Below the pieces are notes generated by a model, which made no database searches, was not told the origin of the DNA, and saw nothing but the letters and a program-made list of their open reading frames with translations. Made by a program: the position numbers and the translations under genes. Source: Chryseobacterium indoltheticum (GTDB lineage: Bacteria; Bacteroidota; Bacteroidia; Flavobacteriales; Weeksellaceae). From it: 64,000 bases of DNA. The stretch spans positions 3,720,001-3,784,000 of the forward strand of contig NZ_CP033929.1 in assembly GCF_003815915.1 (NCBI RefSeq). The letters are read 5' to 3'. Shown in pieces: positions 1 through 64,000 of the stretch; position 1 is the first letter of the stretch, and every line of letters starts with the position of its first letter.

Positions 1-360
1 GGCAAAACCAATGGATTTAAAGATCTCAATAATTCTGTTTTTTACTAAATTAATGGGATGTCTCGATCCCAAATCTAAAGGAAAAGCAGGTTTTGTAAGA
101 TCTTCTTTTTCCAGGATAATAGAAGAAGCAGAAGCATTTTTTAGATCTTCCAGCTTTACATTTACCGCTTGCTTCAGAGTATTGATTTTCTGTCCGAACT
201 CTTTCTTCTGGTCGTTTGGAACTTCTTTAAATTTTTCAAAAAAATCATTCAGAACTCCTTTTTTCCCATTATACTTGATTCGGAAGTTTTCTATTTCCTC
301 TTTACTTGTCGTATTGAAGCCATTGACCTCAACAAGCAATTCTTCTATCTTTTCAATCAT
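1..360 (-). CDS. pheS: Phenylalanine-tRNA ligase alpha subunit, N-terminal part (cut by window edge)
   Basis: The minus strand is open for 120 codons from ATG at 358-360 to the window edge. The visible part starts MIEKIEELL and is a charged, helical N-terminal arm like the tRNA-binding coiled coil of PheS. It is followed by LDLGSRHPINLVKNRIIEIF, the PheS segment leading into the class II catalytic core. PheS pairs with PheT to charge tRNA-Phe in the cytoplasm. The catalytic motifs lie outside the window. A -7 box sits 29 bases upstream of the start. No phenylalanine-rich leader peptide is visible in the short 5' region, unlike tyrS in this window. The plus-strand reading frame over the same bases is a shadow. 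Confidence 0.9.
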   Translation of the reverse strand, partial: MIEKIEELLVEVNGFNTTSKEEIENFRIKYNGKKGVLNDFFEKFKEVPNDQKKEFGQKINTLKQAVNVKLEDLKNASASSIILEKEDLTKPAFPLDLGSRHPINLVKNRIIEIFKSIGFA

Positions 361-389
361 TGTTTTACCCTTTCAAAAAAATGTATTTG

Positions 390-397
390 CAAAAATA
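390..397 (-). promoter_or_regulatory. -7 box of pheS
   Basis: Minus-strand TATTTTTG matches the Bacteroidota -7 consensus TAnnTTTG and lies 29 bases before the pheS ATG. No clear -33 TTG is obvious. Confidence 0.6.
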
Positions 398-438
398 CGA
401 TTTTCAGTTTAAAAAACCTTTTCAATTTATCATAAAAA

Positions 439-462
439 AATCTGTCTCGTGAGAAACAGATT
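439..462 (-). terminator. Rho-independent terminator
   Basis: AATCTGT and ACAGATT arms form a hairpin. On the minus strand it is followed by a T run, so it closes the 766/491 transcription unit ahead of pheS. Confidence 0.75.
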
Positions 463-490
463 ATATATTTTTTATTAAAGTTGATTTCAT

Positions 491-751
491 TTAATCTAAA
501 ACTGTTGCAGCAACACTTATCAAAATTGTTAAAACATTAATTCCAAAAACGAGATTATACTCTTTCTTTTTTCTAAATACATTGATCAAACTGAAGAAAA
601 ATGCAAAAATCACAAACATCATAGATGAAATGGTAAACATTTCTGCAAAAATCTGAATAATCTGATTGCTATAAGAAATATAATAAAGAACCTGAAGACT
701 TAATAAAAAGATCAGACAAGCGATACTGATTATTAAAATTGCCTTACCCAT
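491..751 (-). CDS. Small membrane protein, unknown
   Basis: An 86-residue protein with three hydrophobic stretches: about residues 4-25, 33-57 and 68-85. The second and third are joined by a basic loop, FRKKKEYN. It is probably an inner-membrane protein. I do not recognise a family. It lies 14 bases downstream of the YceI-like lipoprotein gene on the same strand and shares its terminator at 439-462, so the two are likely co-transcribed. No catalytic motif is visible. Confidence 0.6.
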   Translation of the reverse strand: MGKAILIISIACLIFLLSLQVLYYISYSNQIIQIFAEMFTISSMMFVIFAFFFSLINVFRKKKEYNLVFGINVLTILISVAATVLD

Positions 752-765
752 CTTTGTTACTTAAC

Positions 766-1416
766 TTATTTTTTTTCTAAAGCCTTTACCTTAATCTGCA
801 GCGTTACTTCATTTTTAATTACCCCATTTGCAGCAGGAGATTGAAATTTCACTCCAAATTCTTCTCTCATAATATCTTTAGGTTCAGTTGCAATACTCAC
901 TTCTCCCCCGTTTACAGCAACATTCGCCTTAAACTGAACAGGTTTTGTAATACCTTTCACCGTTAAATTCCCGTCTAATACGGTATTATAATCACCTTCT
1001 GCGGAAGGGCTTACTTTTGTAATTTCATAAGATGCTGTCGGAAATTTTTCAACTTCAAAAAAGTCAGCACTTTTCAAATGACCATTAAGTTTTTTTAATT
1101 TTTCCGCATCATTTTTTAAATCTTCAGAACTTAGAGACGCCATATCAGCCACAAATTTTCCGCTTTCGAGCTTCCCGTCTTTTATCGTTACATCACCGCT
1201 TTCAAATTTGATGGTTCCGAAATGACTCGTATTTTCAGATTTAAAAACTTTATACCCTTTCCATTCTACATTACTGTTTAAAGTATCCAAAACAAATCGG
1301 CTTCCGTCTTTCGTTGTTGTAACCTCATTGGTATCACTTGTTACCGGTTTTTCTTTAGAACAAGAAACAACAGTTAATAAAGCCGGAATAGCGAGAGAAA
1401 ATAATATTCTTTTCAT
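766..1416 (-). CDS. YceI-family lipoprotein
   Basis: A 216-residue protein with a lipoprotein signal peptide (MKRILFSLAIPALLTVVSCS, lipobox cysteine at 19), then a YceI-like domain from about residue 40 to the end. Family hallmarks include NSNVEWKGYKVF near the start of the domain, DLKNDAEKLKKLNGHLKSADFF, the FPTASYEIT strand and the LTVKGITKPVQF strand. YceI proteins are lipocalin-like beta barrels that bind isoprenoid or other amphiphilic ligands. The ligand here is unknown. The protein is expected on a membrane face of the periplasm. It precedes the small membrane protein at 491-751 and is probably co-transcribed with it. Confidence 0.85.
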   Translation of the reverse strand: MKRILFSLAIPALLTVVSCSKEKPVTSDTNEVTTTKDGSRFVLDTLNSNVEWKGYKVFKSENTSHFGTIKFESGDVTIKDGKLESGKFVADMASLSSEDLKNDAEKLKKLNGHLKSADFFEVEKFPTASYEITKVSPSAEGDYNTVLDGNLTVKGITKPVQFKANVAVNGGEVSIATEPKDIMREEFGVKFQSPAANGVIKNEVTLQIKVKALEKK

Positions 1417-1477
1417 TTTGATATAATTTATGCATGGCTAAATTACTAAAAATATGCCAGTCTTCCTCAAAAACCCT

Positions 1478-1485
1478 TATTTTTG
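1478..1485 (+). promoter_or_regulatory. -7 box of the ABC ATPase gene
   Basis: TATTTTTG fits TAnnTTTG and ends four bases before ATG 1490. This supports 1490 over the ATG at 1454 and suggests a leaderless mRNA. Confidence 0.6.
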
Positions 1486-1489
1486 CAGT

Positions 1490-2425
1490 ATGCTATTAGA
1501 GATAAACAATCTATATTTTTCTCATTCTCAGGAAAAACCGCTTTTTCAAAACTTTAATCTGAAACTGGATGAAGGTAAAATCATCGCATTGGCAGGTGAA
1601 AGCGGTTGTGGAAAATCTACGTTACTAAGTCTTATCTACGGGTTACACGACTGGAATCAGGGGGAAATTGTTTTTGAAGGCAGAAAACTGATGGGTCCTA
1701 AAGGAAATCTCGTTCCGGGTGAAGCTGAAATGAAGTTTGTAGCACAAAACTTTGATTTGATGCCTTATGCAACGGTTGCAGATAACGTGGGTAAATTTAT
1801 TTCCAATATCAATTTAGCCAAGAAAAAAGAGAAAGTTTTAGAACTTTTGGATGTTGTTGGTTTGGTTGAATTTGCGAATGTTTTACCAAAAAATTTAAGT
1901 GGCGGGCAACAGCAAAGAGTCGCCATTGCGAGAGCACTTTCTGTACTTCCAAAGTTACTTTTACTTGACGAACCGTTTAGTAATCTTGATTTTGCAAGAA
2001 AAATTGAGCTTCGCGAAAAACTGTTCAGGTATGTAAAAGAAAATAATATCTCTTTGATAATTTCTACTCACGAACTGCAGGATATTATTGCATGGACTGA
2101 TCAAATTATCGTTCTACAAAACGGAAGACTTATTCAAAATAATAGCGCAGAAGAAACATATAAAGATCCTTACAATCCTTATGTAGCAAAGCTTTTTGGG
2201 GAAGTAAATATTTTCAGTGAGAATGAAATTTCATACTTACCGGTTTCCAGATTTTTTTATTATCCACATCAGATCAAAATATCTGAAAATGGTGTTGAAG
2301 CTGAAGTTTTGGAAAGCAGATTCGCAGGAAATCATTACTGGAATAAGATTAAATTTAAAAACAGGGAAATGGTGATATTTAGTAATCAGCTGCTTGAAAA
2401 TTCAGTTCAGATTACTTTCGAATAA
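1490..2425 (+). CDS. ABC transporter ATP-binding protein
   Basis: A 311-residue ABC ATPase with no membrane segments. Walker A is GESGCGKST (about residues 37-45), the signature is LSGGQQQRVAIARAL (about 131-145), Walker B is LLLLDEPFSNLD, and the switch histidine is in STHELQDI. The C-terminal 80 residues resemble the regulatory/TOBE-like tail of PotA- and sulfate-type importers. No permease or binding protein is adjacent, so the substrate is unknown. ATG 1490 is chosen because a -7 box lies directly before it; the longer reading from 1454 would begin upstream of that box. It stands alone on the plus strand between minus-strand genes. Confidence 0.85.
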   Translation: MLLEINNLYFSHSQEKPLFQNFNLKLDEGKIIALAGESGCGKSTLLSLIYGLHDWNQGEIVFEGRKLMGPKGNLVPGEAEMKFVAQNFDLMPYATVADNVGKFISNINLAKKKEKVLELLDVVGLVEFANVLPKNLSGGQQQRVAIARALSVLPKLLLLDEPFSNLDFARKIELREKLFRYVKENNISLIISTHELQDIIAWTDQIIVLQNGRLIQNNSAEETYKDPYNPYVAKLFGEVNIFSENEISYLPVSRFFYYPHQIKISENGVEAEVLESRFAGNHYWNKIKFKNREMVIFSNQLLENSVQITFE

Positions 2426-2530
2426 TATCTTTAAGTGTTATATTAAGAAAACATTAAACCACTTAATGTTAGTATGTGGATAATTTTCAATGATTTAGCC
2501 AACCGTTTCTGTAATATTTCTATATATTTG

Positions 2531-2647
2531 TAAGACAACAACATAAGGAAATTTTTGGTTAATTCTCTTTCTGCCTTCCAGACCTACATTAGCATTAATG
2601 CAATAAAGTCTTTGAAAGATTACCCTGTCCAACTCTTTCCTTTTTTT
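2531..2647 (+). ncRNA. Candidate small RNA in a 285-base gap
   Basis: The gap 2426-2710 holds no convincing reading frame. TATATTTG at 2523-2530 matches the -7 consensus. AAGGAAA at 2545-2551 can pair with TTTCCTT at 2636-2642, which runs into seven T's. This would give an RNA of about 110 bases with a closing stem and a T-run end, a shape shared with 6S-like or other small RNAs. This is inference from signals only. A second hairpin (TTTTTGG.AATTAG with CTAATT.CCAAAAA, about 2653-2697) probably serves the minus-strand gene ending at 2711. Confidence 0.3.
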
Positions 2648-2710
2648 ATTGATTTTTGGCAATTAGTTTAAAGACAATTCTAATTACCAAAAACCAACAT
2701 TTCTTATATA

Positions 2711-3043
2711 TTAAGCTTTCTTTACAAATTCAGATTTCAAAGCCATTGCGCCAAAACCATCAATTTTACAATCAATATTATGATCGCTGTTTGGTCTTAA
2801 GCGGATATTTTTCACTTTAGTTCCTGATTTTACAGGTTTCGGAGCACCTTTTACCGGAAGATCTTTCATTACAATTACCGAATCTCCATTTTGGAGCTCA
2901 TTTCCATTGATGTCTAAAATCTTATCTTCATTTCCCACTTCCTTAGGATCCCATTCGTGGAAACACTGTGAACAGACCATTAAGTTATCTTGTTCATACG
3001 TAAATTCAGAACTACATTTCGGGCAAATAACTGCGTCACTCAT
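2711..3043 (-). CDS. YjdM/PhnA-family zinc ribbon protein
   Basis: A 110-residue protein of the YjdM (PhnA-like) family. The N-terminal zinc ribbon has CPKC at about 8-11 and CSQC at about 24-27, followed by HEWDP. The C-terminal half carries the family's GDSVIVMKDLPVKG strand and the IRLRPNSDHNIDCKIDGFG segment. The family was named for proximity to phosphonate genes in E. coli, but no phosphonate genes occur here and its role is not established. It is a monocistronic minus-strand gene with a -7 box at 3058-3065 and a heptamer repeat array directly upstream. Confidence 0.85.
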   Translation of the reverse strand: MSDAVICPKCSSEFTYEQDNLMVCSQCFHEWDPKEVGNEDKILDINGNELQNGDSVIVMKDLPVKGAPKPVKSGTKVKNIRLRPNSDHNIDCKIDGFGAMALKSEFVKKA

Positions 3044-3057
3044 TTTATTAATTTTTG

Positions 3058-3065
3058 CAAAGGTA
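3058..3065 (-). promoter_or_regulatory. -7 box of the YjdM-like gene
   Basis: Minus-strand TACCTTTG, 14 bases before ATG. The heptamer repeat at 3075-3128 occupies the place of the -33 element. Confidence 0.55.
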
Positions 3066-3074
3066 GGTTTTTGA

Positions 3075-3128
3075 GTTAGAAGTTAGAAGTTAGAAGTTAG
3101 AAGTTAGAAGTTAGAAGTTAGAAGTTAG
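3075..3128. repeat. Heptamer tandem repeat (GTTAGAA)
   Basis: Seven perfect copies of GTTAGAA (3075-3123) plus a partial copy (3124-3128). It lies between the divergent YjdM-like and RsmB-like genes. Confidence 0.95.
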
Positions 3129-3226
3129 GCAAAAGTAAACAACCTCTTTTTTAAAAATTAATTATAACACAAAAATCACAATTTATAAGTCATCACTACA
3201 AATCATTAACTTTAAACATAAATTCG

Positions 3227-3234
3227 TATTTTTG
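3227..3234 (+). promoter_or_regulatory. -7 box of the RsmB-like gene
   Basis: TATTTTTG matches TAnnTTTG, 26 bases before ATG 3261. Confidence 0.6.
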
Positions 3235-3260
3235 CAAGTTCAAACAGCTTACAGCAATTT

Positions 3261-4466
3261 ATGGAATTAATTCACAGAAACCTGGCAATCGGTATTCACG
3301 ATGCTTTACAGGAAACATTTTTCGAAAAAAACAAATATGCCGATAAAGTAATCGAAAGACTTTTGAAAGCGAACAGAAAATGGGGAAGCCAGGATAGAGC
3401 CGTTGTTTCTGAGATTTTCTATAATATTATCCGTTGGAAAAAACGCCTTGAATATTACATGGGTGAAAGTGTGAAACCCACCAACATCTATAAATTGATT
3501 ATTGCTTATCTGCTTTGGAGCAAGACCAATTACAAAAGATTTGAAGAATTTGAAGGAATCAAGATTGCCGACATTACTACAAAACTTAGAAAAGGAACCG
3601 TTCCTACCAAAGCAATTGAACATTCTATCCCGGAATGGCTTGTTGAAACTCTAGAAAGAGAATTGGGCGATAAGTGGGAAAAGGAAATGTTTGCTTTAAA
3701 TGAAAAAGCACCGACCGTTTTAAGAGCGAATTCTCTGAGAACTACTCCAAAAGAGCTTATTTCTGATCTTGCAGATGAAGATGTGGTTGCTTATCCTATT
3801 AAAAATTATCCTGATGCGGTACAGCTTGAGGAAAAGAAAAATGTATTTCTTACCACGGCTTTCAAAGAAGGTTTGTTTGAGGTACAGGATGCTTCTTCAC
3901 AAAAAATCGGTTATTTTCTGGATGTAAAAGAAGGCCAAAGAGTAGTTGATGCTTGCGCAGGTGCCGGTGGAAAAACCCTTCACTTAGCAGCTTTGATGGG
4001 AAACAAAGGACAAATTATCGCTCTTGATATTTTCGAATGGAAGTTGGCCGAATTGAAGCGTCGTGCAAAAAGAGCCGGAGCTCACAATATTGAAACGAGA
4101 ATGATTTCTGATACGAAAGTAATCAAACGTCTTCACGATAAAGTAGACCGACTTTTGATTGATGCGCCATGTTCTGGTTTGGGAGTTTTAAAAAGAAATC
4201 CCGACAGTAAATGGAAAATCGATCAGGATTTTATCGATCGAATTAAGAAAGAGCAACAGCAAATCATGCAGGATTACTCTAAAATGCTGAAAGTTGGTGG
4301 TAAAATGGTGTATGCAACATGCTCTATTCTGCCTTCTGAAAACAATTTGCAAGTAGATGAATTTATCAAAAACAATCCTAATTATAAAATGATCAAAGAT
4401 CAGAGAGTAATGCCAAGTGAAGGTTACGATGGTTTTTACATGGCTTTGATTGAGAGACTTTCTTAA
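3261..4466 (+). CDS. RsmB/NOP-family RNA (cytosine-5) methyltransferase
   Basis: A 401-residue cytoplasmic enzyme of the NOL1/NOP2/Sun family, which transfers methyl from S-adenosylmethionine to C5 of cytosine in RNA, most often 16S rRNA. The N-terminal 130 residues form the helical NusB-like/PUA-like region. The Rossmann core contains VVDACAGAGGKTLHLA (motif I), LIDAPCSGLGVLKRNPD (motif IV, base-releasing cysteine) and MVYATCSILPSENN (motif VI, nucleophilic cysteine). Both catalytic cysteines are present. The target base cannot be told from sequence. It is preceded by a -7 box and closed by a strong terminator, so it is probably transcribed alone. Confidence 0.9.
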   Translation: MELIHRNLAIGIHDALQETFFEKNKYADKVIERLLKANRKWGSQDRAVVSEIFYNIIRWKKRLEYYMGESVKPTNIYKLIIAYLLWSKTNYKRFEEFEGIKIADITTKLRKGTVPTKAIEHSIPEWLVETLERELGDKWEKEMFALNEKAPTVLRANSLRTTPKELISDLADEDVVAYPIKNYPDAVQLEEKKNVFLTTAFKEGLFEVQDASSQKIGYFLDVKEGQRVVDACAGAGGKTLHLAALMGNKGQIIALDIFEWKLAELKRRAKRAGAHNIETRMISDTKVIKRLHDKVDRLLIDAPCSGLGVLKRNPDSKWKIDQDFIDRIKKEQQQIMQDYSKMLKVGGKMVYATCSILPSENNLQVDEFIKNNPNYKMIKDQRVMPSEGYDGFYMALIERLS

Positions 4467-4490
4467 AAAATTCACACAATAAACTATATT

Positions 4491-4521
4491 AAACTACTCT
4501 ATTTTTTGGAGTAGTTTTTTT
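4491..4521 (+). terminator. Terminator after the RsmB-like gene
   Basis: AAACTACTC pairs with GAGTAGTTT around a T-rich loop, followed by T's. Confidence 0.85.
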
Positions 4522-4609
4522 ATTAAACTCAAGCCTAATTTTCAAGGATTTTCTCAGAGTTTTTATTATCTAAATCAAACATTATCTTTGTAAAAACCAT
4601 CAATACATT

Positions 4610-6274
4610 ATGTTTAAAACAATTTTAGTAAGTTTTTCTATTTTCTTATCTGTTTTAAGTTTTTCCCAGACCTACGAAATCCAATATGAAAGTTCGTACA
4701 ACGGAAAAGTTCAGCCCAATCAAAATTCAGTTCTTGTTTGGGTTAATGAAAATGAAAACTTTATTTTAAATACAAAAATTAAAGAACAGAAAAGTGATTA
4801 TCCGTTTGAAATCAGCAAGATTGAAAAACCTTCGAATACGATTGTTTCGTATGCTTTTTTAAAACCGAATGAAGCTATTTCTACTTCAGACAAAGAATCA
4901 ATTGCTAAACAAGAATTTGAGTTGACTGCACAAACTAAAAAGATTTTAGGCTACAATTGTAAAAAAGCAGTTACAAAAATCAATTCAAACACGATTGAAG
5001 TTTGGTATACGAATGATTTAAAAATCAAAGGCGGACCATCAAGTTTGGGACAGAATTTAGGATTGGTATTACAAATTGAAAGAAACGGTAATTCAGCAAC
5101 AACTGCTGTTTCGCTGAAGAAAATTAAAATAACTGGAATTGATAAGATTATTAGCAAGACTATTCCTACGACAGATCTTTTGAGCTATAAAGATTTACTT
5201 TGGAAAAGCAGATTTACGACATTAAAAGTTTTCGAAAATGAAATAATTAATTTCTCAGACCAATCAAAATCAGATGAAAAAGTAAAAAGATTTGCCAATG
5301 GAACTATTATTTTAAAGAAGATAAAATTTCCTAAAATTGCTAAAGGCGATAATATTTTTGTCGAATTGAAGCAACAATCCAACGGCGATGCTTACGACAG
5401 AACAGGAACCGTTTTTTTTATTCCTGAAGAAAAGTCACAAACATTTTTTGATGGATTAGAAAAAGGTGCAAAAACACTTCCCGTATACGAAAATGGCAAT
5501 GGAAAACAATATTACGGAGTCGTTTCTAACCAAAATTATCAGCCGGCAGTTGAATTGATGCGATTTTTCACCTCTTTCGGCATCAATAAATTCAATCATA
5601 TTGAATTAAAAGACAAAACTTGGCAAACTATAAGTCCGTTTCGTCAGGATATTACAGAATTAAAGCCTTCCCTTTCTGAAAAAGAGCTCTGGATCGGGAC
5701 TTTCATTGGAAACTATGACAAAGGCGGTCACAAAGTGAGTTTAGATATTACAATTCACAACAGCGAACAGATTGTTAACAAAAATAATAAAGTTATTCCG
5801 CTTTTCAACACAACCAATATTATGGAAATGGCCGGTCAGGATTATGCAACGATGTTTAACAACGACAAAGGACTTTTTGTGGAATTTAATTTAGAAAAAG
5901 ATCTTAAAAATGCACAGTTAAGATACATTACCACCGGACATGGAGGCTGGGAAAACGGCGACGAGTTTATTCCTAAAGCCAATTCAATTTATCTGGACGG
6001 AAAAATAGCATTTTCATTTACACCGTGGAGAACAGAATGCGGTTCTTACCGATTATTCAATCCGGCTTCGGGAAATTTTGCTGACGGACTTTCATCTTCA
6101 GATCTAAGCAGATCCAACTGGTGTCCCGGAACGGTAACTAATCCAGTTTTCATTTCTTTAGGAGATTTAAAAGCAGGAAAACATACTATTCAGGTGAAAA
6201 TCCCTCAAGGAGAGCCGGAAGGAACAAGCTTCAGCGCATGGAATATTTCGGGTGTTTTACTTGGTAATGAGTAA
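4610..6274 (+). CDS. Secreted PNGase F-like peptide-N-glycosidase with extra N-terminal domain
   Basis: A 554-residue protein with a Sec signal peptide (first ~20 residues, ending SFSQ). Residues about 20-190 resemble GLPGLI-type domains: a conserved GYNCKKA, then IEVWYTNDL and LGQNLGLVLQIERNG. The remaining residues match the two eight-stranded domains of flavobacterial PNGase F, which removes N-linked glycans from asparagine. SNGDAYDRTG (about 259-268) fits the segment holding PNGase F Asp60, and GHGGWENGDEF (about 444-454) fits the segment with Glu206. WCPGTV is also conserved. The position of PNGase F Glu118 is not obviously a Glu here. PNGase F-II type enzymes carry an N-terminal bowl-like domain, and this protein probably belongs there. 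It likely acts outside the cytoplasm on glycoproteins. The gene stands alone. Confidence 0.85.
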   Translation: MFKTILVSFSIFLSVLSFSQTYEIQYESSYNGKVQPNQNSVLVWVNENENFILNTKIKEQKSDYPFEISKIEKPSNTIVSYAFLKPNEAISTSDKESIAKQEFELTAQTKKILGYNCKKAVTKINSNTIEVWYTNDLKIKGGPSSLGQNLGLVLQIERNGNSATTAVSLKKIKITGIDKIISKTIPTTDLLSYKDLLWKSRFTTLKVFENEIINFSDQSKSDEKVKRFANGTIILKKIKFPKIAKGDNIFVELKQQSNGDAYDRTGTVFFIPEEKSQTFFDGLEKGAKTLPVYENGNGKQYYGVVSNQNYQPAVELMRFFTSFGINKFNHIELKDKTWQTISPFRQDITELKPSLSEKELWIGTFIGNYDKGGHKVSLDITIHNSEQIVNKNNKVIPLFNTTNIMEMAGQDYATMFNNDKGLFVEFNLEKDLKNAQLRYITTGHGGWENGDEFIPKANSIYLDGKIAFSFTPWRTECGSYRLFNPASGNFADGLSSSDLSRSNWCPGTVTNPVFISLGDLKAGKHTIQVKIPQGEPEGTSFSAWNISGVLLGNE

Positions 6275-6281
6275 AAACAAA

Positions 6282-6310
6282 ACCTCCTTGCAATATTATT
6301 ACAAGGAGGT
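6282..6310. terminator. Hairpin after the PNGase-like gene
   Basis: ACCTCCTTG pairs with CAAGGAGGT over an 11-base loop. The gap 6275-6586 otherwise holds only A/T-rich DNA, a mini frame at 6321 and the asnB promoter. There is no T run on the plus side, so termination efficiency is uncertain. Confidence 0.5.
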
Positions 6311-6538
6311 AAAAACACAAATGATGAAAAAAAATTATTTCGAGCAACAAAGGTGAGAAAAATATTTGAATTAGCTATAACAAATCTGAAAAAAAATTTA
6401 ATTATTGTCTCTTAATGAACCACAAAAAATATATTGTGAAAAAAATTCAGATTATCTGTAAATTTCAACGGTGTTGATTGAATTATTTAACTAAAAACTC
6501 CTTTAAAGTTAAAAATTTAAACCAAATGAAATTTTTAG

Positions 6539-6569
6539 TTGTAATTTTTAAATCATATATCTAGTTTTG
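6539..6569 (+). promoter_or_regulatory. asnB promoter
   Basis: TTG at 6539-6541, a 20-base spacer and TAGTTTTG at 6562-6569 fit the flavobacterial -33/-7 pattern. ATG follows 17 bases later. Confidence 0.65.
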
Positions 6570-6586
6570 TTTCAAATAAATAATAT

Positions 6587-8254
6587 ATGTGCGGAATCGT
6601 TTGCCTATTTGACGCAAAACAGTCAACCGAAATATTAAGACCTCAAGTCTTGGAAATGTCTAAGAAAATCCGTCATCGCGGTCCGGATTGGAGTGGAGTT
6701 TTTCAAAGTGAAAAAGTTGTTTTTTCTCATGAAAGATTAGCTATCGTAGATCCGGCTTCAGGAAAACAGCCTTTGTTTTCAAAAGATGGAAAAATTGTAC
6801 TTGCCGTAAATGGTGAAATTTACAATCACAGAGAACTAAAAGAAGAATTTCCCGATTATGAATTTCAAACTCAGTCTGATTGCGAAGTTATTCTTGCTCT
6901 TTACCAGAAATACGGAAAAGATTTTATTGAAAAATTAAACGGCATCTTTGCTTTTGCATTATACGATATTGAAAACAATATTTATCTGATTGCGAGAGAT
7001 CACATGGGAATTTGTCCGCTTTATCAAGGTTGGGACAGAGAGGGAAACTATTATGTTGCCTCAGAACTGAAAGCCCTGGAAGGAATCTGCAAAAAAATTG
7101 AAACTTTTTTACCGGGACATTACTTATATAATATTGAAGGGCATGAGCTTCAGCAATGGTACAAAAGAGATTGGGAGAACTTTGATGCCGTAAAAGACAA
7201 CGTTACAGATATTCAGGCAATCAGAAAAGGATTGGAAGATGCTGTTCACAGACAATTGATGAGTGATGTTCCTTACGGCGTTTTGCTTTCGGGAGGATTA
7301 GACTCTTCAATTATCTCTGCTGTTACCGCAAAATTTGCAAGACAGAGAATAGAAAGTGGCGACACCCAGGAAGCGTGGTATCCGAGGCTGCACAGTTTTG
7401 CCGTTGGATTGGTTGGTTCTCCCGATCTGGCCGCTGCAAAAAAAGCGGCGGAACATATCGGTTCTATTCATCATGAAGTTAACTTTACCGTTCAGGAAGG
7501 TCTTGACGCAATTCGGGATGTGATTTATCATTTGGAAACTTACGATGTAACAACAATCAGAGCTTCTACTCCGATGTATCTTTTGGCAAGAGTCATCAAA
7601 TCAATGGGAATAAAAATGGTGCTTTCAGGTGAAGGTGCAGACGAATTGTTTGGTGGATATTTGTATTTCCATAAAGCTCCGAACGCTAAAGAATTCCATG
7701 ATGAAACGGTAAGAAAACTTAATAAACTTCATTTATACGATTGTTTAAGAGCCAACAAAGCACTGATGAGTTGGGGAATTGAAGGAAGAGTTCCGTTTTT
7801 GGATAAAGAATTCATGGATATTGCGATGAATGTAAACCCCGAAGATAAAATGATTCGCAAAGAAGAAGGAAAAATTGAAAAATGGGTTTTACGTAAAGCT
7901 TTTGAAGATCTTCTACCAGATTCTATTGCGTGGAGACAAAAAGAACAGTTTTCCGATGGCGTTGGTTATTCGTGGATCGACACTTTAAAAGATATTGCTG
8001 AAAAATATGTTTCTGATGAAATGATGGCGAATGCAAAATTCAGATTTCCATTAAACACTCCGCAAAACAAAGAAGAATATCGATACCGAACAATTTTTGA
8101 AGAACATTTCCCAAGCGAAACTGCAGCTGCAACCGTTCCATCGGTTCCTTCTGTAGCATGCTCCACTCCTATCGCATTAGAATGGGACGAAGCATTCAAA
8201 AAGATGAACGACCCGAGTGGACGAGCTGTAAAAGTACATGAAACGTCTTACTAA
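6587..8254 (+). CDS. asnB: Asparagine synthase (glutamine-hydrolysing)
   Basis: A 555-residue class II asparagine synthetase, the usual length for AsnB. It makes asparagine from aspartate, ATP and glutamine nitrogen in the cytoplasm. After Met removal, the N-terminal Cys of MCGIV is the glutaminase nucleophile. Further glutaminase marks are RHRGPDWSG, HERLAIVD and VNGEIYNH. The synthetase domain has the pyrophosphatase loop LLSGGLDSSIIS (about residues 232-243) and GEGADELFGGY. The C terminus has an Ala/Thr/Val-rich stretch before the end, as in other AsnB. It has its own promoter and a terminator at 8272, so it is a single-gene unit. Confidence 0.96.
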   Translation: MCGIVCLFDAKQSTEILRPQVLEMSKKIRHRGPDWSGVFQSEKVVFSHERLAIVDPASGKQPLFSKDGKIVLAVNGEIYNHRELKEEFPDYEFQTQSDCEVILALYQKYGKDFIEKLNGIFAFALYDIENNIYLIARDHMGICPLYQGWDREGNYYVASELKALEGICKKIETFLPGHYLYNIEGHELQQWYKRDWENFDAVKDNVTDIQAIRKGLEDAVHRQLMSDVPYGVLLSGGLDSSIISAVTAKFARQRIESGDTQEAWYPRLHSFAVGLVGSPDLAAAKKAAEHIGSIHHEVNFTVQEGLDAIRDVIYHLETYDVTTIRASTPMYLLARVIKSMGIKMVLSGEGADELFGGYLYFHKAPNAKEFHDETVRKLNKLHLYDCLRANKALMSWGIEGRVPFLDKEFMDIAMNVNPEDKMIRKEEGKIEKWVLRKAFEDLLPDSIAWRQKEQFSDGVGYSWIDTLKDIAEKYVSDEMMANAKFRFPLNTPQNKEEYRYRTIFEEHFPSETAAATVPSVPSVACSTPIALEWDEAFKKMNDPSGRAVKVHETSY

Positions 8255-8271
8255 AATAGACCAAATTTATC

Positions 8272-8297
8272 AATCCTGTATCCGTACAGGATTTTTC
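8272..8297 (+). terminator. asnB terminator
   Basis: AATCCTGTA and TACAGGATT form a perfect 9-bp stem with a TCCG loop, followed by T's. Confidence 0.9.
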
Positions 8298-8399
8298 GTT
8301 CAATAAAATCAATAATATTTGTATAATTTAACTAAGTATTAAACTTATTATCTAATAAATAATTATATTTGGAAAATAAAAAATAATCTCTGTTGTAAA

Positions 8400-9215
8400 A
8401 TGAAAAGAAACATTACTATTTTTTTTGCTTTACTGTGTACAAGCTTAGCTTTCGGACAAGGTAAATACGGAAAATTTCTCAATTCTAAAAAACTCGCTCT
8501 TTCTTATAAAAGTGTAAAACCAGTTGACAAAGATGATTACTATCAGCAATATTATTGGTTGGTAAAAGCTGAACAGCTTAAAACATTTCCTCACCTTGCA
8601 GATGTAAAACCTGTTGTACTCTACAATTTTGTAAAAAAAGTAAATCCTCAAAACCCAACAAAAAAATTGGATGACAGAGGAAAAGAACTTAGAAAAACAG
8701 CAGAATTATCTTTAGACCAATATTTCAAAAACAAAAACTTCCAGAACAATGAAGTTTTGCTTTACAATTTGGAAACGTATGTAGACCCTTCACAAGGTGA
8801 ATATTTCACAAAAGTAGACGCTGAAAAAATCAAGCAATTGGTTCCTAAAGAATTTTTTGGATTTGCTTCTCTAAATAAAAAGACACAAGAAGAGACCAAT
8901 TATTATCTTTGGGTTGACAAGAAAAATGATAAATTTAAAATCGTTGATATCATTCCTAACGAAAAAGATAATGCTAAATTTTATGCTTCTGTAAAGCAAT
9001 ATCTTCCGAAGTACAAGTTTGAAAGAAAATATATGCCTACTGTAAAAAAAGGGTCTAAAGCTGACAAAACAGATAAAGATTTCTTCTACATTATGCCTTT
9101 CGAGCAAAATAAAGATAACATCGAATACAAGACAGACGATTTTGAAACATTCATTCTAAGCCAGGTAAAAAGAGAAGGTGAAGCATGGATCGGAGTAGAA
9201 AAACCGAGAAAATAA
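8400..9215 (+). CDS. Secreted protein of unknown function
   Basis: A 271-residue protein with a signal peptide (MKRNITIFFALLCTSLAFGQ). The mature part is lysine- and aromatic-rich with no repeats or known catalytic motif. I do not recognise the family. It has no lipobox cysteine, so it is probably soluble in the periplasm or exported. It has its own terminator at 9243 and no obvious partner; asnB upstream is closed by its own terminator. Confidence 0.75.
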   Translation: MKRNITIFFALLCTSLAFGQGKYGKFLNSKKLALSYKSVKPVDKDDYYQQYYWLVKAEQLKTFPHLADVKPVVLYNFVKKVNPQNPTKKLDDRGKELRKTAELSLDQYFKNKNFQNNEVLLYNLETYVDPSQGEYFTKVDAEKIKQLVPKEFFGFASLNKKTQEETNYYLWVDKKNDKFKIVDIIPNEKDNAKFYASVKQYLPKYKFERKYMPTVKKGSKADKTDKDFFYIMPFEQNKDNIEYKTDDFETFILSQVKREGEAWIGVEKPRK

Positions 9216-9242
9216 TAAGATTTAATCTTAAACAAAATACAG

Positions 9243-9270
9243 CCCCGAAAGCAATGCTTTTGGGGTTTTT
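9243..9270 (+). terminator. Terminator
   Basis: CCCC..AAAGCA pairs with TGCTTT.GGGG, followed by a T run. It ends the gene at 8400-9215. Confidence 0.85.
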
Positions 9271-9394
9271 ATTTATAAAAGTAATCGAGAAATTTGATAA
9301 ATAGTAAATAGAGTTTTTAAAAAGTTTTGAAAATCCGATCGAGTTGAAAAATGATTGCTTGTAATAAACAGATACAATTTTCAATCTAAATTTC

Positions 9395-9402
9395 TATCTT
9401 TG
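9395..9402 (+). promoter_or_regulatory. -7 box of the tyrS leader
   Basis: TATCTTTG is a perfect TAnnTTTG box, seven bases before the leader peptide ATG at 9410. This places the transcription start at or next to that ATG. Confidence 0.7.
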
Positions 9403-9409
9403 CAAAACA

Positions 9410-9508
9410 ATGAAACAATTAAACAGCATTTTACGCTTACCGTTTTTCAGCAATTATTATTACCCGTTCTATCGTTCGGGCAGTATTTCTATACCTAAAA
9501 TTCAATAA
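9410..9508 (+). CDS. Tyrosine-rich leader peptide of tyrS
   Basis: A 32-codon frame with a -7 box directly upstream. The middle of the peptide reads SNYYYPFYRSG: Tyr codons at 9455-9463 (three in a row) and 9470-9472, plus Phe codons nearby (9443-9448 and 9467-9469). Four of 32 residues are Tyr. It ends with TAA at 9506-9508, 69 bases before tyrS. The second half overlaps one arm of an antiterminator. The layout matches classical amino acid leader peptides (TrpL, PheL, HisL). I infer that ribosome stalling at Tyr codons when Tyr-tRNA is short allows tyrS transcription. The peptide probably has no other role. Confidence 0.8.
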   Translation: MKQLNSILRLPFFSNYYYPFYRSGSISIPKIQ

Positions 9509-9558
9509 AATTTAAACTACAATATTGAAGAGCCCGAACAAATTGTTCGGGCTTTTTT
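9474..9558 (+). promoter_or_regulatory. Transcription attenuator of tyrS (antiterminator/terminator pair)
   Basis: GCCCGAAC at 9532-9539 can pair with GTTCGGGC at 9545-9552 to form a terminator hairpin (loop AAATT, then six T's at 9553-9558). It can also pair with an identical GTTCGGGC at 9474-9481 inside the leader peptide frame. The second pairing can extend by AGTATT (9482-9487) with AATATT (9521-9526). The two pairings exclude each other. The three tandem Tyr codons lie 11-19 bases before the antiterminator arm, so a ribosome stalled there would leave the arm free, while a moving ribosome would cover it. Confidence 0.8.
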
Positions 9559-9577
9559 ATGCTTAAAACGTAACAAA

Positions 9578-10777
9578 ATGATTAATATACTAAAAGAAAA
9601 CGTAGAAATTATTCTACCTGAAAACGGTTTGGAACAGAAATTAAAACAAGCCAAAGAAGAAAACAGAAAACTCGTCATCAAACTTGGTTTTGACCCCACT
9701 GCGCCGGATTTACATTTGGGACACGCCGTTGTTTTGAAAAAACTAAAACAGTTTCAGGATTTGGGACATCAAATTATCATCATCGTCGGAAGTTTTACGG
9801 CAAGAATAGGTGATCCAACCGGGAAAAACAAAGCCCGAAAACCTTTGAGCGCTGAAGAAGTACAGCATAATGCAGAAACCTATATCAACCAGCTTTCAAA
9901 AGTAATTGATGTAGAAAAAACGAAAATTGTTTTTAATTCTGACTGGCTGGATTCTTTGAATTTTTCAGAAGTTATTCAGTTGATGTCAAAAGTTACGGTG
10001 GCTCAACTGATGCATAGAAATGATTTCAACAAAAGATTTACAGAAAATTCCCCGATTGCAATGCATGAATTGGTGTACCCAATTTTACAGGGATTTGATT
10101 CGGTAAAAATAGAATGTGATATTGAAATGGGCGGAACCGACCAGCTTTTCAACTGCACAATGGGAAGGCAACTGCAGGAAACTCATCAAATGTCACCACA
10201 GATTTTGATGTGTATGCCTTTATTAAAAGGACTTGATGGAAAAGAAAAAATGAGTAAATCTTTAAATAATATCATCGGCTTAACAGACGAACCCAATGAA
10301 ATGTTTGGAAAAACAATGTCCATTCCTGATGCTTTAATTAATGAATTTATCGACTTGACAACTAACTTTTCTAATACTGAAAAACAGAATTTAAAATCTC
10401 GAATTACAGACGGTGAAAACCCAATGAACATCAAAAAAGTCATTGCTAAAAATATTATTTCTCAATACCATAATGAAGAATTTGCTGAGCTTGCAGAACA
10501 GTTTTTCATCAATCAGTTTCAGAATAAAAATTTTGAGGAGAAAGTATTTGAGCCAGTTTCTATTGAATCATTATTTCCAAACAAATCGAAAATAAGCTTG
10601 ATTGAACTTTGTCATCAGTTGAAAAACAACGAAAGTAAATCTTTTATCAGAAGATTAATTGAAAGCGGCGGAATTCAAATTAACAATATGAAAATCAATG
10701 ATCCAAATGCAGAAATTAAGCTTTTAAAAGAGACGAAAATAAAGATTGGGAAAAGAGATTTTTTTGAATTGATGTAA
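9578..10777 (+). CDS. tyrS: Tyrosine-tRNA ligase
   Basis: A 399-residue class I tyrosyl-tRNA synthetase of the second bacterial type (TyrZ-like). It activates tyrosine with ATP and charges tRNA-Tyr. The signature HLGH (residues 46-49, in place of HIGH) and KMSKS (about 223-227) are both present. GFDPTAPDLHLGH and GSFTARIGDPTG are typical of the type. The C terminus (about 330-399) is an S4-like RNA-binding domain with IRRLIESGGIQINN. Expression is probably controlled by the Tyr-rich leader and attenuator directly upstream. The start at 9578 follows the attenuator T run by 19 bases. Confidence 0.97.
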   Translation: MINILKENVEIILPENGLEQKLKQAKEENRKLVIKLGFDPTAPDLHLGHAVVLKKLKQFQDLGHQIIIIVGSFTARIGDPTGKNKARKPLSAEEVQHNAETYINQLSKVIDVEKTKIVFNSDWLDSLNFSEVIQLMSKVTVAQLMHRNDFNKRFTENSPIAMHELVYPILQGFDSVKIECDIEMGGTDQLFNCTMGRQLQETHQMSPQILMCMPLLKGLDGKEKMSKSLNNIIGLTDEPNEMFGKTMSIPDALINEFIDLTTNFSNTEKQNLKSRITDGENPMNIKKVIAKNIISQYHNEEFAELAEQFFINQFQNKNFEEKVFEPVSIESLFPNKSKISLIELCHQLKNNESKSFIRRLIESGGIQINNMKINDPNAEIKLLKETKIKIGKRDFFELM

Positions 10778-10792
10778 ATCAAATGACAATTA

Positions 10793-10925
10793 AACCATTA
10801 AGAAATTTAAACGATTAAGATTGATTAAGAAAATATCAAAGATATTCTTAAGCATAATGCTTATTATTAAACAAGTCAAATTCTTAATAATTCTTTTTTA
10901 CAAAACTTTATGTTTCTTAATGGTT
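10793..10925. repeat. CATTAAG/CTTAATG-bounded element, copy 1
   Basis: AACCATTAAGAAA (10793-10805) and TTTCTTAATGGTT (10913-10925) are perfect 13-bp inverted ends. TTAAG words recur inside, and TAAGCAT/ATGCTTA forms an inner hairpin at 10849-10863. It fills the gap between convergent tyrS and the kinase gene and may act as a terminator for both. Related copies lie at 15477-15602 and 49079-49204. Confidence 0.65.
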
Positions 10926-10952
10926 AAACATTCTTTTAGTTAAACATATCTT

Positions 10953-12464
10953 CTATTGATTCGCCATCGTCACATAAATAATTCTTCCGCCTTCTTCATT
11001 GGAAAGCAATATTTTTTTGCCTTCAGACAATTCAACCATTGAATTGGGCGGAATCTCTTTTTGTTCGTTTAAATCTTTCATAGAAGTCAACGTCTGATTC
11101 ACCAAAACCCATTTATCCTGATAAAAAGTAAAATACCCAACTGGTTTTTTATCTTCAAAAGTCAGACTTTCATTGCGGATTATTTTTCGTGAAACATGCC
11201 ATTTAAAAAGATATTGATTATGATAGACCATCAATCGGTGGTTTTCGGGTTTCCAAACCTCATCATCATATTTAAAATACAGATCAAGAACCGGTAAAGT
11301 TCCTTTGTGCGAAGTTCCACAAAACGGACATCTCGGAGTTTGCGTATTATCAAAAACATACCATTTCTCATTACATTCAGGATTATGACAAGGCTGAATT
11401 AAATCTACTGTTTTCAGCAAAGCCGTTTCCCATTCATTCGCCAAAGGTCTTTTAATCGGATCATGAAGCCCGTCGATAAAAGCTTTTTTAAACAATTCAG
11501 ATAAATAAGGTCCGGTAACGGTGTATGGAATTTTATTGGGATCACCCCAAAAAGCATCCCATTTTTTAAGATATTCTACTCGTACTTTATTGCTGGAATC
11601 CGTTGGATGCTCTACAAAAAGAGCTTTCTCTCCCATCGATAATATTTCATCTTTATCAGAATCAAGATCCCAAATTTTACCACCTCTTAAAGGATGTCGA
11701 CGAAGCAAATACATATAAATAAGAACCGCCAAAGCATGAAGATCTGTCTTCTGATTCGGAAGCTGTCTTCCGGGATCATGCAGATGCAAATGTTTTGTTT
11801 TTAAAACTTCCGGAGCAATAAAATCTGCAGTTCCAATCACTTCAGGTGGAAACAATTTTGGAACCACCAATCCGTCAATATCAATAATACAGGCAGATCT
11901 CGTCACCGGGTCAACCAAAATATTATTATAAGAAAGATCTGAATGCGCCAAACCCATCTGATGCAGTTTTTTAATTCCTCGAGTAATATTGATGGAGATT
12001 TGAAAGTAACTTAACCAATCTCCCAATTCAGATTTATCCAGACGAAGCGGATAATGTTGATTTCTAAACATCGGAGCCGTAAACCACTTTCCTACTTTAT
12101 CGCCGCCCGCAATATTGTCTGAACCTACATATCCTTTGGCAAAAAAGAATTTTTGACTGTAGACAGGAACAACAATTCCTGTTAAATTATTTTTCTGAAC
12201 GATATCATAAGGCCATCTGAAAACCTCATCCAAATAATATTCTGAAGCATTTCCATTCTGAATATTCACCAAATAGGTTGAAACAATTCTTTTGATTCTT
12301 TCTTTTTGTTCGTTTTCTAAAGGTGTTCTGTAAAAAGCCACCACATATTTTCTGTCAGGCGAAAAATAAACGTCTTTCACCCCACCTTTTACAGGGTTTT
12401 CATCTACATATTCATAGGATTTTGCAGCATCTAAAATCGAGGAAACGGAGGTTGTTTTTTTCAT
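10953..12464 (-). CDS. Ter-cluster protein kinase with zinc ribbon and C-terminal FHA-like domain
   Basis: A 503-residue protein. The eukaryotic-type kinase fold spans about residues 25-350: catalytic loop HSDLSYNNIL, metal-binding DIDG in place of DFG, then APEVL and DLHALAVLIYMYLL. The beta-3 strand reads VVAFYR, so the usual VAxK lysine is not obvious. A C2C2 zinc ribbon (CHNPEC...CPFC, about 368-391) follows, then a C-terminal beta-rich region that may be FHA-like. Such kinases occur with TerY and PP2C proteins in ter-type stress systems, where phosphorylation is thought to control a surface or membrane complex. It is the last gene of the cluster, nine bases after the membrane protein gene. 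Confidence 0.75.
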   Translation of the reverse strand: MKKTTSVSSILDAAKSYEYVDENPVKGGVKDVYFSPDRKYVVAFYRTPLENEQKERIKRIVSTYLVNIQNGNASEYYLDEVFRWPYDIVQKNNLTGIVVPVYSQKFFFAKGYVGSDNIAGGDKVGKWFTAPMFRNQHYPLRLDKSELGDWLSYFQISINITRGIKKLHQMGLAHSDLSYNNILVDPVTRSACIIDIDGLVVPKLFPPEVIGTADFIAPEVLKTKHLHLHDPGRQLPNQKTDLHALAVLIYMYLLRRHPLRGGKIWDLDSDKDEILSMGEKALFVEHPTDSSNKVRVEYLKKWDAFWGDPNKIPYTVTGPYLSELFKKAFIDGLHDPIKRPLANEWETALLKTVDLIQPCHNPECNEKWYVFDNTQTPRCPFCGTSHKGTLPVLDLYFKYDDEVWKPENHRLMVYHNQYLFKWHVSRKIIRNESLTFEDKKPVGYFTFYQDKWVLVNQTLTSMKDLNEQKEIPPNSMVELSEGKKILLSNEEGGRIIYVTMANQ

Positions 12465-12473
12465 GAAAGATTC

Positions 12474-13025
12474 TTATTTAACATTTTGGCGATACAAAAC
12501 TTTACCTATTTGATTTTGAAATATTATAAAAATTAAGCCCAACAACACTTTGACTGATTCTGTAATAATTTCATAATTTAAACTAACGGTATTAAAATTA
12601 TCGTCTAAATGTTCGTTCATACTTTGCAGTTTGAAAAGAAGTGATAATTTATTTATGAGATTGGGTATGGAATCAAACAATATTAAGATTCCAATGGATA
12701 ATATTGCAATTTGAAGTAAACTTTCGGAGTTTAATTTATCAAAATTAATCGTTTCTTCTAAAAAACTTTTAGGTTTTAGTTTATTAATAATAATATCCGG
12801 ATTTATAATCAATAAGTAAAATACAGCTGTAATTAATAATAAAACCACTATAAAATAAATCCAGGTCTGCATTATTGAGCTATCTGGATCAAAAGGTAAA
12901 AAAGCTCCAGAACTACTTAAATATGCAATCGCAATTTGTTCAGGAAAAAATGTAAATGATAAATTGATAACTGTGTAAAGACCAAAAATTCTAAAAACGA
13001 TTTTTAATAAATCTTTTATTTTCAT
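12474..13025 (-). CDS. Ter-cluster membrane protein, unknown
   Basis: A 183-residue protein with four probable transmembrane segments: about residues 10-30, 50-72, 106-128 and 155-175. I recognise no family. It has no lipobox or catalytic motif. It sits between the PP2C gene (19-base gap) and the kinase gene (9-base gap), so it is almost certainly co-transcribed. A membrane anchor or sensor for the phosphorylation module is a reasonable inference, not shown by sequence. Confidence 0.65.
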   Translation of the reverse strand: MKIKDLLKIVFRIFGLYTVINLSFTFFPEQIAIAYLSSSGAFLPFDPDSSIMQTWIYFIVVLLLITAVFYLLIINPDIIINKLKPKSFLEETINFDKLNSESLLQIAILSIGILILFDSIPNLINKLSLLFKLQSMNEHLDDNFNTVSLNYEIITESVKVLLGLIFIIFQNQIGKVLYRQNVK

Positions 13026-13044
13026 AAGTTTCTTAACTTTATAT

Positions 13045-14403
13045 TTAATAAATCACCGCCAAAGTTCGATCATCATGATTTCCTTTGCTCCAGAAATCCA
13101 TCCAGGAAAGTAATTGTTCATCGATTGTTTCATCGTTTTGAAAATCTACTTTCGCTTCATCTTCATTTTTACCATTTAAATCTTCAAAAAAAGTTTTCCA
13201 GCTTTCGATGTCTTCCAGTTTATTTTCGGTGATAAATTTCGGGTCGTAAATTCCGTCGGTCATTAAAACCAATTTAGAAAAATCTTTAGCATGCGTTATT
13301 TTGAAACGTGAAGAAATATTTTCATCAAAAATTTCATTCATTGTAACAAAACGGGTACCGCCTCCAAATTCGCCGACATCCATTGTATTTAGCAATTTAA
13401 CATCAGAAAAATCTTCGTTAATCAGATTAATAGGGCAATCACCTACTCCAAAACTCAAGATAATATATCCAAAGTCAAACTTTTTAACCAAAGCAAAAAT
13501 TAAAGTGGAATGCAAATCTTTTAAAGTCACTTCATACTCATCTGCCTTTTCCTTCAAAGTTTTAAAAGTATCAGAAACTCCTTCATAAAGAATTTTTATA
13601 ATATTTTGTTTCGCTTCTGAATAATCATTTTCTAAATTGAAAATTTTATTGAGATGAATATCAAGTTCGGTTAAAACTTCTGCATTTTTAAAATAATCGT
13701 TGATTGATTGAGTAGCCAATTCAGAGCCATATCTTGCCAATTGCGCAGAGCCTGCTCCATCGGAAACTGAAATAATACTCCAGGAATTGGGTAATTCATT
13801 GACCGCAAAATCATCATCTCTGAACTTTCCTTCATGAGCATGAGAACGACCTCTTTGTGAAGCGATCACAATTTTTTTATCTGAAAAATTTCCTTTAAAT
13901 TTTGCTTTATCTGCTTTGTGAAAAGGTGCTTCTTTATCGGAAGGAATGTTTTTCCACAAATCTTTTGGATCTGCGTTGACGAAAAGTTGAGCTTTTTTAA
14001 ATTCAGAATTTTCTTCGTCGTTAATATGAAAAAATTCGATCTTCAAATCATAAGTATCGCTTTCAAAAGGAATTCCTTTGATTGTATTTTCTTCAAAATT
14101 TAAACCAGCCAATTCCAGTCCAGAAATATTTTTAATTCTGATATTCGGAAATTGCGCCATCGGAAAAACAAATTCGTATTTCTTTTTGGAATGTGCATTG
14201 GTAATCGGAAAAAATGCGTCAGCAAATTCTTCTCTTTCTTTATAAATGATTGCTTCGTGCATAATTTTGTTCTGAGCTTCTATAATCAGCTGTACATGAG
14301 TTTGAATCTCCGTTTGGGTCAACAGCTTTGAAACTATTTTATCCAATATTTTACGATCATGGATATCGTGATTTTCCAAAATCTGCCTGATTGTATTTTC
14401 CAT
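13045..14403 (-). CDS. PP2C-family serine/threonine phosphatase of the ter cluster
   Basis: A 452-residue protein. Residues 1-170 are an unassigned region, helical and then beta-rich. The PP2C domain follows: IASQRGRSHAHEG then DDDFAV near 190, SVSDGAGSA near 213, FGVGDCP near 316, VLMTDGIYDP near 383 and the terminal NHDDRTLAVIY. The aspartates that bind the two catalytic metals are present. It should remove phosphate from Ser/Thr, most likely opposing the kinase in the same operon. Its ATG directly abuts the stop of the upstream TerY-like gene, which suggests translational coupling. The trio TerY-PP2C-kinase is a known arrangement in ter-type stress systems. Confidence 0.85.
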   Translation of the reverse strand: MENTIRQILENHDIHDRKILDKIVSKLLTQTEIQTHVQLIIEAQNKIMHEAIIYKEREEFADAFFPITNAHSKKKYEFVFPMAQFPNIRIKNISGLELAGLNFEENTIKGIPFESDTYDLKIEFFHINDEENSEFKKAQLFVNADPKDLWKNIPSDKEAPFHKADKAKFKGNFSDKKIVIASQRGRSHAHEGKFRDDDFAVNELPNSWSIISVSDGAGSAQLARYGSELATQSINDYFKNAEVLTELDIHLNKIFNLENDYSEAKQNIIKILYEGVSDTFKTLKEKADEYEVTLKDLHSTLIFALVKKFDFGYIILSFGVGDCPINLINEDFSDVKLLNTMDVGEFGGGTRFVTMNEIFDENISSRFKITHAKDFSKLVLMTDGIYDPKFITENKLEDIESWKTFFEDLNGKNEDEAKVDFQNDETIDEQLLSWMDFWSKGNHDDRTLAVIY

Positions 14404-15450
14404 TTAGCCTAAAGTTCGGTTGATATCAAACCCTTCATTGCTGAATCCGTAATGATCGCCGGTTCCGCACCAAGGACATTCGTTGTAGCCTTCACCTTTT
14501 AAACAGTGAATTCCACCACAAGAACAAGTCGCCAAAGCAATCGGATTAGCACAATGTGGGCAAGACGGAGCACCATGAAGTTCTTCCACAGAAATTTTCT
14601 GACTGCTTTTCTGTGCCGAAGAAAGTCGGTAATACGAAGCATCGTCTATTCTGTACGTACCTTCCAATCGGTAATATCGGGTCTGCATCCCTGCAATTCC
14701 GGAGTCGGTAAATGCTTTTTTATATTTAATTAGATATGGTTTCTTGGAATCTGAACATTTTCCGTTTAACACTACAAAATTATTATCTGGAAATCTTTGC
14801 TGAGCTTCGGGATCAACTTTTTCTAAAATACTGTGGTCGATTTTAGATAGATTGATTCCTTCTTTATTGGCTTCCGTCACGCTTTGGCTTGTCGTCTTAA
14901 TGGAATCTGTTACCCATTTGAAAAACTCTTTGTAAGAATTTTCTGAATTGTTATTAAACAACAAGACGTTATCTGAAAGCGAACCCAACAATTTATAATT
15001 GGTATTGTCCCCAATAGAAATGGCAATCGTATTTGGTTTTCTGTGATAGTTTTTATTCCATTTTTCGATGGCAATTTGTGCATCATCGGTCGGAACACCA
15101 TCTGTAAAAAGAAAAACAAGAGGTTTCCAGTCACCCTTTCTGTCGTAAGTGGTTTTTACAATGTCTTTATCGATACAATCCATTACTTTAAAGAGACCTT
15201 TCGCCAAAGAAGTTCCGCTTCCTACAGGAATTTTCGGCGGATAAAAGGAAATAATATCCTGCAACGGCGTAATCACTTCTGCTTCACCGGCAAAACCAAC
15301 AACGGAAATCCAGACGGTTTCTAATGAATAGGGATCTTTTTTTAGTTCTCTTACAATGGTTGAAATACCTTCCTGAACCTGATCAATCGGCTCGCCAATC
15401 ATCGATTCGGAAATATCTACCAAAAAATAAATGGGAAGTCTTCTCATCAT
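14404..15450 (-). CDS. terY: TerY-like vWA protein with C-terminal zinc ribbons
   Basis: A 348-residue cytoplasmic protein. The von Willebrand A domain covers about 1-205. It starts RRLPIYFLVDISESMIGEPI with the MIDAS motif DxSxS (DISES), followed by GSGTSLAKGL and FTDGVPTDD. The C-terminal part (about 225-348) is the TerY-C type: SCPHC, then TCSCGGIHC, then CPWCG form zinc ribbons. TerY proteins are metal-dependent binding scaffolds in tellurite/stress systems. The stop touches the PP2C start. A 181-base gap with a dispersed repeat separates it from the second vWA gene. Confidence 0.88.
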   Translation of the reverse strand: MMRRLPIYFLVDISESMIGEPIDQVQEGISTIVRELKKDPYSLETVWISVVGFAGEAEVITPLQDIISFYPPKIPVGSGTSLAKGLFKVMDCIDKDIVKTTYDRKGDWKPLVFLFTDGVPTDDAQIAIEKWNKNYHRKPNTIAISIGDNTNYKLLGSLSDNVLLFNNNSENSYKEFFKWVTDSIKTTSQSVTEANKEGINLSKIDHSILEKVDPEAQQRFPDNNFVVLNGKCSDSKKPYLIKYKKAFTDSGIAGMQTRYYRLEGTYRIDDASYYRLSSAQKSSQKISVEELHGAPSCPHCANPIALATCSCGGIHCLKGEGYNECPWCGTGDHYGFSNEGFDINRTLG

Positions 15451-15476
15451 TTTTAATTTTAGAAGATTTTAAATTT

Positions 15477-15602
15477 AACCATTAAGGTTCTATTAAGGAT
15501 TTAAGAATATTAAGTTTTGGCGTCGCTTTTAGCAGCCTGCTTTTCAAAAAATCTATTTGATTTTCTTAATGAAACTTAATTACTTAAATCATCTTAATGG
15601 TT
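15477..15602. repeat. CATTAAG/CTTAATG-bounded element, copy 2
   Basis: AACCATTAAG (15477-15486) and CTTAATGGTT (15593-15602) are inverted ends. The right part shares AAAAAATCTAT and CTTAATGAAACTTAA with the copy near 49.1 kb. It lies between the two vWA genes of the ter cluster. Confidence 0.65.
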
Positions 15603-15631
15603 TGATTTTTTATAATTTTTAGTGACAGATT

Positions 15632-16270
15632 TTAAATAATAATATTCAATTCTGATGGTGGTGGTGGAAGGCTGATGTTTTCGCCTGTTCCTTGTGATTT
15701 TCCACCCATGGTGATGGATGAACTTACCCATTTAAAAAATGAAGATAAGGTTGCAGCATCGGTTGTATCTAGTTTTACTACATTATCGGTGAGTTCTTTC
15801 AGGAAGCTTTCATCAGCTTTTGGACCTGCAGCACATCCAACAATGACACCAAAATCCATATTTTTAATTACAGGAATCATCTGTCTGTATTTTTGAATAT
15901 CTGAAGGTTTACCATCGGTGAAAATAAAAAGAAGAGGCTTCCAGTCGCCTTTTACTTCAGTTGATCCTTTAATTAAATCTACCTGAAGTAATGCTGAAAC
16001 CAATTCCAAGGCTGCTCCTGTGTGAGTTGGACCGCTATCGGGACACGTGATTTCCATTGGGTGAAAACTCGCCAAATCAACCATCGGAATAATATTTTTT
16101 ACTTCACGATCGAAAGTAGTGACACTTAAATACAATGTATCCATCGCTTGCGGATCTGAGCGGAGCGCACTTATTAATCCGTTGAAACCATTGTTCAGCG
16201 CCTGAATGGGTTCGCCATTCATCGAGCCGGAAGTATCCAGCAGAAAATACGCTAATAATCTTCTGTTCAT
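15632..16270 (-). CDS. vWA-domain TerY-like protein, short form
   Basis: A 212-residue vWA protein. The start is set at MNRRLLAYFLLDTSGSMNGEP by comparison with TerY; nine further in-frame codons upstream are probably not translated. The MIDAS motif is DTSGS. GPTHTGAALELV and FIFTDGKPSD supply the other metal-site residues. It is a diverged paralogue of the neighbouring TerY but lacks the C-terminal zinc ribbons and ends with a proline-rich SLPPPPSELN tail. It probably forms part of the same cytoplasmic complex as TerD and TerY. Confidence 0.82.
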   Translation of the reverse strand: MNRRLLAYFLLDTSGSMNGEPIQALNNGFNGLISALRSDPQAMDTLYLSVTTFDREVKNIIPMVDLASFHPMEITCPDSGPTHTGAALELVSALLQVDLIKGSTEVKGDWKPLLFIFTDGKPSDIQKYRQMIPVIKNMDFGVIVGCAAGPKADESFLKELTDNVVKLDTTDAATLSSFFKWVSSSITMGGKSQGTGENISLPPPPSELNIII

Positions 16271-16353
16271 TTTGCTAAACTTTAAAAGTTTCATCAAAAC
16301 TAAATTCCTATTAAAAGAAAATTTAATCTTGATAAAACTTATTTATGATTCTA

Positions 16354-16375
16354 TTTTTAACGCAAAGTGCGCAAA
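16354..16375. repeat. CGCAAAGTGCGCAAA repeat, copy 1
   Basis: A 22-base stretch from TTTTTAACGCAAAG to GCGCAAA is identical to 17113-17134. Each copy lies in the gap before a ter-cluster gene. Confidence 0.85.
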
Positions 16376-16409
16376 CGTAATACTTTAAAAATAGAATTGT
16401 TTAAATTGA

Positions 16410-17075
16410 TTAGTAAGAATAGTTTTTAAGAATATCTACAAAACTGTCAGTGTGATTGGGTTCACCTAAAGCACGGAATTTCCAGTCGCCGTTGTGTCTG
16501 TATGCTTCAGCGAAAACCATAGAACACATTCCGTTCATGCTCGCATCACCCGAAAGACTGTATTTTGTAATTTCTTTTCCTCTTGCATCAACCGCACGGA
16601 TAAACGCATTATCAATCATGCCAAAATGCTGATTATTTTTTCTGCCCATATAAATGGTTACTACAAAGATGATTTTTTGATAACGCTCGTCAAGCTGCTC
16701 CAATTTTACAATAATTTGCTCATCATCACCATCTCCGGCTCCGGTTCTGTTATCTCCGGTTAACCAGATATGACCACTTGGATGCTGCATCGAATTGAAA
16801 TAAATTACATCTCCTTGATACAATCCCATTTGTCTTCCGTCATTAGTCTGAACCGTTCTTCCTAAGTTGGCAACTTTTCCGTTTCCATCAAGAAGAAAAG
16901 CAACTGCATCCAAATCATATTCTGCTTCTTTACTGAACATTTTCCCGAAAAAACCTCCTTGTTTACGAACATCCCATCCTAAACCGATGGTTACCTGAGA
17001 CAGGTCATAAACACTTTCTCCACGGTCGTTTTTCCTTAAATCTATCGTTTGACCTTTCTGTAAATTAATTGCCAT
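16410..17075 (-). CDS. TerD-family protein
   Basis: A 221-residue TerD-domain protein. MAINLQKGQ opens the domain, followed by VTIGLGWD, DLDAVAFLLD, NRTGAGDGDDE (acidic calcium-binding loop) and the IFVVTIY strand. TerD proteins bind calcium and act in tellurite and general stress resistance. An insert RKQGGFFGKMFSKEAEY after GLGWD is longer than in the second TerD here, and this copy is about 30 residues longer overall. It belongs to the same minus-strand cluster, 157 bases after the other terD gene. Confidence 0.9.
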   Translation of the reverse strand: MAINLQKGQTIDLRKNDRGESVYDLSQVTIGLGWDVRKQGGFFGKMFSKEAEYDLDAVAFLLDGNGKVANLGRTVQTNDGRQMGLYQGDVIYFNSMQHPSGHIWLTGDNRTGAGDGDDEQIIVKLEQLDERYQKIIFVVTIYMGRKNNQHFGMIDNAFIRAVDARGKEITKYSLSGDASMNGMCSMVFAEAYRHNGDWKFRALGEPNHTDSFVDILKNYSY

Positions 17076-17112
17076 TTTTAATATCTTTTTTGTGTTGTTT
17101 TAAATTTGTTTT

Positions 17113-17134
17113 TTTTTAACGCAAAGTGCGCAAA
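17113..17134. repeat. CGCAAAGTGCGCAAA repeat, copy 2
   Basis: Identical over 22 bases to 16354-16375. More distant relatives occur at 61888-62019. Confidence 0.85.
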
Positions 17135-17232
17135 GATTTTTTTTATCTAATTGAGAATATTCTCGTTCGCAAAGGCGTTTCACTCAGCAAAGGTTACAAG
17201 CTTGTGCGATTTCTAGTAATGTAATCTATTAT

Positions 17233-17811
17233 TTATTTGATGATTTGACCTTTATAGTATTTCTCTAAAAAGAAACCAAGATCTGCTCTGTACCCAATCC
17301 CTGAAGCTTCAAATTTCCAGCTTCCGTTTCTTATGTAAAGACGTCCGAATTCAACGCCGGTTTCAATAGAAAAATCTTCATCTAATTCATATTTTGCAAT
17401 TTCCTGCTGGTTATTATTATCAACAACCCTGATGTACGAGTTTCTTACCATTCCGAAGTTTTGTTTTTTTCTTTCGAAATCTTCAATCGTTACCACAAAA
17501 AGAATTTCTTCCACTCTTGGATCTACTTTTTCAAGATCGATAACAATAGCTTCATCATCATCTCCATCACTACTTTTCCCATCGGGATCATCTCCTGTAT
17601 GTTGTAAAGCTCCGTCTGGAGAATTTAAGTTATTATAAAAAACAAAATACTCGTCACCAACAAGCTTTCTGTCGGAGTCAATCATAATTGCTGAAGCATC
17701 CAAATCAAAAGTACCACCTGCATGACTCTCATTCGGATCCCATCCTAAACCGATTGTCATTTTTGTAAGCCCTAATTCTATTTTTTGCCCTTTCTGTAAA
17801 TTAATCGCCAT
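17233..17811 (-). CDS. TerD-family protein
   Basis: A 192-residue TerD protein, first gene of the ter cluster. The start is placed at MAINLQKGQKIEL because this matches its paralogue; an 18-codon upstream extension exists in frame but is basic and not family-like. The domain has MTIGLGWD, FDLDASAIMID, DDPDGKSSDGDDDEAI (a strong acidic metal-binding loop) and LFVVTIED. It is expected to bind calcium in the cytoplasm. The order TerD-TerD-vWA-TerY-PP2C-membrane protein-kinase points to one stress module. Confidence 0.9.
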   Translation of the reverse strand: MAINLQKGQKIELGLTKMTIGLGWDPNESHAGGTFDLDASAIMIDSDRKLVGDEYFVFYNNLNSPDGALQHTGDDPDGKSSDGDDDEAIVIDLEKVDPRVEEILFVVTIEDFERKKQNFGMVRNSYIRVVDNNNQQEIAKYELDEDFSIETGVEFGRLYIRNGSWKFEASGIGYRADLGFFLEKYYKGQIIK

Positions 17812-17931
17812 AATCTCTAAATATAATTTTTCCCTTAAGATAGATTTGATTTTTGAATTAACCAAATTAATGATAAAAAGTCATACAGTTTTAAACTTTT
17901 TTTAATATTTGATAAAATTTTTAAGCAAAAA

Positions 17932-17959
17932 AAATCCCGCTTCAAATGAAACAGGATTT
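17932..17959 (-). terminator. Terminator of the flippase/panD unit
   Basis: On the minus strand AAATCCTGTTTC and GAAGCGGGATTT pair over 12 bp (with G-T pairs) around an ATTT loop, then eight T's. It separates this unit from the ter cluster. Confidence 0.85.
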
Positions 17960-17982
17960 ATATATTTTAAAATAAGTAATTT

Positions 17983-18996
17983 TTATTTTTCAGTGATAGT
18001 ATTACGTGCTTTTGCCAACATCGGAATGGAAATTAATCCCATTACCAACATAACCACGATCTGTAACGGAAGCGAGATAAATGAATACGTCAAACCCATT
18101 TCGCCACCAAACTCAGCACTTTTCCCCATTGCAAGAAATAATGCCATAAAACCATATTTCATAGCAAGATTAAAGGCGCCAATTCCGCCACTTGCAGGGA
18201 TGATCATACCCAAAGTTCCTACAACGATAATGAAAAAGCCGTCTGCGAAAGTAAAATCTGATGTTTCAGGCAAAGCAAAACAAACCAAATAGGCTGCAAA
18301 ATAATAAGAAATCCAGATTCCTATCGTATATAGAATGAACTTTCCTTTTTCTTTAAGTTTAAAAATTGATGTAAGACCTAATAGAATACCATCAATAAAA
18401 CCTATTATTTTACCTAAAACAGGAACATTAACAAATTTATTTTTAAAAACAAAAAATAAAACTCCTGCTACAGCCAATCCTCCAATAACAATAAGTATTT
18501 TATTCGGATTAATATTGATCCCCGAATTTTTATAAAAAGCCAAGATGGCATCATATTTAAAAATCAAGGTTAATCCTAAAAATCCCAACATGCAGATCAA
18601 ATCAACCACTCTTTCCAGAATAATTGTTCCAAAAGATTTATCTACAGGAACTTTTTCAACTCCATATAAAGCTGTAGCCCTAGCCACTTCTCCACTTCTC
18701 GGGATTGTAAGATTCATCAGATAACCGAAAGACAAAGACCAAAGTGCATTAGAACTCGAAATCTTATGTCCCATCGGTTCTAATAATAAATTCCAACGAA
18801 TGGCCCTGAACCAATAGGCTAAAAGTGCAAATACAGCAGCAAAAGCCACCCAAAGGTAATTTGCTTTAGCCAATGATTTTTGAACGACTTTAAAATCGAA
18901 TCCTCTAAGCGCCAACCACAAAAAAAAGCCTGCAAAAGCAAGCGAAATTACTATGGTTAAAAAAGATTTTAAAGTTTTATTAGATTTCTTCTCCAT
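17983..18996 (-). CDS. Flippase-like membrane protein (lysylphosphatidylglycerol synthase TM family)
   Basis: A 337-residue protein with about eight transmembrane segments, of the UPF0104/LPG_synthase_TM family. Family features are YWFRAIRWNLLLEP, NLTIPRSGEVARA and GTIILERVVDLICM in the N-terminal half, and GTLGMIIPASGGIGAFNLAM in the C-terminal half. Only the membrane domain is present; there is no cytoplasmic aminoacyl-transfer domain. It may therefore move lipids or lipid-linked sugars rather than make lysyl-PG. The substrate is unknown. It lies three bases after panD, so the two genes form one operon. Confidence 0.85.
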   Translation of the reverse strand: MEKKSNKTLKSFLTIVISLAFAGFFLWLALRGFDFKVVQKSLAKANYLWVAFAAVFALLAYWFRAIRWNLLLEPMGHKISSSNALWSLSFGYLMNLTIPRSGEVARATALYGVEKVPVDKSFGTIILERVVDLICMLGFLGLTLIFKYDAILAFYKNSGININPNKILIVIGGLAVAGVLFFVFKNKFVNVPVLGKIIGFIDGILLGLTSIFKLKEKGKFILYTIGIWISYYFAAYLVCFALPETSDFTFADGFFIIVVGTLGMIIPASGGIGAFNLAMKYGFMALFLAMGKSAEFGGEMGLTYSFISLPLQIVVMLVMGLISIPMLAKARNTITEK

Positions 18997-18999
18997 ATC

Positions 19000-19350
19000 T
19001 TAAGTAAGAAGATTGGTTTTTTCGTCCGGGAAAACTATTTTTGGCTGAAACTCCTGTGCTTCCTCTGGGGTCATCTGTGCGTAAGCGATGATAATGATAA
19101 TGTCATCACGCTGTACTTTTCTTGCTGCAGGACCATTAAGGCAAACCTCACCCGATTTTCTCTTTCCTTTGATCACGTATGTATCAAAACGTTCTCCGTT
19201 GTTGACATTAACGATATAAACTCTCTCTCCGACTACCAAACCGGCTGCTTCGATAAGATCTTCGTCAATGGTAATACTTCCAATATAATTAAGGTCTGAA
19301 GCCGTAACTCGTACCCTGTGAATTTTAGATTTAAATACTTCTATTAACAT
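19000..19350 (-). CDS. panD: Aspartate 1-decarboxylase
   Basis: A 116-residue pyruvoyl-dependent enzyme that makes beta-alanine from aspartate for pantothenate and CoA. The precursor self-cleaves between Gly24 and Ser25, visible here in YIGSITID, and Ser25 becomes the pyruvoyl group. Conserved LNGPAARK (about 72-79) and [10 protein letters not shown] follow. The length is normal for PanD. A -7 box ends four bases before ATG, so the mRNA is probably leaderless. The downstream flippase gene is in the same operon, with no clear functional link. Confidence 0.96.
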
Positions 19351-19354
19351 GGTG

Positions 19355-19362
19355 CAAATTTA
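19355..19362 (-). promoter_or_regulatory. -7 box of panD
   Basis: Minus-strand TAAATTTG, four bases before the panD ATG. Confidence 0.6.
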
Positions 19363-19683
19363 TTAATAATATTTAATAAAATCATTTTAAAATGAAAATT
19401 ACAACTATCATAAATTGAGGTCATTAATTTTATTCAAACTAAATTATCTATATTTATTTTACAAACTTAACAAGCATATCATAAAAAAAATCAATTCTTG
19501 ATACTAAATTAGGAATTTAATAAATGTAAAAACAAATAATGTAAATTTAGGAAAGTCAATATACATAAGTAGTTGGCATGATTTTAGTTCCTCGAAACGT
19601 AGATTTTTCGTAAAAACCTGAATTATCAAATTTTAATTGATTTTGAGAAATTGTAAAAAAAATCAATAAGTTTTTACAAAAAA

Positions 19684-19714
19684 TTTGCACAATTTGAAAA
19701 TTGTTTTAAATTTG
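19684..19714 (+). promoter_or_regulatory. HU gene promoter
   Basis: TTTG (19684-19687), a 19-base spacer and TAAATTTG (19707-19714) form a full Bacteroidota promoter. ATG follows 35 bases later. The rest of the 399-base gap 19351-19749 is very A/T-rich, with no frame or repeat that I can support. Confidence 0.75.
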
Positions 19715-19749
19715 CTTTTATAACTAACTAACTTTTAATATTAAAAATT

Positions 19750-20061
19750 ATGAACAAGTCTGAATTAATCGACGCCATCGCAAAAGACGCAGGTATTACT
19801 AAAGTTGCTGCAAAAGCTGCATTAGAATCATTTATCTCTAACGTAACTACTACTTTGAAGACAAAAGAAGGAAAAGTGTCTCTAGTAGGTTTCGGTACTT
19901 TCTCAGTATCTGAAAGAGCGGCTAGACAAGGTATTAACCCTGCAACTAAAAAACCAATTAACATCGAAGCTAAAACTGTTGCTAAATTTAAAGCAGGTGC
20001 AGACTTATCTGCTGCTGTTGCTACAGCAAATGCTCCTGCAGCTGGTAAAAAGAAAAAATAA
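19750..20061 (+). CDS. HU-family DNA-binding protein
   Basis: A 103-residue histone-like protein that bends and compacts DNA as a dimer. The HU core is complete: MNKSELIDAIAKDAGITKVAAKAALES at the start, LVGFGTFSVSERAARQGINPATKKPI for the DNA-binding arm, and VAKFKAGADL at the end. The tail (about 85-103) is Ala/Pro-rich and ends KKKK, which is longer than in E. coli HU. It has a strong promoter and a terminator at 20082, as expected for an abundant single-gene unit. Confidence 0.96.
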   Translation: MNKSELIDAIAKDAGITKVAAKAALESFISNVTTTLKTKEGKVSLVGFGTFSVSERAARQGINPATKKPINIEAKTVAKFKAGADLSAAVATANAPAAGKKKK

Positions 20062-20081
20062 TCTTTTGATTATAAAAAAGA

Positions 20082-20108
20082 AAACCTCATCTTTTGATGG
20101 GGTTTTTT
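20082..20108 (+). terminator. HU terminator
   Basis: AAACCTCATC pairs with GATGGGGTTT over a TTTT loop, then T's. Confidence 0.88.
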
Positions 20109-20144
20109 TATTACAAATAATAACGCAACATTTTAGTAATCAAA

Positions 20145-20786
20145 TTATGGTGCCAATCGAGAAATCTTCCAGTCAATATCTTCTAATGTATAGATAATTC
20201 TGTCATGCAATCTGTTGGGTCTTCCCTGCCAAAATTCTATTTCGTAAGGTTTTGCGATATAACCACCCCAATTTTTCGGTCTTGGAACTTCTTTATTTTC
20301 ATACTCCTTTTCTAATACTTTTAATTTTTCTTCTAAAAATTTTCTGTTGGGGATTTCCTGACTTTGAGGCGAAACTGCAGCACCAAGCTGGCTTCCTTTC
20401 GGTCTTGAATGAAAATAACCGTCACTTAAATTGTCAGCAATTTTTTCAAGATTTGCTTTGATGATAATCTGTCTTTCTAAACCCGGCCAGAAAAAATGAA
20501 GACAGGCTTTGTGCGTTTTTTCGATCGCTTTTCCTTTTCTACTATCGTAATTGGTATAAAAAATAAAACCTTCGTAAGTATATTCTTTTAATAAAACCAT
20601 TCTTGTACGCGGACAACCATCTTCCTCCAACGTAGAAACCGCCATTGCATTGGCTTCAGAAATCGAAGGATTTTCTGACGCATCCAAGAACCAGTCTCTG
20701 AATTGCTCAATCGGATTCTCTTTAATCTCAGTTTCAATAAGTTGAGATTTTTCGTATATTTTTCTTTTATCGTGGAGGTTTTCCAT
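20145..20786 (-). CDS. pdxH: Pyridoxamine 5'-phosphate oxidase
   Basis: A 213-residue FMN enzyme that oxidises pyridoxamine or pyridoxine phosphate to pyridoxal phosphate with oxygen. Typical PdxH segments are AMAVSTLEEDGCPRTRMVLLK, GFIFYTNYDSRKGKAI (FMN site), PLERQI-like GLERQIII, FHSRPKGSQLGAAVSPQSQ and the C-terminal WQGRPNRLHDRI with the substrate-binding RLHDR. The length is normal. It is divergent from the YqgE gene and has a short intergenic region with it. Confidence 0.96.
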   Translation of the reverse strand: MENLHDKRKIYEKSQLIETEIKENPIEQFRDWFLDASENPSISEANAMAVSTLEEDGCPRTRMVLLKEYTYEGFIFYTNYDSRKGKAIEKTHKACLHFFWPGLERQIIIKANLEKIADNLSDGYFHSRPKGSQLGAAVSPQSQEIPNRKFLEEKLKVLEKEYENKEVPRPKNWGGYIAKPYEIEFWQGRPNRLHDRIIYTLEDIDWKISRLAP

Positions 20787-20799
20787 AAATAATTTTTAT

Positions 20800-20807
20800 T
20801 AAATTTG
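20800..20807 (+). promoter_or_regulatory. -7 box of the YqgE-like gene
   Basis: TAAATTTG ends three bases before ATG 20811. This makes the in-frame TTG at 20805, which lies inside the box, an unlikely start. Confidence 0.6.
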
Positions 20808-20810
20808 AGT

Positions 20811-21359
20811 ATGAATTACTCATACAAAGGTAAAATATTAATTTCCACACCTGATATTTCCGGCGATATTTTTTCGAGATCGGTCGTGCTGATTATAGAT
20901 CACACCGAAGATGGAGCATTTGGCTTGATCCTTAATAAGAAGAACAGCAAAATGAGTAATCGTTTCAAGAATTTTTTTGATTTTGATATTGAAGTTTACG
21001 ATGGCGGGCCTGTAGAAAACGACAAAGTTTTTTTTATTATTAAAGGAAAAAAAGTAACGGAAAATTTCACCGCCATTAACGATGAATATTACCTTACAGA
21101 AGATATTGAACTGATCATAAATGCTGTTTTGCAGAATGAAATCAGCATTCAGGATGTAAAAATATTTTCAGGATATTCGGGATGGTCTGCCTCACAGCTG
21201 GAAAATGAAGTTTTGCAAAAAGTATGGACGGTTGTAGATGTTTATAACCTAGATTATACACTTCCCAATGATCATACATTATGGAAATCGATTATGCAAA
21301 ACCTTGGTGGTGAGTTTCTTCTGTGGGCAAATGCACCTGAAGACATTTCCCTAAATTAG
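20811..21359 (+). CDS. YqgE/AlgH-family protein
   Basis: A 182-residue protein of the YqgE/AlgH family (UPF0301). Hallmarks are GKILISTPDISGDIFSRSVV at the N terminus, DGAFGLILNKK, YDGGPVENDKVFFI and the IFSGYSGWSASQLENEV motif in the middle. The family's biochemical role is not settled; AlgH was found as an alginate regulator in Pseudomonas. It has no signal or membrane segment. It lies ahead of the amidase gene on the same strand with a 108-base gap. Confidence 0.9.
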   Translation: MNYSYKGKILISTPDISGDIFSRSVVLIIDHTEDGAFGLILNKKNSKMSNRFKNFFDFDIEVYDGGPVENDKVFFIIKGKKVTENFTAINDEYYLTEDIELIINAVLQNEISIQDVKIFSGYSGWSASQLENEVLQKVWTVVDVYNLDYTLPNDHTLWKSIMQNLGGEFLLWANAPEDISLN

Positions 21360-21467
21360 TCATTACTTCACAATGAAGCGATTTAAAATTTAACAAAGTT
21401 TTAAGCTTTTCTTGTACAATTTTTAAGATACTTTTCACGTTCTTTGATAACTCTTAAATAATTAATC

Positions 21468-22049
21468 ATGAAAGCATTAAAATTACTAGCTGTATCGTTC
21501 GCATCTGCTGCAATGCTTTCTTTCTCAACCGAAACCAAAAAGATTATCGTAATAGACGCCGGACATGGCGGAAATGATTTTGGAGCCACTATGAATGGTG
21601 TTTCAGAAAAAGATATGGTTTTAAATATCGCTCGGCAAATCAAAAAAGCAAGTGATAAAGACGGTACATATGAGGTGATTTTAACAAGAAGCGAGGATAC
21701 CAGCACCACACTTACAGAGCGTACGGAACAAATCAACAAGCTGAACCCCGAAATGGTCATTTCGCTTCACATCAACAGAACTCCTGAAGCAAACACCAAT
21801 AAAAGCGGTCACGAAATTTTCATGCAGAAAACTTCAGAATCAAAATCTTTAGCTGAAAAATTATCTAAAAAGTTGGGAGAATGCAGCATTAAAGAAGAAA
21901 ATCTACACATCCTTAGAAATTCAAAATCTCCTGCAGTTTTGGTAGAATTAGGCTACATTAATAATACAAAAGAAAGAGAATACATGAACAACAGCGACGG
22001 ACAAAGAGAAATTGCCCAGAAATTTGCTGATTTCATCAACGAACAATAA
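21468..22049 (+). CDS. N-acetylmuramoyl-L-alanine amidase
   Basis: A 193-residue Amidase_3 enzyme that cuts the bond between muramic acid and the L-Ala of the peptide stem in peptidoglycan. A short hydrophobic N terminus (about 1-21) acts as export signal. The zinc ligands are visible: His in IDAGHGGND, Glu in VSEKDMVLN, His in ISLHINR. The catalytic Glu is in VLVELGYINN. It is short, with only the catalytic domain and no SPOR or LysM module. Its unit ends at the bidirectional hairpin at 22082. Confidence 0.93.
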   Translation: MKALKLLAVSFASAAMLSFSTETKKIIVIDAGHGGNDFGATMNGVSEKDMVLNIARQIKKASDKDGTYEVILTRSEDTSTTLTERTEQINKLNPEMVISLHINRTPEANTNKSGHEIFMQKTSESKSLAEKLSKKLGECSIKEENLHILRNSKSPAVLVELGYINNTKEREYMNNSDGQREIAQKFADFINEQ

Positions 22050-22081
22050 TAAAAATACAGTTTCTGATCTTAATCAGAATA

Positions 22082-22120
22082 AAACCCGGTAAAGGACTTT
22101 AAATGTTGTTTACCGGGTTT
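22082..22120. terminator. Bidirectional terminator
   Basis: AAACCCGGTAAA and TTTACCGGGTTT form a 12-bp stem over a 15-base loop, between convergent genes. Confidence 0.88.
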
Positions 22121-22127
22121 GTCAATT

Positions 22128-22937
22128 TTAGAAACTATTTCTCCAGCTTTCAACCAATTCGGTGAAGCGGGCGTTTTCAAAAGTTTTATTTCTAATTTTC
22201 TTTACAGAAAAGATTCCTTTTTCATCTGAAATCAACAGAATTTCTTCCGCTTTCTGAGATTCAAAAGCAATAATTTCATGTTCCTGCGTATCGGCAAGAT
22301 TATTTTTGTGTAAAAAGGTCACAAAATTCTCCAGCAAAGGCGAAATATAAGCTCCTTCCGACTGTTTTGGTATCTTGATAACATCTCCTTCTAGGAACAA
22401 AAGATTTCCGCTTGTAGAACGGGCAATACGCTTGTTTGGATTTAATAAAATCACGTCATCCAAATCATTTTCCTGAGCGTAAATTCCACCATAAATATTT
22501 TCCGGACAATGAACTCTGATGTTACTCAAAAGATTATTATTAACATTGATCTCCTTAATTAAATCTAATTCTAAAGGTCTTTGATGAATAGAAAGAACAT
22601 CGTCCATTTCGTCTACTTCAAAATAATATGAAACAGATGATTTAGATAAAATAGCTCCGTCTGAATTTCTGAATACAAGGAAATTGATAATTCCGTTTTG
22701 AACTCCTTCGCCTTCGATTACTTTTGCATTAAAAAGATTCTGAAAAAACTCCAGCGTGTAACTAAGAGGAATATTCATTCTCATTTTTCTCATGGAAGCC
22801 ATTAAAAAGAAATAGCATTCTTCATCCATGATTAATTTTGAATTTCTGATAAAGAAAGAAACCTTCACAGCATCTCCGGAAAGAAATGCACGGTTTTTCA
22901 GTTCAAGTTCGTCAGATGTAAAATAGGTATTTTTCAA
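22128..22937 (-). CDS. Class IV aminotransferase-like protein
   Basis: A 269-residue protein of the PLP fold-type IV family (BCAT, D-amino acid aminotransferase, aminodeoxychorismate lyase). Support comes from NRAFLSGDAVKVSFFI at the N terminus and DDVILLNPNKRIARSTSGNLLFLEGD, which matches the family's cofactor-phosphate segment. The usual PLP lysine should lie about 23 residues before VILLN. That region reads LLSNIRVHCPENI and has no lysine, so it may not be a normal transaminase. The gene ends close to the convergent terminator. It follows the START-like gene but is separated from it by a hairpin. Confidence 0.75.
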   Translation of the reverse strand: MKNTYFTSDELELKNRAFLSGDAVKVSFFIRNSKLIMDEECYFFLMASMRKMRMNIPLSYTLEFFQNLFNAKVIEGEGVQNGIINFLVFRNSDGAILSKSSVSYYFEVDEMDDVLSIHQRPLELDLIKEINVNNNLLSNIRVHCPENIYGGIYAQENDLDDVILLNPNKRIARSTSGNLLFLEGDVIKIPKQSEGAYISPLLENFVTFLHKNNLADTQEHEIIAFESQKAEEILLISDEKGIFSVKKIRNKTFENARFTELVESWRNSF

Positions 22938-22962
22938 AATTTAATTCTTTTAAAAAAAAATA

Positions 22963-22982
22963 ATGAACGATAAATCGTTCAT
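22963..22982 (-). terminator. Terminator of the START-like gene
   Basis: ATGAACGAT and ATCGTTCAT form a perfect 9-bp stem, followed on the minus strand by nine T's. Confidence 0.85.
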
Positions 22983-23012
22983 CAGTTTTGTTCATTAAAC
23001 AGTACCGCTGAA

Positions 23013-23399
23013 TTAAGCTGCACCTAATTTTATTCTAAGGTTTTCTATAAGATTTTCCCAGTACATTGCATTTTCTTCTTCATCACCTTCTTCACAAAAA
23101 TCTGTAATATTTAAAGCTAGATCTTCTGTAATATCATCAATTGTAATAGTCATTTCGAAGAAATTTTTTGTTCCTTCGTCTTCTTCCCATCTGTAACGTA
23201 CGAAACCTTCAGGCTTATATCTGATTAAAGTAGCCTTTTCAGCAGGACCTCCACCCCAACTGAAAAAGAAATCATCGCCTTTCTCTATCACCTCATCCGC
23301 AAACCATTCAGACAATCCCTCGGCAGTTGCCAAATATTCATACAAAATCTCTGAAAGACAGTGCATTGGGAATTCGTAATGGACTTTATGTTTCGCCAT
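23013..23399 (-). CDS. START-like domain protein
   Basis: A 128-residue protein with the helix-grip (AHSA1/START-like) fold. It starts MAKHKVHYEFPMHCLSEILYEY, then GLSEWFADEV, FFFSWGG and VRYRWEEDEGT. The short helix before WFADEV and the aromatic strands are typical. The C terminus is acidic. Such proteins bind hydrophobic ligands or act as co-chaperones; the ligand here is unknown. ATG 23399 is chosen over an upstream non-ATG codon because the fold begins here. Confidence 0.8.
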   Translation of the reverse strand: MAKHKVHYEFPMHCLSEILYEYLATAEGLSEWFADEVIEKGDDFFFSWGGGPAEKATLIRYKPEGFVRYRWEEDEGTKNFFEMTITIDDITEDLALNITDFCEEGDEEENAMYWENLIENLRIKLGAA

Positions 23400-23585
23400 A
23401 TAACTTGTTTTTAACGTCACGCAATATATAAATTAATTTTTTTATTACGCAAAATTCTATCTATATTTTTATGATTTTTATCAGAAATATTTCCATTGCT
23501 TCAAAATGAAATTTAATAGTGGTTTTTAAAAGTAAATTACATCAAAAAACGTCAAGAAAAAGTATGGTTTTATAGCTTGATATTT

Positions 23586-24770
23586 CTACTCTTCTTCATT
23601 TAAAACATCAAGAATAATCTTACATCCTTCTGTAATTTCTTCTTTAGATATAGTAAGCGGCGGCGAAATTCTCAGGTATTCATTTCGGTACAACTGCCAG
23701 AAGACAATAAGACCTTTTTCCATACATTTTTTGGCAACATTGAGTGTAAACTCCGGAGTTCCAAGATTTACAGCAAGCATCAACCCTTTACCGTTTATGT
23801 TTTTTATTTTAGGATGAACCAAAAGTTCTCTGTATAACTTTTCTTTTTCATCAACTTCATTCATTAACCCGCTTTCTAAAACTTCCTTTAATGTTGCATG
23901 TGAAGCTGCAGCAATCAAAGGATTTCCGCCAAAAGTTGTGATATGACCTAATTTGGGAGAATGAGAAAGCGTATCCATTATTTTTTTAGAACTCATAAAT
24001 GCTCCGACAGGAACACCACCGCCCATTCCTTTTCCCATCACCAAAATATCGGGAACGATACCGAAATGCTCAAAGGAAAAGAGTTTTCCTGTTCGTCCAA
24101 AACCTGGTTGAATTTCATCTAAAATAAGAAGCGCCCCTACTTCTTCGCATCTCTTTTTTAGATTAATTAAATAATCAGTATCCGGAACTAAAAATCCCGC
24201 AGCTCCCTGAATGGTTTCAAGAAGTACACAGGCTGTTCTTTCTGTAATTTTATCGAAATCGTTTTCATTATTAAACTCAATAAAAGAAACCATTGGCAAT
24301 AAAGGCCGGAATTCTCTTTTGTGGATTTCATTTCCTGAAACACTTAATGCACCGTGCGTATTGCCATGATAAGAGTTTTTGAAAGAAACAATTTCTTCTC
24401 TACCAGTATATCTTTTTGCTAATTTTAAACTGCCGTCGATTGCTTCTGCCCCACTGTTTACCAAATAAGTAATTTCTAAAGGATCAGGAGTTGCTTCAGC
24501 TAATAATCGGCACAATTCTACAGGCTTTTCCTGTGCATATTCGCCATACACCATCACATGAAGATATTTATCAGCCTGCTCTTTAATAGCATTAACTATT
24601 TTCGGGTGCGAATGCCCCAAAGTATTGGCAGAAACCCCTGCTACAAAATCGAGATATTTTCTTCCGTCTTTTCCAAAAATATAGCTTCCTTCTGCTTTTT
24701 CTACTTCAAAACCTACTGCAAATTGCGTCGTTTGAGCCTGATATTTAAAAAAATCGTTTTGCATTTCCAT
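23586..24770 (-). CDS. Class III aminotransferase (acetylornithine/ornithine type)
   Basis: A 394-residue PLP enzyme of fold type I. Visible marks are VNSGAEAIDGSLKLAKRYTGR (phosphate-binding), SYHGNTHGALSVSG, LLETIQGAAGF, LILDEIQPGFGRTG (PLP aspartate) and ILVMGKGMGGGVPVGAF with the Schiff-base lysine. The substrate could be acetylornithine, ornithine, 4-aminobutyrate or lysine; the sequence does not decide. No arginine genes are adjacent. ATG 24770 follows the -7 box (24789-24796) by 18 bases; a TTG further upstream overlaps the box and is rejected. A palindrome array lies about 125-200 bases upstream of the start. Confidence 0.88.
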   Translation of the reverse strand: MEMQNDFFKYQAQTTQFAVGFEVEKAEGSYIFGKDGRKYLDFVAGVSANTLGHSHPKIVNAIKEQADKYLHVMVYGEYAQEKPVELCRLLAEATPDPLEITYLVNSGAEAIDGSLKLAKRYTGREEIVSFKNSYHGNTHGALSVSGNEIHKREFRPLLPMVSFIEFNNENDFDKITERTACVLLETIQGAAGFLVPDTDYLINLKKRCEEVGALLILDEIQPGFGRTGKLFSFEHFGIVPDILVMGKGMGGGVPVGAFMSSKKIMDTLSHSPKLGHITTFGGNPLIAAASHATLKEVLESGLMNEVDEKEKLYRELLVHPKIKNINGKGLMLAVNLGTPEFTLNVAKKCMEKGLIVFWQLYRNEYLRISPPLTISKEEITEGCKIILDVLNEEE

Positions 24771-24788
24771 TGTATGAAAAATTTTAGG

Positions 24789-24796
24789 CAAAGCTA
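24789..24796 (-). promoter_or_regulatory. -7 box of the class III aminotransferase gene
   Basis: Minus-strand TAGCTTTG, 18 bases before ATG 24770. Confidence 0.6.
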
Positions 24797-24894
24797 AAAA
24801 ACATTCATCAGATGCAGAAATTTAAACTCTAATAATAAAGCTAAACGAAAAGAAAACATGGAAAATATTAAAAAAAACCAAACATTTTGAAGAT

Positions 24895-24991
24895 ATGCAT
24901 ATTAGCAGTTTTTATTGATGCGCATAAGTTTGGTAAACCATGCGCATGAATTGGATAACTCATACGCATCATTTTATAAGTTCATGCGTAT
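24895..24991. promoter_or_regulatory. Array of ATGCG(C/T)AT palindromes at 22-bp period
   Basis: Cores start at 24918 (ATGCGCAT), 24940 (ATGCGCAT), 24962 (ATACGCAT) and 24984 (ATGCGTAT), exactly 22 bp apart. The third and fourth are reverse complements of each other. A weaker fifth core, ATGCATAT, lies at 24895. The 14-base spacers are also alike (for example GAATTGGATAAC and GAATTAATAAC). Two helical turns per unit would put bound proteins on one face of the DNA. It lies upstream of the aminotransferase gene, inside a 344-base gap with no gene. Confidence 0.7.
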
Positions 24992-25078
24992 GAATTAATA
25001 ACTAAGTAGAAGATTAACCATTTTCAAGGCTTTGAACCTTGACAAGGCTCTCCAAAACAAGCAAATATTTACAAAAGA

Positions 25079-25107
25079 AAAAGACCAGCTTCAAAAACCG
25101 GTCTTTT
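25079..25107 (-). terminator. Terminator of the Fur/OstA unit
   Basis: AAAGACC and GGTCTTT arms with further inner pairing; on the minus strand a T-rich tract follows. Confidence 0.8.
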
Positions 25108-25114
25108 ATATTAT

Positions 25115-26857
25115 TTATTTTCTTACCCTTTTAGGTTTTTTAGCTTCTTCTTTAGCCTTTTCTTTCTCTGCAACTTCCTGTACTTTATTGTAAAGCGCAT
25201 CGTTGGGCTCGTATTTTATTTCTTCATAATTTGGTGAGTCGACGAGAATATCCTGCCATTTCCGTATTCGGTCTTTGGTATTCCAGTTGAAATCTTCAAA
25301 CTTTTTTTGCTCAGGTGAAATCTGGCTCATCGGATACGTCTTTGCAGCCGCACCAATACTGCAGGAAATAATCTGCACCTGACGCTGATCAAACAACGCA
25401 CCGATAATCCCACACAATGAAACGGTAACGCCTATTCTGTCGTTAACCTTTGTTTTCTTATTAAATTCATCGGCATACGTTATTGCTTCGGCATTTCCGA
25501 TTACTTTAATTTCTTTGATATCCGGCCCTTCATAATACACCGTCATCAACTTTCCTTTTACCTGATGAAATTCATCCAGAAGATTTAAAGAATCTACTTT
25601 CGCAATCGCAAAACCATTTCCTATCACTTTTAAAGAATCGATATTTTCGGTTTCTGTGTTAAAATAAGCTTCCACTTTATCACCTGTTACCTGTTTTTCG
25701 CCACTCCACAAAATTGGATCCGTATACATGTGCATAATTCCATCTGTCTCGTTGTAGGCGATAGAATCTGCTCTTCCCTGTGCATTTGATTTGTAAATTC
25801 TGGCTTTTTTGAAAGCTCTCAAGTAACTTTTCTTTTTGGTAATATCTGCGGTATCGGGCTTCTGATAAGTCAGAATTTTTTCTGATGCAAAATAAAGTGA
25901 ATCTTTTTCAAAAATCTTAACAGCATAAGGCTCTTTGGTCATCATTGCTGAATCTTTCTTTTCGAAAATTTCACCATACCCACCTTTCACATATCTTTTC
26001 TCTAGAGGATCGTCAAGCGTTACATTTCCTGTAGCTTTTCCGAATCCGGTGAGCTGATTGTAATACATCTCATCTCCTGTAAGAATTTTGTCATTGTAAT
26101 AAATCCTGGAGTTTTTCGTAAGAAAAGACTCTTTGGTATTCATATTATGAGTTCCTTTCTCGGTAATAATTCTGTTCTTTGGATTCTTATTGTTGGTAAT
26201 TGTAGTATAACCGTTGATGGTAACAATGTTTGTATTTTGGTTCTGAACCACATTATCTCCTTCTAAAGTATAATCTTTATCTACAATTTTCACTCTTCCT
26301 GTAAGATCAATCACTCGGGTTGTCAAAAAATAGGTTGCCGATTTTGTATACGTCGTACTTTTGCCATCATTGATAGTACCTCCCGTATTAAAATAAGCCT
26401 GATTAGAGACTCTGTCGTAATACATAATGTCGGTCTTGATGACTGTTCCTTTAGGATCTGTAAGCACTACATTTTTTCTACCGACACCTTTTTGGGTATT
26501 TCCGTCGTATTCCATTTCGCCGGATGTAATTACCGAGCCATCGCTGTTCTGAAGTTTTGTATTGCCTATTGCTTTTACAAAGTTTTCTGCATCATACATC
26601 ACCACTTCATCGGCAGAAAGAATAGACCCCTGATGCTCTATGACAACGTTTCCTGTAAGATAACGATTGCCATCATATTTGGTGTCTTTATTAATTTCAT
26701 CAGCGTGAATAATCTTTACCTTATTCCCGGGTTGATTTTTCGGAGGCTGATTTTTGACAGGATTTTGTAAATAAGGATCTCGTTGCACAGGTTTTGGGGC
26801 AACCTGAGCAAGAGCAAACGAAGAAATAAATAAGAATAGAAAAAGAATCAGTCTCAT
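25115..26857 (-). CDS. OstA-like (LptA/LptD N-domain) exported protein
   Basis: A 580-residue protein with a signal peptide (first 17 residues, ending ALAQ). Repeated beta-jellyroll segments of the OstA-like type run from about residue 45 to 470, seen as recurring phrases such as LTGNVVIEHQGS, DEVVMYDAE, GDNVVQNQ and GDEMYYNQL. Such proteins form the periplasmic part of lipopolysaccharide transport or a related bridge. There is no LptD barrel, so it is not LptD itself. The C terminus is a Lys/Glu-rich helix ending KKPKRVRK. It is three bases downstream of the Fur-type gene, so one operon. Confidence 0.85.
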   Translation of the reverse strand: MRLILFLFLFISSFALAQVAPKPVQRDPYLQNPVKNQPPKNQPGNKVKIIHADEINKDTKYDGNRYLTGNVVIEHQGSILSADEVVMYDAENFVKAIGNTKLQNSDGSVITSGEMEYDGNTQKGVGRKNVVLTDPKGTVIKTDIMYYDRVSNQAYFNTGGTINDGKSTTYTKSATYFLTTRVIDLTGRVKIVDKDYTLEGDNVVQNQNTNIVTINGYTTITNNKNPKNRIITEKGTHNMNTKESFLTKNSRIYYNDKILTGDEMYYNQLTGFGKATGNVTLDDPLEKRYVKGGYGEIFEKKDSAMMTKEPYAVKIFEKDSLYFASEKILTYQKPDTADITKKKSYLRAFKKARIYKSNAQGRADSIAYNETDGIMHMYTDPILWSGEKQVTGDKVEAYFNTETENIDSLKVIGNGFAIAKVDSLNLLDEFHQVKGKLMTVYYEGPDIKEIKVIGNAEAITYADEFNKKTKVNDRIGVTVSLCGIIGALFDQRQVQIISCSIGAAAKTYPMSQISPEQKKFEDFNWNTKDRIRKWQDILVDSPNYEEIKYEPNDALYNKVQEVAEKEKAKEEAKKPKRVRK

Positions 26858-26860
26858 TGA

Positions 26861-27334
26861 TTAATCATTCTTAGTGCCATAAAAATACAGCGAATGAGAA
26901 TCAATTTTTACGCCGAAAGCTCCTTCTATAGCTTCTTTAATTCCTTGAATTCTAGGGTCGCAGAATTCGATAATTTCTTCAATCTCTTTATCTGAATCTT
27001 TTTTGTAAATCACCAAATGATCATGTTGTTTATCAAAATAAGATTTCTCGTAAGAAGATGAAGTCAACGTTTTTTCACCAAACTGATGTTTACGAATCAA
27101 GCCTGCATCAAGGAAAATCTCGATAGTGTTGTAAATCGTAGCTTTAGAAACATGATATTTTTTCTGCATCATCAGAAGATACAGATCATCTACATTGAAG
27201 TGATGATCCATATTATAGATCTCCTCCAGAATTGTGTATCGTTCAGGCGTATTACGAAAGCCTTTTTCAAGTAAATAATTTCGTAAAACGTCTTTTATTA
27301 AAGCTATATTTTTTTCTTTTTGTAAAGTATCCAT
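26861..27334 (-). CDS. Fur-family transcriptional regulator
   Basis: A 157-residue metal-dependent repressor. The N-terminal winged helix includes FRNTPERYTILEEIYNMDHHFNVDDLYLLM and the recognition helix VSKATIYNTIEIFLDAGLI. The dimerisation domain has DKQHDHLVIYK, with the His-x-His of the regulatory metal site, and EEIIEFCDPRIQ. The structural CxxC zinc sites common in Fur and PerR are not seen. Whether it responds to iron, zinc or peroxide cannot be decided. It is followed directly by the OstA-like gene. Confidence 0.9.
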   Translation of the reverse strand: MDTLQKEKNIALIKDVLRNYLLEKGFRNTPERYTILEEIYNMDHHFNVDDLYLLMMQKKYHVSKATIYNTIEIFLDAGLIRKHQFGEKTLTSSSYEKSYFDKQHDHLVIYKKDSDKEIEEIIEFCDPRIQGIKEAIEGAFGVKIDSHSLYFYGTKND

Positions 27335-27351
27335 TAAAAAATTTATTACTA

Positions 27352-27359
27352 CAAATTTA
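27352..27359 (-). promoter_or_regulatory. -7 box of the Fur-type gene
   Basis: Minus-strand TAAATTTG, 17 bases before ATG. Confidence 0.6.
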
Positions 27360-27410
27360 TCGATTTTTATTTAAATCAATATCATGTATTTAAGCTCTGT
27401 AATGCAAGTA

Positions 27411-29402
27411 TTAAAAATTTGATCTTCGGAATTCCGACTGTTGAATCTTACTGCTTGAGATGGTTTCTTCCGTTAGTGGAGCCGATTCTACGACAACATT
27501 GTGTGAAGTAACCCCCCAAGATTTGAAGTCATCACTCCCTATATATTTAACAAAATTATAAATATTTAACGTTATTTTTTGTTTTACCGTTAATAGAATA
27601 TCGTTAATATAGGTGTTATCTATGATCACATACTTCAAATCTGGCGGAATATTGTGAGCCCTCAAAGAAGGGTGGCTGCTTCGCGATGGAATTGTACCGT
27701 CTGCCATAAGATCTTTTAAAACCATATTGAAATAATCATTGATTCTGCGATCAACTTTAAACCCTAAAAGGAAATTTATTTTATAGATTGTTCCCGGCAA
27801 AATCTCATCAACACTGTATTTGAAAGTATAAGGATCTTCCTGATTGACTATGCTCAAAATAAAATAATGATCTGCTCTTTTCGGTTGTTTTTTGATAATC
27901 GAATAAATAATTTTCGATTCTATTTCATCATTACGCTTTGCACGGCTCAGATAGGCAAGATTGGTACAATATTTTGGTATTGTCTCATCGAGCTTCATAT
28001 CTTTAATAATAGAGACGTATTTATCAATTTTCACATAGCTTGTAAAGTTTGATTTTAATAGCCTTCCGTTGTACCATGCATACATACAAACTGCAATAAA
28101 ACCACCCAAAACTACTGTAAGCCAACCGCCATCGAAGAATTTAATCACATTAGCATAGAAGAATCCAGATTCAAGGAAAAGATAAATCGCTACAAAACCA
28201 AAAAGGAACACTTTATTAAGTCTCGTCCGGCTTAACCAATATGTTAATAAGATAGTGGTCATCAACATTGTTATGGTTATCGTTAAACCATACGCTGCTT
28301 CCATGTGCTCTGATTTCTGGAAGAAAATAACAACAATAAAACAGAAAAACATCAATCCCCAATTGATTCTCGGGATGTACATTTGTCCTTTTACTCCAGA
28401 AGGATATTCAATATGCTGATTGGGCCAGAATGAAATTGACATTGCTTCTGAAAACATCGTAAATGAACCGGTAATTACCGCCTGGCTTGCAATAATTGCA
28501 GCCAAAGTTGCCAAAATCACTCCCGGTAAAACCGCCCATTCAGGCATAATTCCAAAGAAAGGATTGACACCCGTGAAAACTTGCTGGTAATTATCTAATA
28601 ACCAAGCACCCTGTCCTAAATAATTCAAAATCAGCATTAATTTAACAAAAATCCAGCTTACACGGATATTTTTTGCTCCACAATGCCCAAGATCCGAATA
28701 TAAAGCTTCAGCTCCTGTTGTACATAAAAACACAGCACCCATAATTACAATTGCACTTGGCGAATGGGTAATCAGGTTATAAGCATATACGGGATTGAAT
28801 GCTTTTAAAATTTCGATATGATCAAAAATATGCATTGATCCGAAACCTCCCAAAACCAAAAACCACGTCACCATGATAGGCCCGAAGAATTTCCCAATGG
28901 AAGCGGTTCCGAATTGTTGTACGACGAAAACGATAAAGAGAATAAAAAGTGTTATAAAAACAACCGGCGTATCAGGATTGTAGATTTTAAGCCCTTCAAT
29001 CGCAGACATTACGGTAAGAGAAGGCGTAATCACACTATCTGCAACCAAGGTTGATGCTCCGATAATAGCGACGACGTAAAGCCATTTCTTTTTCAGCTTT
29101 TTAACTAAAGAATATAAAGCTAAAATTCCACCTTCACCGCGGTTATCTGCTTTAAGAGCGATAATCACATATTTTAAAGTCGTCTGAAGAGTTAGAGTCC
29201 AGATAATACAAGAAAGTGCACCTTCAATATAAGTGTCGAAAGGCATCGTTGAGCCATCTTTCCTTGCATTGACAATTGCTTTCATTACGTAAAGCGGTGA
29301 TGTACCGATGTCTCCGAAAACAATCCCCAGAGAAACAATAACTCCTACAAATGAAAGCTTTTTAAGGTCTATATGATGACCTCCTTCTGTAACTTCTGCC
29401 AT
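27411..29402 (-). CDS. kup: KUP-family potassium transporter
   Basis: A 663-residue inner-membrane protein of the KUP/HAK/KT family, which imports potassium with protons. The N terminus reads VSLGIVFGDIGTSPLYVMKA, the family signature in the first membrane helix. About twelve transmembrane segments follow, including ALKADNRGEGGILALYSLV and GTGAEALYSDLGH-like TTGAEALYSDLGHCG. The last 180 residues form the cytoplasmic C-terminal domain. The length is normal. It has its own -7 box and no potassium regulatory gene beside it. Confidence 0.94.
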   Translation of the reverse strand: MAEVTEGGHHIDLKKLSFVGVIVSLGIVFGDIGTSPLYVMKAIVNARKDGSTMPFDTYIEGALSCIIWTLTLQTTLKYVIIALKADNRGEGGILALYSLVKKLKKKWLYVVAIIGASTLVADSVITPSLTVMSAIEGLKIYNPDTPVVFITLFILFIVFVVQQFGTASIGKFFGPIMVTWFLVLGGFGSMHIFDHIEILKAFNPVYAYNLITHSPSAIVIMGAVFLCTTGAEALYSDLGHCGAKNIRVSWIFVKLMLILNYLGQGAWLLDNYQQVFTGVNPFFGIMPEWAVLPGVILATLAAIIASQAVITGSFTMFSEAMSISFWPNQHIEYPSGVKGQMYIPRINWGLMFFCFIVVIFFQKSEHMEAAYGLTITITMLMTTILLTYWLSRTRLNKVFLFGFVAIYLFLESGFFYANVIKFFDGGWLTVVLGGFIAVCMYAWYNGRLLKSNFTSYVKIDKYVSIIKDMKLDETIPKYCTNLAYLSRAKRNDEIESKIIYSIIKKQPKRADHYFILSIVNQEDPYTFKYSVDEILPGTIYKINFLLGFKVDRRINDYFNMVLKDLMADGTIPSRSSHPSLRAHNIPPDLKYVIIDNTYINDILLTVKQKITLNIYNFVKYIGSDDFKSWGVTSHNVVVESAPLTEETISSSKIQQSEFRRSNF

Positions 29403-29425
29403 GTCAGCTAATTATTTTGAAAGCG

Positions 29426-29433
29426 CAAATGTA
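29426..29433 (-). promoter_or_regulatory. -7 box of kup
   Basis: Minus-strand TACATTTG, 23 bases before ATG. Confidence 0.55.
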
Positions 29434-29481
29434 TACTAAATTTATGACCCTCAACTAAAATAGTCATGCATTGTATAAATG

Positions 29482-29508
29482 AAAAAACTTCCTTTCGGAA
29501 GTTTTTTT
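29482..29508. terminator. Terminator of pdhB
   Basis: AAAAAACTTCC and GGAAGTTTTTT with a TTTC loop; T runs on both strands. It follows the minus-strand pdhB gene. Confidence 0.88.
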
Positions 29509-29525
29509 CTATAATCGTATAATAA

Positions 29526-30506
29526 TTATTTAACGTACATCGCTTTTTTGATTTCCTCTTTTACTTTCTCAAGTTTCGGGAACCATTCTGCGAATAAAGC
29601 TGCTGAATATGGAGCCGGAGCATCAGGAGTAGTAATTCTCTTGATTGGCGCATCCAGATAATCAAATGCTTTCTGCTGTACCATATAAGTAATCTCTGAA
29701 GATACAGAACCAAATGGCCAAGCTTCTTCTAAAATCACCAATCTGTTTGTTTTCTTTACTGAAGCTAAAACAGTATCGAAATCTAAAGGACGAACTGTTC
29801 TTAAATCGATAACCTCAACAGAAATACCTTCTTTAGCCATATCTTCAGCTGCCTGAAGAGCTAATTTCATGATTTTCCCGAAAGACACTAGAGTTACATC
29901 GGTACCTTCTCTTTTGATATCAGCTTTTCCTATTGGTAAGTAATATTCTTCCTCAGGAATTTCCATTTTGTCTCCGTACATTTGTTCAGATTCCATGAAA
30001 ATTATCGGATCATTATCCTGAATTGCAGTTTTTAATAATCCTTTCGCATCATAAGGGTTTGAAGGAACGACTACTTTAAGACCCGGAACGTTTGCGAACC
30101 AGTTTTCAAAAGCCTGAGAATGCGTTGCTCCCAACTGACCTGCAGAAGCTGTAGGACCACGGAAAACAATCGGGCAGTTCCACTGACCACCACTCATCTG
30201 ACGAATTTTTGCAGCATTATTGATAATCTGATCGATACCAACAAGCGCAAAGTTGAATGTCATATATTCTACAATTGGTCTGTTACCATTCATTGCAGCG
30301 CCCACAGCGATTCCTGTAAAACCAAGTTCTGCGATAGGTGTATCGATTACGCGCTTAGCACCAAACTCATCCAACATTCCTTTAGAAGCTTTGTATGCAC
30401 CATTATATTCTGCAACCTCTTCTCCCATTAGAAAAATGGATTCGTCTTTACGCATTTCCTCACTCATTGCCTGCGCAATCACTTCACGAAAAGTATATTC
30501 TGCCAT
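29526..30506 (-). CDS. pdhB: Pyruvate dehydrogenase E1 component, beta subunit
   Basis: A 326-residue subunit of the thiamine-diphosphate E1 heterotetramer, which decarboxylates pyruvate before transfer to lipoyl-E2. Typical segments are EYNGAYKASKGMLDEFG, RVIDTPIAELGFTGIAVGAA, RGPTASAGQLGATHSQ and VSFGKIMKLALQAAEDMA. It could in principle serve another 2-oxoacid complex, but the match is strongest to PdhB. The alpha subunit gene is not adjacent; in many flavobacteria pdhA lies elsewhere. It has a -7 box at 30530 and a terminator, so it is likely transcribed alone. Confidence 0.92.
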   Translation of the reverse strand: MAEYTFREVIAQAMSEEMRKDESIFLMGEEVAEYNGAYKASKGMLDEFGAKRVIDTPIAELGFTGIAVGAAMNGNRPIVEYMTFNFALVGIDQIINNAAKIRQMSGGQWNCPIVFRGPTASAGQLGATHSQAFENWFANVPGLKVVVPSNPYDAKGLLKTAIQDNDPIIFMESEQMYGDKMEIPEEEYYLPIGKADIKREGTDVTLVSFGKIMKLALQAAEDMAKEGISVEVIDLRTVRPLDFDTVLASVKKTNRLVILEEAWPFGSVSSEITYMVQQKAFDYLDAPIKRITTPDAPAPYSAALFAEWFPKLEKVKEEIKKAMYVK

Positions 30507-30529
30507 ATTTATTTGAAAAATTTAGAGTA

Positions 30530-30537
30530 CAAAAATA
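30530..30537 (-). promoter_or_regulatory. -7 box of pdhB
   Basis: Minus-strand TATTTTTG, 23 bases before ATG. Confidence 0.6.
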
Positions 30538-30565
30538 GTGTTTTTTTATTATTTACATAACAAAA

Positions 30566-30591
30566 AAGACAACACATTGCTGAGTTGTCTT
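30566..30591 (-). terminator. Terminator of the DUF2147 gene
   Basis: AAGACAAC and GTTGTCTT arms, then T's on the minus strand. Confidence 0.82.
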
Positions 30592-30615
30592 ATATTTAAT
30601 ATTATTTTAAACTGT

Positions 30616-31035
30616 TTAGTTTACTTTTTGCCAAACCTGCGTTCTTCCTAAAAGAGAAACTCCCATATACCCTCTCACATTCAGCTTATCACCGCTTTTT
30701 GTAATGGTGCATTTGTAAGTTTTACCTGTTTTTGGATCTGTAATTGTTCCGTCTGTAAATTCATCACCGTCTTTTTCTAAACCACGGATGATTTCCAATC
30801 CCAAAATTGGTTTCCCTTTTCTGTCGTCTTTACAGCCTGTACAGTTAGGATTTGTTGGTTTTATTAATAACTGAGAAACTTTTCCGTAATATTTTCCGTC
30901 AGATTTTTTGTAAATTTCAACGATAGATTTTGCTTGTTTTGTTTCATCATCTATTGTTTTCCATTTTCCTTCGATTTGTGCAAATGACATCACACTGAAT
31001 AGTGAAAGTACAAATGTTGCTAATAATTTTTTCAT
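30616..31035 (-). CDS. DUF2147 exported protein
   Basis: A 139-residue protein with a signal peptide (MKKLLATFVLSLFSVMSFAQ). The mature part is the DUF2147 beta-barrel-like domain: EGKWKTIDDETKQAKSIVEI, YYGKVSQLL, a CTGCKDD motif, then DPKTGKTYKC and LNVRGYMGVSLLGRTQVW. The function of the family is unknown; it is common in the periplasm of Bacteroidota and Proteobacteria. The gene stands alone between two terminators. Confidence 0.9.
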   Translation of the reverse strand: MKKLLATFVLSLFSVMSFAQIEGKWKTIDDETKQAKSIVEIYKKSDGKYYGKVSQLLIKPTNPNCTGCKDDRKGKPILGLEIIRGLEKDGDEFTDGTITDPKTGKTYKCTITKSGDKLNVRGYMGVSLLGRTQVWQKVN

Positions 31036-31180
31036 ATTATAGAGTTTAATTTAAATTATAGATTCTTAAATTCTTAATTAGTTAAAAATAGACATAAATT
31101 TTAAACGCACAAACATTTTTATTATCCTTTGCATATATAACAACAGAAAGAGCATTTTTTAAAATTAAACAAATAAAAAA

Positions 31181-33109
31181 TTAATTCAATTTTCTATTGA
31201 TTACGCGGCTCATATAATCCTGATACCATGCTTTTGCCATTTGTTTTCCTTTTTCGGTTTCCGGAGATTTTATTTTATCATTCAGATTGTTTTGAAAACC
31301 TAAATCGCTTTTATCATAAATTCCGATAATATTTTTACCATCGAATCTGTAAATATAATTTCCATAGATAAACTGCTCCGAAGTTCCGTCTGAGTTTACA
31401 ATCAAAGGCTGATATTTTTTTTCGCTCACCAAACTTCTACCCCAACTTCTAATTTTTTTATTGTATCCGATTAAATCTGCCAAAGTAGGATAAATATCAA
31501 TTTGCTGCGCCAATTCATTATTCACCCCTTTTAATTGATATTCAGGATTTGGAGAATAAAAAATCAACGGCACCGCAAAACGGTTCATCGCTTTTTCGTA
31601 TTCAGAATAATACACCTGATTGGTATGATCTCCTGTAAAGACAAAAATGGTATTTTTAAACCAAGGCTGTTTTTTAGCAGTTTCAAAATATTCTTTAATC
31701 GCATAATCGGTGTACTGCATCGGTTCATGAATTTCAATGTTCCCTTTTTTAAATTTCCCGTTATATTTTGCAGGAATTTTAAACGGATGGTGTGAAGATG
31801 CTGTAAAAACGGTTGCCATAAAAGGTTTTGTTTTCCCTACATTTTTAGCAAAATATTGTAAAAACGGTTCATCCCAGATTGCCCACATTCCATCAAAATC
31901 TTCATTGTGATTGTATTCATCTTTTCCGAAATAATGTTTAAAACCAAGAATATTTCCAAAACCTAAAAATCCCATCGAACCATTCGGAGCACCGTGATAA
32001 AATGATGTATCGTAACCCATATCATTACAAACCGAAACAATCGACTGAATTTTCTGATTAGAATAAGGCGAACTCGTAAAAGCATCCATCAAACTAGGAA
32101 TTCCTGCCAAAATACTACTCATTCCGTGAATTGACTGCCTTCCGTTGGCAAAAGTATTAGGAAAAATAAGACTTTCATTTGCCAAACTGTCGATAAACGG
32201 CGTGTAAGAAACATAATCTTTAATGTTTTTATCTTTATTAAAAGCTCCGGAATATTCTCTACCGAAAGATTCCACAATAAAAATCACAATGTTTGGTTTG
32301 TCCTGAACCTGTTTGTCGTAAGTTTTGTAGGGATTGATATTTTCATCAATAAATTTCTGATCGACAAAATGAACTTCTTTAAAATTATTCGTTCCCATTG
32401 TTCTGAAAAACGAAAAAGTAGAGTTCAGAACTAAGTTCCCTTGAAGCGGAGTTTTTACAAATTTATTCGCATCAACCAAATTAATTGGTCTTGTGCTGTG
32501 TTTGAAATCACCTCTTATTCCGCCAACAATTAATACCGCAGAAATACACAAAGTCACCACAGACCAAATAAAATAAGGAATGAGCTTTACCGGTTTTTTA
32601 TAATCAATTTTAAATCTTTTATACAGAAATACCCATGCAGCCATTAAAAATACAAACCAAATAATCACAAAAGGATGCTCTGTAATAGAAGCGGTGAATA
32701 CTTTTAAAATATTCGTCTCATGTTTTGCTACCTGAAAAGCTGCAGAAGTAAGCCTTGCCTGGGAAAATTTATAGTAAATAAAATCCCCGAAATTCATCGC
32801 ATACGCAATTCCGTTGCTGATAAAATACAGCCAGATCATAAATTTCTGATACCCACTTTTTGTATTGATGACAATCGGAATTAAACTTAACAAAATAAAC
32901 AAAGCATTCACATACAAAATCGCTGTAAGATCAAAAGCAATCCCATGATAAGCCAAGCTCAGATAATCTACAATGCTGTCTACTTTTATTAAATCTTTAT
33001 TGAAAAACCAAAACAAAAGTCTCGCAATCTGATAAAAAACAAAAGCCAAGAAAATCCTGTAACATAGAACGAAGATTTCTTCTTTTCTGAATTCTTTGAA
33101 AAATTTCAT
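31181..33109 (-). CDS. LTA synthase-like sulfatase-family membrane protein
   Basis: A 642-residue protein. About five transmembrane helices in residues 1-190 precede a large extracytoplasmic sulfatase-fold domain. NIVIFIVESFGREYSG provides the metal-binding Glu, NTFANGRQSIHGMSSILAG the nucleophile region, and VFTGDHTNQV the distal Asp-His metal site. Members include lipoteichoic acid synthase and phosphoglycerol transferases. A Gram-negative flavobacterium has no classical lipoteichoic acid, so a phosphoethanolamine or phosphoglycerol transfer to envelope glycans or lipids is more likely. It is divergent from pssA. Confidence 0.88.
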   Translation of the reverse strand: MKFFKEFRKEEIFVLCYRIFLAFVFYQIARLLFWFFNKDLIKVDSIVDYLSLAYHGIAFDLTAILYVNALFILLSLIPIVINTKSGYQKFMIWLYFISNGIAYAMNFGDFIYYKFSQARLTSAAFQVAKHETNILKVFTASITEHPFVIIWFVFLMAAWVFLYKRFKIDYKKPVKLIPYFIWSVVTLCISAVLIVGGIRGDFKHSTRPINLVDANKFVKTPLQGNLVLNSTFSFFRTMGTNNFKEVHFVDQKFIDENINPYKTYDKQVQDKPNIVIFIVESFGREYSGAFNKDKNIKDYVSYTPFIDSLANESLIFPNTFANGRQSIHGMSSILAGIPSLMDAFTSSPYSNQKIQSIVSVCNDMGYDTSFYHGAPNGSMGFLGFGNILGFKHYFGKDEYNHNEDFDGMWAIWDEPFLQYFAKNVGKTKPFMATVFTASSHHPFKIPAKYNGKFKKGNIEIHEPMQYTDYAIKEYFETAKKQPWFKNTIFVFTGDHTNQVYYSEYEKAMNRFAVPLIFYSPNPEYQLKGVNNELAQQIDIYPTLADLIGYNKKIRSWGRSLVSEKKYQPLIVNSDGTSEQFIYGNYIYRFDGKNIIGIYDKSDLGFQNNLNDKIKSPETEKGKQMAKAWYQDYMSRVINRKLN

Positions 33110-33153
33110 TTGTTAAATAGTAATGTTTTTAAAAGTCAATTATTTATCGGTTG

Positions 33154-33161
33154 CAAAATTA
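33154..33161 (-). promoter_or_regulatory. -7 box of the LTA synthase-like gene
   Basis: Minus-strand TAATTTTG, 44 bases before ATG. Confidence 0.55.
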
Positions 33162-33310
33162 CATTAAATTCATATGTAGATATTTATTTTTTTAAAGGTT
33201 ATATGCAATCGCCAATATACATTGACTTATCTATCACTGTTAGTTATAGCGATTTCAAAGGATTGTAATTTTTAGTTGACATTAATTAAGGTTAAAATTT
33301 TTAAAAAATG

Positions 33311-33318
33311 TAATTTTG
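33311..33318 (+). promoter_or_regulatory. -7 box of pssA
   Basis: TAATTTTG ends five bases before ATG 33324, which supports that start over the ATG-like codon at 33276. Confidence 0.6.
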
Positions 33319-33323
33319 CTTCT

Positions 33324-34067
33324 ATGAATTTCATTAAGAACAATCTGGCAAACGCCATTACGCTGGGCAATCTTTTTTCGGGTTGCGTTGGTGCTGTACA
33401 TTTGATTTTAGGTGATTACCAAACGACTGCAATCTGCATTATTTTGTCTTTGGTTTTAGATTTTTTCGATGGTTTTGTGGCAAGAGCCTTAAAAGCCAAT
33501 TCCAATTTGGGGACCCAGCTAGATTCTTTGGCAGACATGGTAAGTTTCGGGTTCATTCCGGGATTGGCGATGTTTAAAATGCTGGAACCTTTCGGAAATG
33601 AAGTTTTCGGATTGCAGCTTCCTGTTGAAATTAAATATTTCGGATTTTTAATTACGCTTTTCTCTTGTTTGAGATTAGCAATTTTTAACCTTGACGAAGA
33701 ACAGAAATATTATTTTAAAGGTTTAAATACTCCTTCAAATACAATTTTGATTTTTGGGATTTATTATATATCACAATCAGGCCCTCATCAAGTGCCACAA
33801 TTCTTTAATATTTCAAACTTTAATATTCTTCAAATTGGGTTATTTCCATTAATAATTTTAACAATTATTTCTTCTTGGATCCTTATCAGTCCGATTAAAA
33901 TGATTGCCATGAAATTCAAATCGATGAAACTACAGGATAATTATCCGAAATTAGCTTTATTAATTGGCTCAATTCTTATTTTAGCGATATTTAAAATCGT
34001 CGGAATCCCGATGGTTATTCTTTATTATATTTTTATTTCAATTATCTTTCAAAAACAACTTAAATAG
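33324..34067 (+). CDS. pssA: CDP-diacylglycerol-serine O-phosphatidyltransferase
   Basis: A 247-residue membrane enzyme that makes phosphatidylserine, the precursor of phosphatidylethanolamine. The CDP-alcohol phosphotransferase motif D-G-x2-A-R-x8-G-x3-D-x3-D appears as DFFDGFVARALKANSNLGTQ followed by LDSLADM. About six to eight membrane helices are present. It lacks the long C-terminal extension seen in some PssA. The start is moved to ATG 33324 because of the -7 box and because the first helix follows closely. Confidence 0.9.
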   Translation: MNFIKNNLANAITLGNLFSGCVGAVHLILGDYQTTAICIILSLVLDFFDGFVARALKANSNLGTQLDSLADMVSFGFIPGLAMFKMLEPFGNEVFGLQLPVEIKYFGFLITLFSCLRLAIFNLDEEQKYYFKGLNTPSNTILIFGIYYISQSGPHQVPQFFNISNFNILQIGLFPLIILTIISSWILISPIKMIAMKFKSMKLQDNYPKLALLIGSILILAIFKIVGIPMVILYYIFISIIFQKQLK

Positions 34068-34130
34068 TTATGAATTATTAGTTCTCAATAACTCATAATT
34101 CATGACTTACAACTCATAACTCAGAAAAAA

Positions 34131-34895
34131 ATGAACTTAAAACTATACAAACCGCTTTGTGTATTTGATCTTGAAACAACAGGAACCAACGTTGGAAAAG
34201 ACCGAATTGTTGAAATCTGTATTTTAAAAGTAAATCCCGATTCTTCAAGAGAAAGCAAAACATGGAGAGTAAATCCCGAAATGCCGATTCCTGTTTCGTC
34301 AAGTGAAATCCATGGAATTTATGATGAAGACATCAAAGACGCACCAACTTTCAAAGAAATTGCCCCAAAAATTGTTGAGATGATTTCCGGAGCTGATTTG
34401 GGAGGTTTTAATTCAAACCGTTTCGATGTTCCTTTGTTGGCTGAAGAATTACTGCGTGCCGAATTTGATTTTGATTTAAACAAATTCAAATTAGTGGATG
34501 CACAAACAATTTTCCATAAAAAAGAACCAAGAAATTTGGGTGCCGCTTACCAATTTTACTGTGGAAAAACTTTAGAAAACGCTCACTCTGCAGAAGCCGA
34601 TGTTTTGGCAACGTTCGAAGTTTTGGACGCACAAGTTGGAAAATACGATGATCTTCCTAATGAAGTTGCCGAACTCAGTGAGTTTTCTACTCAGAACAGA
34701 TTTGCAGATTTAGCAGGAATGATTCATTATAACGCAAAAGATCAGGAAATTTTTGCTTTCGGAAAATACAAAGGTCAGGTTGTAAAAGAAGTTTTCCAAA
34801 AAGATTTGGGATATTTCGGATGGCTTCAAAATGCCGATTTCCCTTTATACACGAAAAAAGTTTTCACTAAAATTCAGCTTTCAAGTAAGTTTTAA
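34131..34895 (+). CDS. DnaQ-like 3'-5' exonuclease
   Basis: A 254-residue DEDDh exonuclease. Exo I is VFDLETTGTN (Asp and Glu ligands), Exo II is GFNSNRFDVPLL, and Exo III is HSAEADVLAT with catalytic His and Asp. Such proteins proofread or trim DNA or RNA; without a polymerase fused or adjacent, the substrate is open. The C-terminal part (about 185-254) includes FGKYKGQVVKEV and GYFGWLQNADFP, a small extra module seen in flavobacterial relatives. Short direct repeats (ACTCATAA-like) lie in the 63-base gap before it. Confidence 0.88.
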   Translation: MNLKLYKPLCVFDLETTGTNVGKDRIVEICILKVNPDSSRESKTWRVNPEMPIPVSSSEIHGIYDEDIKDAPTFKEIAPKIVEMISGADLGGFNSNRFDVPLLAEELLRAEFDFDLNKFKLVDAQTIFHKKEPRNLGAAYQFYCGKTLENAHSAEADVLATFEVLDAQVGKYDDLPNEVAELSEFSTQNRFADLAGMIHYNAKDQEIFAFGKYKGQVVKEVFQKDLGYFGWLQNADFPLYTKKVFTKIQLSSKF

Positions 34896-35020
34896 TCTTT
34901 TTTCAACAGCAAAAGAAATCAAAGACTTTAATTTATTTTATAAACCTTTGTCTCTTATGTGATAAAAATATCTTAATTTTCTATAAGGTATGAAAATTGA
35001 GTTATAAAAAATTAAAAAGG

Positions 35021-35419
35021 ATGAGCAACTTAGTTAAGTTTAAATTTTACGAAACTGCACTTGAAGCCAATCGCGACAAGCAGATTCTTGCCGAGAGCAA
35101 CATTAACAGTTTTATCGCAAACGAACAATTGATACAATCAGATTGGTTGCTTTCGCAGGCTGTTGGCGGAATTCAGTTACAGGTTTTTGAAGATGATTTT
35201 GAAAACGCTGAAAAGATTTTAGCTGATTATCACGAAAACAACAAATTTTCTTTAGAAGTTGAACATACTGTTGAAGATCCGAAATTTGATTTTGTCTGTC
35301 CGAAATGTGGTTCAAATCACATCTATAAAGATGACAGCTCGACAAGTTTCTTTGGAATTTCTTTGCTTTCAAGCGACAGATATGTTTGTTACTATTGTGA
35401 AAATGTGTTTACGCATTAG
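35021..35419 (+). CDS. DUF2007-like protein with C-terminal zinc ribbon
   Basis: A 132-residue soluble protein. The N-terminal 75 residues fit the DUF2007 putative signal-transducing domain (LVKFKFYETALEANRDKQIL, then INSFIANE and GGIQLQVFEDDFENAEKIL). The C-terminal part has CPKCGSNH and CYYCENVF, which form a zinc ribbon. The function is unknown. ATG 35021 is used rather than the TTG at 34997 because the domain starts here. Confidence 0.8.
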   Translation: MSNLVKFKFYETALEANRDKQILAESNINSFIANEQLIQSDWLLSQAVGGIQLQVFEDDFENAEKILADYHENNKFSLEVEHTVEDPKFDFVCPKCGSNHIYKDDSSTSFFGISLLSSDRYVCYYCENVFTH

Positions 35420-35790
35420 GAAGTTGGAAGTTTGAAGATGGGTGATGGAAGTTTAAATGATTGAGGATAAATTTTGAGATTGTTTTGCTTAAATAAACTT
35501 AGCACAAGCTAATTCCACTTTTCGCAATGATACATTTGAAATGACACGCGAAATTCCTTTGGAGGGGTGGCGAAAATTTCAAAGAAATTTTTGACGGGGT
35601 GGTTTTTAACACAACAATTTTTATTAGCCCCGATTGCAGCGACATCCTTTTGTGCAGCGCAGCGTAACAAAAGATACAGCGAAAAGCGGGAAAAAGCTTC
35701 TAAAAAAAATTAGCAATAAATAAAATGAATAATAAGTGATTCTGAGACTGCTTCTTCGCTTGGCTCATCACAATGACAAATAAATAAATT
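35420..35790. repeat. Repeat-rich gap before the FAH gene
   Basis: This 371-base stretch has no supported gene. It contains short GGAAGTT-type repeats (35420-35450), a block AGCCCCGATTGCAGCGACAT...AAGCGGGAAAAAGCT (about 35625-35698) that can partly fold on itself, with TTTTGT/ACAAAA arms, and a block at 35737-35781 reading TCTGAGACTGCTTCTTCGCT and onward to CACAATGAC. The last resembles the dispersed TCATTGCGA...GAAGCAATCTC-type repeat found in many genomes, in reverse orientation. Dispersed status is from memory, not from a search. Confidence 0.55.
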
Positions 35791-36396
35791 ATGAAAATAA
35801 TCTGCATAGGAAGAAATTACAGCGAGCACGCAAAAGAATTGGGAAATGCTATTCCCGATAAACCTGTGATCTTTATGAAGCCCGACACCGCAGTTCTGAA
35901 AGGCAATGATTTTTACATCCCTGAATTCTCGAATGATGTACATTACGAATTGGAAGTGGTGGTAAAAATCTCAAAAGGTGGAAAATATATTCAGAAAGAA
36001 GCCGCTAACAAACATTATGATGAGATTGGCTTGGGAATAGATTTTACAGCAAGAGATCTTCAGAGCGATCTGAAATCTAAAGGTCTTCCTTGGGAACTGG
36101 CAAAAGGTTTTGACGGCTCTGCAGTAGTAGGAAATTTCTTTAAAAAAGAAAATTATAATCTTGAATCTCTGAATTTTTCACTTCTAAAAAATAAAGAAAA
36201 AGCACAACAAGGAAACTCAAAAGATATGATCTTCAGTATTGATGATATTATTGCTTTCGTTTCACAGTATTTTACATTGAGAGTGGGCGACCTGATTTTT
36301 ACAGGAACTCCGGAAGGTGTAGGAAAGGTATCTGAAAATGATGTATTGGAAGCATATCTTGAAAATGAAAAAGTCTTGGATCTAAGAATTATGTAA
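35791..36396 (+). CDS. Fumarylacetoacetate hydrolase-family protein
   Basis: A 201-residue enzyme of the FAH superfamily, which acts on beta-diketo acids or acylpyruvates with a divalent metal. It opens MKIICIGRNYSEHAKELGN, has FMKPDTAVL, the metal-binding HYELEVVVKI (Glu pair), FTARDLQ, the KGFDGSAVVG segment and LIFTGTPEGVGKV. Its short length, with only the C-terminal catalytic domain, fits the YcgM/FAHD1 (acylpyruvase or oxaloacetate decarboxylase) branch. The exact substrate cannot be told. A dispersed repeat ends just before its start. Confidence 0.88.
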   Translation: MKIICIGRNYSEHAKELGNAIPDKPVIFMKPDTAVLKGNDFYIPEFSNDVHYELEVVVKISKGGKYIQKEAANKHYDEIGLGIDFTARDLQSDLKSKGLPWELAKGFDGSAVVGNFFKKENYNLESLNFSLLKNKEKAQQGNSKDMIFSIDDIIAFVSQYFTLRVGDLIFTGTPEGVGKVSENDVLEAYLENEKVLDLRIM

Positions 36397-36462
36397 CATT
36401 ATCATTTGAGTTGGTCTGTTTTTTTCATATCTTTAAAAGACTAAAATTACAAATTCAAACTT

Positions 36463-36900
36463 ATGATTAATATTATTTTACCTGTAGATTTTGGAGAGAA
36501 AACAGATCAGCTTGTAGACGGTGCCGTAAAATTTGCCAAAGAAGTAAACGGAAAGATTTGCCTCATACATGTTGCGCCGACAGATATTGGTTTTGCCATC
36601 GGAGATATGGGATATCAGTATTTTCCGGAAGTAGAAGAAAATGAGATCAGAGAAGAATTGGTGCTTCTGAATAAGATCAACCAAAGAATTCTTGCTCACG
36701 ATGTAGAATGCGAGCATATTTTGAAGCAGGGCATCGCAAAAGATATTATCCTGGAATATTCTGACCTTAAAAACGCCAGTTACATTGTAATGGGTTCTCA
36801 CGGAAGAAGTGGCATTTACGATGTTTTTGTAGGAAGTTTAACCAAAGGATTAACGAAAAGTTCAAAAATTCCGGTGTTGGTTCTTCCCATTCATGAATAG
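36463..36900 (+). CDS. Universal stress protein (UspA family)
   Basis: A 145-residue single-domain USP. MINIILPVDFGEKTDQL at the N terminus and the ATP-binding motif G-2x-G-9x-G-S (GSHGRSGIYDVFVGS) at about 112-126 are both intact, so it is probably an ATP-binding dimer. USPs respond to stress and starvation by unknown mechanisms. It lies 66 bases after the FAH gene and may be co-transcribed. A bidirectional terminator follows. Confidence 0.92.
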   Translation: MINIILPVDFGEKTDQLVDGAVKFAKEVNGKICLIHVAPTDIGFAIGDMGYQYFPEVEENEIREELVLLNKINQRILAHDVECEHILKQGIAKDIILEYSDLKNASYIVMGSHGRSGIYDVFVGSLTKGLTKSSKIPVLVLPIHE

Positions 36901-36918
36901 TTTCCAACTGAAAAAATA

Positions 36919-36953
36919 AAAAAGACCGATCAAAAATTTTGACCGGTCTTTTT
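36919..36953. terminator. Bidirectional terminator
   Basis: AAAGACCG and CGGTCTTT arms with an inner TCAAAA/TTTTGA stem, between convergent genes; A and T runs on both sides. Confidence 0.88.
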
Positions 36954-36969
36954 CTATATAACCAATTAA

Positions 36970-37203
36970 TTAACCTTCTTTTTTATAGATCGCAGGATCG
37001 TAGTAAGGGTTCTTCCCTTCTGTCGGAGAATAATACTCTTTGTCTTTGTTGTTTCCAAGATTTACTACCAAAACGTAGCACCAATATGTGAATAGTACAC
37101 AGCATACTGCGAACAAAATCCAGTTTAATACGTTTCCGAAAATATCGTAGAAACCAAATGCCCATTTGAATGCATCACTCAAGAATAGAAAGAAAGACGT
37201 CAT
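36970..37203 (-). CDS. DUF6341-like small membrane protein
   Basis: A 77-residue protein with one clear transmembrane segment (about 27-50, ILFAVCCVLFTYWCYVLVV) and a polar, Tyr-rich C terminus. I place it in the DUF6341-type flavobacterial family from the sequence and from its position divergent to a DUF6427-type gene; this is recall rather than a search. Function unknown. The two genes share a very small region with face-to-face -7 boxes. Confidence 0.7.
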   Translation of the reverse strand: MTSFFLFLSDAFKWAFGFYDIFGNVLNWILFAVCCVLFTYWCYVLVVNLGNNKDKEYYSPTEGKNPYYDPAIYKKEG

Positions 37204-37221
37204 TATTTTCCTTTTTTAAAT

Positions 37222-37239
37222 TAACTTTGCACAAATTTA
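37222..37239. promoter_or_regulatory. Overlapping divergent -7 boxes
   Basis: TAACTTTG on the plus strand (37222-37229) serves the gene at 37246. TAAATTTG on the minus strand (37239 to 37232) serves the gene at 37203. The boxes are two bases apart and point at each other, so each start site lies at the other's box. Confidence 0.6.
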
Positions 37240-37245
37240 TAAAAA

Positions 37246-38151
37246 ATGTTTAGATTACTTTCAAAAGAAAGCAATATTTTTTCAATTCCTGTGTATATTG
37301 GTTTTCTTCTTTTAATCGTAATATTATTTAACATACTGAATTTCAATACTTATGAGGGCGTTATTGCCGGAATTACTTTTATTGGAATTGCGCTGGGATA
37401 TTTCTGTTTTAATGCGATAGATCTCAATTATCATACTCATTTGCCATTATTCCTCTACACATTTTTTATTTTTGGACTTTATGACGGTAGTATCGACCTA
37501 GGAATTGCCGTTGCCATTCTTACCAATTCTTTCCTCTTGCTACTTTTAACAAGTACTAATGAAGACCTCCGAAAGAAGTCATATGTTTTGGTAGGTTCTA
37601 TTGTTGCGTTAAACTTTATATTTCTGCCGACCACCTGGCCGATGATGATTTTTGTACTGATTCACCTTATTGTTACTTCAGAAAGAATTGGCCTAAATAT
37701 TTTCAGATTTCTATTGGGAATTGTCATGATTGGGTTAAGCTATTTCTCGGTAATGTTTTTCTTTCAGTTCAGCTCATGGAATACAGATTATATTCCTTTC
37801 GGAAAAATGAAAATGGTAACTGATTACTTAGACCTCTTTTCGTTGATTCCAATTGCTTTGATGCTGATCTATGCAATTTATGATCACTTTACGCATTACA
37901 ATAAGAAAAGCCCGGTTAGCAGATACAAATATACTTTCCTGCTCGTTTTTTCGTTAGCACAGCTTATAACGATCATTCTTTATATGGATAAGACCTATGA
38001 GTATTTATTGCTTTTGGCTTTTCCGTCAACGATTATTTTAAGCCGTATGATGAAGTTTTTACCCAAATACTGGATGCAGGAAGCGAGTGTATGGTTAACA
38101 ATTATAAGCTTAGTTGCTTTTAAGGCAGGTACGCATTTCAATTTATTTTAA
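37246..38151 (+). CDS. DUF6427-like polytopic membrane protein
   Basis: A 301-residue protein with about nine hydrophobic segments over the whole length. It resembles the flavobacterial DUF6427 family by length, topology and position. It has no catalytic motif that I recognise. It lies 11 bases before the DUF3109 gene, so they are probably co-transcribed. Confidence 0.7.
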   Translation: MFRLLSKESNIFSIPVYIGFLLLIVILFNILNFNTYEGVIAGITFIGIALGYFCFNAIDLNYHTHLPLFLYTFFIFGLYDGSIDLGIAVAILTNSFLLLLLTSTNEDLRKKSYVLVGSIVALNFIFLPTTWPMMIFVLIHLIVTSERIGLNIFRFLLGIVMIGLSYFSVMFFFQFSSWNTDYIPFGKMKMVTDYLDLFSLIPIALMLIYAIYDHFTHYNKKSPVSRYKYTFLLVFSLAQLITIILYMDKTYEYLLLLAFPSTIILSRMMKFLPKYWMQEASVWLTIISLVAFKAGTHFNLF

Positions 38152-38162
38152 AAAAAAAGATT

Positions 38163-38747
38163 ATGATTCAAATAGACGATAAATTAATTTCTGAAGATAT
38201 TTTTTCTGAAGAATTTGTTTGTAACCTTACCAAATGTAAAGGTGCATGTTGTGTAGAAGGTGATGTAGGAGCGCCTTTAGATAAAGACGAGCTTGTGATT
38301 TTAGATAATATTTATGATAAAATAAAGCCTTATCTTACAGAAGCAGGAATTAAAGCATTAGACGAGCAAGGAACATGGACAACCGATCCTATGGACGGAA
38401 TGTACGTAACGCCGATGATCGAAGATGCAGAATGCGCTTATGTAACTTTTGATGATCGAGGAATTACCAAATGCGGGATCGAAAAGGCATACGAAGATGG
38501 TGCTATTGACTGGCAAAAGCCAATCTCATGTCATTTATATCCTATAAGAGTTACAGAATATTCTACATTTTCTGCTTTAAACTATCATGAATGGCCCATT
38601 TGTAACGATGCTTGTACATTAGGAAAAGAACTTCAGGTTCCGGTATACAAATTTCTTAAAACCCCTCTTACCAGAAAATACGGTGAAGATTTTTACACTA
38701 CTTTGAGCGATGTTGCGGAAGAGTGGAAGAAAGAATATGGGAAATAA
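38163..38747 (+). CDS. DUF3109 cysteine-cluster protein
   Basis: A 194-residue soluble protein with cysteine motifs typical of DUF3109, a family related to YkgJ-type Fe-S or zinc proteins. Near the start it has CNLTKCKGACCVEGDVGAPL; later come ECAY, KCGIE, CHLYPIRV and ICNDACTLG. The spacing suggests an iron-sulfur cluster. Function unknown. It follows the DUF6427-type gene closely. A heptamer repeat begins right after its stop codon. Confidence 0.88.
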   Translation: MIQIDDKLISEDIFSEEFVCNLTKCKGACCVEGDVGAPLDKDELVILDNIYDKIKPYLTEAGIKALDEQGTWTTDPMDGMYVTPMIEDAECAYVTFDDRGITKCGIEKAYEDGAIDWQKPISCHLYPIRVTEYSTFSALNYHEWPICNDACTLGKELQVPVYKFLKTPLTRKYGEDFYTTLSDVAEEWKKEYGK

Positions 38748-38749
38748 TT

Positions 38750-38791
38750 ATAGTTGATAGTTGATAGTTGATAGTTGATAGTTGATAGTTG
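38750..38791. repeat. Heptamer tandem repeat (ATAGTTG)
   Basis: Six perfect copies of ATAGTTG directly after the DUF3109 stop codon. The unit length matches the GTTAGAA array at 3075. Confidence 0.95.
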
Positions 38792-38916
38792 AAAAATAAA
38801 TGATTTTGTTGTAATCATTATTTTTTTCAATGATTTAAGGTCCCGAAGGAACGGCTTAATAAAGAAAAGGATGAAGTCCTATTAAATTAAAAACATCACA
38901 GCATTACTCTAAAAAC

Positions 38917-38948
38917 AAACCACCGCAGAAATTTTTCTGCGGTGGTTT
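38917..38948. terminator. Terminator of the M16 peptidase gene
   Basis: AAACCACCGCAGAAA and TTTCTGCGGTGGTTT form a perfect 15-bp stem with a two-base loop. Confidence 0.9.
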
Positions 38949-38970
38949 CGTTATATGTAATCAATTAAGA

Positions 38971-41823
38971 TTATTTTACTGCGCTGGCTTTTACTGCTGC
39001 AGAAGTTTCTTTCTTAGGAGCACTTTCCCACCCGTCTTCAGGCATTAAAGTAGCAACGACTCTGTTTTTTGTCAGGTATTTTTTAGCAACATCCTGCAGA
39101 TCTTTTACAGTCAATGCTTTTACTTTTTCCTGATAATTTAAGATGTCATACTTATCGCTTCCGTCTAATTGATTTTTAGAAATAGCATTCATCCAGTAAG
39201 AATTGTCTTTGATGTCTGTTTTGTAATCATTGATCTCCCCTTCTTTGTACTTATCAAGATCTTTTTGCTCAGGCCCTTTATCGATCAGTTTCTGAATTTC
39301 TGCAATTGCACTTTTCGTCAGTTTATCTGCATTTTCAGGTCCGCAAGGGAAGCTTAAGCTAAAGCTGTAGTTATTATAAGGTACTTTCCCCATATATCCT
39401 CTTGCTCCACCGCCGTAGATTCCGCTCTCGTCCTCTCTCAGTTTTTCAATTACTTTGATGGTAGCCACTTCACCTAAAGCTGCAAGTGCCAAAGCTTCTT
39501 TCTCGTTGTAAGTAGTTTCACCCGAATAAACGATCTGCACCAGACTCTTCGGATCTTTACCTTTTTTGTATACTTTGGTATGATCTCCTGTTATCGATCT
39601 GTAGCCGGTATCTTTGAATTTGGTTGTTTTTCCGGTCGTCGGTAAACTTGCGATATACTGTAAAACTTCATTTTTAAATGTAGCTTCATCAATATTTCCT
39701 ACAAAATAGAAATGGAAATTTCCGGCATTGGCAAATTTCTCTTTATAAACATCGTATGCTTTTTTGTAATCAGTCGCCGCCCAGTCTTTTGCCAATGGAA
39801 GAATGCCGATAAATCTCGGATTTTTCTGATTCGTAAACTTAGCATGTTCACTTGCAAAATACGTCTGGGGATTAGACAGAATATTATCCAACATGGCAGA
39901 CTGCTTTACAATATAAGCATTGAACGCTTCCGGATTGTAATTTAAGCCTGTAAAATAGGCATAAAGAAGCTCCATAGCCGTACCAAGATCTTTTTGATTG
40001 GTTCTACCTGATATTCCTTCCAAAGTGCTGCTGATGTAAGGATTTACGCTTACCTGTTTTCCTGCCAGATAATTGGTAAGTTCGGCTTTAGATGCGCCGT
40101 TTACTCCTGCTTCTGTTAATGCCTGATAAGCAAACTGAGTTTTATTGTAATCTGCGTCGCTCAATAACGAGTTTCCACCTAAACTTCTTGCTGAGAAAAC
40201 AATTTCATCATCTTTAAAGTCTGTTTTTTTGAACGTTACTTTTGCTCCGTTGCTTAGCGTCCATGTTGTGGTGCCTAATTTTGCATCGGTTTCAGTTTTA
40301 GCAATTTTCCCGTCAGATTTAAATGGTTTTACCAGATTTTTAATGGTCGCCTTTTCTTCATAAGGTCTAAGGTCAGCCATTTTTACATCTTCAAATGTCT
40401 TTAGAACCATAGCTTCTGTAGGCATCTTTACATTGTCCTTTTTAGGACCGGTAATGATGATTACTCTGCTGTCTTCTTTTACCATTTTCTTGATCACATT
40501 ATTGGTCTGAGCCAACGTAACTGACGGCAAGAAGTTTTTCACATCTTCAAATTCCCAGGCAATTCCCGGCATTGGTTCCTGCTCCAGGAAGTTTCTTACA
40601 TATTCGTCTACCAAAACGTCGCTTTCCGTTTTGTCGCGGTTGTTGTACGAGCTTTCCATATTAGACATCACCTGAGATTTTGCTCTGTCGAGCTCACTTT
40701 GTGTGAAGCCAAATCTTTTTGCTCTTTCAGTTTCTTCTAAAAGTACTTTCAAAGCGTTTATCTGATTGCCCTCTTTTACCAACGCAAATCCCTGGAAAGC
40801 TTCCTTAGTTCTTGCATACGTTCCGCCGTGATAAACAGATCCGAACGTAAACGGAGGATTGTTTGAATTTACCAATTCTCTCAATCTGTTATTAAGCATC
40901 TGAGTTGCAAGATTTTCGATTAAACTTTGATTGTATTGCTCTACGGTAACATCCGGTGTATACGAGCCTTCATCCTTCATGATAAACTGAACCATAGAAT
41001 TGGTAGCATCCGGATCGGTTTCTATCGCCACCAAAGTTTCTGTGTGATTCGGAAGATCAAAAGATTTTCTTTCTCTCGGCTTAGAAGGATTTTTGTATTT
41101 GCTGAAATTTTCTTTAATCTTCTTTTCTACCTCATCTACATTAATGTCTCCCACTACCACCAATGCCATCAAATCTGGCCTGTACCAGTCTTTGTGAAAT
41201 TGTCTGATTACTTCAGGCTTAAAATTCTGAAGCACCTCTTTAGTACCGATTGGTAATCTATTGGCGTATTGTGATTTGTGTAATAATTTTGGCAAATATT
41301 TATCAGACATCCTCTTATCTGCACCTAAGCCTAATCTTAATTCTTCTAAAACAACACCTCTTTCTTTGTTGATCTGCTCATCGGTCAATGTTGCGTTAAA
41401 AGCCCAGTCTTCCATTACCTTTAAACCGGAATCTAGATTGCCTGGTTTATCTAAAGGAACGGGAAGCATGTAAACGGTTTCGTCAAAACTTGTGTAAGCA
41501 TTAAGGTGCTGACCAAATTTCACCCCGATCGACTGTAGGAAGTCTACCAATTTATTGTCTGGAAAGTTTTTGGTTCCGTTGAAGTTCATATGCTCCATAA
41601 AGTGAGCGAGACCTCTCTGGTTTTCGTCTTCAAGAATAGATCCGGCATTGATGGCCAGTCTGAAATCAACTTTCTTTTCGGGTAATGTGTTCTTTTTAAT
41701 GTAGTACTTCAATCCGTTCGGAAGAGTACCTGTTCTTACAGAAGCATCCATAGGAATATTCTGTGCAAAAGCCATAGACGACATAAAAATGACCGCAATT
41801 ATGGACGATAGATTTTTTTTCAT
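38971..41823 (-). CDS. M16-family zinc metallopeptidase
   Basis: A 950-residue exported protein with signal peptide MKKNLSSIIAVIFMSSMAFA. It has two homologous M16 halves. The first carries the inverted zinc motif HFMEH (residues 74-78) and the distal Glu in NKERGVVLEELRLGL. The second half (from about 500) lacks the motif and is the structural partner, as in pitrilysin-type enzymes. It likely degrades peptides in the periplasm. The next gene upstream on the same strand encodes a LolA-like protein; a terminator lies between them. Confidence 0.93.
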   Translation of the reverse strand: MKKNLSSIIAVIFMSSMAFAQNIPMDASVRTGTLPNGLKYYIKKNTLPEKKVDFRLAINAGSILEDENQRGLAHFMEHMNFNGTKNFPDNKLVDFLQSIGVKFGQHLNAYTSFDETVYMLPVPLDKPGNLDSGLKVMEDWAFNATLTDEQINKERGVVLEELRLGLGADKRMSDKYLPKLLHKSQYANRLPIGTKEVLQNFKPEVIRQFHKDWYRPDLMALVVVGDINVDEVEKKIKENFSKYKNPSKPRERKSFDLPNHTETLVAIETDPDATNSMVQFIMKDEGSYTPDVTVEQYNQSLIENLATQMLNNRLRELVNSNNPPFTFGSVYHGGTYARTKEAFQGFALVKEGNQINALKVLLEETERAKRFGFTQSELDRAKSQVMSNMESSYNNRDKTESDVLVDEYVRNFLEQEPMPGIAWEFEDVKNFLPSVTLAQTNNVIKKMVKEDSRVIIITGPKKDNVKMPTEAMVLKTFEDVKMADLRPYEEKATIKNLVKPFKSDGKIAKTETDAKLGTTTWTLSNGAKVTFKKTDFKDDEIVFSARSLGGNSLLSDADYNKTQFAYQALTEAGVNGASKAELTNYLAGKQVSVNPYISSTLEGISGRTNQKDLGTAMELLYAYFTGLNYNPEAFNAYIVKQSAMLDNILSNPQTYFASEHAKFTNQKNPRFIGILPLAKDWAATDYKKAYDVYKEKFANAGNFHFYFVGNIDEATFKNEVLQYIASLPTTGKTTKFKDTGYRSITGDHTKVYKKGKDPKSLVQIVYSGETTYNEKEALALAALGEVATIKVIEKLREDESGIYGGGARGYMGKVPYNNYSFSLSFPCGPENADKLTKSAIAEIQKLIDKGPEQKDLDKYKEGEINDYKTDIKDNSYWMNAISKNQLDGSDKYDILNYQEKVKALTVKDLQDVAKKYLTKNRVVATLMPEDGWESAPKKETSAAVKASAVK

Positions 41824-41928
41824 ACAATTTGATTTATTTTATCTGAGATAAAAATAACATTTAATCCCATACTGAAGAAATTTAATCACTAACTATTTAG
41901 TTAAACTTGCGTTAAAGTTTAAAAACAA

Positions 41929-41950
41929 AAAAACCGGCAAAAGCCGGTTT
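41929..41950 (-). terminator. Terminator of the LolA-like gene
   Basis: AAACCGGC and GCCGGTTT with an AAAA loop; T's on the minus strand side. Confidence 0.85.
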
Positions 41951-41971
41951 CCAATATATAATTGATAATGA

Positions 41972-42652
41972 TTATTTAAAATCTGCATCAGTAACACCAG
42001 AATTAATGGTAACTTTTGATGTTTTAATAACCACCTTCTGCCCGTTTCCTTCAGCTTCAATATCTCCCGGAAATTTGATTCCGTCTACGGTGATGTAAGA
42101 TTTAATTAGCGCATCACCCACTGGCGAGTTCGATTTATACAAAAGACCTGTCGTCGTATCAAAATAGAATTTACCTTTATCTGAAGTCAGTACATTATAA
42201 TCTTTACCGTCTAATTTTTCTACGGTTACCCCACTGAAATTGGCCGCATCATATCCTAAAGCATCAATCGTCTTCCCTTTTTTCAATTCAGGAATTGCCG
42301 TTGCAGGCAAATCACTTTTTGTACCCATCTGGTTAACGTATCCTTTTTCGCCATCAAACATCTGAGTAACTTCCTGGCCCATTACCGACTGCACAGATTT
42401 GAATTTGTTACCCATTTTTTTGGTATTCATCGCAATTTCCATTCCCTGAATAGACATTGTATTTTCTGTAATCGTTGTTTTTACAGATTCAAGTTTACTT
42501 TTCCCGCCAAGCCCGTTCAGGTAATTATCAATAACCTGTTGAGGAGAAAGTTTAGATTTTACCGCTGACGTTGTTTCTACCGTTGCCGTCTGCGCATTCA
42601 CAGTAGTGGTAAATAGTACCGCACAGAAAAACGGAATGATGATCTTTTTCAT
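41972..42652 (-). CDS. Exported LolA-like protein
   Basis: A 226-residue protein with a signal peptide (first ~20 residues, ending VNAQ). The mature part matches the zinc-free companions of M16 peptidases that have a LolA/LppX-like half-barrel: VIDNYLNGLGGKSKLESVKT, then MTIQGM-like NTMSIQGMEIAMN, FDGEKGYVNQMGTK, and DTTTGLLYKS followed by DGIKFPGDIE. Possible ligands are lipids or lipoproteins. It sits just upstream of the M16 gene on the same strand, an arrangement common in flavobacteria, but a hairpin separates them. Confidence 0.8.
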   Translation of the reverse strand: MKKIIIPFFCAVLFTTTVNAQTATVETTSAVKSKLSPQQVIDNYLNGLGGKSKLESVKTTITENTMSIQGMEIAMNTKKMGNKFKSVQSVMGQEVTQMFDGEKGYVNQMGTKSDLPATAIPELKKGKTIDALGYDAANFSGVTVEKLDGKDYNVLTSDKGKFYFDTTTGLLYKSNSPVGDALIKSYITVDGIKFPGDIEAEGNGQKVVIKTSKVTINSGVTDADFK

Positions 42653-42916
42653 ATTAAAATATTTATTTGTTTAAAAGCTTGTGAAACCTATTTACTTCTC
42701 GCAAAAGCATAATATGATTTCATTATTAAATTAAAGGCATAAAGATAATCATATTGCATAAAAATGAAATAATCTGCAGATTAAATTCTTTAATAAACTA
42801 TAGACTTTATATCAACATTAACTTTATTGGCAAAAATTTCTGACTTTGATGTACTTGTAACTCTAACTTTCGAGTAGATTAATTAAAAAAAATGAAATCC
42901 AGATCTCTTCTTTTTG

Positions 42917-42952
42917 AAACCAAAAAAACCTCCAATTTCTTGGAGGTTTTCA
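42917..42952. terminator. Terminator, copy 1 of an identical 36-bp pair
   Basis: AAACC, seven A's, CCTCCAATTTCTTGGAGG and TTTTCA. It follows the minus-strand DUF6261 gene. A perfect copy lies at 44445-44480. The rest of the gap 42653-42990 is A/T-rich; AGCCTTGACAAGGCT (42963-42977) is a small palindrome that recurs in part near 25038. Confidence 0.9.
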
Positions 42953-42990
42953 TTTTGATAAGGAGCCTTGACAAGGCTATTAAGGCGTTA

Positions 42991-43734
42991 TTATTTAGTC
43001 AAACCTTCTCGGTTAGCCGGATCTGCCGAGCCAGGTTTTCTGTTAACCAGCAATACATTATACTGATCCGTCAATGCATTCAGCTGATTGATCACGGTGG
43101 CGTAAGGTGAGGGTGGTGTTTCTATCAAAAGATGCAGTGCATCTACCCTGTTTCTAAGCGCATAGTACGCAAGATTGGTCTCTTCTCTTTTGCTTTTAAT
43201 GGTGTCAGGATTAGCATCGCCGTATTCCTGCGTACGCAAAAGATATTGAGTATTGAATTCTTCATTGGCAGCTTTCATTTCATTTACCCATGATGACAGA
43301 TCAAATAAGATGATGGCATCTGCAAGCTCCGATTTGTTTTCCCAATCACGGAGAAGATTATTGATGGTGGCGGTCTCTGCCTGATAATTGAGCCTGGAAA
43401 TACCACTTCCATAGAGCGCCATATTGCCAAGAAGCAACTCTGCCTTTTGCTGTCTGTCGGTTTCAAAATGATAGGTGTTGCCCAAAAGAAAATAAAAAAT
43501 ACCGTTCACGGCATCATCTCTTCTTTCATCGAGAGCCAATAGTTCCTGTGTTTTTTCGCTTGCCAGTGCTTTTTTGTAAAGGGTTTCCAGCTCTGTGGTT
43601 CTGGCTGTGAGATCGGTAAGCTTGGCTTCAATCTCCAACTGTTGTGGATTATTCAGATTAAGGATGGCCAGATAGTCTTTTACGTATTGTAGGTATTCTG
43701 CATTACGAAGTTTAAATAAATCAATTGCGTTCAT
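42991..43734 (-). CDS. DUF6261-like protein
   Basis: A 247-residue mostly helical soluble protein: MNAIDLFKLRNAEYLQYVKD, then repeated amphipathic helices (for example TDLTARTTELETLYKKALAS). It resembles the Bacteroidota DUF6261 family, whose members start with LRNAE/LRNNE segments; function unknown. It is less A/T-rich than its neighbours and sits in a segment bounded by two identical terminators, so it may have come by transfer or duplication. Confidence 0.75.
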   Translation of the reverse strand: MNAIDLFKLRNAEYLQYVKDYLAILNLNNPQQLEIEAKLTDLTARTTELETLYKKALASEKTQELLALDERRDDAVNGIFYFLLGNTYHFETDRQQKAELLLGNMALYGSGISRLNYQAETATINNLLRDWENKSELADAIILFDLSSWVNEMKAANEEFNTQYLLRTQEYGDANPDTIKSKREETNLAYYALRNRVDALHLLIETPPSPYATVINQLNALTDQYNVLLVNRKPGSADPANREGLTK

Positions 43735-43795
43735 TGTTTTGTGTTTTATTAAGTTATTGATTCAATGATATTTTGAAAATATTTTTAAAGATTTC

Positions 43796-43900
43796 CCGAA
43801 AGCTTCTTACTAGGGTGTTTTGCCTTTTCGTGGGTTCCCGTAAGTCTGTCGCAGGGGTGAAAGAAGGTTTCAAGAGTTGCCGAAAGTTTCTTACTAGTGT
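43796..43900. repeat. Imperfect direct repeat upstream of the DUF6261 gene
   Basis: CCGAAAG(C/T)TTCTTACTAG occurs at 43796-43813 and 43880-43897, 84 bases apart. The stretch 43735-44124 is richer in G than the rest of the window and holds no gene I can support. Confidence 0.7.
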
Positions 43901-44124
43901 ACAGGAGGCTTTCGGAGGGGTATTTTAGGAGTTACTGCCCTGTTTTTGAGGATTGTTTTTTTTCATTCATTTTTTTGTGTTTTGTAGGATTGAGTTTTAT
44001 TCTTCAATCTTAAATCAAATGTAAAGAATTTTTTAATAGGCAGATGAAAAAATATTTCTTATTTATCTCCTTGTTGTTATTCTATGAAAAAGTATATTAC
44101 CGCTTTAAAAATCACATTTAATTT

Positions 44125-44399
44125 ATGAAAAAAATCTATTGCTCAGGCTGTGTCTGATTCTTATAGTGGCTATCACAGCTTACTCCTGTAGAACGGATCA
44201 ATTTCCCGAGGTCAGTCTTTTATTAATGACAGCTCAAAATTTCAGCTTACCTCGAAAAGAATTTCTCTTGATGAAAGTAAGCATAAAGCAAAGCTTCTTC
44301 CCGAACTGGAAAAAGGCAGAGGATAGCTTTATAAAACCAATGCACAGGGTAAAGTGGTCGATTACGGAAACTAAAGATATTGTATTAACAAAACAGTAA
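44125..44399 (+). pseudogene. Decayed lipoprotein gene, N-terminal fragment with frameshifts
   Basis: ATG at 44125 starts MKKIYC and then shifts. A second frame gives LLRLCLILIVAITAYSCRTD (signal peptide with lipobox cysteine) and QFPE. A third frame continues GQSFINDSSKFQLTSKRISL and then DESKHKAKLLPELEK. A further shift gives AEDSFIK and another TNAQGKVVDYGN before a stop at about 44371. The pieces in order match the N terminus of large Chryseobacterium surface lipoproteins, so at least three frameshifts have broken it. The rest of the gene is missing. Confidence 0.75.
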
Positions 44400-44444
44400 A
44401 TAGTGAAAAATATATTATTTATATATTACTCTCAGTTAGGTTAC

Positions 44445-44480
44445 AAACCAAAAAAACCTCCAATTTCTTGGAGGTTTTCA
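44445..44480. terminator. Terminator of trigger factor, copy 2 of the identical 36-bp pair
   Basis: Identical to 42917-42952, in the same orientation. It follows the minus-strand tig gene. Confidence 0.92.
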
Positions 44481-44500
44481 AATATTTATATCAGAATAAA

Positions 44501-45835
44501 TTATTTCTTCAATTCTTCTAAAAACTCGTCGTGAGAGATTTCAGTTTCCTTTTTAGTTGCTTTTTCAAGGATAACGTCTTTCAATTTAGCCATTGCTACT
44601 TCAGAAGAAATTTGTCTTACCTGCTCTTGGTCTTTCAACATTTCAGCAGCATATTTTTGAACTTCTTCATCACCTAAGTGGTGAATTCCGTAGATTGCCA
44701 ATTGATTTTTTACCAACTGCTCAGCCTGAGCCAAAACATCAGCATAATCTAATTGAATATTGTTGTCTGACATCAATTTACCTTCGATAATTTGATATTT
44801 CAATTGAGTTTTCTCAGCTTCAAGAATTGCCTGCGCCTGCTCTTCAGACTGGATGTTCTGGTTAGAGAAGATCAACCACTTCGTCAGGAAAGACTCAGGA
44901 AGTTTTACTTCTTCTTTTTCAGAAACCTGCTCCAACACTTTATTTACAAAGTGTACGTCTGCATTTTGCTGGAAGTATTCATCCAATTCAGCTTTTACTT
45001 TATCTTTAAGCTCTTCTTCAGTTTTGATGTTTCCTTCACCGTAAACTTTATCAAATAACTCCTGATTAAGTTCTGCCAAGTTTAAGCTATAGAAATCTTT
45101 TACTTTTACCTCAACTTCAGCGTGGTGTAAATGCTCAACTTCTTCTTTAGCGAAACCTAATTCTTTAGCCAAATCTTCGTCAGCAGCAAGAGTTTCTTTA
45201 GAAACTTTTACAGACTCATCCATCTTCAAACCTTTAAGCAACTTGAAAGCAGCTTTGTTTTCAGCTGTAATGGTAGCCATTTTTGGTGCGTGATTGTGCT
45301 CTCCTTCTGCACCTTCTTCTACAACCTGAGTAATCTCGAAGTTGATGTAAGAATCTTTAGTGATCTTATCTTGAGGAACCTGCTCAGCAAAACGCTTCTG
45401 CATATTTTCTATGCTCTTGTTGATTTCTTTTTCAGAAGCCGAAACTTTGTAGTGAGGTGCTTCATATTTAGCCAAATCAATAGTAAACTCAGGCTCGTAA
45501 CCTACTTCGAAAGCTACTTCCAACTGCTCTGCATTATGATTAAAATCATTTACAGGCTGTGGAACCGGCTGACCAACTAATCTTAGTTTGTTTTCGTTGA
45601 TATAGTTATTTAAAGCATCAGAAACTTGTTTGTTGATTTCTTCGAATGCAATCCCTGCTTCATATTGCTTTCTAACCATACTCAAAGGCACTTTCCCTTT
45701 TCTGAAACCAGGAACTTGTGCATTTTTAGCATAATTAATCAATTGCTTTTCTACTTTTTCTTTGTAGTCAGATTTCTCCAATGTTACTGTAAGCAATGCA
45801 CTTACATCATCATGGTTTTTTGCGGTAACCTTCAT
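44501..45835 (-). CDS. tig: Trigger factor
   Basis: A 444-residue ribosome-bound chaperone. The N-terminal ribosome-binding domain includes AKNAQVPGFRKGKVPLSMVR, which holds the G-F-R-x-G-K signature. A short PPIase-position domain spans about 150-240 and is His/Glu-rich (EEGAEGEHNHAPK), and is reduced as in other Bacteroidota. The C-terminal arms are long helical segments. The length is normal. A -7 box lies upstream; a hairpin closes it at 44445. Confidence 0.95.
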   Translation of the reverse strand: MKVTAKNHDDVSALLTVTLEKSDYKEKVEKQLINYAKNAQVPGFRKGKVPLSMVRKQYEAGIAFEEINKQVSDALNNYINENKLRLVGQPVPQPVNDFNHNAEQLEVAFEVGYEPEFTIDLAKYEAPHYKVSASEKEINKSIENMQKRFAEQVPQDKITKDSYINFEITQVVEEGAEGEHNHAPKMATITAENKAAFKLLKGLKMDESVKVSKETLAADEDLAKELGFAKEEVEHLHHAEVEVKVKDFYSLNLAELNQELFDKVYGEGNIKTEEELKDKVKAELDEYFQQNADVHFVNKVLEQVSEKEEVKLPESFLTKWLIFSNQNIQSEEQAQAILEAEKTQLKYQIIEGKLMSDNNIQLDYADVLAQAEQLVKNQLAIYGIHHLGDEEVQKYAAEMLKDQEQVRQISSEVAMAKLKDVILEKATKKETEISHDEFLEELKK

Positions 45836-45857
45836 TATTGATTAAAATTTTAGGTTG

Positions 45858-45865
45858 CAAAAATA
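45858..45865 (-). promoter_or_regulatory. -7 box of tig
   Basis: Minus-strand TATTTTTG, 22 bases before ATG. Confidence 0.6.
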
Positions 45866-45917
45866 TGAATTTTTTATTAAAACAAGACATTCCTTTTGTT
45901 ATAATACGTTAAAATAA

Positions 45918-45945
45918 AAAAGACATTACCGAAATAATGTCTTTT
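45918..45945 (-). terminator. Terminator of the metal-uptake unit
   Basis: AAAAGACATTA and TAATGTCTTTT form an 11-bp stem; T's follow on the minus strand. Confidence 0.85.
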
Positions 45946-45975
45946 ATACTTTAAAAAATTTGTCTGAGCTAACTT

Positions 45976-46536
45976 TTAGTGTGTATCAACAGTAATGTCT
46001 ACATCACTTTCGCCTCCCTGAGTTTGCCCCAACTGGTTGGTAGCAGAAGGATAGTTTTGATTTACAGAAGTAGGCGCATGAATCAATTTAATATTCATTT
46101 TTCCTGTAGATTGTGTAGAATTAATGGTCCATTCTGTTTTTAACCCTATTTTGTTTCCGTCTGTTCTTACAATGTCGTTTGCAGCTCTCAAGACAACGAT
46201 ATCAGCATTTGCAGGTGCAAAAGTGATAAAATGATGATCTTTTTCTTCTACAATTTCATCTGAAGAATGGTAATGGTCGTCATGCTTGATCTGAAAATCC
46301 AGTACAGCAGTATAGGTATCTCCCTGGTGCAAGTGAAGGTGAGCATCTGCAACTCCACCAATTACGTTTACCGTTTGAATATCTGCAGCATCGGCTTTAT
46401 TGGTCAATGTTAAAACCACTTTACCAATCTCGTCATGCTCATGGATATCTTCCGGGATATCATCATCTCCGTTTCTACATGATAAGATAAAAACTGTAGC
46501 TAAAAGTAATAGTGTTATGTTGAATAATTTTTTCAT
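45976..46536 (-). CDS. Histidine-rich lipoprotein
   Basis: A 186-residue lipoprotein (lipobox FILSC at 16-20). The mature part has many His and acidic residues: DIHEHDE, DAHLHLHQGD, KHDDHYHSSDE and EKDHHF. This composition points to zinc, copper or nickel binding on the outer or periplasmic face. I do not recognise a named family. It is 27 bases downstream of the TonB receptor gene and is probably co-transcribed with it, so it may feed metal to or from the receptor. Confidence 0.8.
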   Translation of the reverse strand: MKKLFNITLLLLATVFILSCRNGDDDIPEDIHEHDEIGKVVLTLTNKADAADIQTVNVIGGVADAHLHLHQGDTYTAVLDFQIKHDDHYHSSDEIVEEKDHHFITFAPANADIVVLRAANDIVRTDGNKIGLKTEWTINSTQSTGKMNIKLIHAPTSVNQNYPSATNQLGQTQGGESDVDITVDTH

Positions 46537-46563
46537 TTTAAATTTAATTTTAAGTATTAATAA

Positions 46564-48948
46564 TTAGAAATTGTATTTCAGAGTAACGATAAAGTTTCTA
46601 CCGGATTCCGGCATAAAATATCTCAGTCTGTTAAGATATTCACGATACTCTGTATTAAAAATGTTATTGATTCTGAAATTTAGATTCAGATTTTTAAATA
46701 GGTCTGCACCTACAGATGCATTGAATAATGTGTATGCTGAAGGAGGTGTACTGAGGTCGAGTTCTTCATTGAATGTAGTGCCATCTTCAATAAAATCAAG
46801 GTATTGATTTCTGATCGGGAAACGTTTCTGTCTGAAGACACTTTCGTTTTCCAAGCGTACATAGAAGTTTTTGGGTGTATTCAGTTTAAACTCAACCGCA
46901 TTTCTCAGATTAGCCGGCATCATCAAGATCAGAGGCTCATCATGGGTAAGATCATCTCCTTTTAATGCACTGAAACTCGTATTCCATTTTAAATTATCAA
47001 GAATATTAAGTTCTGCATCTGCATCAATTCCGAAAATTCTGGCTTTAATCTGCTGATAGCTCCAAACCGGGAAAACTCCTCTGTTTGAAGATTCGATACC
47101 CGTTGGCACCTGATTGATAAAACTGTCTGAAATCATGTAATATGGATTCACCTCAACGTGCAATCCTTTCAAAACATTGAATTTCCCAATCATCGAAAGG
47201 TTAGCATTATAAACCGTTTCTTTCTGAATAGATAAATCTCCTTCCTCGATAATTGCAGCAGAATGATGAAGCCCATCAGAGAAAAGTTCTGCAGGGTTCG
47301 GAGTTCTGTCTGCTCGTGCGAAGTTTAATTTAAGTTCAAAATTATTATCGGGCTTATAATTGAATCCCAAATTGGCAGAAAAATTATGATAATCTAGGAT
47401 AGGACGTGTCAAAATTCGGCTGTCGGCTTCCTGTACAAAGAACTGGGGATAACGACTTGCAAATTTTTCGTTCCAGTCTTTTGCATCATAATATTTGTAA
47501 GCATCATATCTGCTGAAATCATATCGCGCCCCGGCTTCTGCATTTAGCGTTGAACTGAATTTATATTTGAATACAGAAAAAGCACCTGCATCATACTTAT
47601 AGTAATCAGGAATTAAACGTCTTGCTTTCGTTGCAGGATTTGGATAGTTATCCTGAAAACCTGCCGAAAGACCGCTTTCTAAGCTCCAGTTTCCTCGTTC
47701 TAAAAGATGAGTAAGACTGGCAGAATGTGTAATCAACCGCAGATCCATCGAAGGAAGTTCATTGAGCTCTCCTCTTCTGATATCAAATTCCTTACGGCGA
47801 TTCATCTGAAAACTATATTGAAAGCTTAGTTTTCCAAAGTTTTCAAAACGTTTGTAAGCCGACAGTTTTGCAATATGATGCTCAACCTCCTGCTTAGGAT
47901 TCACAATATCATAACTGAAATTATCAAGGTAATAAGGCTGTCCGAACTTGAAGACGTTTCTGAAATCTACATTATTTCCTAAATGCGCACCTTTGAAAAT
48001 CCCGAATTCCTGATTGATTCCGCTGTATGAAACATCAAAACCTTGCATAAAACCATGATTTCCAAACGAGAAATTAAAAGAGTTTATTTCAGCTCCTGTA
48101 TTTTGAAGCGTGTGATGTGGAATGTATAAATCTCCCAACTTTTTATAACTCCCGCCCGTTTTTACAAACCATTGGTTAGTCCACGTTTTAGCTACGTTCG
48201 CTGATATTTCACCTCCTCTACCATTAGAAATACCGGAAAGTTTTATATTTCCCATAATGGTATTTCTTTTGGGCAAAACAGCAGGTTCCAAAACTACTGC
48301 TCCGCCGACAGCATCGCTTCCATACTTCAATGCAGAAGCACCTTTCACGACATCGATGTGCTCAAAATCATTTACATCTACATTGGGAGCATGCTCTACA
48401 CCCCACTCCTGTTCCGCCATCTTCACGCCATTGTTCACGATTGCAATTCGGCTTCCATACAAACCGTGAATTACAGGTTTTGAAATATTATTACCTGTTT
48501 TAAGTGCCGTAACTCCAGATATTTTCGATAACAAATTCCCCAGGTTTTCTGTAGAATTTCTTTCGATTTCCGTTTTATCAAGTGTTCGCATAATCACAGA
48601 ACCTTTGGTTTTGTGGCTTCCGTGTATGGTTACGGTTTCTATATCACCCATATGGTGCTCTAAAGTAATTGCTAAATGCAAATCTCTGTTGACTCCTACA
48701 TTTTCAGTATAATCATCACACAGAGCATGTTTAGCAATGAGCTGATAATTTCCTGCAGGAATATTTTTAAATGAAAACTCCCCTTTTTTATTGGTATTGG
48801 CTGTAAAATCTCCGATTTTCACCACTGCATTTTCCAGCATGGTTTTATCGTGAAAATCCTGAACAGTTCCCGCTACCGTGTAAGTTTTCTGTGCGTTTGT
48901 TATTGCAAATCCGCATAGGATAAGCAGTACACTATATATCAATTTCAT
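46564..48948 (-). CDS. TonB-dependent outer-membrane receptor, probable metal uptake
   Basis: A 794-residue receptor. After a signal peptide (MKLIYSVLLILCGFAITNAQ) comes a carboxypeptidase-like regulatory domain (TYTVAGTVQDFHDKTMLENA), then the plug with ERNSTENLGNLLSKISG, VIHGLYGSRIAIVNNG, and EHIDVVKGASALKYGSDAVGG. The 22-stranded barrel ends in NFIVTLKYNF with the C-terminal aromatic. The start is set to this ATG since the 23 upstream residues (MYFSCYSFII...) precede a normal signal. Neighbours are a His-rich lipoprotein and a His/Cys small protein, which favour zinc or copper over siderophore. I cannot identify the ligand. Confidence 0.9.
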   Translation of the reverse strand: MKLIYSVLLILCGFAITNAQKTYTVAGTVQDFHDKTMLENAVVKIGDFTANTNKKGEFSFKNIPAGNYQLIAKHALCDDYTENVGVNRDLHLAITLEHHMGDIETVTIHGSHKTKGSVIMRTLDKTEIERNSTENLGNLLSKISGVTALKTGNNISKPVIHGLYGSRIAIVNNGVKMAEQEWGVEHAPNVDVNDFEHIDVVKGASALKYGSDAVGGAVVLEPAVLPKRNTIMGNIKLSGISNGRGGEISANVAKTWTNQWFVKTGGSYKKLGDLYIPHHTLQNTGAEINSFNFSFGNHGFMQGFDVSYSGINQEFGIFKGAHLGNNVDFRNVFKFGQPYYLDNFSYDIVNPKQEVEHHIAKLSAYKRFENFGKLSFQYSFQMNRRKEFDIRRGELNELPSMDLRLITHSASLTHLLERGNWSLESGLSAGFQDNYPNPATKARRLIPDYYKYDAGAFSVFKYKFSSTLNAEAGARYDFSRYDAYKYYDAKDWNEKFASRYPQFFVQEADSRILTRPILDYHNFSANLGFNYKPDNNFELKLNFARADRTPNPAELFSDGLHHSAAIIEEGDLSIQKETVYNANLSMIGKFNVLKGLHVEVNPYYMISDSFINQVPTGIESSNRGVFPVWSYQQIKARIFGIDADAELNILDNLKWNTSFSALKGDDLTHDEPLILMMPANLRNAVEFKLNTPKNFYVRLENESVFRQKRFPIRNQYLDFIEDGTTFNEELDLSTPPSAYTLFNASVGADLFKNLNLNFRINNIFNTEYREYLNRLRYFMPESGRNFIVTLKYNF

Positions 48949-49078
48949 TGTAAAATAGATTGATTGTGTATGTTTCAAATTACTCATTATTATAAATGAA
49001 TAACATGAAAAATACATCCGTTAAAAATTTTGAATTGGATTTTTTACTTGAAACTGTAAACCTTTACGTTCAATCTTG

Positions 49079-49204
49079 AATCATTAAGATCTTATTGAAG
49101 TAGTTTAGAATAATTAAATTCAGCTTAGCTTTTTAAGAGATACCTAAAAAATCTATATGATTCTCTTAATGAAACTTAACTCCTAAATTTACCTTAACAG
49201 TTTT
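49079..49204. repeat. CATTAAG/CTTAA element, copy 3 (degenerate)
   Basis: AATCATTAAG at the left and CTTAACAGTTTT at the right. The right part shares AAAAAATCTAT, then CTTAATGAAACTTAA, with 15477-15602. It lies in the 352-base gap 48949-49300 between the receptor gene and the small His/Cys gene; nothing else is supported there. Confidence 0.55.
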
Positions 49205-49300
49205 AAAAAAGTCTAGTTTAATTAAAATAACATCATGCAGCTAAAACTATTCAAATTTGAAAAATTTAAAGCAAAAAAAATCCGAAAAAGAATCTATTGA

Positions 49301-49654
49301 TTATGAAATTGCGGGAGGTCCGCGAAGTTGAAATGAAAATTTAGTTTGTGACCAGATTTTTTCCTGTACAGCAAAAACCTGCTCTACCTCATGAGTATGT
49401 TTGATCAACGTGAAACTAAATTCGTCTGGTAATAAAGTGTTTCCTGTTGCTAAGAAATGACAAGCCAAACAGTCGCCTGCTTTTTCTTTCGCATCAGTTT
49501 TTGAAATAGAGTTTTCAGTTTTTTTAAGATTAAAATGCTTAAAATCTGCAGACTCATGGCTGTGAAAGCTTGAAGAAAAGAGCGCAAAGAAGTAAATCCC
49601 AAGCATCAGCTTTGAGATAAAATTCTTTAATTGTCTACCTTTCTTAGAAATCAT
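49301..49654 (-). CDS. Small His/Cys protein upstream of the TonB receptor
   Basis: A 117-residue protein with one hydrophobic N-terminal segment (KLMLGIYFFALFSSSFHSHES) that may be an export signal or anchor. The rest holds FHSHES, DCLACHFLA and IKHTHEVEQ, with His and Cys spacing that fits metal binding, and ends LRGPPAIS. Similar small proteins stand beside metal-related TonB receptors in Bacteroidota. It may be a metal sensor or chaperone; this is inference from context. It is 352 bases before the receptor gene, so co-transcription is uncertain. Confidence 0.65.
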   Translation of the reverse strand: MISKKGRQLKNFISKLMLGIYFFALFSSSFHSHESADFKHFNLKKTENSISKTDAKEKAGDCLACHFLATGNTLLPDEFSFTLIKHTHEVEQVFAVQEKIWSQTKFSFQLRGPPAIS

Positions 49655-49821
49655 TGGGCAAAATTATAAAAATAAATTAAAAACTTAGATAAAGTTTTAT
49701 TAAAATGCTTTGAATAATATGTAGAAATGAATGCTGTTTTGTTACAAACCATCCAAAAAAATATTTTGAGACGCTTCGAGAACCTCAGACATCTTTAATA
49801 CTAACTGTTTCCTTCATCCTG

Positions 49822-49904
49822 TTTGTCATTTAGTAGGAATCTATGCGGAATTTTTAGAGATTGAATTGTAAAAATCAAAGTTTAGATTCCTATGGAATGA
49901 CAAA
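49822..49904. repeat. Imperfect inverted repeat
   Basis: Arm one, TTTGTCATT...GTAGGAATCTA (49822-49843), and arm two, TAGATTCCTA...AATGACAAA (49883-49904), are 22 bp each with three mismatches, 39 bases apart. It lies in the gap between the ABC-F gene and the small His/Cys gene. Confidence 0.75.
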
Positions 49905-49937
49905 TGAGACGGATATTTTTTAGTATTTAATTAGAAA

Positions 49938-51863
49938 TTAATCCAATTGTGTTCCCAAATGTTCCCATTCCTGCAATGCAAGGTCGAGATCTTCTTTGGT
50001 TTTATTGTATTTTTCTAACGTTTCTTCAGAAGGATTTTCTTTGGTGAAAGACGCTTCGAAATTTTCTATTGCTGTTTCCAGTTCAGAAATTTTTTCTTCT
50101 ACTTTCTTTAGTTTATTCTGAATACTTTTCTGTTCTTTGCTTACCATCACAGTCGATGGCACATCAGCTTTTGGCTCCACTTTAACCTCAACCTTAGCCT
50201 TAATATCATCTGTGTGAAGTTTTGCCTTCTCTGCAGAGATTTCTCTAATGCTTTCTTTCTGTCTGAAAACAAGATATTCGTTGATGTCACCTAAGAATTC
50301 TTTCATTTTACCGTCACGGAATTCGTAAATCTTGTCACAAAGCCCTTGTAAAAATTCTCTATCGTGAGAAATCACGATTAACGTTCCTTCAAATTTCTGC
50401 AAAGCCAATTTGATAATCTCCTTAGACTGAATATCCAGGTGATTGGTAGGCTCATCCATAATCAATGTGTTGAAAGGACGAAGAAGTAGTTTACAAAGCG
50501 CCAAACGGTTTCTTTCACCTCCGGAAAGTACTTTTGTCTTTTTATTTACAGCTTCACCCTGAAAAAGGAAAGATCCTAATAAATCTCTTACTCTAGGTCT
50601 TGTTTCTTCGGTTGCTGCATCTTCGGCTTCTTCCTGTACCGTTTTATTTGGCGTTAAAACTTCCTCCTGATTTTGAGCAAAGTAACCAATATTGACGTTA
50701 TGGCCTAAATTCCAGCTTCCTGAATAATCTTTTATATCGCCTGAAAGAATTTTTGCCAGAGTTGTTTTTCCTTGTCCATTTTGTCCGAGAAGAGCAATTC
50801 TGTCGCCTCTTTGAACGATAAAATCTACATCATCAAAAATTTGTTTTTCGCCATACGCTTTTCCTAGATTTTCGGCTTCGAAAATAACTTTCCCGGGAAC
50901 CTGTGACTGTACGAAACGGATATTGAATTTAGAAACGTCTTCATTATCCACTTCAATACGCTCTATTTTATCTAATTTTTTAATCAAAGACTGCGCAAAA
51001 GAAGCTTTTGTAGCACTTGCACGGAATTTGTTGATGTTATCTTCCATCTGCTTGATTTCCGCATCCTGATTCTTTTTAGCCTGAATCAGCTTTTCACGAC
51101 GGTCTTCACGCATCACCAAATATTTGGAATAATTGGCTTTATAATCGTCTACTTTTCTGTTATTTACATCAAAAGTTCTGTTACAAACGGCTGTCATAAA
51201 CTGTTTATCGTGACTTACCAGAAGAATTCCTCCCGGATAATCTTTCAAGAAGTTTTCGAGCCAGATAATCGATTCCATATCCAGGTGATTGGTAGGCTCA
51301 TCGAGAAGCATCAAATCGTTTTTCTGAAGCAGCAATTTTGCCAATTCGATTCTCATTCTCCAGCCTCCGGAAAATTCGTCAGTTATTTTTTGGAAATCAT
51401 CCGCTTTAAAACCTAAACCAAACAAAACTTTTTCGATATCACCTTCCAGATTATAGGCATCGTGATGCATCAAAAGATCATTCAAATCGGTCATTCTGTT
51501 AATCAAATCTGTATAAGAATCACTTTCATAATCGGTTCTTACCGTCAATTGATGATTTATTTCTTCCAGTTCATCTTTCCATGCATTAATTTGCTCGAAA
51601 GCCTGCATGGTTTCATTCCAGACAGTTCTTCCTTTCACAAAATCAAGATCCTGCTTCAGGAAACCGATGGTAATATTTCCTTCAGGAACTACGTTTCCTT
51701 CATAGAAAGTAATTTCGCCGGAAAGCATCTTCAGAAGCGTAGATTTCCCCGCTCCGTTTTTACCGACCAAACCAATTTTATCATCCTTTTTGATGGTGAA
51801 ATTTACGTTTTGAAATAAATAATTACCTGAATGATGTAATCCTAAACCCTGAACAGAAAGCAT
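49938..51863 (-). CDS. ABC-F family ATPase
   Basis: A 641-residue soluble protein with two ABC domains and no membrane segments. Domain 1 has GLVGKNGAGKST and FSGGWRMRIELAKLL; domain 2 has LLGQNGQGKTTLA and LSGGERNRLALCKLL. The Walker B segments are LMLLDEPTNHLDM and LIMDEPTNHLDI. A linker of coiled-coil type lies between them (about 240-310). The C terminus (about 560-641) is another coiled coil rich in Lys and Glu, as in Uup. ABC-F proteins act on the ribosome; some protect against antibiotics, but no such role can be claimed here. A -7 box lies at 51913. Confidence 0.93.
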   Translation of the reverse strand: MLSVQGLGLHHSGNYLFQNVNFTIKKDDKIGLVGKNGAGKSTLLKMLSGEITFYEGNVVPEGNITIGFLKQDLDFVKGRTVWNETMQAFEQINAWKDELEEINHQLTVRTDYESDSYTDLINRMTDLNDLLMHHDAYNLEGDIEKVLFGLGFKADDFQKITDEFSGGWRMRIELAKLLLQKNDLMLLDEPTNHLDMESIIWLENFLKDYPGGILLVSHDKQFMTAVCNRTFDVNNRKVDDYKANYSKYLVMREDRREKLIQAKKNQDAEIKQMEDNINKFRASATKASFAQSLIKKLDKIERIEVDNEDVSKFNIRFVQSQVPGKVIFEAENLGKAYGEKQIFDDVDFIVQRGDRIALLGQNGQGKTTLAKILSGDIKDYSGSWNLGHNVNIGYFAQNQEEVLTPNKTVQEEAEDAATEETRPRVRDLLGSFLFQGEAVNKKTKVLSGGERNRLALCKLLLRPFNTLIMDEPTNHLDIQSKEIIKLALQKFEGTLIVISHDREFLQGLCDKIYEFRDGKMKEFLGDINEYLVFRQKESIREISAEKAKLHTDDIKAKVEVKVEPKADVPSTVMVSKEQKSIQNKLKKVEEKISELETAIENFEASFTKENPSEETLEKYNKTKEDLDLALQEWEHLGTQLD

Positions 51864-51912
51864 TTGAAATGAATATTAAAAGTGAATATTGAATATGAAT
51901 CTTTTTCGGGTG

Positions 51913-51920
51913 CAAAAATA
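51913..51920 (-). promoter_or_regulatory. -7 box of the ABC-F gene
   Basis: Minus-strand TATTTTTG, 49 bases before ATG. Confidence 0.55.
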
Positions 51921-51954
51921 CGGAAAAGAAATGAATGACAGGAAAATAAAAAAA

Positions 51955-51976
51955 GAGCCGTCAAAAATGACAGCTC
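51955..51976 (-). terminator. Terminator hairpin
   Basis: GAGCTGTCA and TGACGGCTC pair, followed on the minus strand by seven T's. Second hairpin after the response regulator gene. Confidence 0.75.
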
Positions 51977-52132
51977 CCCGCTAAATTTTTAAAAACATTT
52001 GCCTAGAATTTATTTCAGAAACTCAGCAGGTGTATTTACTCATTACTAAAGAAAAAAACTCCGTTAAAATAAGCACAGCAAAATAACGCAGTAAAATAAA
52101 AAGTATAATGAGTAGAAATACCCAAATATAAA

Positions 52133-52152
52133 AATCCGTATAAATACGGATT
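52133..52152 (-). terminator. Terminator of the two-component unit
   Basis: AATCCGTAT and ATACGGATT form a perfect 9-bp stem with a two-base loop, followed by T's on the minus strand. Confidence 0.82.
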
Positions 52153-52162
52153 ATATGTTTTT

Positions 52163-52834
52163 TTAAGCAGGAGAATAAATATTGTTAACAATGGCGTAAA
52201 TAACAATTCCAACTGTATTTTTAGCGCCAATTTTTTCGATAGCTCTTTGCCGGTGACTTTCTACCGTTCGCGGACTAATAAAGAGTTTTTCTGCAATCTC
52301 GTGATTGGTAAATTCCTGGCAAATCAACTTCACGACGTCTTTTTCTCTTTCAGAAAGATCATCATCCATACTAAAGAGTGACTTTTTTTTGGAAGTACTA
52401 TTCATGTAAGAAAGAAGCATCTCATGATCTTCATTCGTAAAGAAAATGCCGTTTTCGAAGACTTTTGATATCGCTTCTATAAATAATTTTTTATCGGAAT
52501 TTTTCGGCAGAAAAGCAGAAACCCCCAACTTGACCATATAGCCAAGAACCGATGTTTTGTAATGGGACGAAAGGATAATAATTTTAAGATCAGGATATTT
52601 GTCTTTGAGAATCTCCACCAATTCGAAACCGTTCATAGGCTGCATCTGAACGTCAACTAAAGCAATATCCGGGAAATCTTCTGTAGAACATGTCTCAAGA
52701 TTCTCGAGAAAGAGATTTCCGTTATTTGCCATCATCGTTACCGAAAAGTTTTTTTCTTTTGACAACAGCATTTTTACTCCTTCAAGAATCAACTGCTCAT
52801 CATCAACCAAGGCAATTTTTATATGGTGGCTCAT
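52163..52834 (-). CDS. Response regulator, NarL/FixJ family
   Basis: A 223-residue regulator. The receiver domain has DDEQ acidic residues near 11-12, the phospho-acceptor Asp in DIALVDVQMQPMNGF, SSHYKTS and LPKNSDKK with the conserved Lys. The LuxR-type HTH domain follows: LSEREKDVVKLICQEFTNHE, then IAEKLFISPRTVESHRQRAIEK. It should bind DNA when phosphorylated by the kinase of the next gene. Start and stop overlap by one base (ATGA) with the kinase gene. The targets are probably its own operon or neighbours; this is inference. Confidence 0.93.
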   Translation of the reverse strand: MSHHIKIALVDDEQLILEGVKMLLSKEKNFSVTMMANNGNLFLENLETCSTEDFPDIALVDVQMQPMNGFELVEILKDKYPDLKIIILSSHYKTSVLGYMVKLGVSAFLPKNSDKKLFIEAISKVFENGIFFTNEDHEMLLSYMNSTSKKKSLFSMDDDLSEREKDVVKLICQEFTNHEIAEKLFISPRTVESHRQRAIEKIGAKNTVGIVIYAIVNNIYSPA

Positions 52835-53619
52835 TATTTTTTCTGAATTTTAAATATTAATCGACTTCCTTTATTTATGATACTTTTCCATTTGAATTGG
52901 GCATCCATAGACTGTAGCCTTGATTCTATATTTTTGATTCCCATTCCTTTTTTCACCTTTTCATAATCAAATCCCTGTCCGTTATCAAAGATAACAATTC
53001 CTGTAAAATCTTTAAAATCTTTAATGAGAATATCAATTTTATCTGCACTTGAATGTTTGATCACATTTGTTGTAAACTCCTGTATTATCCGATAAATTTG
53101 AACCTCTATAAAAAGATCTTTCTGGATGTATTTTGGGAAAACAAAAAGTGAAATACTGATTCTTGCCGACAAATTGGTAATCAGCTCTTCGATATACAAA
53201 ATCAAGCCTAATCTTTCTAAATTCACAGGATAAAGCGAGTGCGAAATATTTCTGGTACTGTCTATTAATTCTGAAATCTGATTAGCAATAACTTCAGAAG
53301 TAGAATCATCTTCGATATCAAGATTATTCAGCCATAAAGAGAGAATGTTTAATCTGTTTCCTATATCATCATGCACTGAAATCGCAATTCTTTTACGCTC
53401 TTCTTCCTGCACTTTGGTATTTTCTAAAACCAGCTTTTTCTGATGCTGAATTTCTGCTAAATTCTGCATTTCTTTTTCTTTTATAATACGGTCTACAAAA
53501 GTTTTGTAAGCCATCAATATAAAAAACACGATAATTGCAAGTGTTACAATTATCAGAATAAGCAGATTGATATTTAAGGTTACTTCTTTAATTTTAAAAA
53601 GGTATATACGATTGAACAA
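52834..53619 (-). CDS. Sensor histidine kinase (HisKA_3 type)
   Basis: A 261-residue membrane-anchored kinase. One transmembrane segment (about 18-40) is followed by a coiled-coil helix and the phospho-acceptor segment RKRIAISVHDDIGNRLNILS with His, as in NarX/LiaS-type kinases. The ATPase domain has QEFTTNVIKHSSA (N box) and IVIFDNGQGFD (G1 box). There is no large sensor domain; the input may come from the membrane protein encoded directly upstream. Its ATG overlaps the upstream gene by 40 bases. Confidence 0.9.
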   Translation of the reverse strand: MFNRIYLFKIKEVTLNINLLILIIVTLAIIVFFILMAYKTFVDRIIKEKEMQNLAEIQHQKKLVLENTKVQEEERKRIAISVHDDIGNRLNILSLWLNNLDIEDDSTSEVIANQISELIDSTRNISHSLYPVNLERLGLILYIEELITNLSARISISLFVFPKYIQKDLFIEVQIYRIIQEFTTNVIKHSSADKIDILIKDFKDFTGIVIFDNGQGFDYEKVKKGMGIKNIESRLQSMDAQFKWKSIINKGSRLIFKIQKK

Positions 53620-54203
53620 TACAAAATACTCGATAAAATATTATTAACTCCTAAAATCATATAGTAATCATTTTCGTTTAAAACTGCTATTTGATTTTGA
53701 ATAATAAATACAAAAACAGATACTGCATAATAGAAAAACATACATGCATCTACCAATAGAAAACGGTTTTTGTGTCGAGTACCCTTGATTTCTTGTAATA
53801 AAACAAAACCGCAAAAACAGATAATAATAACATTTGAGATTACTTTTCCATAATCTTCATTGCTAAGAATCGAAAAAAACTGATTCAAAATAATAAATCC
53901 TAGAGTTAAAATAAGAATGGGGATATTACAATATTTCGAAAGGTTTAATTTTTTAATAAACAAATTTGATAATATTAAAAACTCTCCTACTATATAGATG
54001 GGATACAAGAACGAAGTATTTTCAAAATTATAATATTGTGTCAAAAGATTGGTAACACCTTCAATTATAAAAAGAAAAACAATATATATAATATATTGTT
54101 TTTCTTCTTTTCTTAATGTTGAATATTTTTTAACTCCAAAAATGCAAGAAACAAGAAGAAGAAAATTTGTTATTCCCCATGTTAAGATAAAATAGTTATG
54201 CAT
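53580..54203 (-). CDS. Seven-helix membrane protein, possible sensor partner
   Basis: A 207-residue polytopic protein with about seven transmembrane helices and short loops. It has no catalytic or ligand motif I recognise. The gene overlaps the histidine kinase gene by 40 bases and ends LKLKK, so translation is probably coupled. I infer a sensory or regulatory role for this kinase, which itself has little extracytoplasmic sequence. It is separated by six bases from the upstream unknown gene. Confidence 0.7.
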   Translation of the reverse strand: MHNYFILTWGITNFLLLVSCIFGVKKYSTLRKEEKQYIIYIVFLFIIEGVTNLLTQYYNFENTSFLYPIYIVGEFLILSNLFIKKLNLSKYCNIPILILTLGFIILNQFFSILSNEDYGKVISNVIIICFCGFVLLQEIKGTRHKNRFLLVDACMFFYYAVSVFVFIIQNQIAVLNENDYYMILGVNNILSSILYCSIVYTFLKLKK

Positions 54204-54209
54204 TTTACA

Positions 54210-54959
54210 CTACAACCTACAAATGGGAGGACAGGGTCTTGACCAATCATAAGTATTTGAAATCATTTCCATACTCGTTCCTACACCATTTCCTAGTTTA
54301 TCTCCTTTATAATATGAAATAAAGATAAGAGTTACTAAAGTTTGCTGAAAGATTGCAGAGTATTTTAACCCAAAAGAACAAATCAATTTGTCAAGATATT
54401 TTCCAGTTTGATTGAAATCTTGATTTGGAACATAAAATCTTTCAAAAATATTTCTCAGTTTAGTTTGCTCGTATTTTTCACATTCATTATAGAACCAGTC
54501 CATCCCATCATTTCTCCAGCTTTCAATAGCTGCAACTACTTTATCTTGTTCCAACAAAGGAACATTTGCAATCGGAAAATACGTATCAGCACTGTCGTCT
54601 ATTTTACGAAGATCATTGGAAAGAACAGCATGTTTTACAATTGTATATTCTTTTGTCTCCAACAATCTAATGTCACCATCACATTTTGCAAGTGAACTGA
54701 AAGGATAAACATCTTCCTCAATTTTAAAACCTTTTTCATCGATTGGACATAAAATAAGAATCATTGCACCTTTATACACTCCTACTTCTACACAAAATTC
54801 ATTATACTTATTTCTCTCTATCAGCCATTGAATCTGTTCAATACCAAATTCAAAAATATTACTTGTAGAAATCAGTTGTTTAAGTTCCTGATATTTTTCT
54901 GATATTGCTTTCCATTCGGAAATTGCACTTGTAAACTCTTCTCTGTTTAATGTTGTCAT
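54210..54959 (-). CDS. Unknown protein, PCPPIC family, short form
   Basis: A 249-residue soluble protein. It aligns over its whole length with the upstream protein (55050-55880): ISEWKAISEKYQELK and IQWLIERNKYNEFCVEVGVY against the matching segments, and the shared C terminus SNTYDWSRPCPPICRL. No signal peptide, membrane helix or known catalytic motif is seen. It stands six bases before the membrane protein gene. The motif near the end, two cysteines in PCPPIC, is the most conserved point of the family. No function can be assigned. Confidence 0.65.
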   Translation of the reverse strand: MTTLNREEFTSAISEWKAISEKYQELKQLISTSNIFEFGIEQIQWLIERNKYNEFCVEVGVYKGAMILILCPIDEKGFKIEEDVYPFSSLAKCDGDIRLLETKEYTIVKHAVLSNDLRKIDDSADTYFPIANVPLLEQDKVVAAIESWRNDGMDWFYNECEKYEQTKLRNIFERFYVPNQDFNQTGKYLDKLICSFGLKYSAIFQQTLVTLIFISYYKGDKLGNGVGTSMEMISNTYDWSRPCPPICRL

Positions 54960-55049
54960 ACTTATGGTTAGTTTAGGAGCATAAAATTATGGAAACTTCC
55001 TAATATAGGCAACTATTCATCTAAATTTGAATTCAATAATCTATCAAAA

Positions 55050-55880
55050 TTACCATCCACCGCCTCCGCTTCCGCTTCCGCTTCCACCTCCAGATGTTCC
55101 AGTTCCTGAAGATCCTGATCCTGATCCTGTTCCTGTTCCTGTTCCTGTTCCTGTTCCCGGTATTTTACAAATCGGCGGACAAGGTTTTGCATAATCGTAA
55201 GTATTAGAAATAGTTTCAAAGCTTAACACTTGCTCAATTCTAGAAGTAGAAATGAATAATAACGTTGGAAGTTCTTTCTTATAAATTTCAGAATATCTCA
55301 ATGCAAAAGCACTCACAAAATTAATTTCATTTTCAGAAGACAAGATTGGCACTGAAGGAACGTAGAATTTTTCAAAAATATTTACACCTCCATTTTCCTT
55401 TTTTTCTGCATCAAGCCAATTATATCCCTCTGTTTGCCAAAGTTGGAGTATTGAAATAGCAAGTTCTTTATCAATTAACGGTTCATTTATTACCGAATTG
55501 ATAACCTCCGACTCATTGCTAATTTCTTCAAAATTTGTAGAAAGAACTGTTTTTTTTACAGTCATTGAGCTTTCTACTTCTACAAATTCTAAATTATTTT
55601 GTAAAAGCTCTAAAATACAATAAGGATATTCCTCAATTGCAACAGCTCTTCCATCTTCATCAAGAGGAATTGTAATAAGAATAACTTGTTGATTATAGAT
55701 TCCTATTTCTGCGCAAAACTCACTATTATTATTTCTTTCTTTAAGCCATTCAATATTTTCTGAATAGACATTAAAAATTGAGTTTTTTGGTAAAACAATC
55801 TCCAAATCATCCTGATTTTGTTTAAATTTTTCCCATTCTAAAACTGCTGAATCATAATCAGCTTTTGTTAAAATTCTCAT
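55050..55880 (-). CDS. Unknown protein, PCPPIC family, with Gly/Ser/Thr-rich tail
   Basis: A 276-residue soluble paralogue of the protein at 54210-54959. The first 240 residues align with it: VLEWEKFKQNQDDLEIV, IEWLKERNNNSEFCAEIGIY, then FETISNTYDYAKPCPPICKI. After the PCPPIC motif the last 34 residues are a low-complexity tail made of GT, GS and GGG repeats that ends GGGGW. The tail is coded by hexamer repeats and may vary in length by slippage. There is no signal peptide. Such tails can serve as linkers or leader-like ends; function unknown. Confidence 0.65.
   Translation of the reverse strand: MRILTKADYDSAVLEWEKFKQNQDDLEIVLPKNSIFNVYSENIEWLKERNNNSEFCAEIGIYNQQVILITIPLDEDGRAVAIEEYPYCILELLQNNLEFVEVESSMTVKKTVLSTNFEEISNESEVINSVINEPLIDKELAISILQLWQTEGYNWLDAEKKENGGVNIFEKFYVPSVPILSSENEINFVSAFALRYSEIYKKELPTLLFISTSRIEQVLSFETISNTYDYAKPCPPICKIPGTGTGTGTGTGSGSGSSGTGTSGGGSGSGSGGGGW
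55065..55158. repeat. In-frame hexamer repeats in the Gly-rich tail
   Basis: CTGTTC/CTGATC-type hexamers (about 55108-55153) and CTTCCG-type hexamers (about 55065-55090) code GT and GS repeats. Gains or losses would keep frame. Confidence 0.85.
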
Positions 55881-55961
55881 ATTAATATTTTAAATAATTA
55901 TTCAATAAATCTATTAAGACAAAAACAATCATACAAATAATCATAAATAATTAACAATTAT

Positions 55962-56579
55962 TTAATAGTTTCTCACCGTCACATGAAAACAGCTCTGTTG
56001 TTTTTCTTTTATGTAATAAATGCGCCCTGCAGCCGCATAATACTTCAGCACCTTTTCTAATGCAGCTTCCATTTTTGGATTATTCTTTAAAACACCATTA
56101 AATCTTACGTAAGAAATATCGAATGAATTACCGTAATTATGCGAACTAATCCCTAAACTTGCGTTAGAATTCACTCTTCTCAACCTGCATTGATCTTCAA
56201 TTGTTCTGGTAATTGATGAAACTGTAAAAGTATGACCTTTTGTTTCTTTACTGAATCTTGCACCAATTTTTTCTAAAGTCGCCTTTCCTTTAGAAACCAT
56301 CCAGGCTCTGCTATAATCTAATTTCTGAACCTTAAAGCCTTTTCCTGATTTTTTGATGGAATGAAATTTCCCGTTATTGATATATTTCTGAACGGTTGCT
56401 GTATTTTTCAGAAGTTTCACATTAAAGCTTTTCGAAGCATCCAAATGTGGTTTATAAAGCGGAGTTGGCTCAACTTTTAAAACTTCCGTAAGATCATAAC
56501 AAGGCAGCGTTTTTTTGGATTGCTGACTGTGAAAAATTTGATTAAAAAATAAAGGGATTATAAATAGATACTTCCTCAT
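55962..56579 (-). CDS. DUF5715-like M15-type peptidase, exported
   Basis: A 205-residue protein with a signal peptide (first ~20 residues, ending FHSQ). The C-terminal half resembles DUF5715 and M15 peptidases: SSITRTIEDQCRLRRVN, NASLGISSHNYGNSFDISYVRF, then SCFHVTV at the end. The SSHNYGNSFD motif supplies likely His and Asp zinc ligands and FHV the last His. It may cut peptidoglycan cross-links. The start is the usual ATG. It lies upstream of the PCPPIC genes on the same strand. Confidence 0.82.
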   Translation of the reverse strand: MRKYLFIIPLFFNQIFHSQQSKKTLPCYDLTEVLKVEPTPLYKPHLDASKSFNVKLLKNTATVQKYINNGKFHSIKKSGKGFKVQKLDYSRAWMVSKGKATLEKIGARFSKETKGHTFTVSSITRTIEDQCRLRRVNSNASLGISSHNYGNSFDISYVRFNGVLKNNPKMEAALEKVLKYYAAAGRIYYIKEKQQSCFHVTVRNY

Positions 56580-56773
56580 TAAATATCATTTAAAATGTAA
56601 AACGGATAAATATTGACTTTCTTACGTTCAAAGATATTAATTTAATGCAATGACATACTATTTTACGATTAAAAAAAATACCTTAAAAAAAGTTAATTAC
56701 CATAAATATCCTCAAAAATAAATCCAATATCATGTAATAATAAATACTGAAAATAAAAAATCATTGAATTATT

Positions 56774-56781
56774 TATTTTTG
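56774..56781 (+). promoter_or_regulatory. -7 box of aqpZ
   Basis: TATTTTTG, 36 bases before ATG. Confidence 0.5.
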
Positions 56782-56817
56782 TAAATTAGCTTACTAATCA
56801 TAAAAATACAATAAGAG

Positions 56818-57534
56818 ATGATTTCAAAAACCTCAAAATTCGTAGCTGAGATGTTCGGCACTATGGTCTTGGTCTTAATGGGTTGCGGAAGCGCTGTAAT
56901 CGCAGGTGCAGACGGAACTACAGGAGTAGGACTTTTAGGAATTTCTTTCGCATTTGGTCTAAGTGTTGTTGCAATGGCTTATGCAATTGGCCACATTTCG
57001 GGATGCCATATCAATCCTGCAATTTCTATCGCAATGGTTGCAGCAGGAAGAATGAAAATGGGCGAAGCAGTTCGCTACGTTATTGCTCAGATTTTAGGAG
57101 CCATTATTGGAGCAGGTATTCTTTATCTTATTTTCACCAATCATCCTGGCGCAGAAATGAAACCCTGGGCCTTAGGATCCAACGGTTGGGGAACAGGCTA
57201 CCTCGATCAATATAATACTCTTGCGGCTTTTGTTGCAGAATTTGTTTTCACTTTCATCTTTTTGATGGTAATTTTAGGATCAACTTCCACAAAAAATATC
57301 AATGGTGGATTTGCAGGTTTAGCAATTGGATTTTCTTTGGTTTTAATTCATATTGTTGGAATTAAAATAACTGGAGTTTCTGTAAATCCGGCAAGAAGTA
57401 TCGGCCCGGCAATATTTGCTGGTGGCGAATCTCTTACTCAGCTATGGCTATTCATTGCAGCTCCCGTCTTAGGAGGAATTTTTGCAGCTTTTACCTATAA
57501 TTTTATGATAGAAAAACCAGAATCAGCAAATTAA
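56818..57534 (+). CDS. aqpZ: Aquaporin Z-like water channel
   Basis: A 238-residue MIP-family channel with six membrane helices and two NPA half-helices: SGCHINPAIS (NPA about 66-68) and ISVNPARS-like SVNPARSIGPA (about 191-193). The residues around the NPA boxes and His in HINPA fit AqpZ (water) rather than GlpF (glycerol). Early parts read MFGTMVLVLMGCGSAVIAG. The inner loop before the second NPA includes GIKITGVSVNPARS. It is a single-gene unit with a terminator. It would let water cross the inner membrane quickly under osmotic change. Confidence 0.92.
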   Translation: MISKTSKFVAEMFGTMVLVLMGCGSAVIAGADGTTGVGLLGISFAFGLSVVAMAYAIGHISGCHINPAISIAMVAAGRMKMGEAVRYVIAQILGAIIGAGILYLIFTNHPGAEMKPWALGSNGWGTGYLDQYNTLAAFVAEFVFTFIFLMVILGSTSTKNINGGFAGLAIGFSLVLIHIVGIKITGVSVNPARSIGPAIFAGGESLTQLWLFIAAPVLGGIFAAFTYNFMIEKPESAN

Positions 57535-57554
57535 TAAACTTCTATATAAAAATC

Positions 57555-57584
57555 AATTCCTGTCTTTTTGGCAGGAATTTTTAT
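57555..57584 (+). terminator. aqpZ terminator
   Basis: AATTCCTG and CAGGAATT arms, then T's on the plus strand. Confidence 0.85.
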
Positions 57585-58126
57585 TTTGCTTTCTTGATCT
57601 CAAAAGGATTTTTAAAGATCAGCTCTTCATGTTTTCCTTTCACCTCCATTTTTTTATATAATAGATTAAGTGCCATTTTTCTTATAAAAAGATCTTTATC
57701 AGTGAGATTCCAATAAGTGTCTTCATGAACTTTCACAGGTTTTCGGATTAAATAAAATTCGGTTTCCCAAGAATCTACATTATGATAAAACTCAATAATC
57801 CCGCAATGTTCAGGAATCGCAGAATGCTCAATCATTCCCATTGGCAAAAGAAAGCTAAAAGAATTGCAGATATAATCGCCGCAACAAATCTTATCATGCT
57901 TTAGAAATTTCTCACCGGTCGAAGCATTAACATATGATTTTTTAAAATCATTTTTAAAATCACTTTTAGACAATTTAATTTCTATTTCGTGACTGAAACC
58001 TTCAGCATTAATCACCAAAATATCCGCTTCCCAATCTGCCTGAAAATGATTGGTCAACACAATCTCCTTCTCAAAATCACATTGAGAATGAATATAAGCA
58101 TGAACCAGTTCCTCTATTTTTAACAT
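57581..58126 (-). CDS. Possible PD-(D/E)xK nuclease-like protein (MmcB-like)
   Basis: A 181-residue soluble protein. The segment HFQADWEADILVINAEGFSH, then EIEIKLSKSDFKNDF, has the order Asp...Glu-x-Lys of restriction-nuclease-like folds, with a helix following, as in MmcB-type proteins. Cysteines CCGDYIC in the middle could bind metal. The family assignment is from motif order only. It lies convergent to aqpZ and 65 bases downstream of the LuxE-like gene on the same strand, so co-transcription is possible. Confidence 0.55.
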   Translation of the reverse strand: MLKIEELVHAYIHSQCDFEKEIVLTNHFQADWEADILVINAEGFSHEIEIKLSKSDFKNDFKKSYVNASTGEKFLKHDKICCGDYICNSFSFLLPMGMIEHSAIPEHCGIIEFYHNVDSWETEFYLIRKPVKVHEDTYWNLTDKDLFIRKMALNLLYKKMEVKGKHEELIFKNPFEIKKAK

Positions 58127-58191
58127 TAATTACTTTTAAGAAACAATTATTAAACTCTAAAATTCTCCCATTCTAAAACTCTCCAACCCAA

Positions 58192-59217
58192 TCAGCTCAC
58201 CAACAAACTGCAACCCCGAATATCTGAATGATCAATTCTTCCTAAAACCTGAAATTTATCACAAACAATTTTCCCTAAATCCTGAGTGGCAATAAACGAA
58301 CACGAGTGAATATTTGCCAAATCGATGATATTAATCGCTCCGGTTTTTCCATGTTTTTCATAACTAAACGGATCTTCTACATTTCTTATTAAAATGCGCA
58401 TCCAGTTTGGACATTGATATTCGTTTTGTCCTAAAGAATATGCCTGCGAAAGAAGCTCGGTCATAGAATATTCAGAATAAATTTTGTCTGTTTTAAAGCC
58501 TTCCTGCAAAATTACCAATAATTCATCTTTGGTCATTTCTTCTTTTCTGCCTTTCATTCCACCGGTTTCAATCACAGTAAGCGCATTAGAAAACCGGAGT
58601 GTTTGCGAGTTTGAATTACAGAAATCTAAAAAGTCTAAAAGCGCAAAAGAAACTCCGAAAAGAATGACTTTTTTATCTTTTAGATCATTTAAAAGTTTAA
58701 ATAAATCTTCATGATTGTAAAGGAAATATCCATTTTCAGGTTTTCCCGATTTTTTCATTAAAAAATCAACCATGTAAATTAACGAAGAGTTCTGTTTCTC
58801 GAGATAACTTGGCAGCAATCCGAGAAAAATAAAATCTTCGGGTTTTCCGATGAATTGTTCAAAGCTTCTATAAATACTTTCCTTATATATATTTTCGTCG
58901 GCAATGAAATGTTTAGACAAATTCATCTGCGTTGTTCCTGAACTCTGAAAAAACAGATCAGTTGAAACATTTTTATCTAAAATCTGATGATTTTTGAACA
59001 TTTCGATAGGCAAAAATGGAATCTTGTCTAAACTTCTCACTTCTTCCGGATTGATTTTCAGATAATCAACAAACTTTCTGTACACTTCTATATTGTCATA
59101 CTGACAACGAAATGTCCTGATTGATGCAGCCAAAAAGTCATGCTCTGTCTTTATGTCGAATATATTTTCCAATGATATAAATATTTTAAAACCTCTTATT
59201 AGCTCAAAATGAAGCAT
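58192..59217 (-). CDS. LuxE-like acyl-protein synthetase/acyl-activating protein
   Basis: A 341-residue protein of the LuxE acyl-adenylating family. Family marks are IPFLPIEMFKNHQIL, LFFQSSGTTQMNLSKH (nucleotide-binding), GLLPSYLEKQNSSLIYMVD, TGGMKGRKEEMTKDELL and YSMTELLSQAYS. LuxE activates fatty acids and loads them on LuxC in luminous bacteria; no luxCDAB genes are here, so it likely activates some other acid, as in surface-polysaccharide or lipid clusters. The next upstream gene is lpxH-like. The start codon is not certain. Confidence 0.8.
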   Translation of the reverse strand: MLHFELIRGFKIFISLENIFDIKTEHDFLAASIRTFRCQYDNIEVYRKFVDYLKINPEEVRSLDKIPFLPIEMFKNHQILDKNVSTDLFFQSSGTTQMNLSKHFIADENIYKESIYRSFEQFIGKPEDFIFLGLLPSYLEKQNSSLIYMVDFLMKKSGKPENGYFLYNHEDLFKLLNDLKDKKVILFGVSFALLDFLDFCNSNSQTLRFSNALTVIETGGMKGRKEEMTKDELLVILQEGFKTDKIYSEYSMTELLSQAYSLGQNEYQCPNWMRILIRNVEDPFSYEKHGKTGAINIIDLANIHSCSFIATQDLGKIVCDKFQVLGRIDHSDIRGCSLLVS

Positions 59218-59312
59218 TTATTATAACAAGCATAGCTTTTAATTATTTTTTAATATTAAAATTAAAGATTTGGTCGGGTTATTGCAATTGAAACCCCGGA
59301 ATATGGATTAGT

Positions 59313-59368
59313 AATAAAGGTTTATACCTTTATTTCGGAAATTACCTCATTTATGGGGTAATTTTTTT
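59313..59368. terminator. Palindrome and hairpin between lpxH-like and luxE-like genes
   Basis: AATAAAGG and CCTTTATT (59313-59334) form a palindrome. AAATTACC and GGTAATTT (59339-59364) form a hairpin with T's on the plus side and a shorter T tract on the minus side. It probably ends the minus-strand transcript of the lpxH-like gene. Confidence 0.6.
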
Positions 59369-60143
59369 ATTCCTGTTTCTCAAAAATCTTCAATTGAAAG
59401 TCGTATTCGAAAACTCCGTAGGTGAAATAGGAAATCCAGTCTCCCAGATTGATGTATTTTGAATTTTCAGCTAAATCTAAAACCATCGGCAAATGACGGT
59501 GACCATAAATAAAGTAGTCTATTTTTTCTGTTTCGAGCTTCTTTTTAGAATAGATAATTAAAAACTCTTTATCCTCACCCAAAAAAGCTTTGTCTTCATC
59601 TCCTGAAATCATTTTGTTTTTCTGCGACATATACAACGCAATCTTCATCGCAATATCTGGGTGCAGCCATTTAAAAAACCACTGCGCAACAGGATTTGTA
59701 AAGACTTTTTTCATTCTTTTATACCCTTTATCTCCAGGTCCCAAACCATCACCATGTGCTAAAAGAAACTGTTTTCCGGAAATTTCAAAATATTGTTTCT
59801 TATAAAAAACGGTGCAGCCAATTTCTTCTTCAAGATAATCTTTCATCCACAAATCGTGGTTTCCTACAAAAAAATAAACCTGAATACCACAATCCTTCAA
59901 CTCGGCAATTTTTCCGAGAACACGCACATAACCTTTTGGAATCACGTGATTCCATTCGTGCCAAAAATCAAAGAGATCACCCATCAAAAATAAAACCTGA
60001 GCATCTTCTTTGATCTCATTCATCCATCGGATAAATTTTTCTTCACGCACTTTGCTCTCCTTAGGATTGGGAGCTCCAAAATGCTGATCCGAAGCAAAGT
60101 ATACTTTTTTTCCCGGCTCTAAATTGATGGTTGTTTTAAGCAC
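59367..60143 (-). CDS. lpxH: UDP-2,3-diacylglucosamine diphosphatase-like metallophosphatase
   Basis: A 258-residue calcineurin-type phosphoesterase with all LpxH-like metal motifs: VYFASDQHFGAPN, FLMGDLFDFWHEW, FFVGNHDLWM, LLAHGDGLG and YFIYGHRHLPM. LpxH hydrolyses UDP-2,3-diacylglucosamine to lipid X in lipid A synthesis. The length and the FDFW motif favour LpxH over other phosphoesterases, though YbbF-like relatives exist. It lies 30 bases downstream of the queD-like gene on the same strand, so they may share a transcript. Confidence 0.85.
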   Translation of the reverse strand: MLKTTINLEPGKKVYFASDQHFGAPNPKESKVREEKFIRWMNEIKEDAQVLFLMGDLFDFWHEWNHVIPKGYVRVLGKIAELKDCGIQVYFFVGNHDLWMKDYLEEEIGCTVFYKKQYFEISGKQFLLAHGDGLGPGDKGYKRMKKVFTNPVAQWFFKWLHPDIAMKIALYMSQKNKMISGDEDKAFLGEDKEFLIIYSKKKLETEKIDYFIYGHRHLPMVLDLAENSKYINLGDWISYFTYGVFEYDFQLKIFEKQE

Positions 60144-60173
60144 CTTTTATATTTTAAATTCAGTAAAAAAATA

Positions 60174-60617
60174 TTAATTATCTTCTGCAAACCATTCTCC
60201 GTAAGAGTTTTCGGTTTCGTGAAGTTTAAGATATGCTAAAGAAATTCCTTCCGGAAGTTTTGATTTTACTTTTGCAGCGATGGCGTACAACATATTTTCG
60301 CAAGTTGGCTGAAAAGTACAGTAGATCACTTTGTGACCTTGATTTTCTAAACCTTCACCCAATTCTCTATGCGGAGAAACTCCGTTAATTAAAACAGCAT
60401 GGTCCCAAACATCAACGATCTCAGACTTTACAATATCTTTAATATCGCCAAAATCTACCACCATTCCGTTTTTAGGATTTTCAAGATCATTTACAGGTTT
60501 TCCTTTTACCGTAACGAAAAGCTTATAAGAATGCCCGTGCATATTTTTACATTTTCCGTCATAATTGTACAAAACATGAGCAGTTTCGAATGTAAAAATT
60601 TTTGTAATACGTATCAT
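60174..60617 (-). CDS. 6-pyruvoyl-tetrahydropterin synthase/QueD family protein
   Basis: A 147-residue enzyme of the PTPS fold. The zinc ligands are His14 in TAHVLYNYD and HGH in CKNMHGHSYKLF, with the catalytic Cys in KCKNMHGH. GMVVDFGDIKDIV, WDHAVLING, PTCENMLYAIA and LHETENSYGEW complete the family pattern. It is either QueD (6-carboxytetrahydropterin synthase, queuosine path) or a PTPS of pterin metabolism; QueD is more usual in bacteria. A -7 box ends four bases before ATG. It precedes the lpxH-like gene by 30 bases. Confidence 0.88.
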   Translation of the reverse strand: MIRITKIFTFETAHVLYNYDGKCKNMHGHSYKLFVTVKGKPVNDLENPKNGMVVDFGDIKDIVKSEIVDVWDHAVLINGVSPHRELGEGLENQGHKVIYCTFQPTCENMLYAIAAKVKSKLPEGISLAYLKLHETENSYGEWFAEDN

Positions 60618-60621
60618 GGCA

Positions 60622-60629
60622 CAAAGATA
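60622..60629 (-). promoter_or_regulatory. -7 box of the queD-like gene
   Basis: Minus-strand TATCTTTG, four bases before ATG; a leaderless mRNA is likely. Confidence 0.6.
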
Positions 60630-60684
60630 AGGAAATTCAATATTTAAACGAATAACCTTTCCTTCGACTTTATTTTTAATTAAA

Positions 60685-61353
60685 CTAAAACACCATAGAA
60701 ATAGCTACGATAAGCACAATCGGCACCACAATAAAAGCAATTGGTAAAATAAGATTGACGATTGCTTTTCCTATCGAAAATTTCTGTACCTCAGAAAGCC
60801 CGATCACCGTAAAAACAAGAGATGTAAGTGATAAAAGAATTTCCATGGCAAATGAAATCCAAAAAACGATACTTCCCGCAATACCGGATTCGAGATAATC
60901 TGAATTATTTTTAAAATAACCGAGACCATAAACCGCAATCTGTAAAAATACAAACACCAATCCGATGATTGAAGGAATCATTGCATAAGCCATCATCCGG
61001 TAAATTGAAGATGTATTTCCTGCGCCGTTTAGCCATTTGCCTGTCCAGCTTAATAGCGCGGCATAAATGTAGTAGGAAATCCATCCCAACATTCCTCCCA
61101 AAATTACACAGCCAAAAACAATTGAAAACATAGAAGAATGGTCACCCAAATCTTTTGAAGAGGCACGATCAAAAGCTCTTACCATGCCTGCAAAAATCAT
61201 CAGAATGTATAAATATTTTTCGTACTGAGTATCATTTATAAATTTGAAAATCCTTCTTGGTTCAGTCCAGATTTTTGTAAAAATATCTTTATCGGTAAGG
61301 ACATCGTACTTTTCGAACTCTTCAAAATGATCTTCTGTATATTTTGTTTCCAT
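60685..61353 (-). CDS. Yip1-family membrane protein
   Basis: A 222-residue protein. The N-terminal ~45 residues are soluble and acidic (DHFEEFEKYDVLTDKD then FTKIWTEPRRIFKFIND, the Yip1 entry motif). Five membrane helices follow, from about residue 55 to the end, including GCVILGGMLGWISYYIYAAL and AMIPSIIGLVFVFLQIAV. Yip1 domains occur in small bacterial membrane proteins of unknown function. It lies between the thioesterase and queD-like genes on the same strand. Confidence 0.82.
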   Translation of the reverse strand: METKYTEDHFEEFEKYDVLTDKDIFTKIWTEPRRIFKFINDTQYEKYLYILMIFAGMVRAFDRASSKDLGDHSSMFSIVFGCVILGGMLGWISYYIYAALLSWTGKWLNGAGNTSSIYRMMAYAMIPSIIGLVFVFLQIAVYGLGYFKNNSDYLESGIAGSIVFWISFAMEILLSLTSLVFTVIGLSEVQKFSIGKAIVNLILPIAFIVVPIVLIVAISMVF

Positions 61354-61395
61354 GTAGTTTTATAGATGCACGAAAATAAACATATTTATCAAAAA

Positions 61396-61779
61396 TCAAA
61401 GTAAACTCAGCCAATTCTCATCCAGCCTCTTAATTTTCTGCGTATTTTTATCAATAAAAACCCAAAGCGTAAGAGAATCGACAACCAAAACATCATTGCA
61501 GTAAAACTCAACTTTTCTGGGCTGCCGGATTCCTTCCGGTGATTTCGGATAGGTTTTTATTGTAATTATATCTCCTAAATAGACCTGTTTTTTATATTGA
61601 ATATGATGATCGAGAAGCATCCAGATATCATGCGGAAAATCTAGTTTATGTTTTACAGAATCCCAATGTTCAGCGGCAATTTCTTCTACCCATTTTACAT
61701 ATTGCACATTATTGACGTGATTATTTAAATCGATATACTCTTCCGTAATTTTTATTTGCTTTTCAAAAATCAAACTCAT
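61396..61779 (-). CDS. Acyl-CoA thioesterase, hotdog (4HBT) family
   Basis: A 127-residue hotdog-fold protein that probably hydrolyses acyl-CoA. ITEEYIDLNNHVNNVQYVKWVEE holds the 4HBT catalytic region (Asp/Asn and His), followed by HHIQYKKQVYLGDIITIKT and a hydrophobic beta sheet. The start is put at ATG 61779 because the upstream codon at 61800 is TTG and the fold begins here. It resembles YbgC/FcbC-type thioesterases. The substrate is unknown. Confidence 0.85.
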   Translation of the reverse strand: MSLIFEKQIKITEEYIDLNNHVNNVQYVKWVEEIAAEHWDSVKHKLDFPHDIWMLLDHHIQYKKQVYLGDIITIKTYPKSPEGIRQPRKVEFYCNDVLVVDSLTLWVFIDKNTQKIKRLDENWLSLL

Positions 61780-61820
61780 CTTCTTCAAATATTTACTCAA
61801 AAATAAGGCATAAAATATAA

Positions 61821-61843
61821 AAACCTCCTCAAAGAGAAGGTTT
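61821..61843 (-). terminator. Terminator after aceA
   Basis: AAACCT.CTC and GAG.AGGTTT form a hairpin, with T's on the minus strand. Between it and aceA lies a 132-bp inverted-repeat element. Confidence 0.75.
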
Positions 61844-61887
61844 CAAACAACTAAATTTATTTAAAATGGAACTTTTTAATAATTTTC

Positions 61888-62019
61888 TGTTGGAAAACGC
61901 AAAGATGCAAGAAAATCTACAAAGCATTTCTTTTAATGTGCAAAGATTTTATCTTTGATTTTCTTGCGCCTTAAACGTTATAATTCAATTAAGCTTTGCG
62001 CCTTTGCGTTTTTCCAACA
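61888..62019. repeat. Inverted-repeat element with CGCAAAG ends
   Basis: TGTTGGAAAACGCAAAG (61888-61904) and CTTTGCGTTTTTCCAACA (62002-62019) are inverted ends that differ by one inserted base. Inner words (GCAAGAAAATC, GATTTTCTTGCG) are also inverted. It belongs with the CGCAAAG repeats at 16354 and 17113. Confidence 0.75.
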
Positions 62020-62036
62020 AATTATCTCTAATTTTT

Positions 62037-63317
62037 TTAATGAAACTGTGCTGTTTCTGTAGAATCTTTCATCGCAACGGTGGCCGAAGAACCGCTTGTC
62101 ACAATATTCTGAACCTCATCAAAATATCCCGTCCCCACAAAAGACTGATGTTTCACCGCTCTGAAACCTTTTTGCTGCAAAGCAAATTCCCGCTCCTGCA
62201 ATTCAGAATAACCAGCCATTCCTTTTTCTTTATATGCTAAAGCCAATTCAAACATCGCCGTATTCAATGCATGGAAACCAGCCAGCGTAATAAACTGAAA
62301 TTTATAGCCTAATTTCGCCAATTCTTCCCTGAAATTCAACATTTCTTCAACGCTCAGTCTTGCTGCCCAGTTGAAAGATGGCGAACAATTATAAGCCAGC
62401 ATTTTTCCCGGAAATTTGGCATGAATTCCTTCAGCAAATTGTCTTGCCTGCTCAAGATCGGGATTTGAAGTTTCCATCCAGATTAAATCTGCGTAAGGAG
62501 CATATGATAAACCTCTGTCGATTCCCTGTTCTACTCCATTTTTCACCACATAAAAACCTTCGGAAGTTCTTTCGCCTGTTACAAATTTTTTATCTCTGTC
62601 ATCAATATCTGAAGTCAGTAAATCCGCAGCATCAGCATCTGTTCTTGCAATAATTAAACTTGGAACATCCAAAACATCAGCCGCCAAACGAGCCGAAATC
62701 AATTTGTTGATCGCTTCCTGAGTCGGCACCAAAACTTTTCCGCCTAAATGACCACATTTTTTAGCAGAAGATAACTGATCTTCAAAATGTACGGCCGCAG
62801 CGCCGGCTTCAATCATTTGTTTCATTAATTCATAAGCATTTAGATTTCCGCCAAAACCAGCTTCTGCATCGGCAATGATTGGAACTAAATATTCCTTTTC
62901 TCCACCTCCGTTTACCGATTGTATCTGGTCAGCTCTCAACAAAGCATTATTAATTTTTTTCACTACAGAAGGCACTGAATTCGCAGGATACAATGATTGA
63001 TCAGGATACATTTCACCAGATAAATTCGCATCTGCCGCAACCTGCCATCCTGAAAGATAAATAGCTTCTAAACCTGCGTCAACTTCCTGCACCGCTTGAT
63101 TTCCTGTTAATGCACCCAATCCTGCAACGAAATCCTGAGAATTTAGTTTGTTCCAAAATTTCTTTGACATTTCAGTCGCAATCATATAATCTAATTTGTA
63201 AGAACCACGAAGCTTTAAAACATTTTCCGCTGTATAAGGTCTTTTTACACCGCTCCAACGTGGGTTTTCCAGCCAGTCTTTTTCTATTTCCTGTATTTGA
63301 TCTTGTCTTGTTTTCAT
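62037..63317 (-). CDS. aceA: Isocitrate lyase
   Basis: A 426-residue enzyme that splits isocitrate into succinate and glyoxylate, the first step of the glyoxylate shunt. The catalytic loop KKCGH (residues 186-190) is in [28 protein letters not shown] and [10 protein letters not shown] supply the metal and substrate sites; the fold is the phosphoenolpyruvate mutase TIM barrel. The length is like E. coli AceA. The next gene upstream on the same strand is aceB, so the two shunt enzymes are probably regulated together, for growth on acetate or fatty acids. A GTTA repeat lies 39 bases before its start. Confidence 0.95.
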
Positions 63318-63354
63318 ACTATTTATGATTCAATTATTTGTTGATGTTAATTAC

Positions 63355-63385
<31 letters not shown>

Positions 63386-63446
63386 AGCTCCTAAATCGCT
63401 TTAAACACTCAGACACTACAACCCTCAAACTCACTCACTCTCCCAC

Positions 63447-64000
63447 TTAAATAAATGGATATGCTTTTAAGGTTAAAAATTCTTCAAAGTTTTCACAGAA
63501 AATCAGTTCGTTGAAAAGTTCTTTTGCCAGATTAAATTTTCCATTTTTGAAACGTTCTTCACCCACATATCTTTCAATTCGTTCCAATTCTTCAAATTCC
63601 CATTGAAGGATCATTTCTCTCGTCAATGTTCTGTCATCATTTAATATCGCTTCATTTTTCAGCCATTGCCAGATTTGGGTTCTCGAAATTTCTGCTGTTG
63701 CGGCATCTTCCATTAGGCTATAAATAGCTGCTGCTCCAGCTCCCATTAACCAGGATTCGATGTAAAGAATTCCGACATTGATGTTTTTACGAATTCCTTT
63801 TTCGGTAATTTCACCTTTTGGAATTTCCAGCAAATCTTTTTCAGTAATTTGATATTCAAACTTTTTATCGATTTGATTTTTTTCTGGCATAAATTGATCA
63901 AAAATATCTTTCGCTACAGAAACCAAAGCCGGATGCGCCACCCAAGTCCCGTCGTGACCGTTCTTTACTTCTCGTTCTTTATCATTTCTTACTTTTCCGA
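63447..64000 (-). CDS. aceB: Malate synthase A, C-terminal part (cut by window edge)
   Basis: The open frame continues through the window edge; the visible 184 residues start GKVRNDKEREVKNGHDGTWV. DGTWVAHPALV is the malate synthase segment before the C-terminal domain, and GILYIESWLMGAGAAA and SRTQIWQWLKNE are further family marks, as is the final LTLKAYPFI. It condenses glyoxylate with acetyl-CoA to malate. The GTG at 63939 is internal, not a start. It lies 129 bases upstream of aceA on the same strand. Confidence 0.93.
   Translation of the reverse strand, partial: GKVRNDKEREVKNGHDGTWVAHPALVSVAKDIFDQFMPEKNQIDKKFEYQITEKDLLEIPKGEITEKGIRKNINVGILYIESWLMGAGAAAIYSLMEDAATAEISRTQIWQWLKNEAILNDDRTLTREMILQWEFEELERIERYVGEERFKNGKFNLAKELFNELIFCENFEEFLTLKAYPFI

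Follow-up and report, generated by a model that had tools for sequence, protein, structure and literature searches.

Upstream of a gene for a second tyrosyl-tRNA synthetase (TyrRS) in Chryseobacterium indoltheticum lies a leader that we read, with a probability of roughly 85%, as a ribosome-mediated transcription attenuator that would sense the charging of tRNA-Tyr and control a backup synthetase. The analysis covers a stretch of 64,000 nucleotides of the C. indoltheticum genome (hereafter the window; coordinates refer to its forward strand unless stated) together with related loci in other genomes. The anatomy of the locus, its conservation, the pairing of its arms as seen by covariation, the presence of a second TyrRS, the depletion of tyrosine in that enzyme, and the linkage of leader and gene are all direct observations. 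The locus provides a clear, testable case of leader-peptide attenuation for a synthetase gene in the Bacteroidota and ties attenuation to an accessory TyrRS that seems suited to scarce tyrosyl-tRNA, while the conserved leader peptide opens the question of whether the nascent chain contributes to amino-acid attenuation.

Ahead of the leader stands a box, TATCTTTG (9395–9402), that fits the Bacteroidota -7 consensus TAnnTTTG, and seven bases past it is the ATG (9410) of a 32-codon open reading frame (ORF; 9410–9508) encoding MKQLNSILRLPFFSNYYYPFYRSGSISIPKIQ, with the conserved core ILRLPFFSxYY. Three tandem Tyr codons at positions 16–18 (9455–9463), the putative control codons, end ten bases before arm 2, GTTCGGGC (9474–9481), which would form the 5' arm of an antiterminator. 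The same GTTCGGGC recurs as arm 4 (9545–9552), followed by a run of six T (9553–9558), and the two copies compete for one complement, arm 3, GCCCGAAC (9532–9539), common to the predicted antiterminator and to the intrinsic terminator that arm 3 forms with 9545–9558. On rereading the sequence, the box, the frame, the Tyr codons, the arms, and the T-run proved to be placed exactly to the base in the original prediction, which had also drawn attention to the two copies and their shared complement. A simple consensus terminator scan of the window did not list the arm 3:4 hairpin. The synthetase gene, encoding 399 residues of which three are Tyr, follows at 9578–10777, and the preceding gene (8400–9215) has a terminator-like hairpin of its own at 9241–9267.

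The gene had originally been named tyrS, and this name is correct as far as the enzyme family is concerned: the product scores 352.8 bits against the tyrosyl-tRNA synthetase profile TIGR00234 (cut-off 113.8) and contains HLGH (HIGH-like) and KMSKS motifs. It is not, however, the sole TyrRS of the organism, in which a family search finds two such enzymes above the family cut-off; the other (G000:C1:1425596-1426882, 431 residues, KFGKS) is the housekeeping TyrS. The two enzymes are 28% identical over 288 residues, and their nearest solved structures are 6bqy, 1h3e, and 6byq for the window enzyme and 6n0w, 2ts1, and 1jii for the housekeeping one. By sequence, the window gene encodes an accessory TyrRS of another subclass, which we presume to be of the TyrZ type. 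A housekeeping-type TyrS is present in all of 20 genomes picked so as to contain some of each kind, and 8 of these genomes have the accessory type as well. As the gene encodes a second TyrRS, what the switch controls is most likely a backup enzyme.

Leader and gene occur together wherever the accessory type was sampled. Starting from 178 loci with the gene, 136 of which have distinct upstream DNA, and setting aside 27 with divergent enzymes and one truncated upstream region (L031), we obtained 108 loci, and every one of these has the leader, arms 2, 3, and 4, and the T-run. The leader consensus over the 108 is MKxLNxILRLPFFSxYY with small variations, the named hosts include Chryseobacterium, Flavobacterium, Arenibacter, Gelidibacter, Sphingobacterium, Rufibacter, and Telluribacter, and the enzymes of the other 107 loci are 72–94% identical to that of the window. 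A search with the leader peptide in 148 genomes of the same genus returned 101 strong matches (E below 4e-4), 24 weak ones (E 0.04–0.83), and none in 23 genomes. The accessory gene adjoins the leader in all 30 strong-match loci fetched and is missing (at E 1e-60) from 43 of the 44 tested among 47 genus genomes lacking a strong leader match; the remaining one has a gene fragment at a contig end.

The gene is found in 25 of 148 genomes (4 of 33 genera) of a family sample, with the leader in 25 of 25, and in 15 of 296 genomes of an order sample, every one in Chryseobacterium. A scan of named genomes found 189 relatives, and the best 80 of the 189 are mostly Chryseobacterium, the other genera being Arenibacter, Oceanihabitans, Rufibacter, Faecalibacter, Vaginella, Profundicola, Flavobacterium, Sphingobacterium, Gelidibacter, Telluribacter, and Weeksella. 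In a phylum sample, 272 of 395 genomes match the enzyme, and among the matches listed the identity is at most 48% save in three of its own genus. The leader is absent from the 400 nt upstream of 27 of 27 same-type TyrRS at 43–48% identity (out of about 269 divergent ones), and none of the 20 housekeeping TyrS has its core in the upstream DNA read, which was up to 400 nt long, so that, as far as sampled, the leader appears confined to one clade of accessory TyrRS. Operon partners were sought among 54 neighbouring ORFs of 14 loci, and only two alike pairs emerged (two Chryseobacterium loci at 51%; L176 and L182 at 32%). The C. tagetis copy falls outside the group of other Chryseobacterium copies (AU test p 0.0005, 41 rows, a test devised after the first tree had been seen). 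Since the neighbours nearly all differ and the C. tagetis copy is placed in this way, leader and gene seem to travel as a unit, as these sequence comparisons suggest. Carriage on a plasmid or phage was not found, the 13 plasmid and 2 phage records that match all doing so at under 60% identity.

An exact TAnnTTTG lies upstream of 70 of the 108 leaders and ends 5–9 nt before the start codon in 67 of these; near matches are found in 25 and none in 13. A Shine–Dalgarno-like motif (GGAG, GAGG, or AGGA) is absent from the 18 nt upstream of the leader in all 108. The predicted transcription start coincides with the leader ATG or lies only a few bases from it, likely leaving little or no 5' UTR. Given that 5.5% of mRNAs in F. 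psychrophilum are described as leaderless (PMC9723704), a leaderless leader would be uncommon, not unknown. One leader (L137) starts with GTG instead of ATG, its core being otherwise intact.

The Tyr pair is nearly invariant. Codon 16 is TAT in all 108 leaders and codon 17 encodes Tyr in 107, so that a short ORF with at least two tandem cognate codons is present in 107 of 108, and the Tyr pair holds among relatives, a check that the original prediction had proposed. That most leaders (74 of 108) have no more than two such codons counts against the model. TAT is fixed at codon 16 (9455–9457) although it makes up 44% of the Tyr codons in the enzyme genes. From the selection acting on its codons we infer that the leader is translated.

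The region 9410–9565 has a folding energy of -32.8 kcal/mol, where 200 shuffles average -19.88 (sd 3.11; z -4.15). Taken by itself, 9472–9541 forms the antiterminator with an energy of -17.6 (z -4.96), and in neither case is any shuffle as good. In all 108 loci the stretch from arm 2 to arm 3 folds as the antiterminator, and the full leader folds as the terminator in 105 and as the antiterminator in 3. Six arm 2:arm 3 pairs are kept in all 108 leaders, but the arm search patterns already favoured complementarity and left just one match, U-A or C-G at the second position, that could have failed. At that position of arm 2 (GYTCGG), U faces A in arm 3 in 80 loci and C faces G in 28, with no mixed cases; the double change from U-A to C-G occurred only about twice on the gene tree, and a test of independent pairs had just one pair to draw on, not enough for significance.

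Helix statistics on 41 representatives of the 108 leaders support both structures, to different degrees. The 3:4 helix has 99.7% of its cells paired and, as in an intrinsic terminator, four or more T in a row follow it in all 108 loci; 5 of its 8 pairs have changed on both sides (reached by 2 of 500 shuffles), its covariation score is reached by none of 500, and it lies above the shuffles on all five measures. The 2:3 helix has 94.8% of its cells paired and 16 cells changed on both sides, and its covariation score is likewise reached by 0 of 500 shuffles. Its both-side changes fall in one of seven pairs, which 481 of 500 shuffles match, its pair-type count is reached by all 500, and its seventh pair is broken in 15 of 41, so that it exceeds the shuffles in cells paired, double-changed cells, and covariation score, and not on the other two measures. 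On those same three measures, the 2:3 and 3:4 helices each beat every slid control. RNAalifold recovers both helices in both subgroups, with the antiterminator at z -9.5 (73 sequences) and -7.5 (28) against column shuffles, 6 divergent loci belonging to neither subgroup. The reading frame of arm 2 within the ORF varies, with 6 changes on the gene tree, and two species (L037, L110) have leaders that shift frame past the Tyr pair and still keep arm 2 whole; because arm 2 falls in different frames, it is kept as RNA and not as peptide. The expectation that the competing arms would be conserved and would covary in relatives is thus borne out, in 108 of 108 loci and in the 41 representatives, respectively; one arm serves both antiterminator and terminator, and compensatory change in the antiterminator is confined to one pair.

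The 1:2 hairpin, which would hold arm 2 when tyrosine is plentiful, is the weak link of the attenuator model. It is predicted in the fold of 9410–9565 and in both RNAalifold groups, with different 1:2 arms; in the window, the putative arm 1 is CCCG (9463–9466), pairing with CGGG (9477–9480) within arm 2. The CCCG version shows no excess of covariation (119 of 500 shuffles reach its score), and the codons used tilt only mildly towards 1:2 pairing (mean -10.5 kcal/mol, compared with -8.9 after recoding), the energy falling in the lowest 10% of recodings in 15 of 101 leaders. In 90 of 108 loci the leader stop codon lies 18–35 nt past arm 2, so a ribosome paused at the stop would not cover the arm.

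These features suggest the following model, in which stalling, antitermination, induction, leaderless initiation, and the physiological role are what we infer from the anatomy. The leader would be transcribed from the -7 box just before the start codon and translated while it emerges. With ample Tyr-tRNA, the ribosome would pass the Tyr pair, arm 2 would be covered or tied up, and arm 3 would pair with arm 4, so that RNA polymerase would halt at the T-run. A shortage of Tyr-tRNA, owing to tyrosine starvation or to a housekeeping TyrS that is inhibited or insufficient, would stall the ribosome at codons 16–18 and leave arm 2 free, ten bases downstream; assuming the usual ribosome footprint, the front edge of the ribosome would then presumably lie near 9468–9474, just clear of arm 2. 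With arm 4 still to be synthesised, the free arm would capture arm 3, and transcription would enter a gene whose product needs little tyrosine to be made. The Tyr pair in 107 of 108 leaders, the competing arms in all 108, and their covariation favour this ribosome-mediated attenuation, as it had been proposed at the outset.

The main rival is control by the nascent peptide, alone or in combination with codon stalling, in which ILRLPFF in the exit tunnel would cause a pause at the Tyr pair as a response to a ligand (candidates are free tyrosine, a tRNA carrying D-tyrosine, or a drug that binds the ribosome), a pause that the RNA switch would then read; we hold this only tentatively and consider it rather unlikely. 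Residues kept before the Tyr pair are not something that charging-based attenuation requires, and here they are strongly kept: L8 and P11 in all 108 leaders, F13 in 107, and R9 in 106. The ratio pN/pS is 0.081 for codons 7–14, 0.040 for codons 12–14, and 0.014 for the Tyr pair, compared with 0.734 for codons 18–21 and 0.196 for the enzyme, as crude pairwise counts among related sequences with no tree (3000 of the 3570 pairs of 85 distinct leaders and 600 pairs for the enzyme), in which pS exceeds 1 for codons 12–14. Synonymous changes are many in the core, where Leu is CTT, TTA, or TTG and all four Pro codons occur, and together with the low pN/pS this indicates that the residues before the Tyr pair are kept as amino acids. 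At the protein level, then, leader residues 7–14 seem to be under tighter constraint than the enzyme, a hint that the nascent peptide has a role, and past the Tyr pair the peptide can shift frame, as in the two frame-shifted leaders. Part of the constraint on the leader codons may be RNA pairing, however, and the position of the Tyr pair among the best conserved codons, ahead of a gene whose product is a tyrosine enzyme, is explained by charging alone.

A more speculative extension, which we regard as doubtful, would make the leader and its Tyr-poor TyrRS a transferable emergency unit: nascent ILRLPFFSxYY would help set the stall, and the ribosome would report specifically on tyrosyl-tRNA that is defective, because it is uncharged or, to give one case, because the housekeeping enzyme has loaded it with D-tyrosine, and would call in the substitute. 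If true, this would be a hybrid of amino-acid attenuation and arrest-peptide sensing.

Two further explanations fare much worse. Under the first, the leader would bind a tRNA (as a T-box) or a tyrosine-responsive RNA-binding protein, the ORF being incidental, and it gains some plausibility from B. subtilis, where the second TyrRS gene, tyrZ, is described as being under a T-box and a MarR regulator (PMC9437257). The start of the ORF, its Tyr codons, and the frame up to them are conserved, none of which such a mechanism needs, and the 30 matches that an Rfam search listed with E no higher than 5 include no T-box, so we judge it highly improbable. The known Rfam leader families considered at this locus also remain below their gathering scores, the His, Leu, Thr, and Trp operon leaders reaching 31.4, 28.4, 20.3, and 15.4 bits against 49, 50, 55, and 41. 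Under the second, an ordinary terminator of the upstream transcript would stand beside a chance ORF, as might be argued from a finding made in sequence where T-runs and hairpins are common, and its likelihood is close to negligible given that the preceding gene has a terminator-like hairpin of its own and that the leader, Tyr codons, and three arms stand together in 108 of 108 loci with neighbours that almost all differ (14 loci).

The composition of the enzyme agrees with the attenuation model. The 108 accessory enzymes have 3–8 Tyr residues (mean 1.05%), as against 8–14 (2.71%) in 19 same-type enzymes without the leader (those of 27 controls that gave a usable ORF) and 13–17 (3.23%) in 20 housekeeping TyrS. 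Phe stands at 4.75, 3.59, and 5.69% and Trp at 0.26, 0.29, and 1.33% in the same three groups, and among Tyr, Phe, and Trp, only Tyr is counted as lower in the accessory than in the same-type enzymes. When 11 and 15 of these enzymes are aligned, the accessory ones have Phe, Val, Leu, or Ile at several columns where the same-type ones have Tyr. Within the window, this enzyme is the poorest in Tyr of 41 ORFs of at least 200 residues (0.75% against a mean of 4.17%). Such "cognate bias" is a known idea, a bias in the cognate amino acid having been described for biosynthetic enzymes (PMC4209129), and on the sequence comparison the accessory TyrRS looks adapted to being made when tyrosyl-tRNA is scarce. 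Two more Tyr-poor ORFs of the window (about 1.4%) lie at 15635–16297 and 769–1419, minus strand.

In the attenuators of the trp, his, leu, and thr operons, a ribosome stall chooses between antiterminator and terminator, and the proposed element is alike in this stall-set choice and unlike them in that their Rfam leader models stay below gathering score. A T-box, by comparison, binds tRNA directly and needs no translation. Synthetase genes with attenuators are on record, namely pheST of gamma-proteobacteria and trpS and leuS of some Streptomyces (PMC1262725), and these likewise join a leader peptide with cognate codons to a terminator-forming attenuator; the amino acid, the enzyme, and the phylum differ here, as do the conserved core outside the control codons and the probably small or missing 5' UTR. 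B. subtilis tyrZ resembles our case in being an accessory TyrRS gene beside a housekeeping one and under RNA leader control, with a trigger that PMC9437257 gives as unknown, but there the control is by T-box, whereas here it would be by translating Tyr codons. Closer to C. indoltheticum, leader-peptide attenuation has been suggested from a transcriptome map for amino-acid operons of F. psychrophilum, a related bacterium with the same proposed type of mechanism, and structured 5' UTRs are noted there for synthetases; tyrS has 0 occurrences in the main text of that paper, which has a supplementary list of 64 structured leaders (PMC9723704). Leader-like short ORFs have been suggested in Bacteroides (PMC7366714), and leader genes have been surveyed in Bacteroidetes, among others, by their distance to the gene (PMC4833913). 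The view that attenuation is little described in this phylum therefore has to be narrowed, signs of it in a flavobacterium (PMC9723704) and attenuation of synthetase genes (PMC1262725) both being in print. It follows that the kind of mechanism is known and that this tyrosine element is a new instance of it, with the conserved nascent peptide as a possible variant. By titles and abstract openings, the element was not recognisable in literature on tyrS or TyrRS attenuation, the tyrZ T box, leader peptides of Bacteroidetes and flavobacteria, or synthetase attenuators, subscription literature lying mostly outside this search, and the letters of the core peptide gave no match.

The idea that the leader is a general element placed before other genes was set aside. 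A profile of 15 leaders matched 8 of 395 class-level genomes (9 places, E up to 0.01), and the one true leader among these places is that of the window. The eight others have no TyrRS within the fetched stretch and no in-frame Met before the core in the segments shown, and one of them (L227) lacks the core motif. By eye, no leader is seen upstream of pheS in the C. indoltheticum genome. In one class-level genome (G1084), two copies of one stretch (L222 and L229, around 1515–1560) read HYILRLPFFSKYYVFF in frame, each before an ORF of 115 residues, with no in-frame ATG and no TyrRS in the 3 kb fetched; their DNA looks like the leader core by eye, through chance or old relation. Among 20 weak genus-level matches (E about 0.01–0.3), scanned by motif alone, two resemble the core (L099 and L104), and the former, at about 540–680 on the minus strand in a genome of the same genus without the accessory gene (G109), reads ELRLPFFRGYYSPF and may be chance or a decayed leader. 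Elsewhere in the window, a Flavo-1 RNA (RF01705) at 35622–35697 is the sole Rfam match above gathering score, at 63.6 bits.
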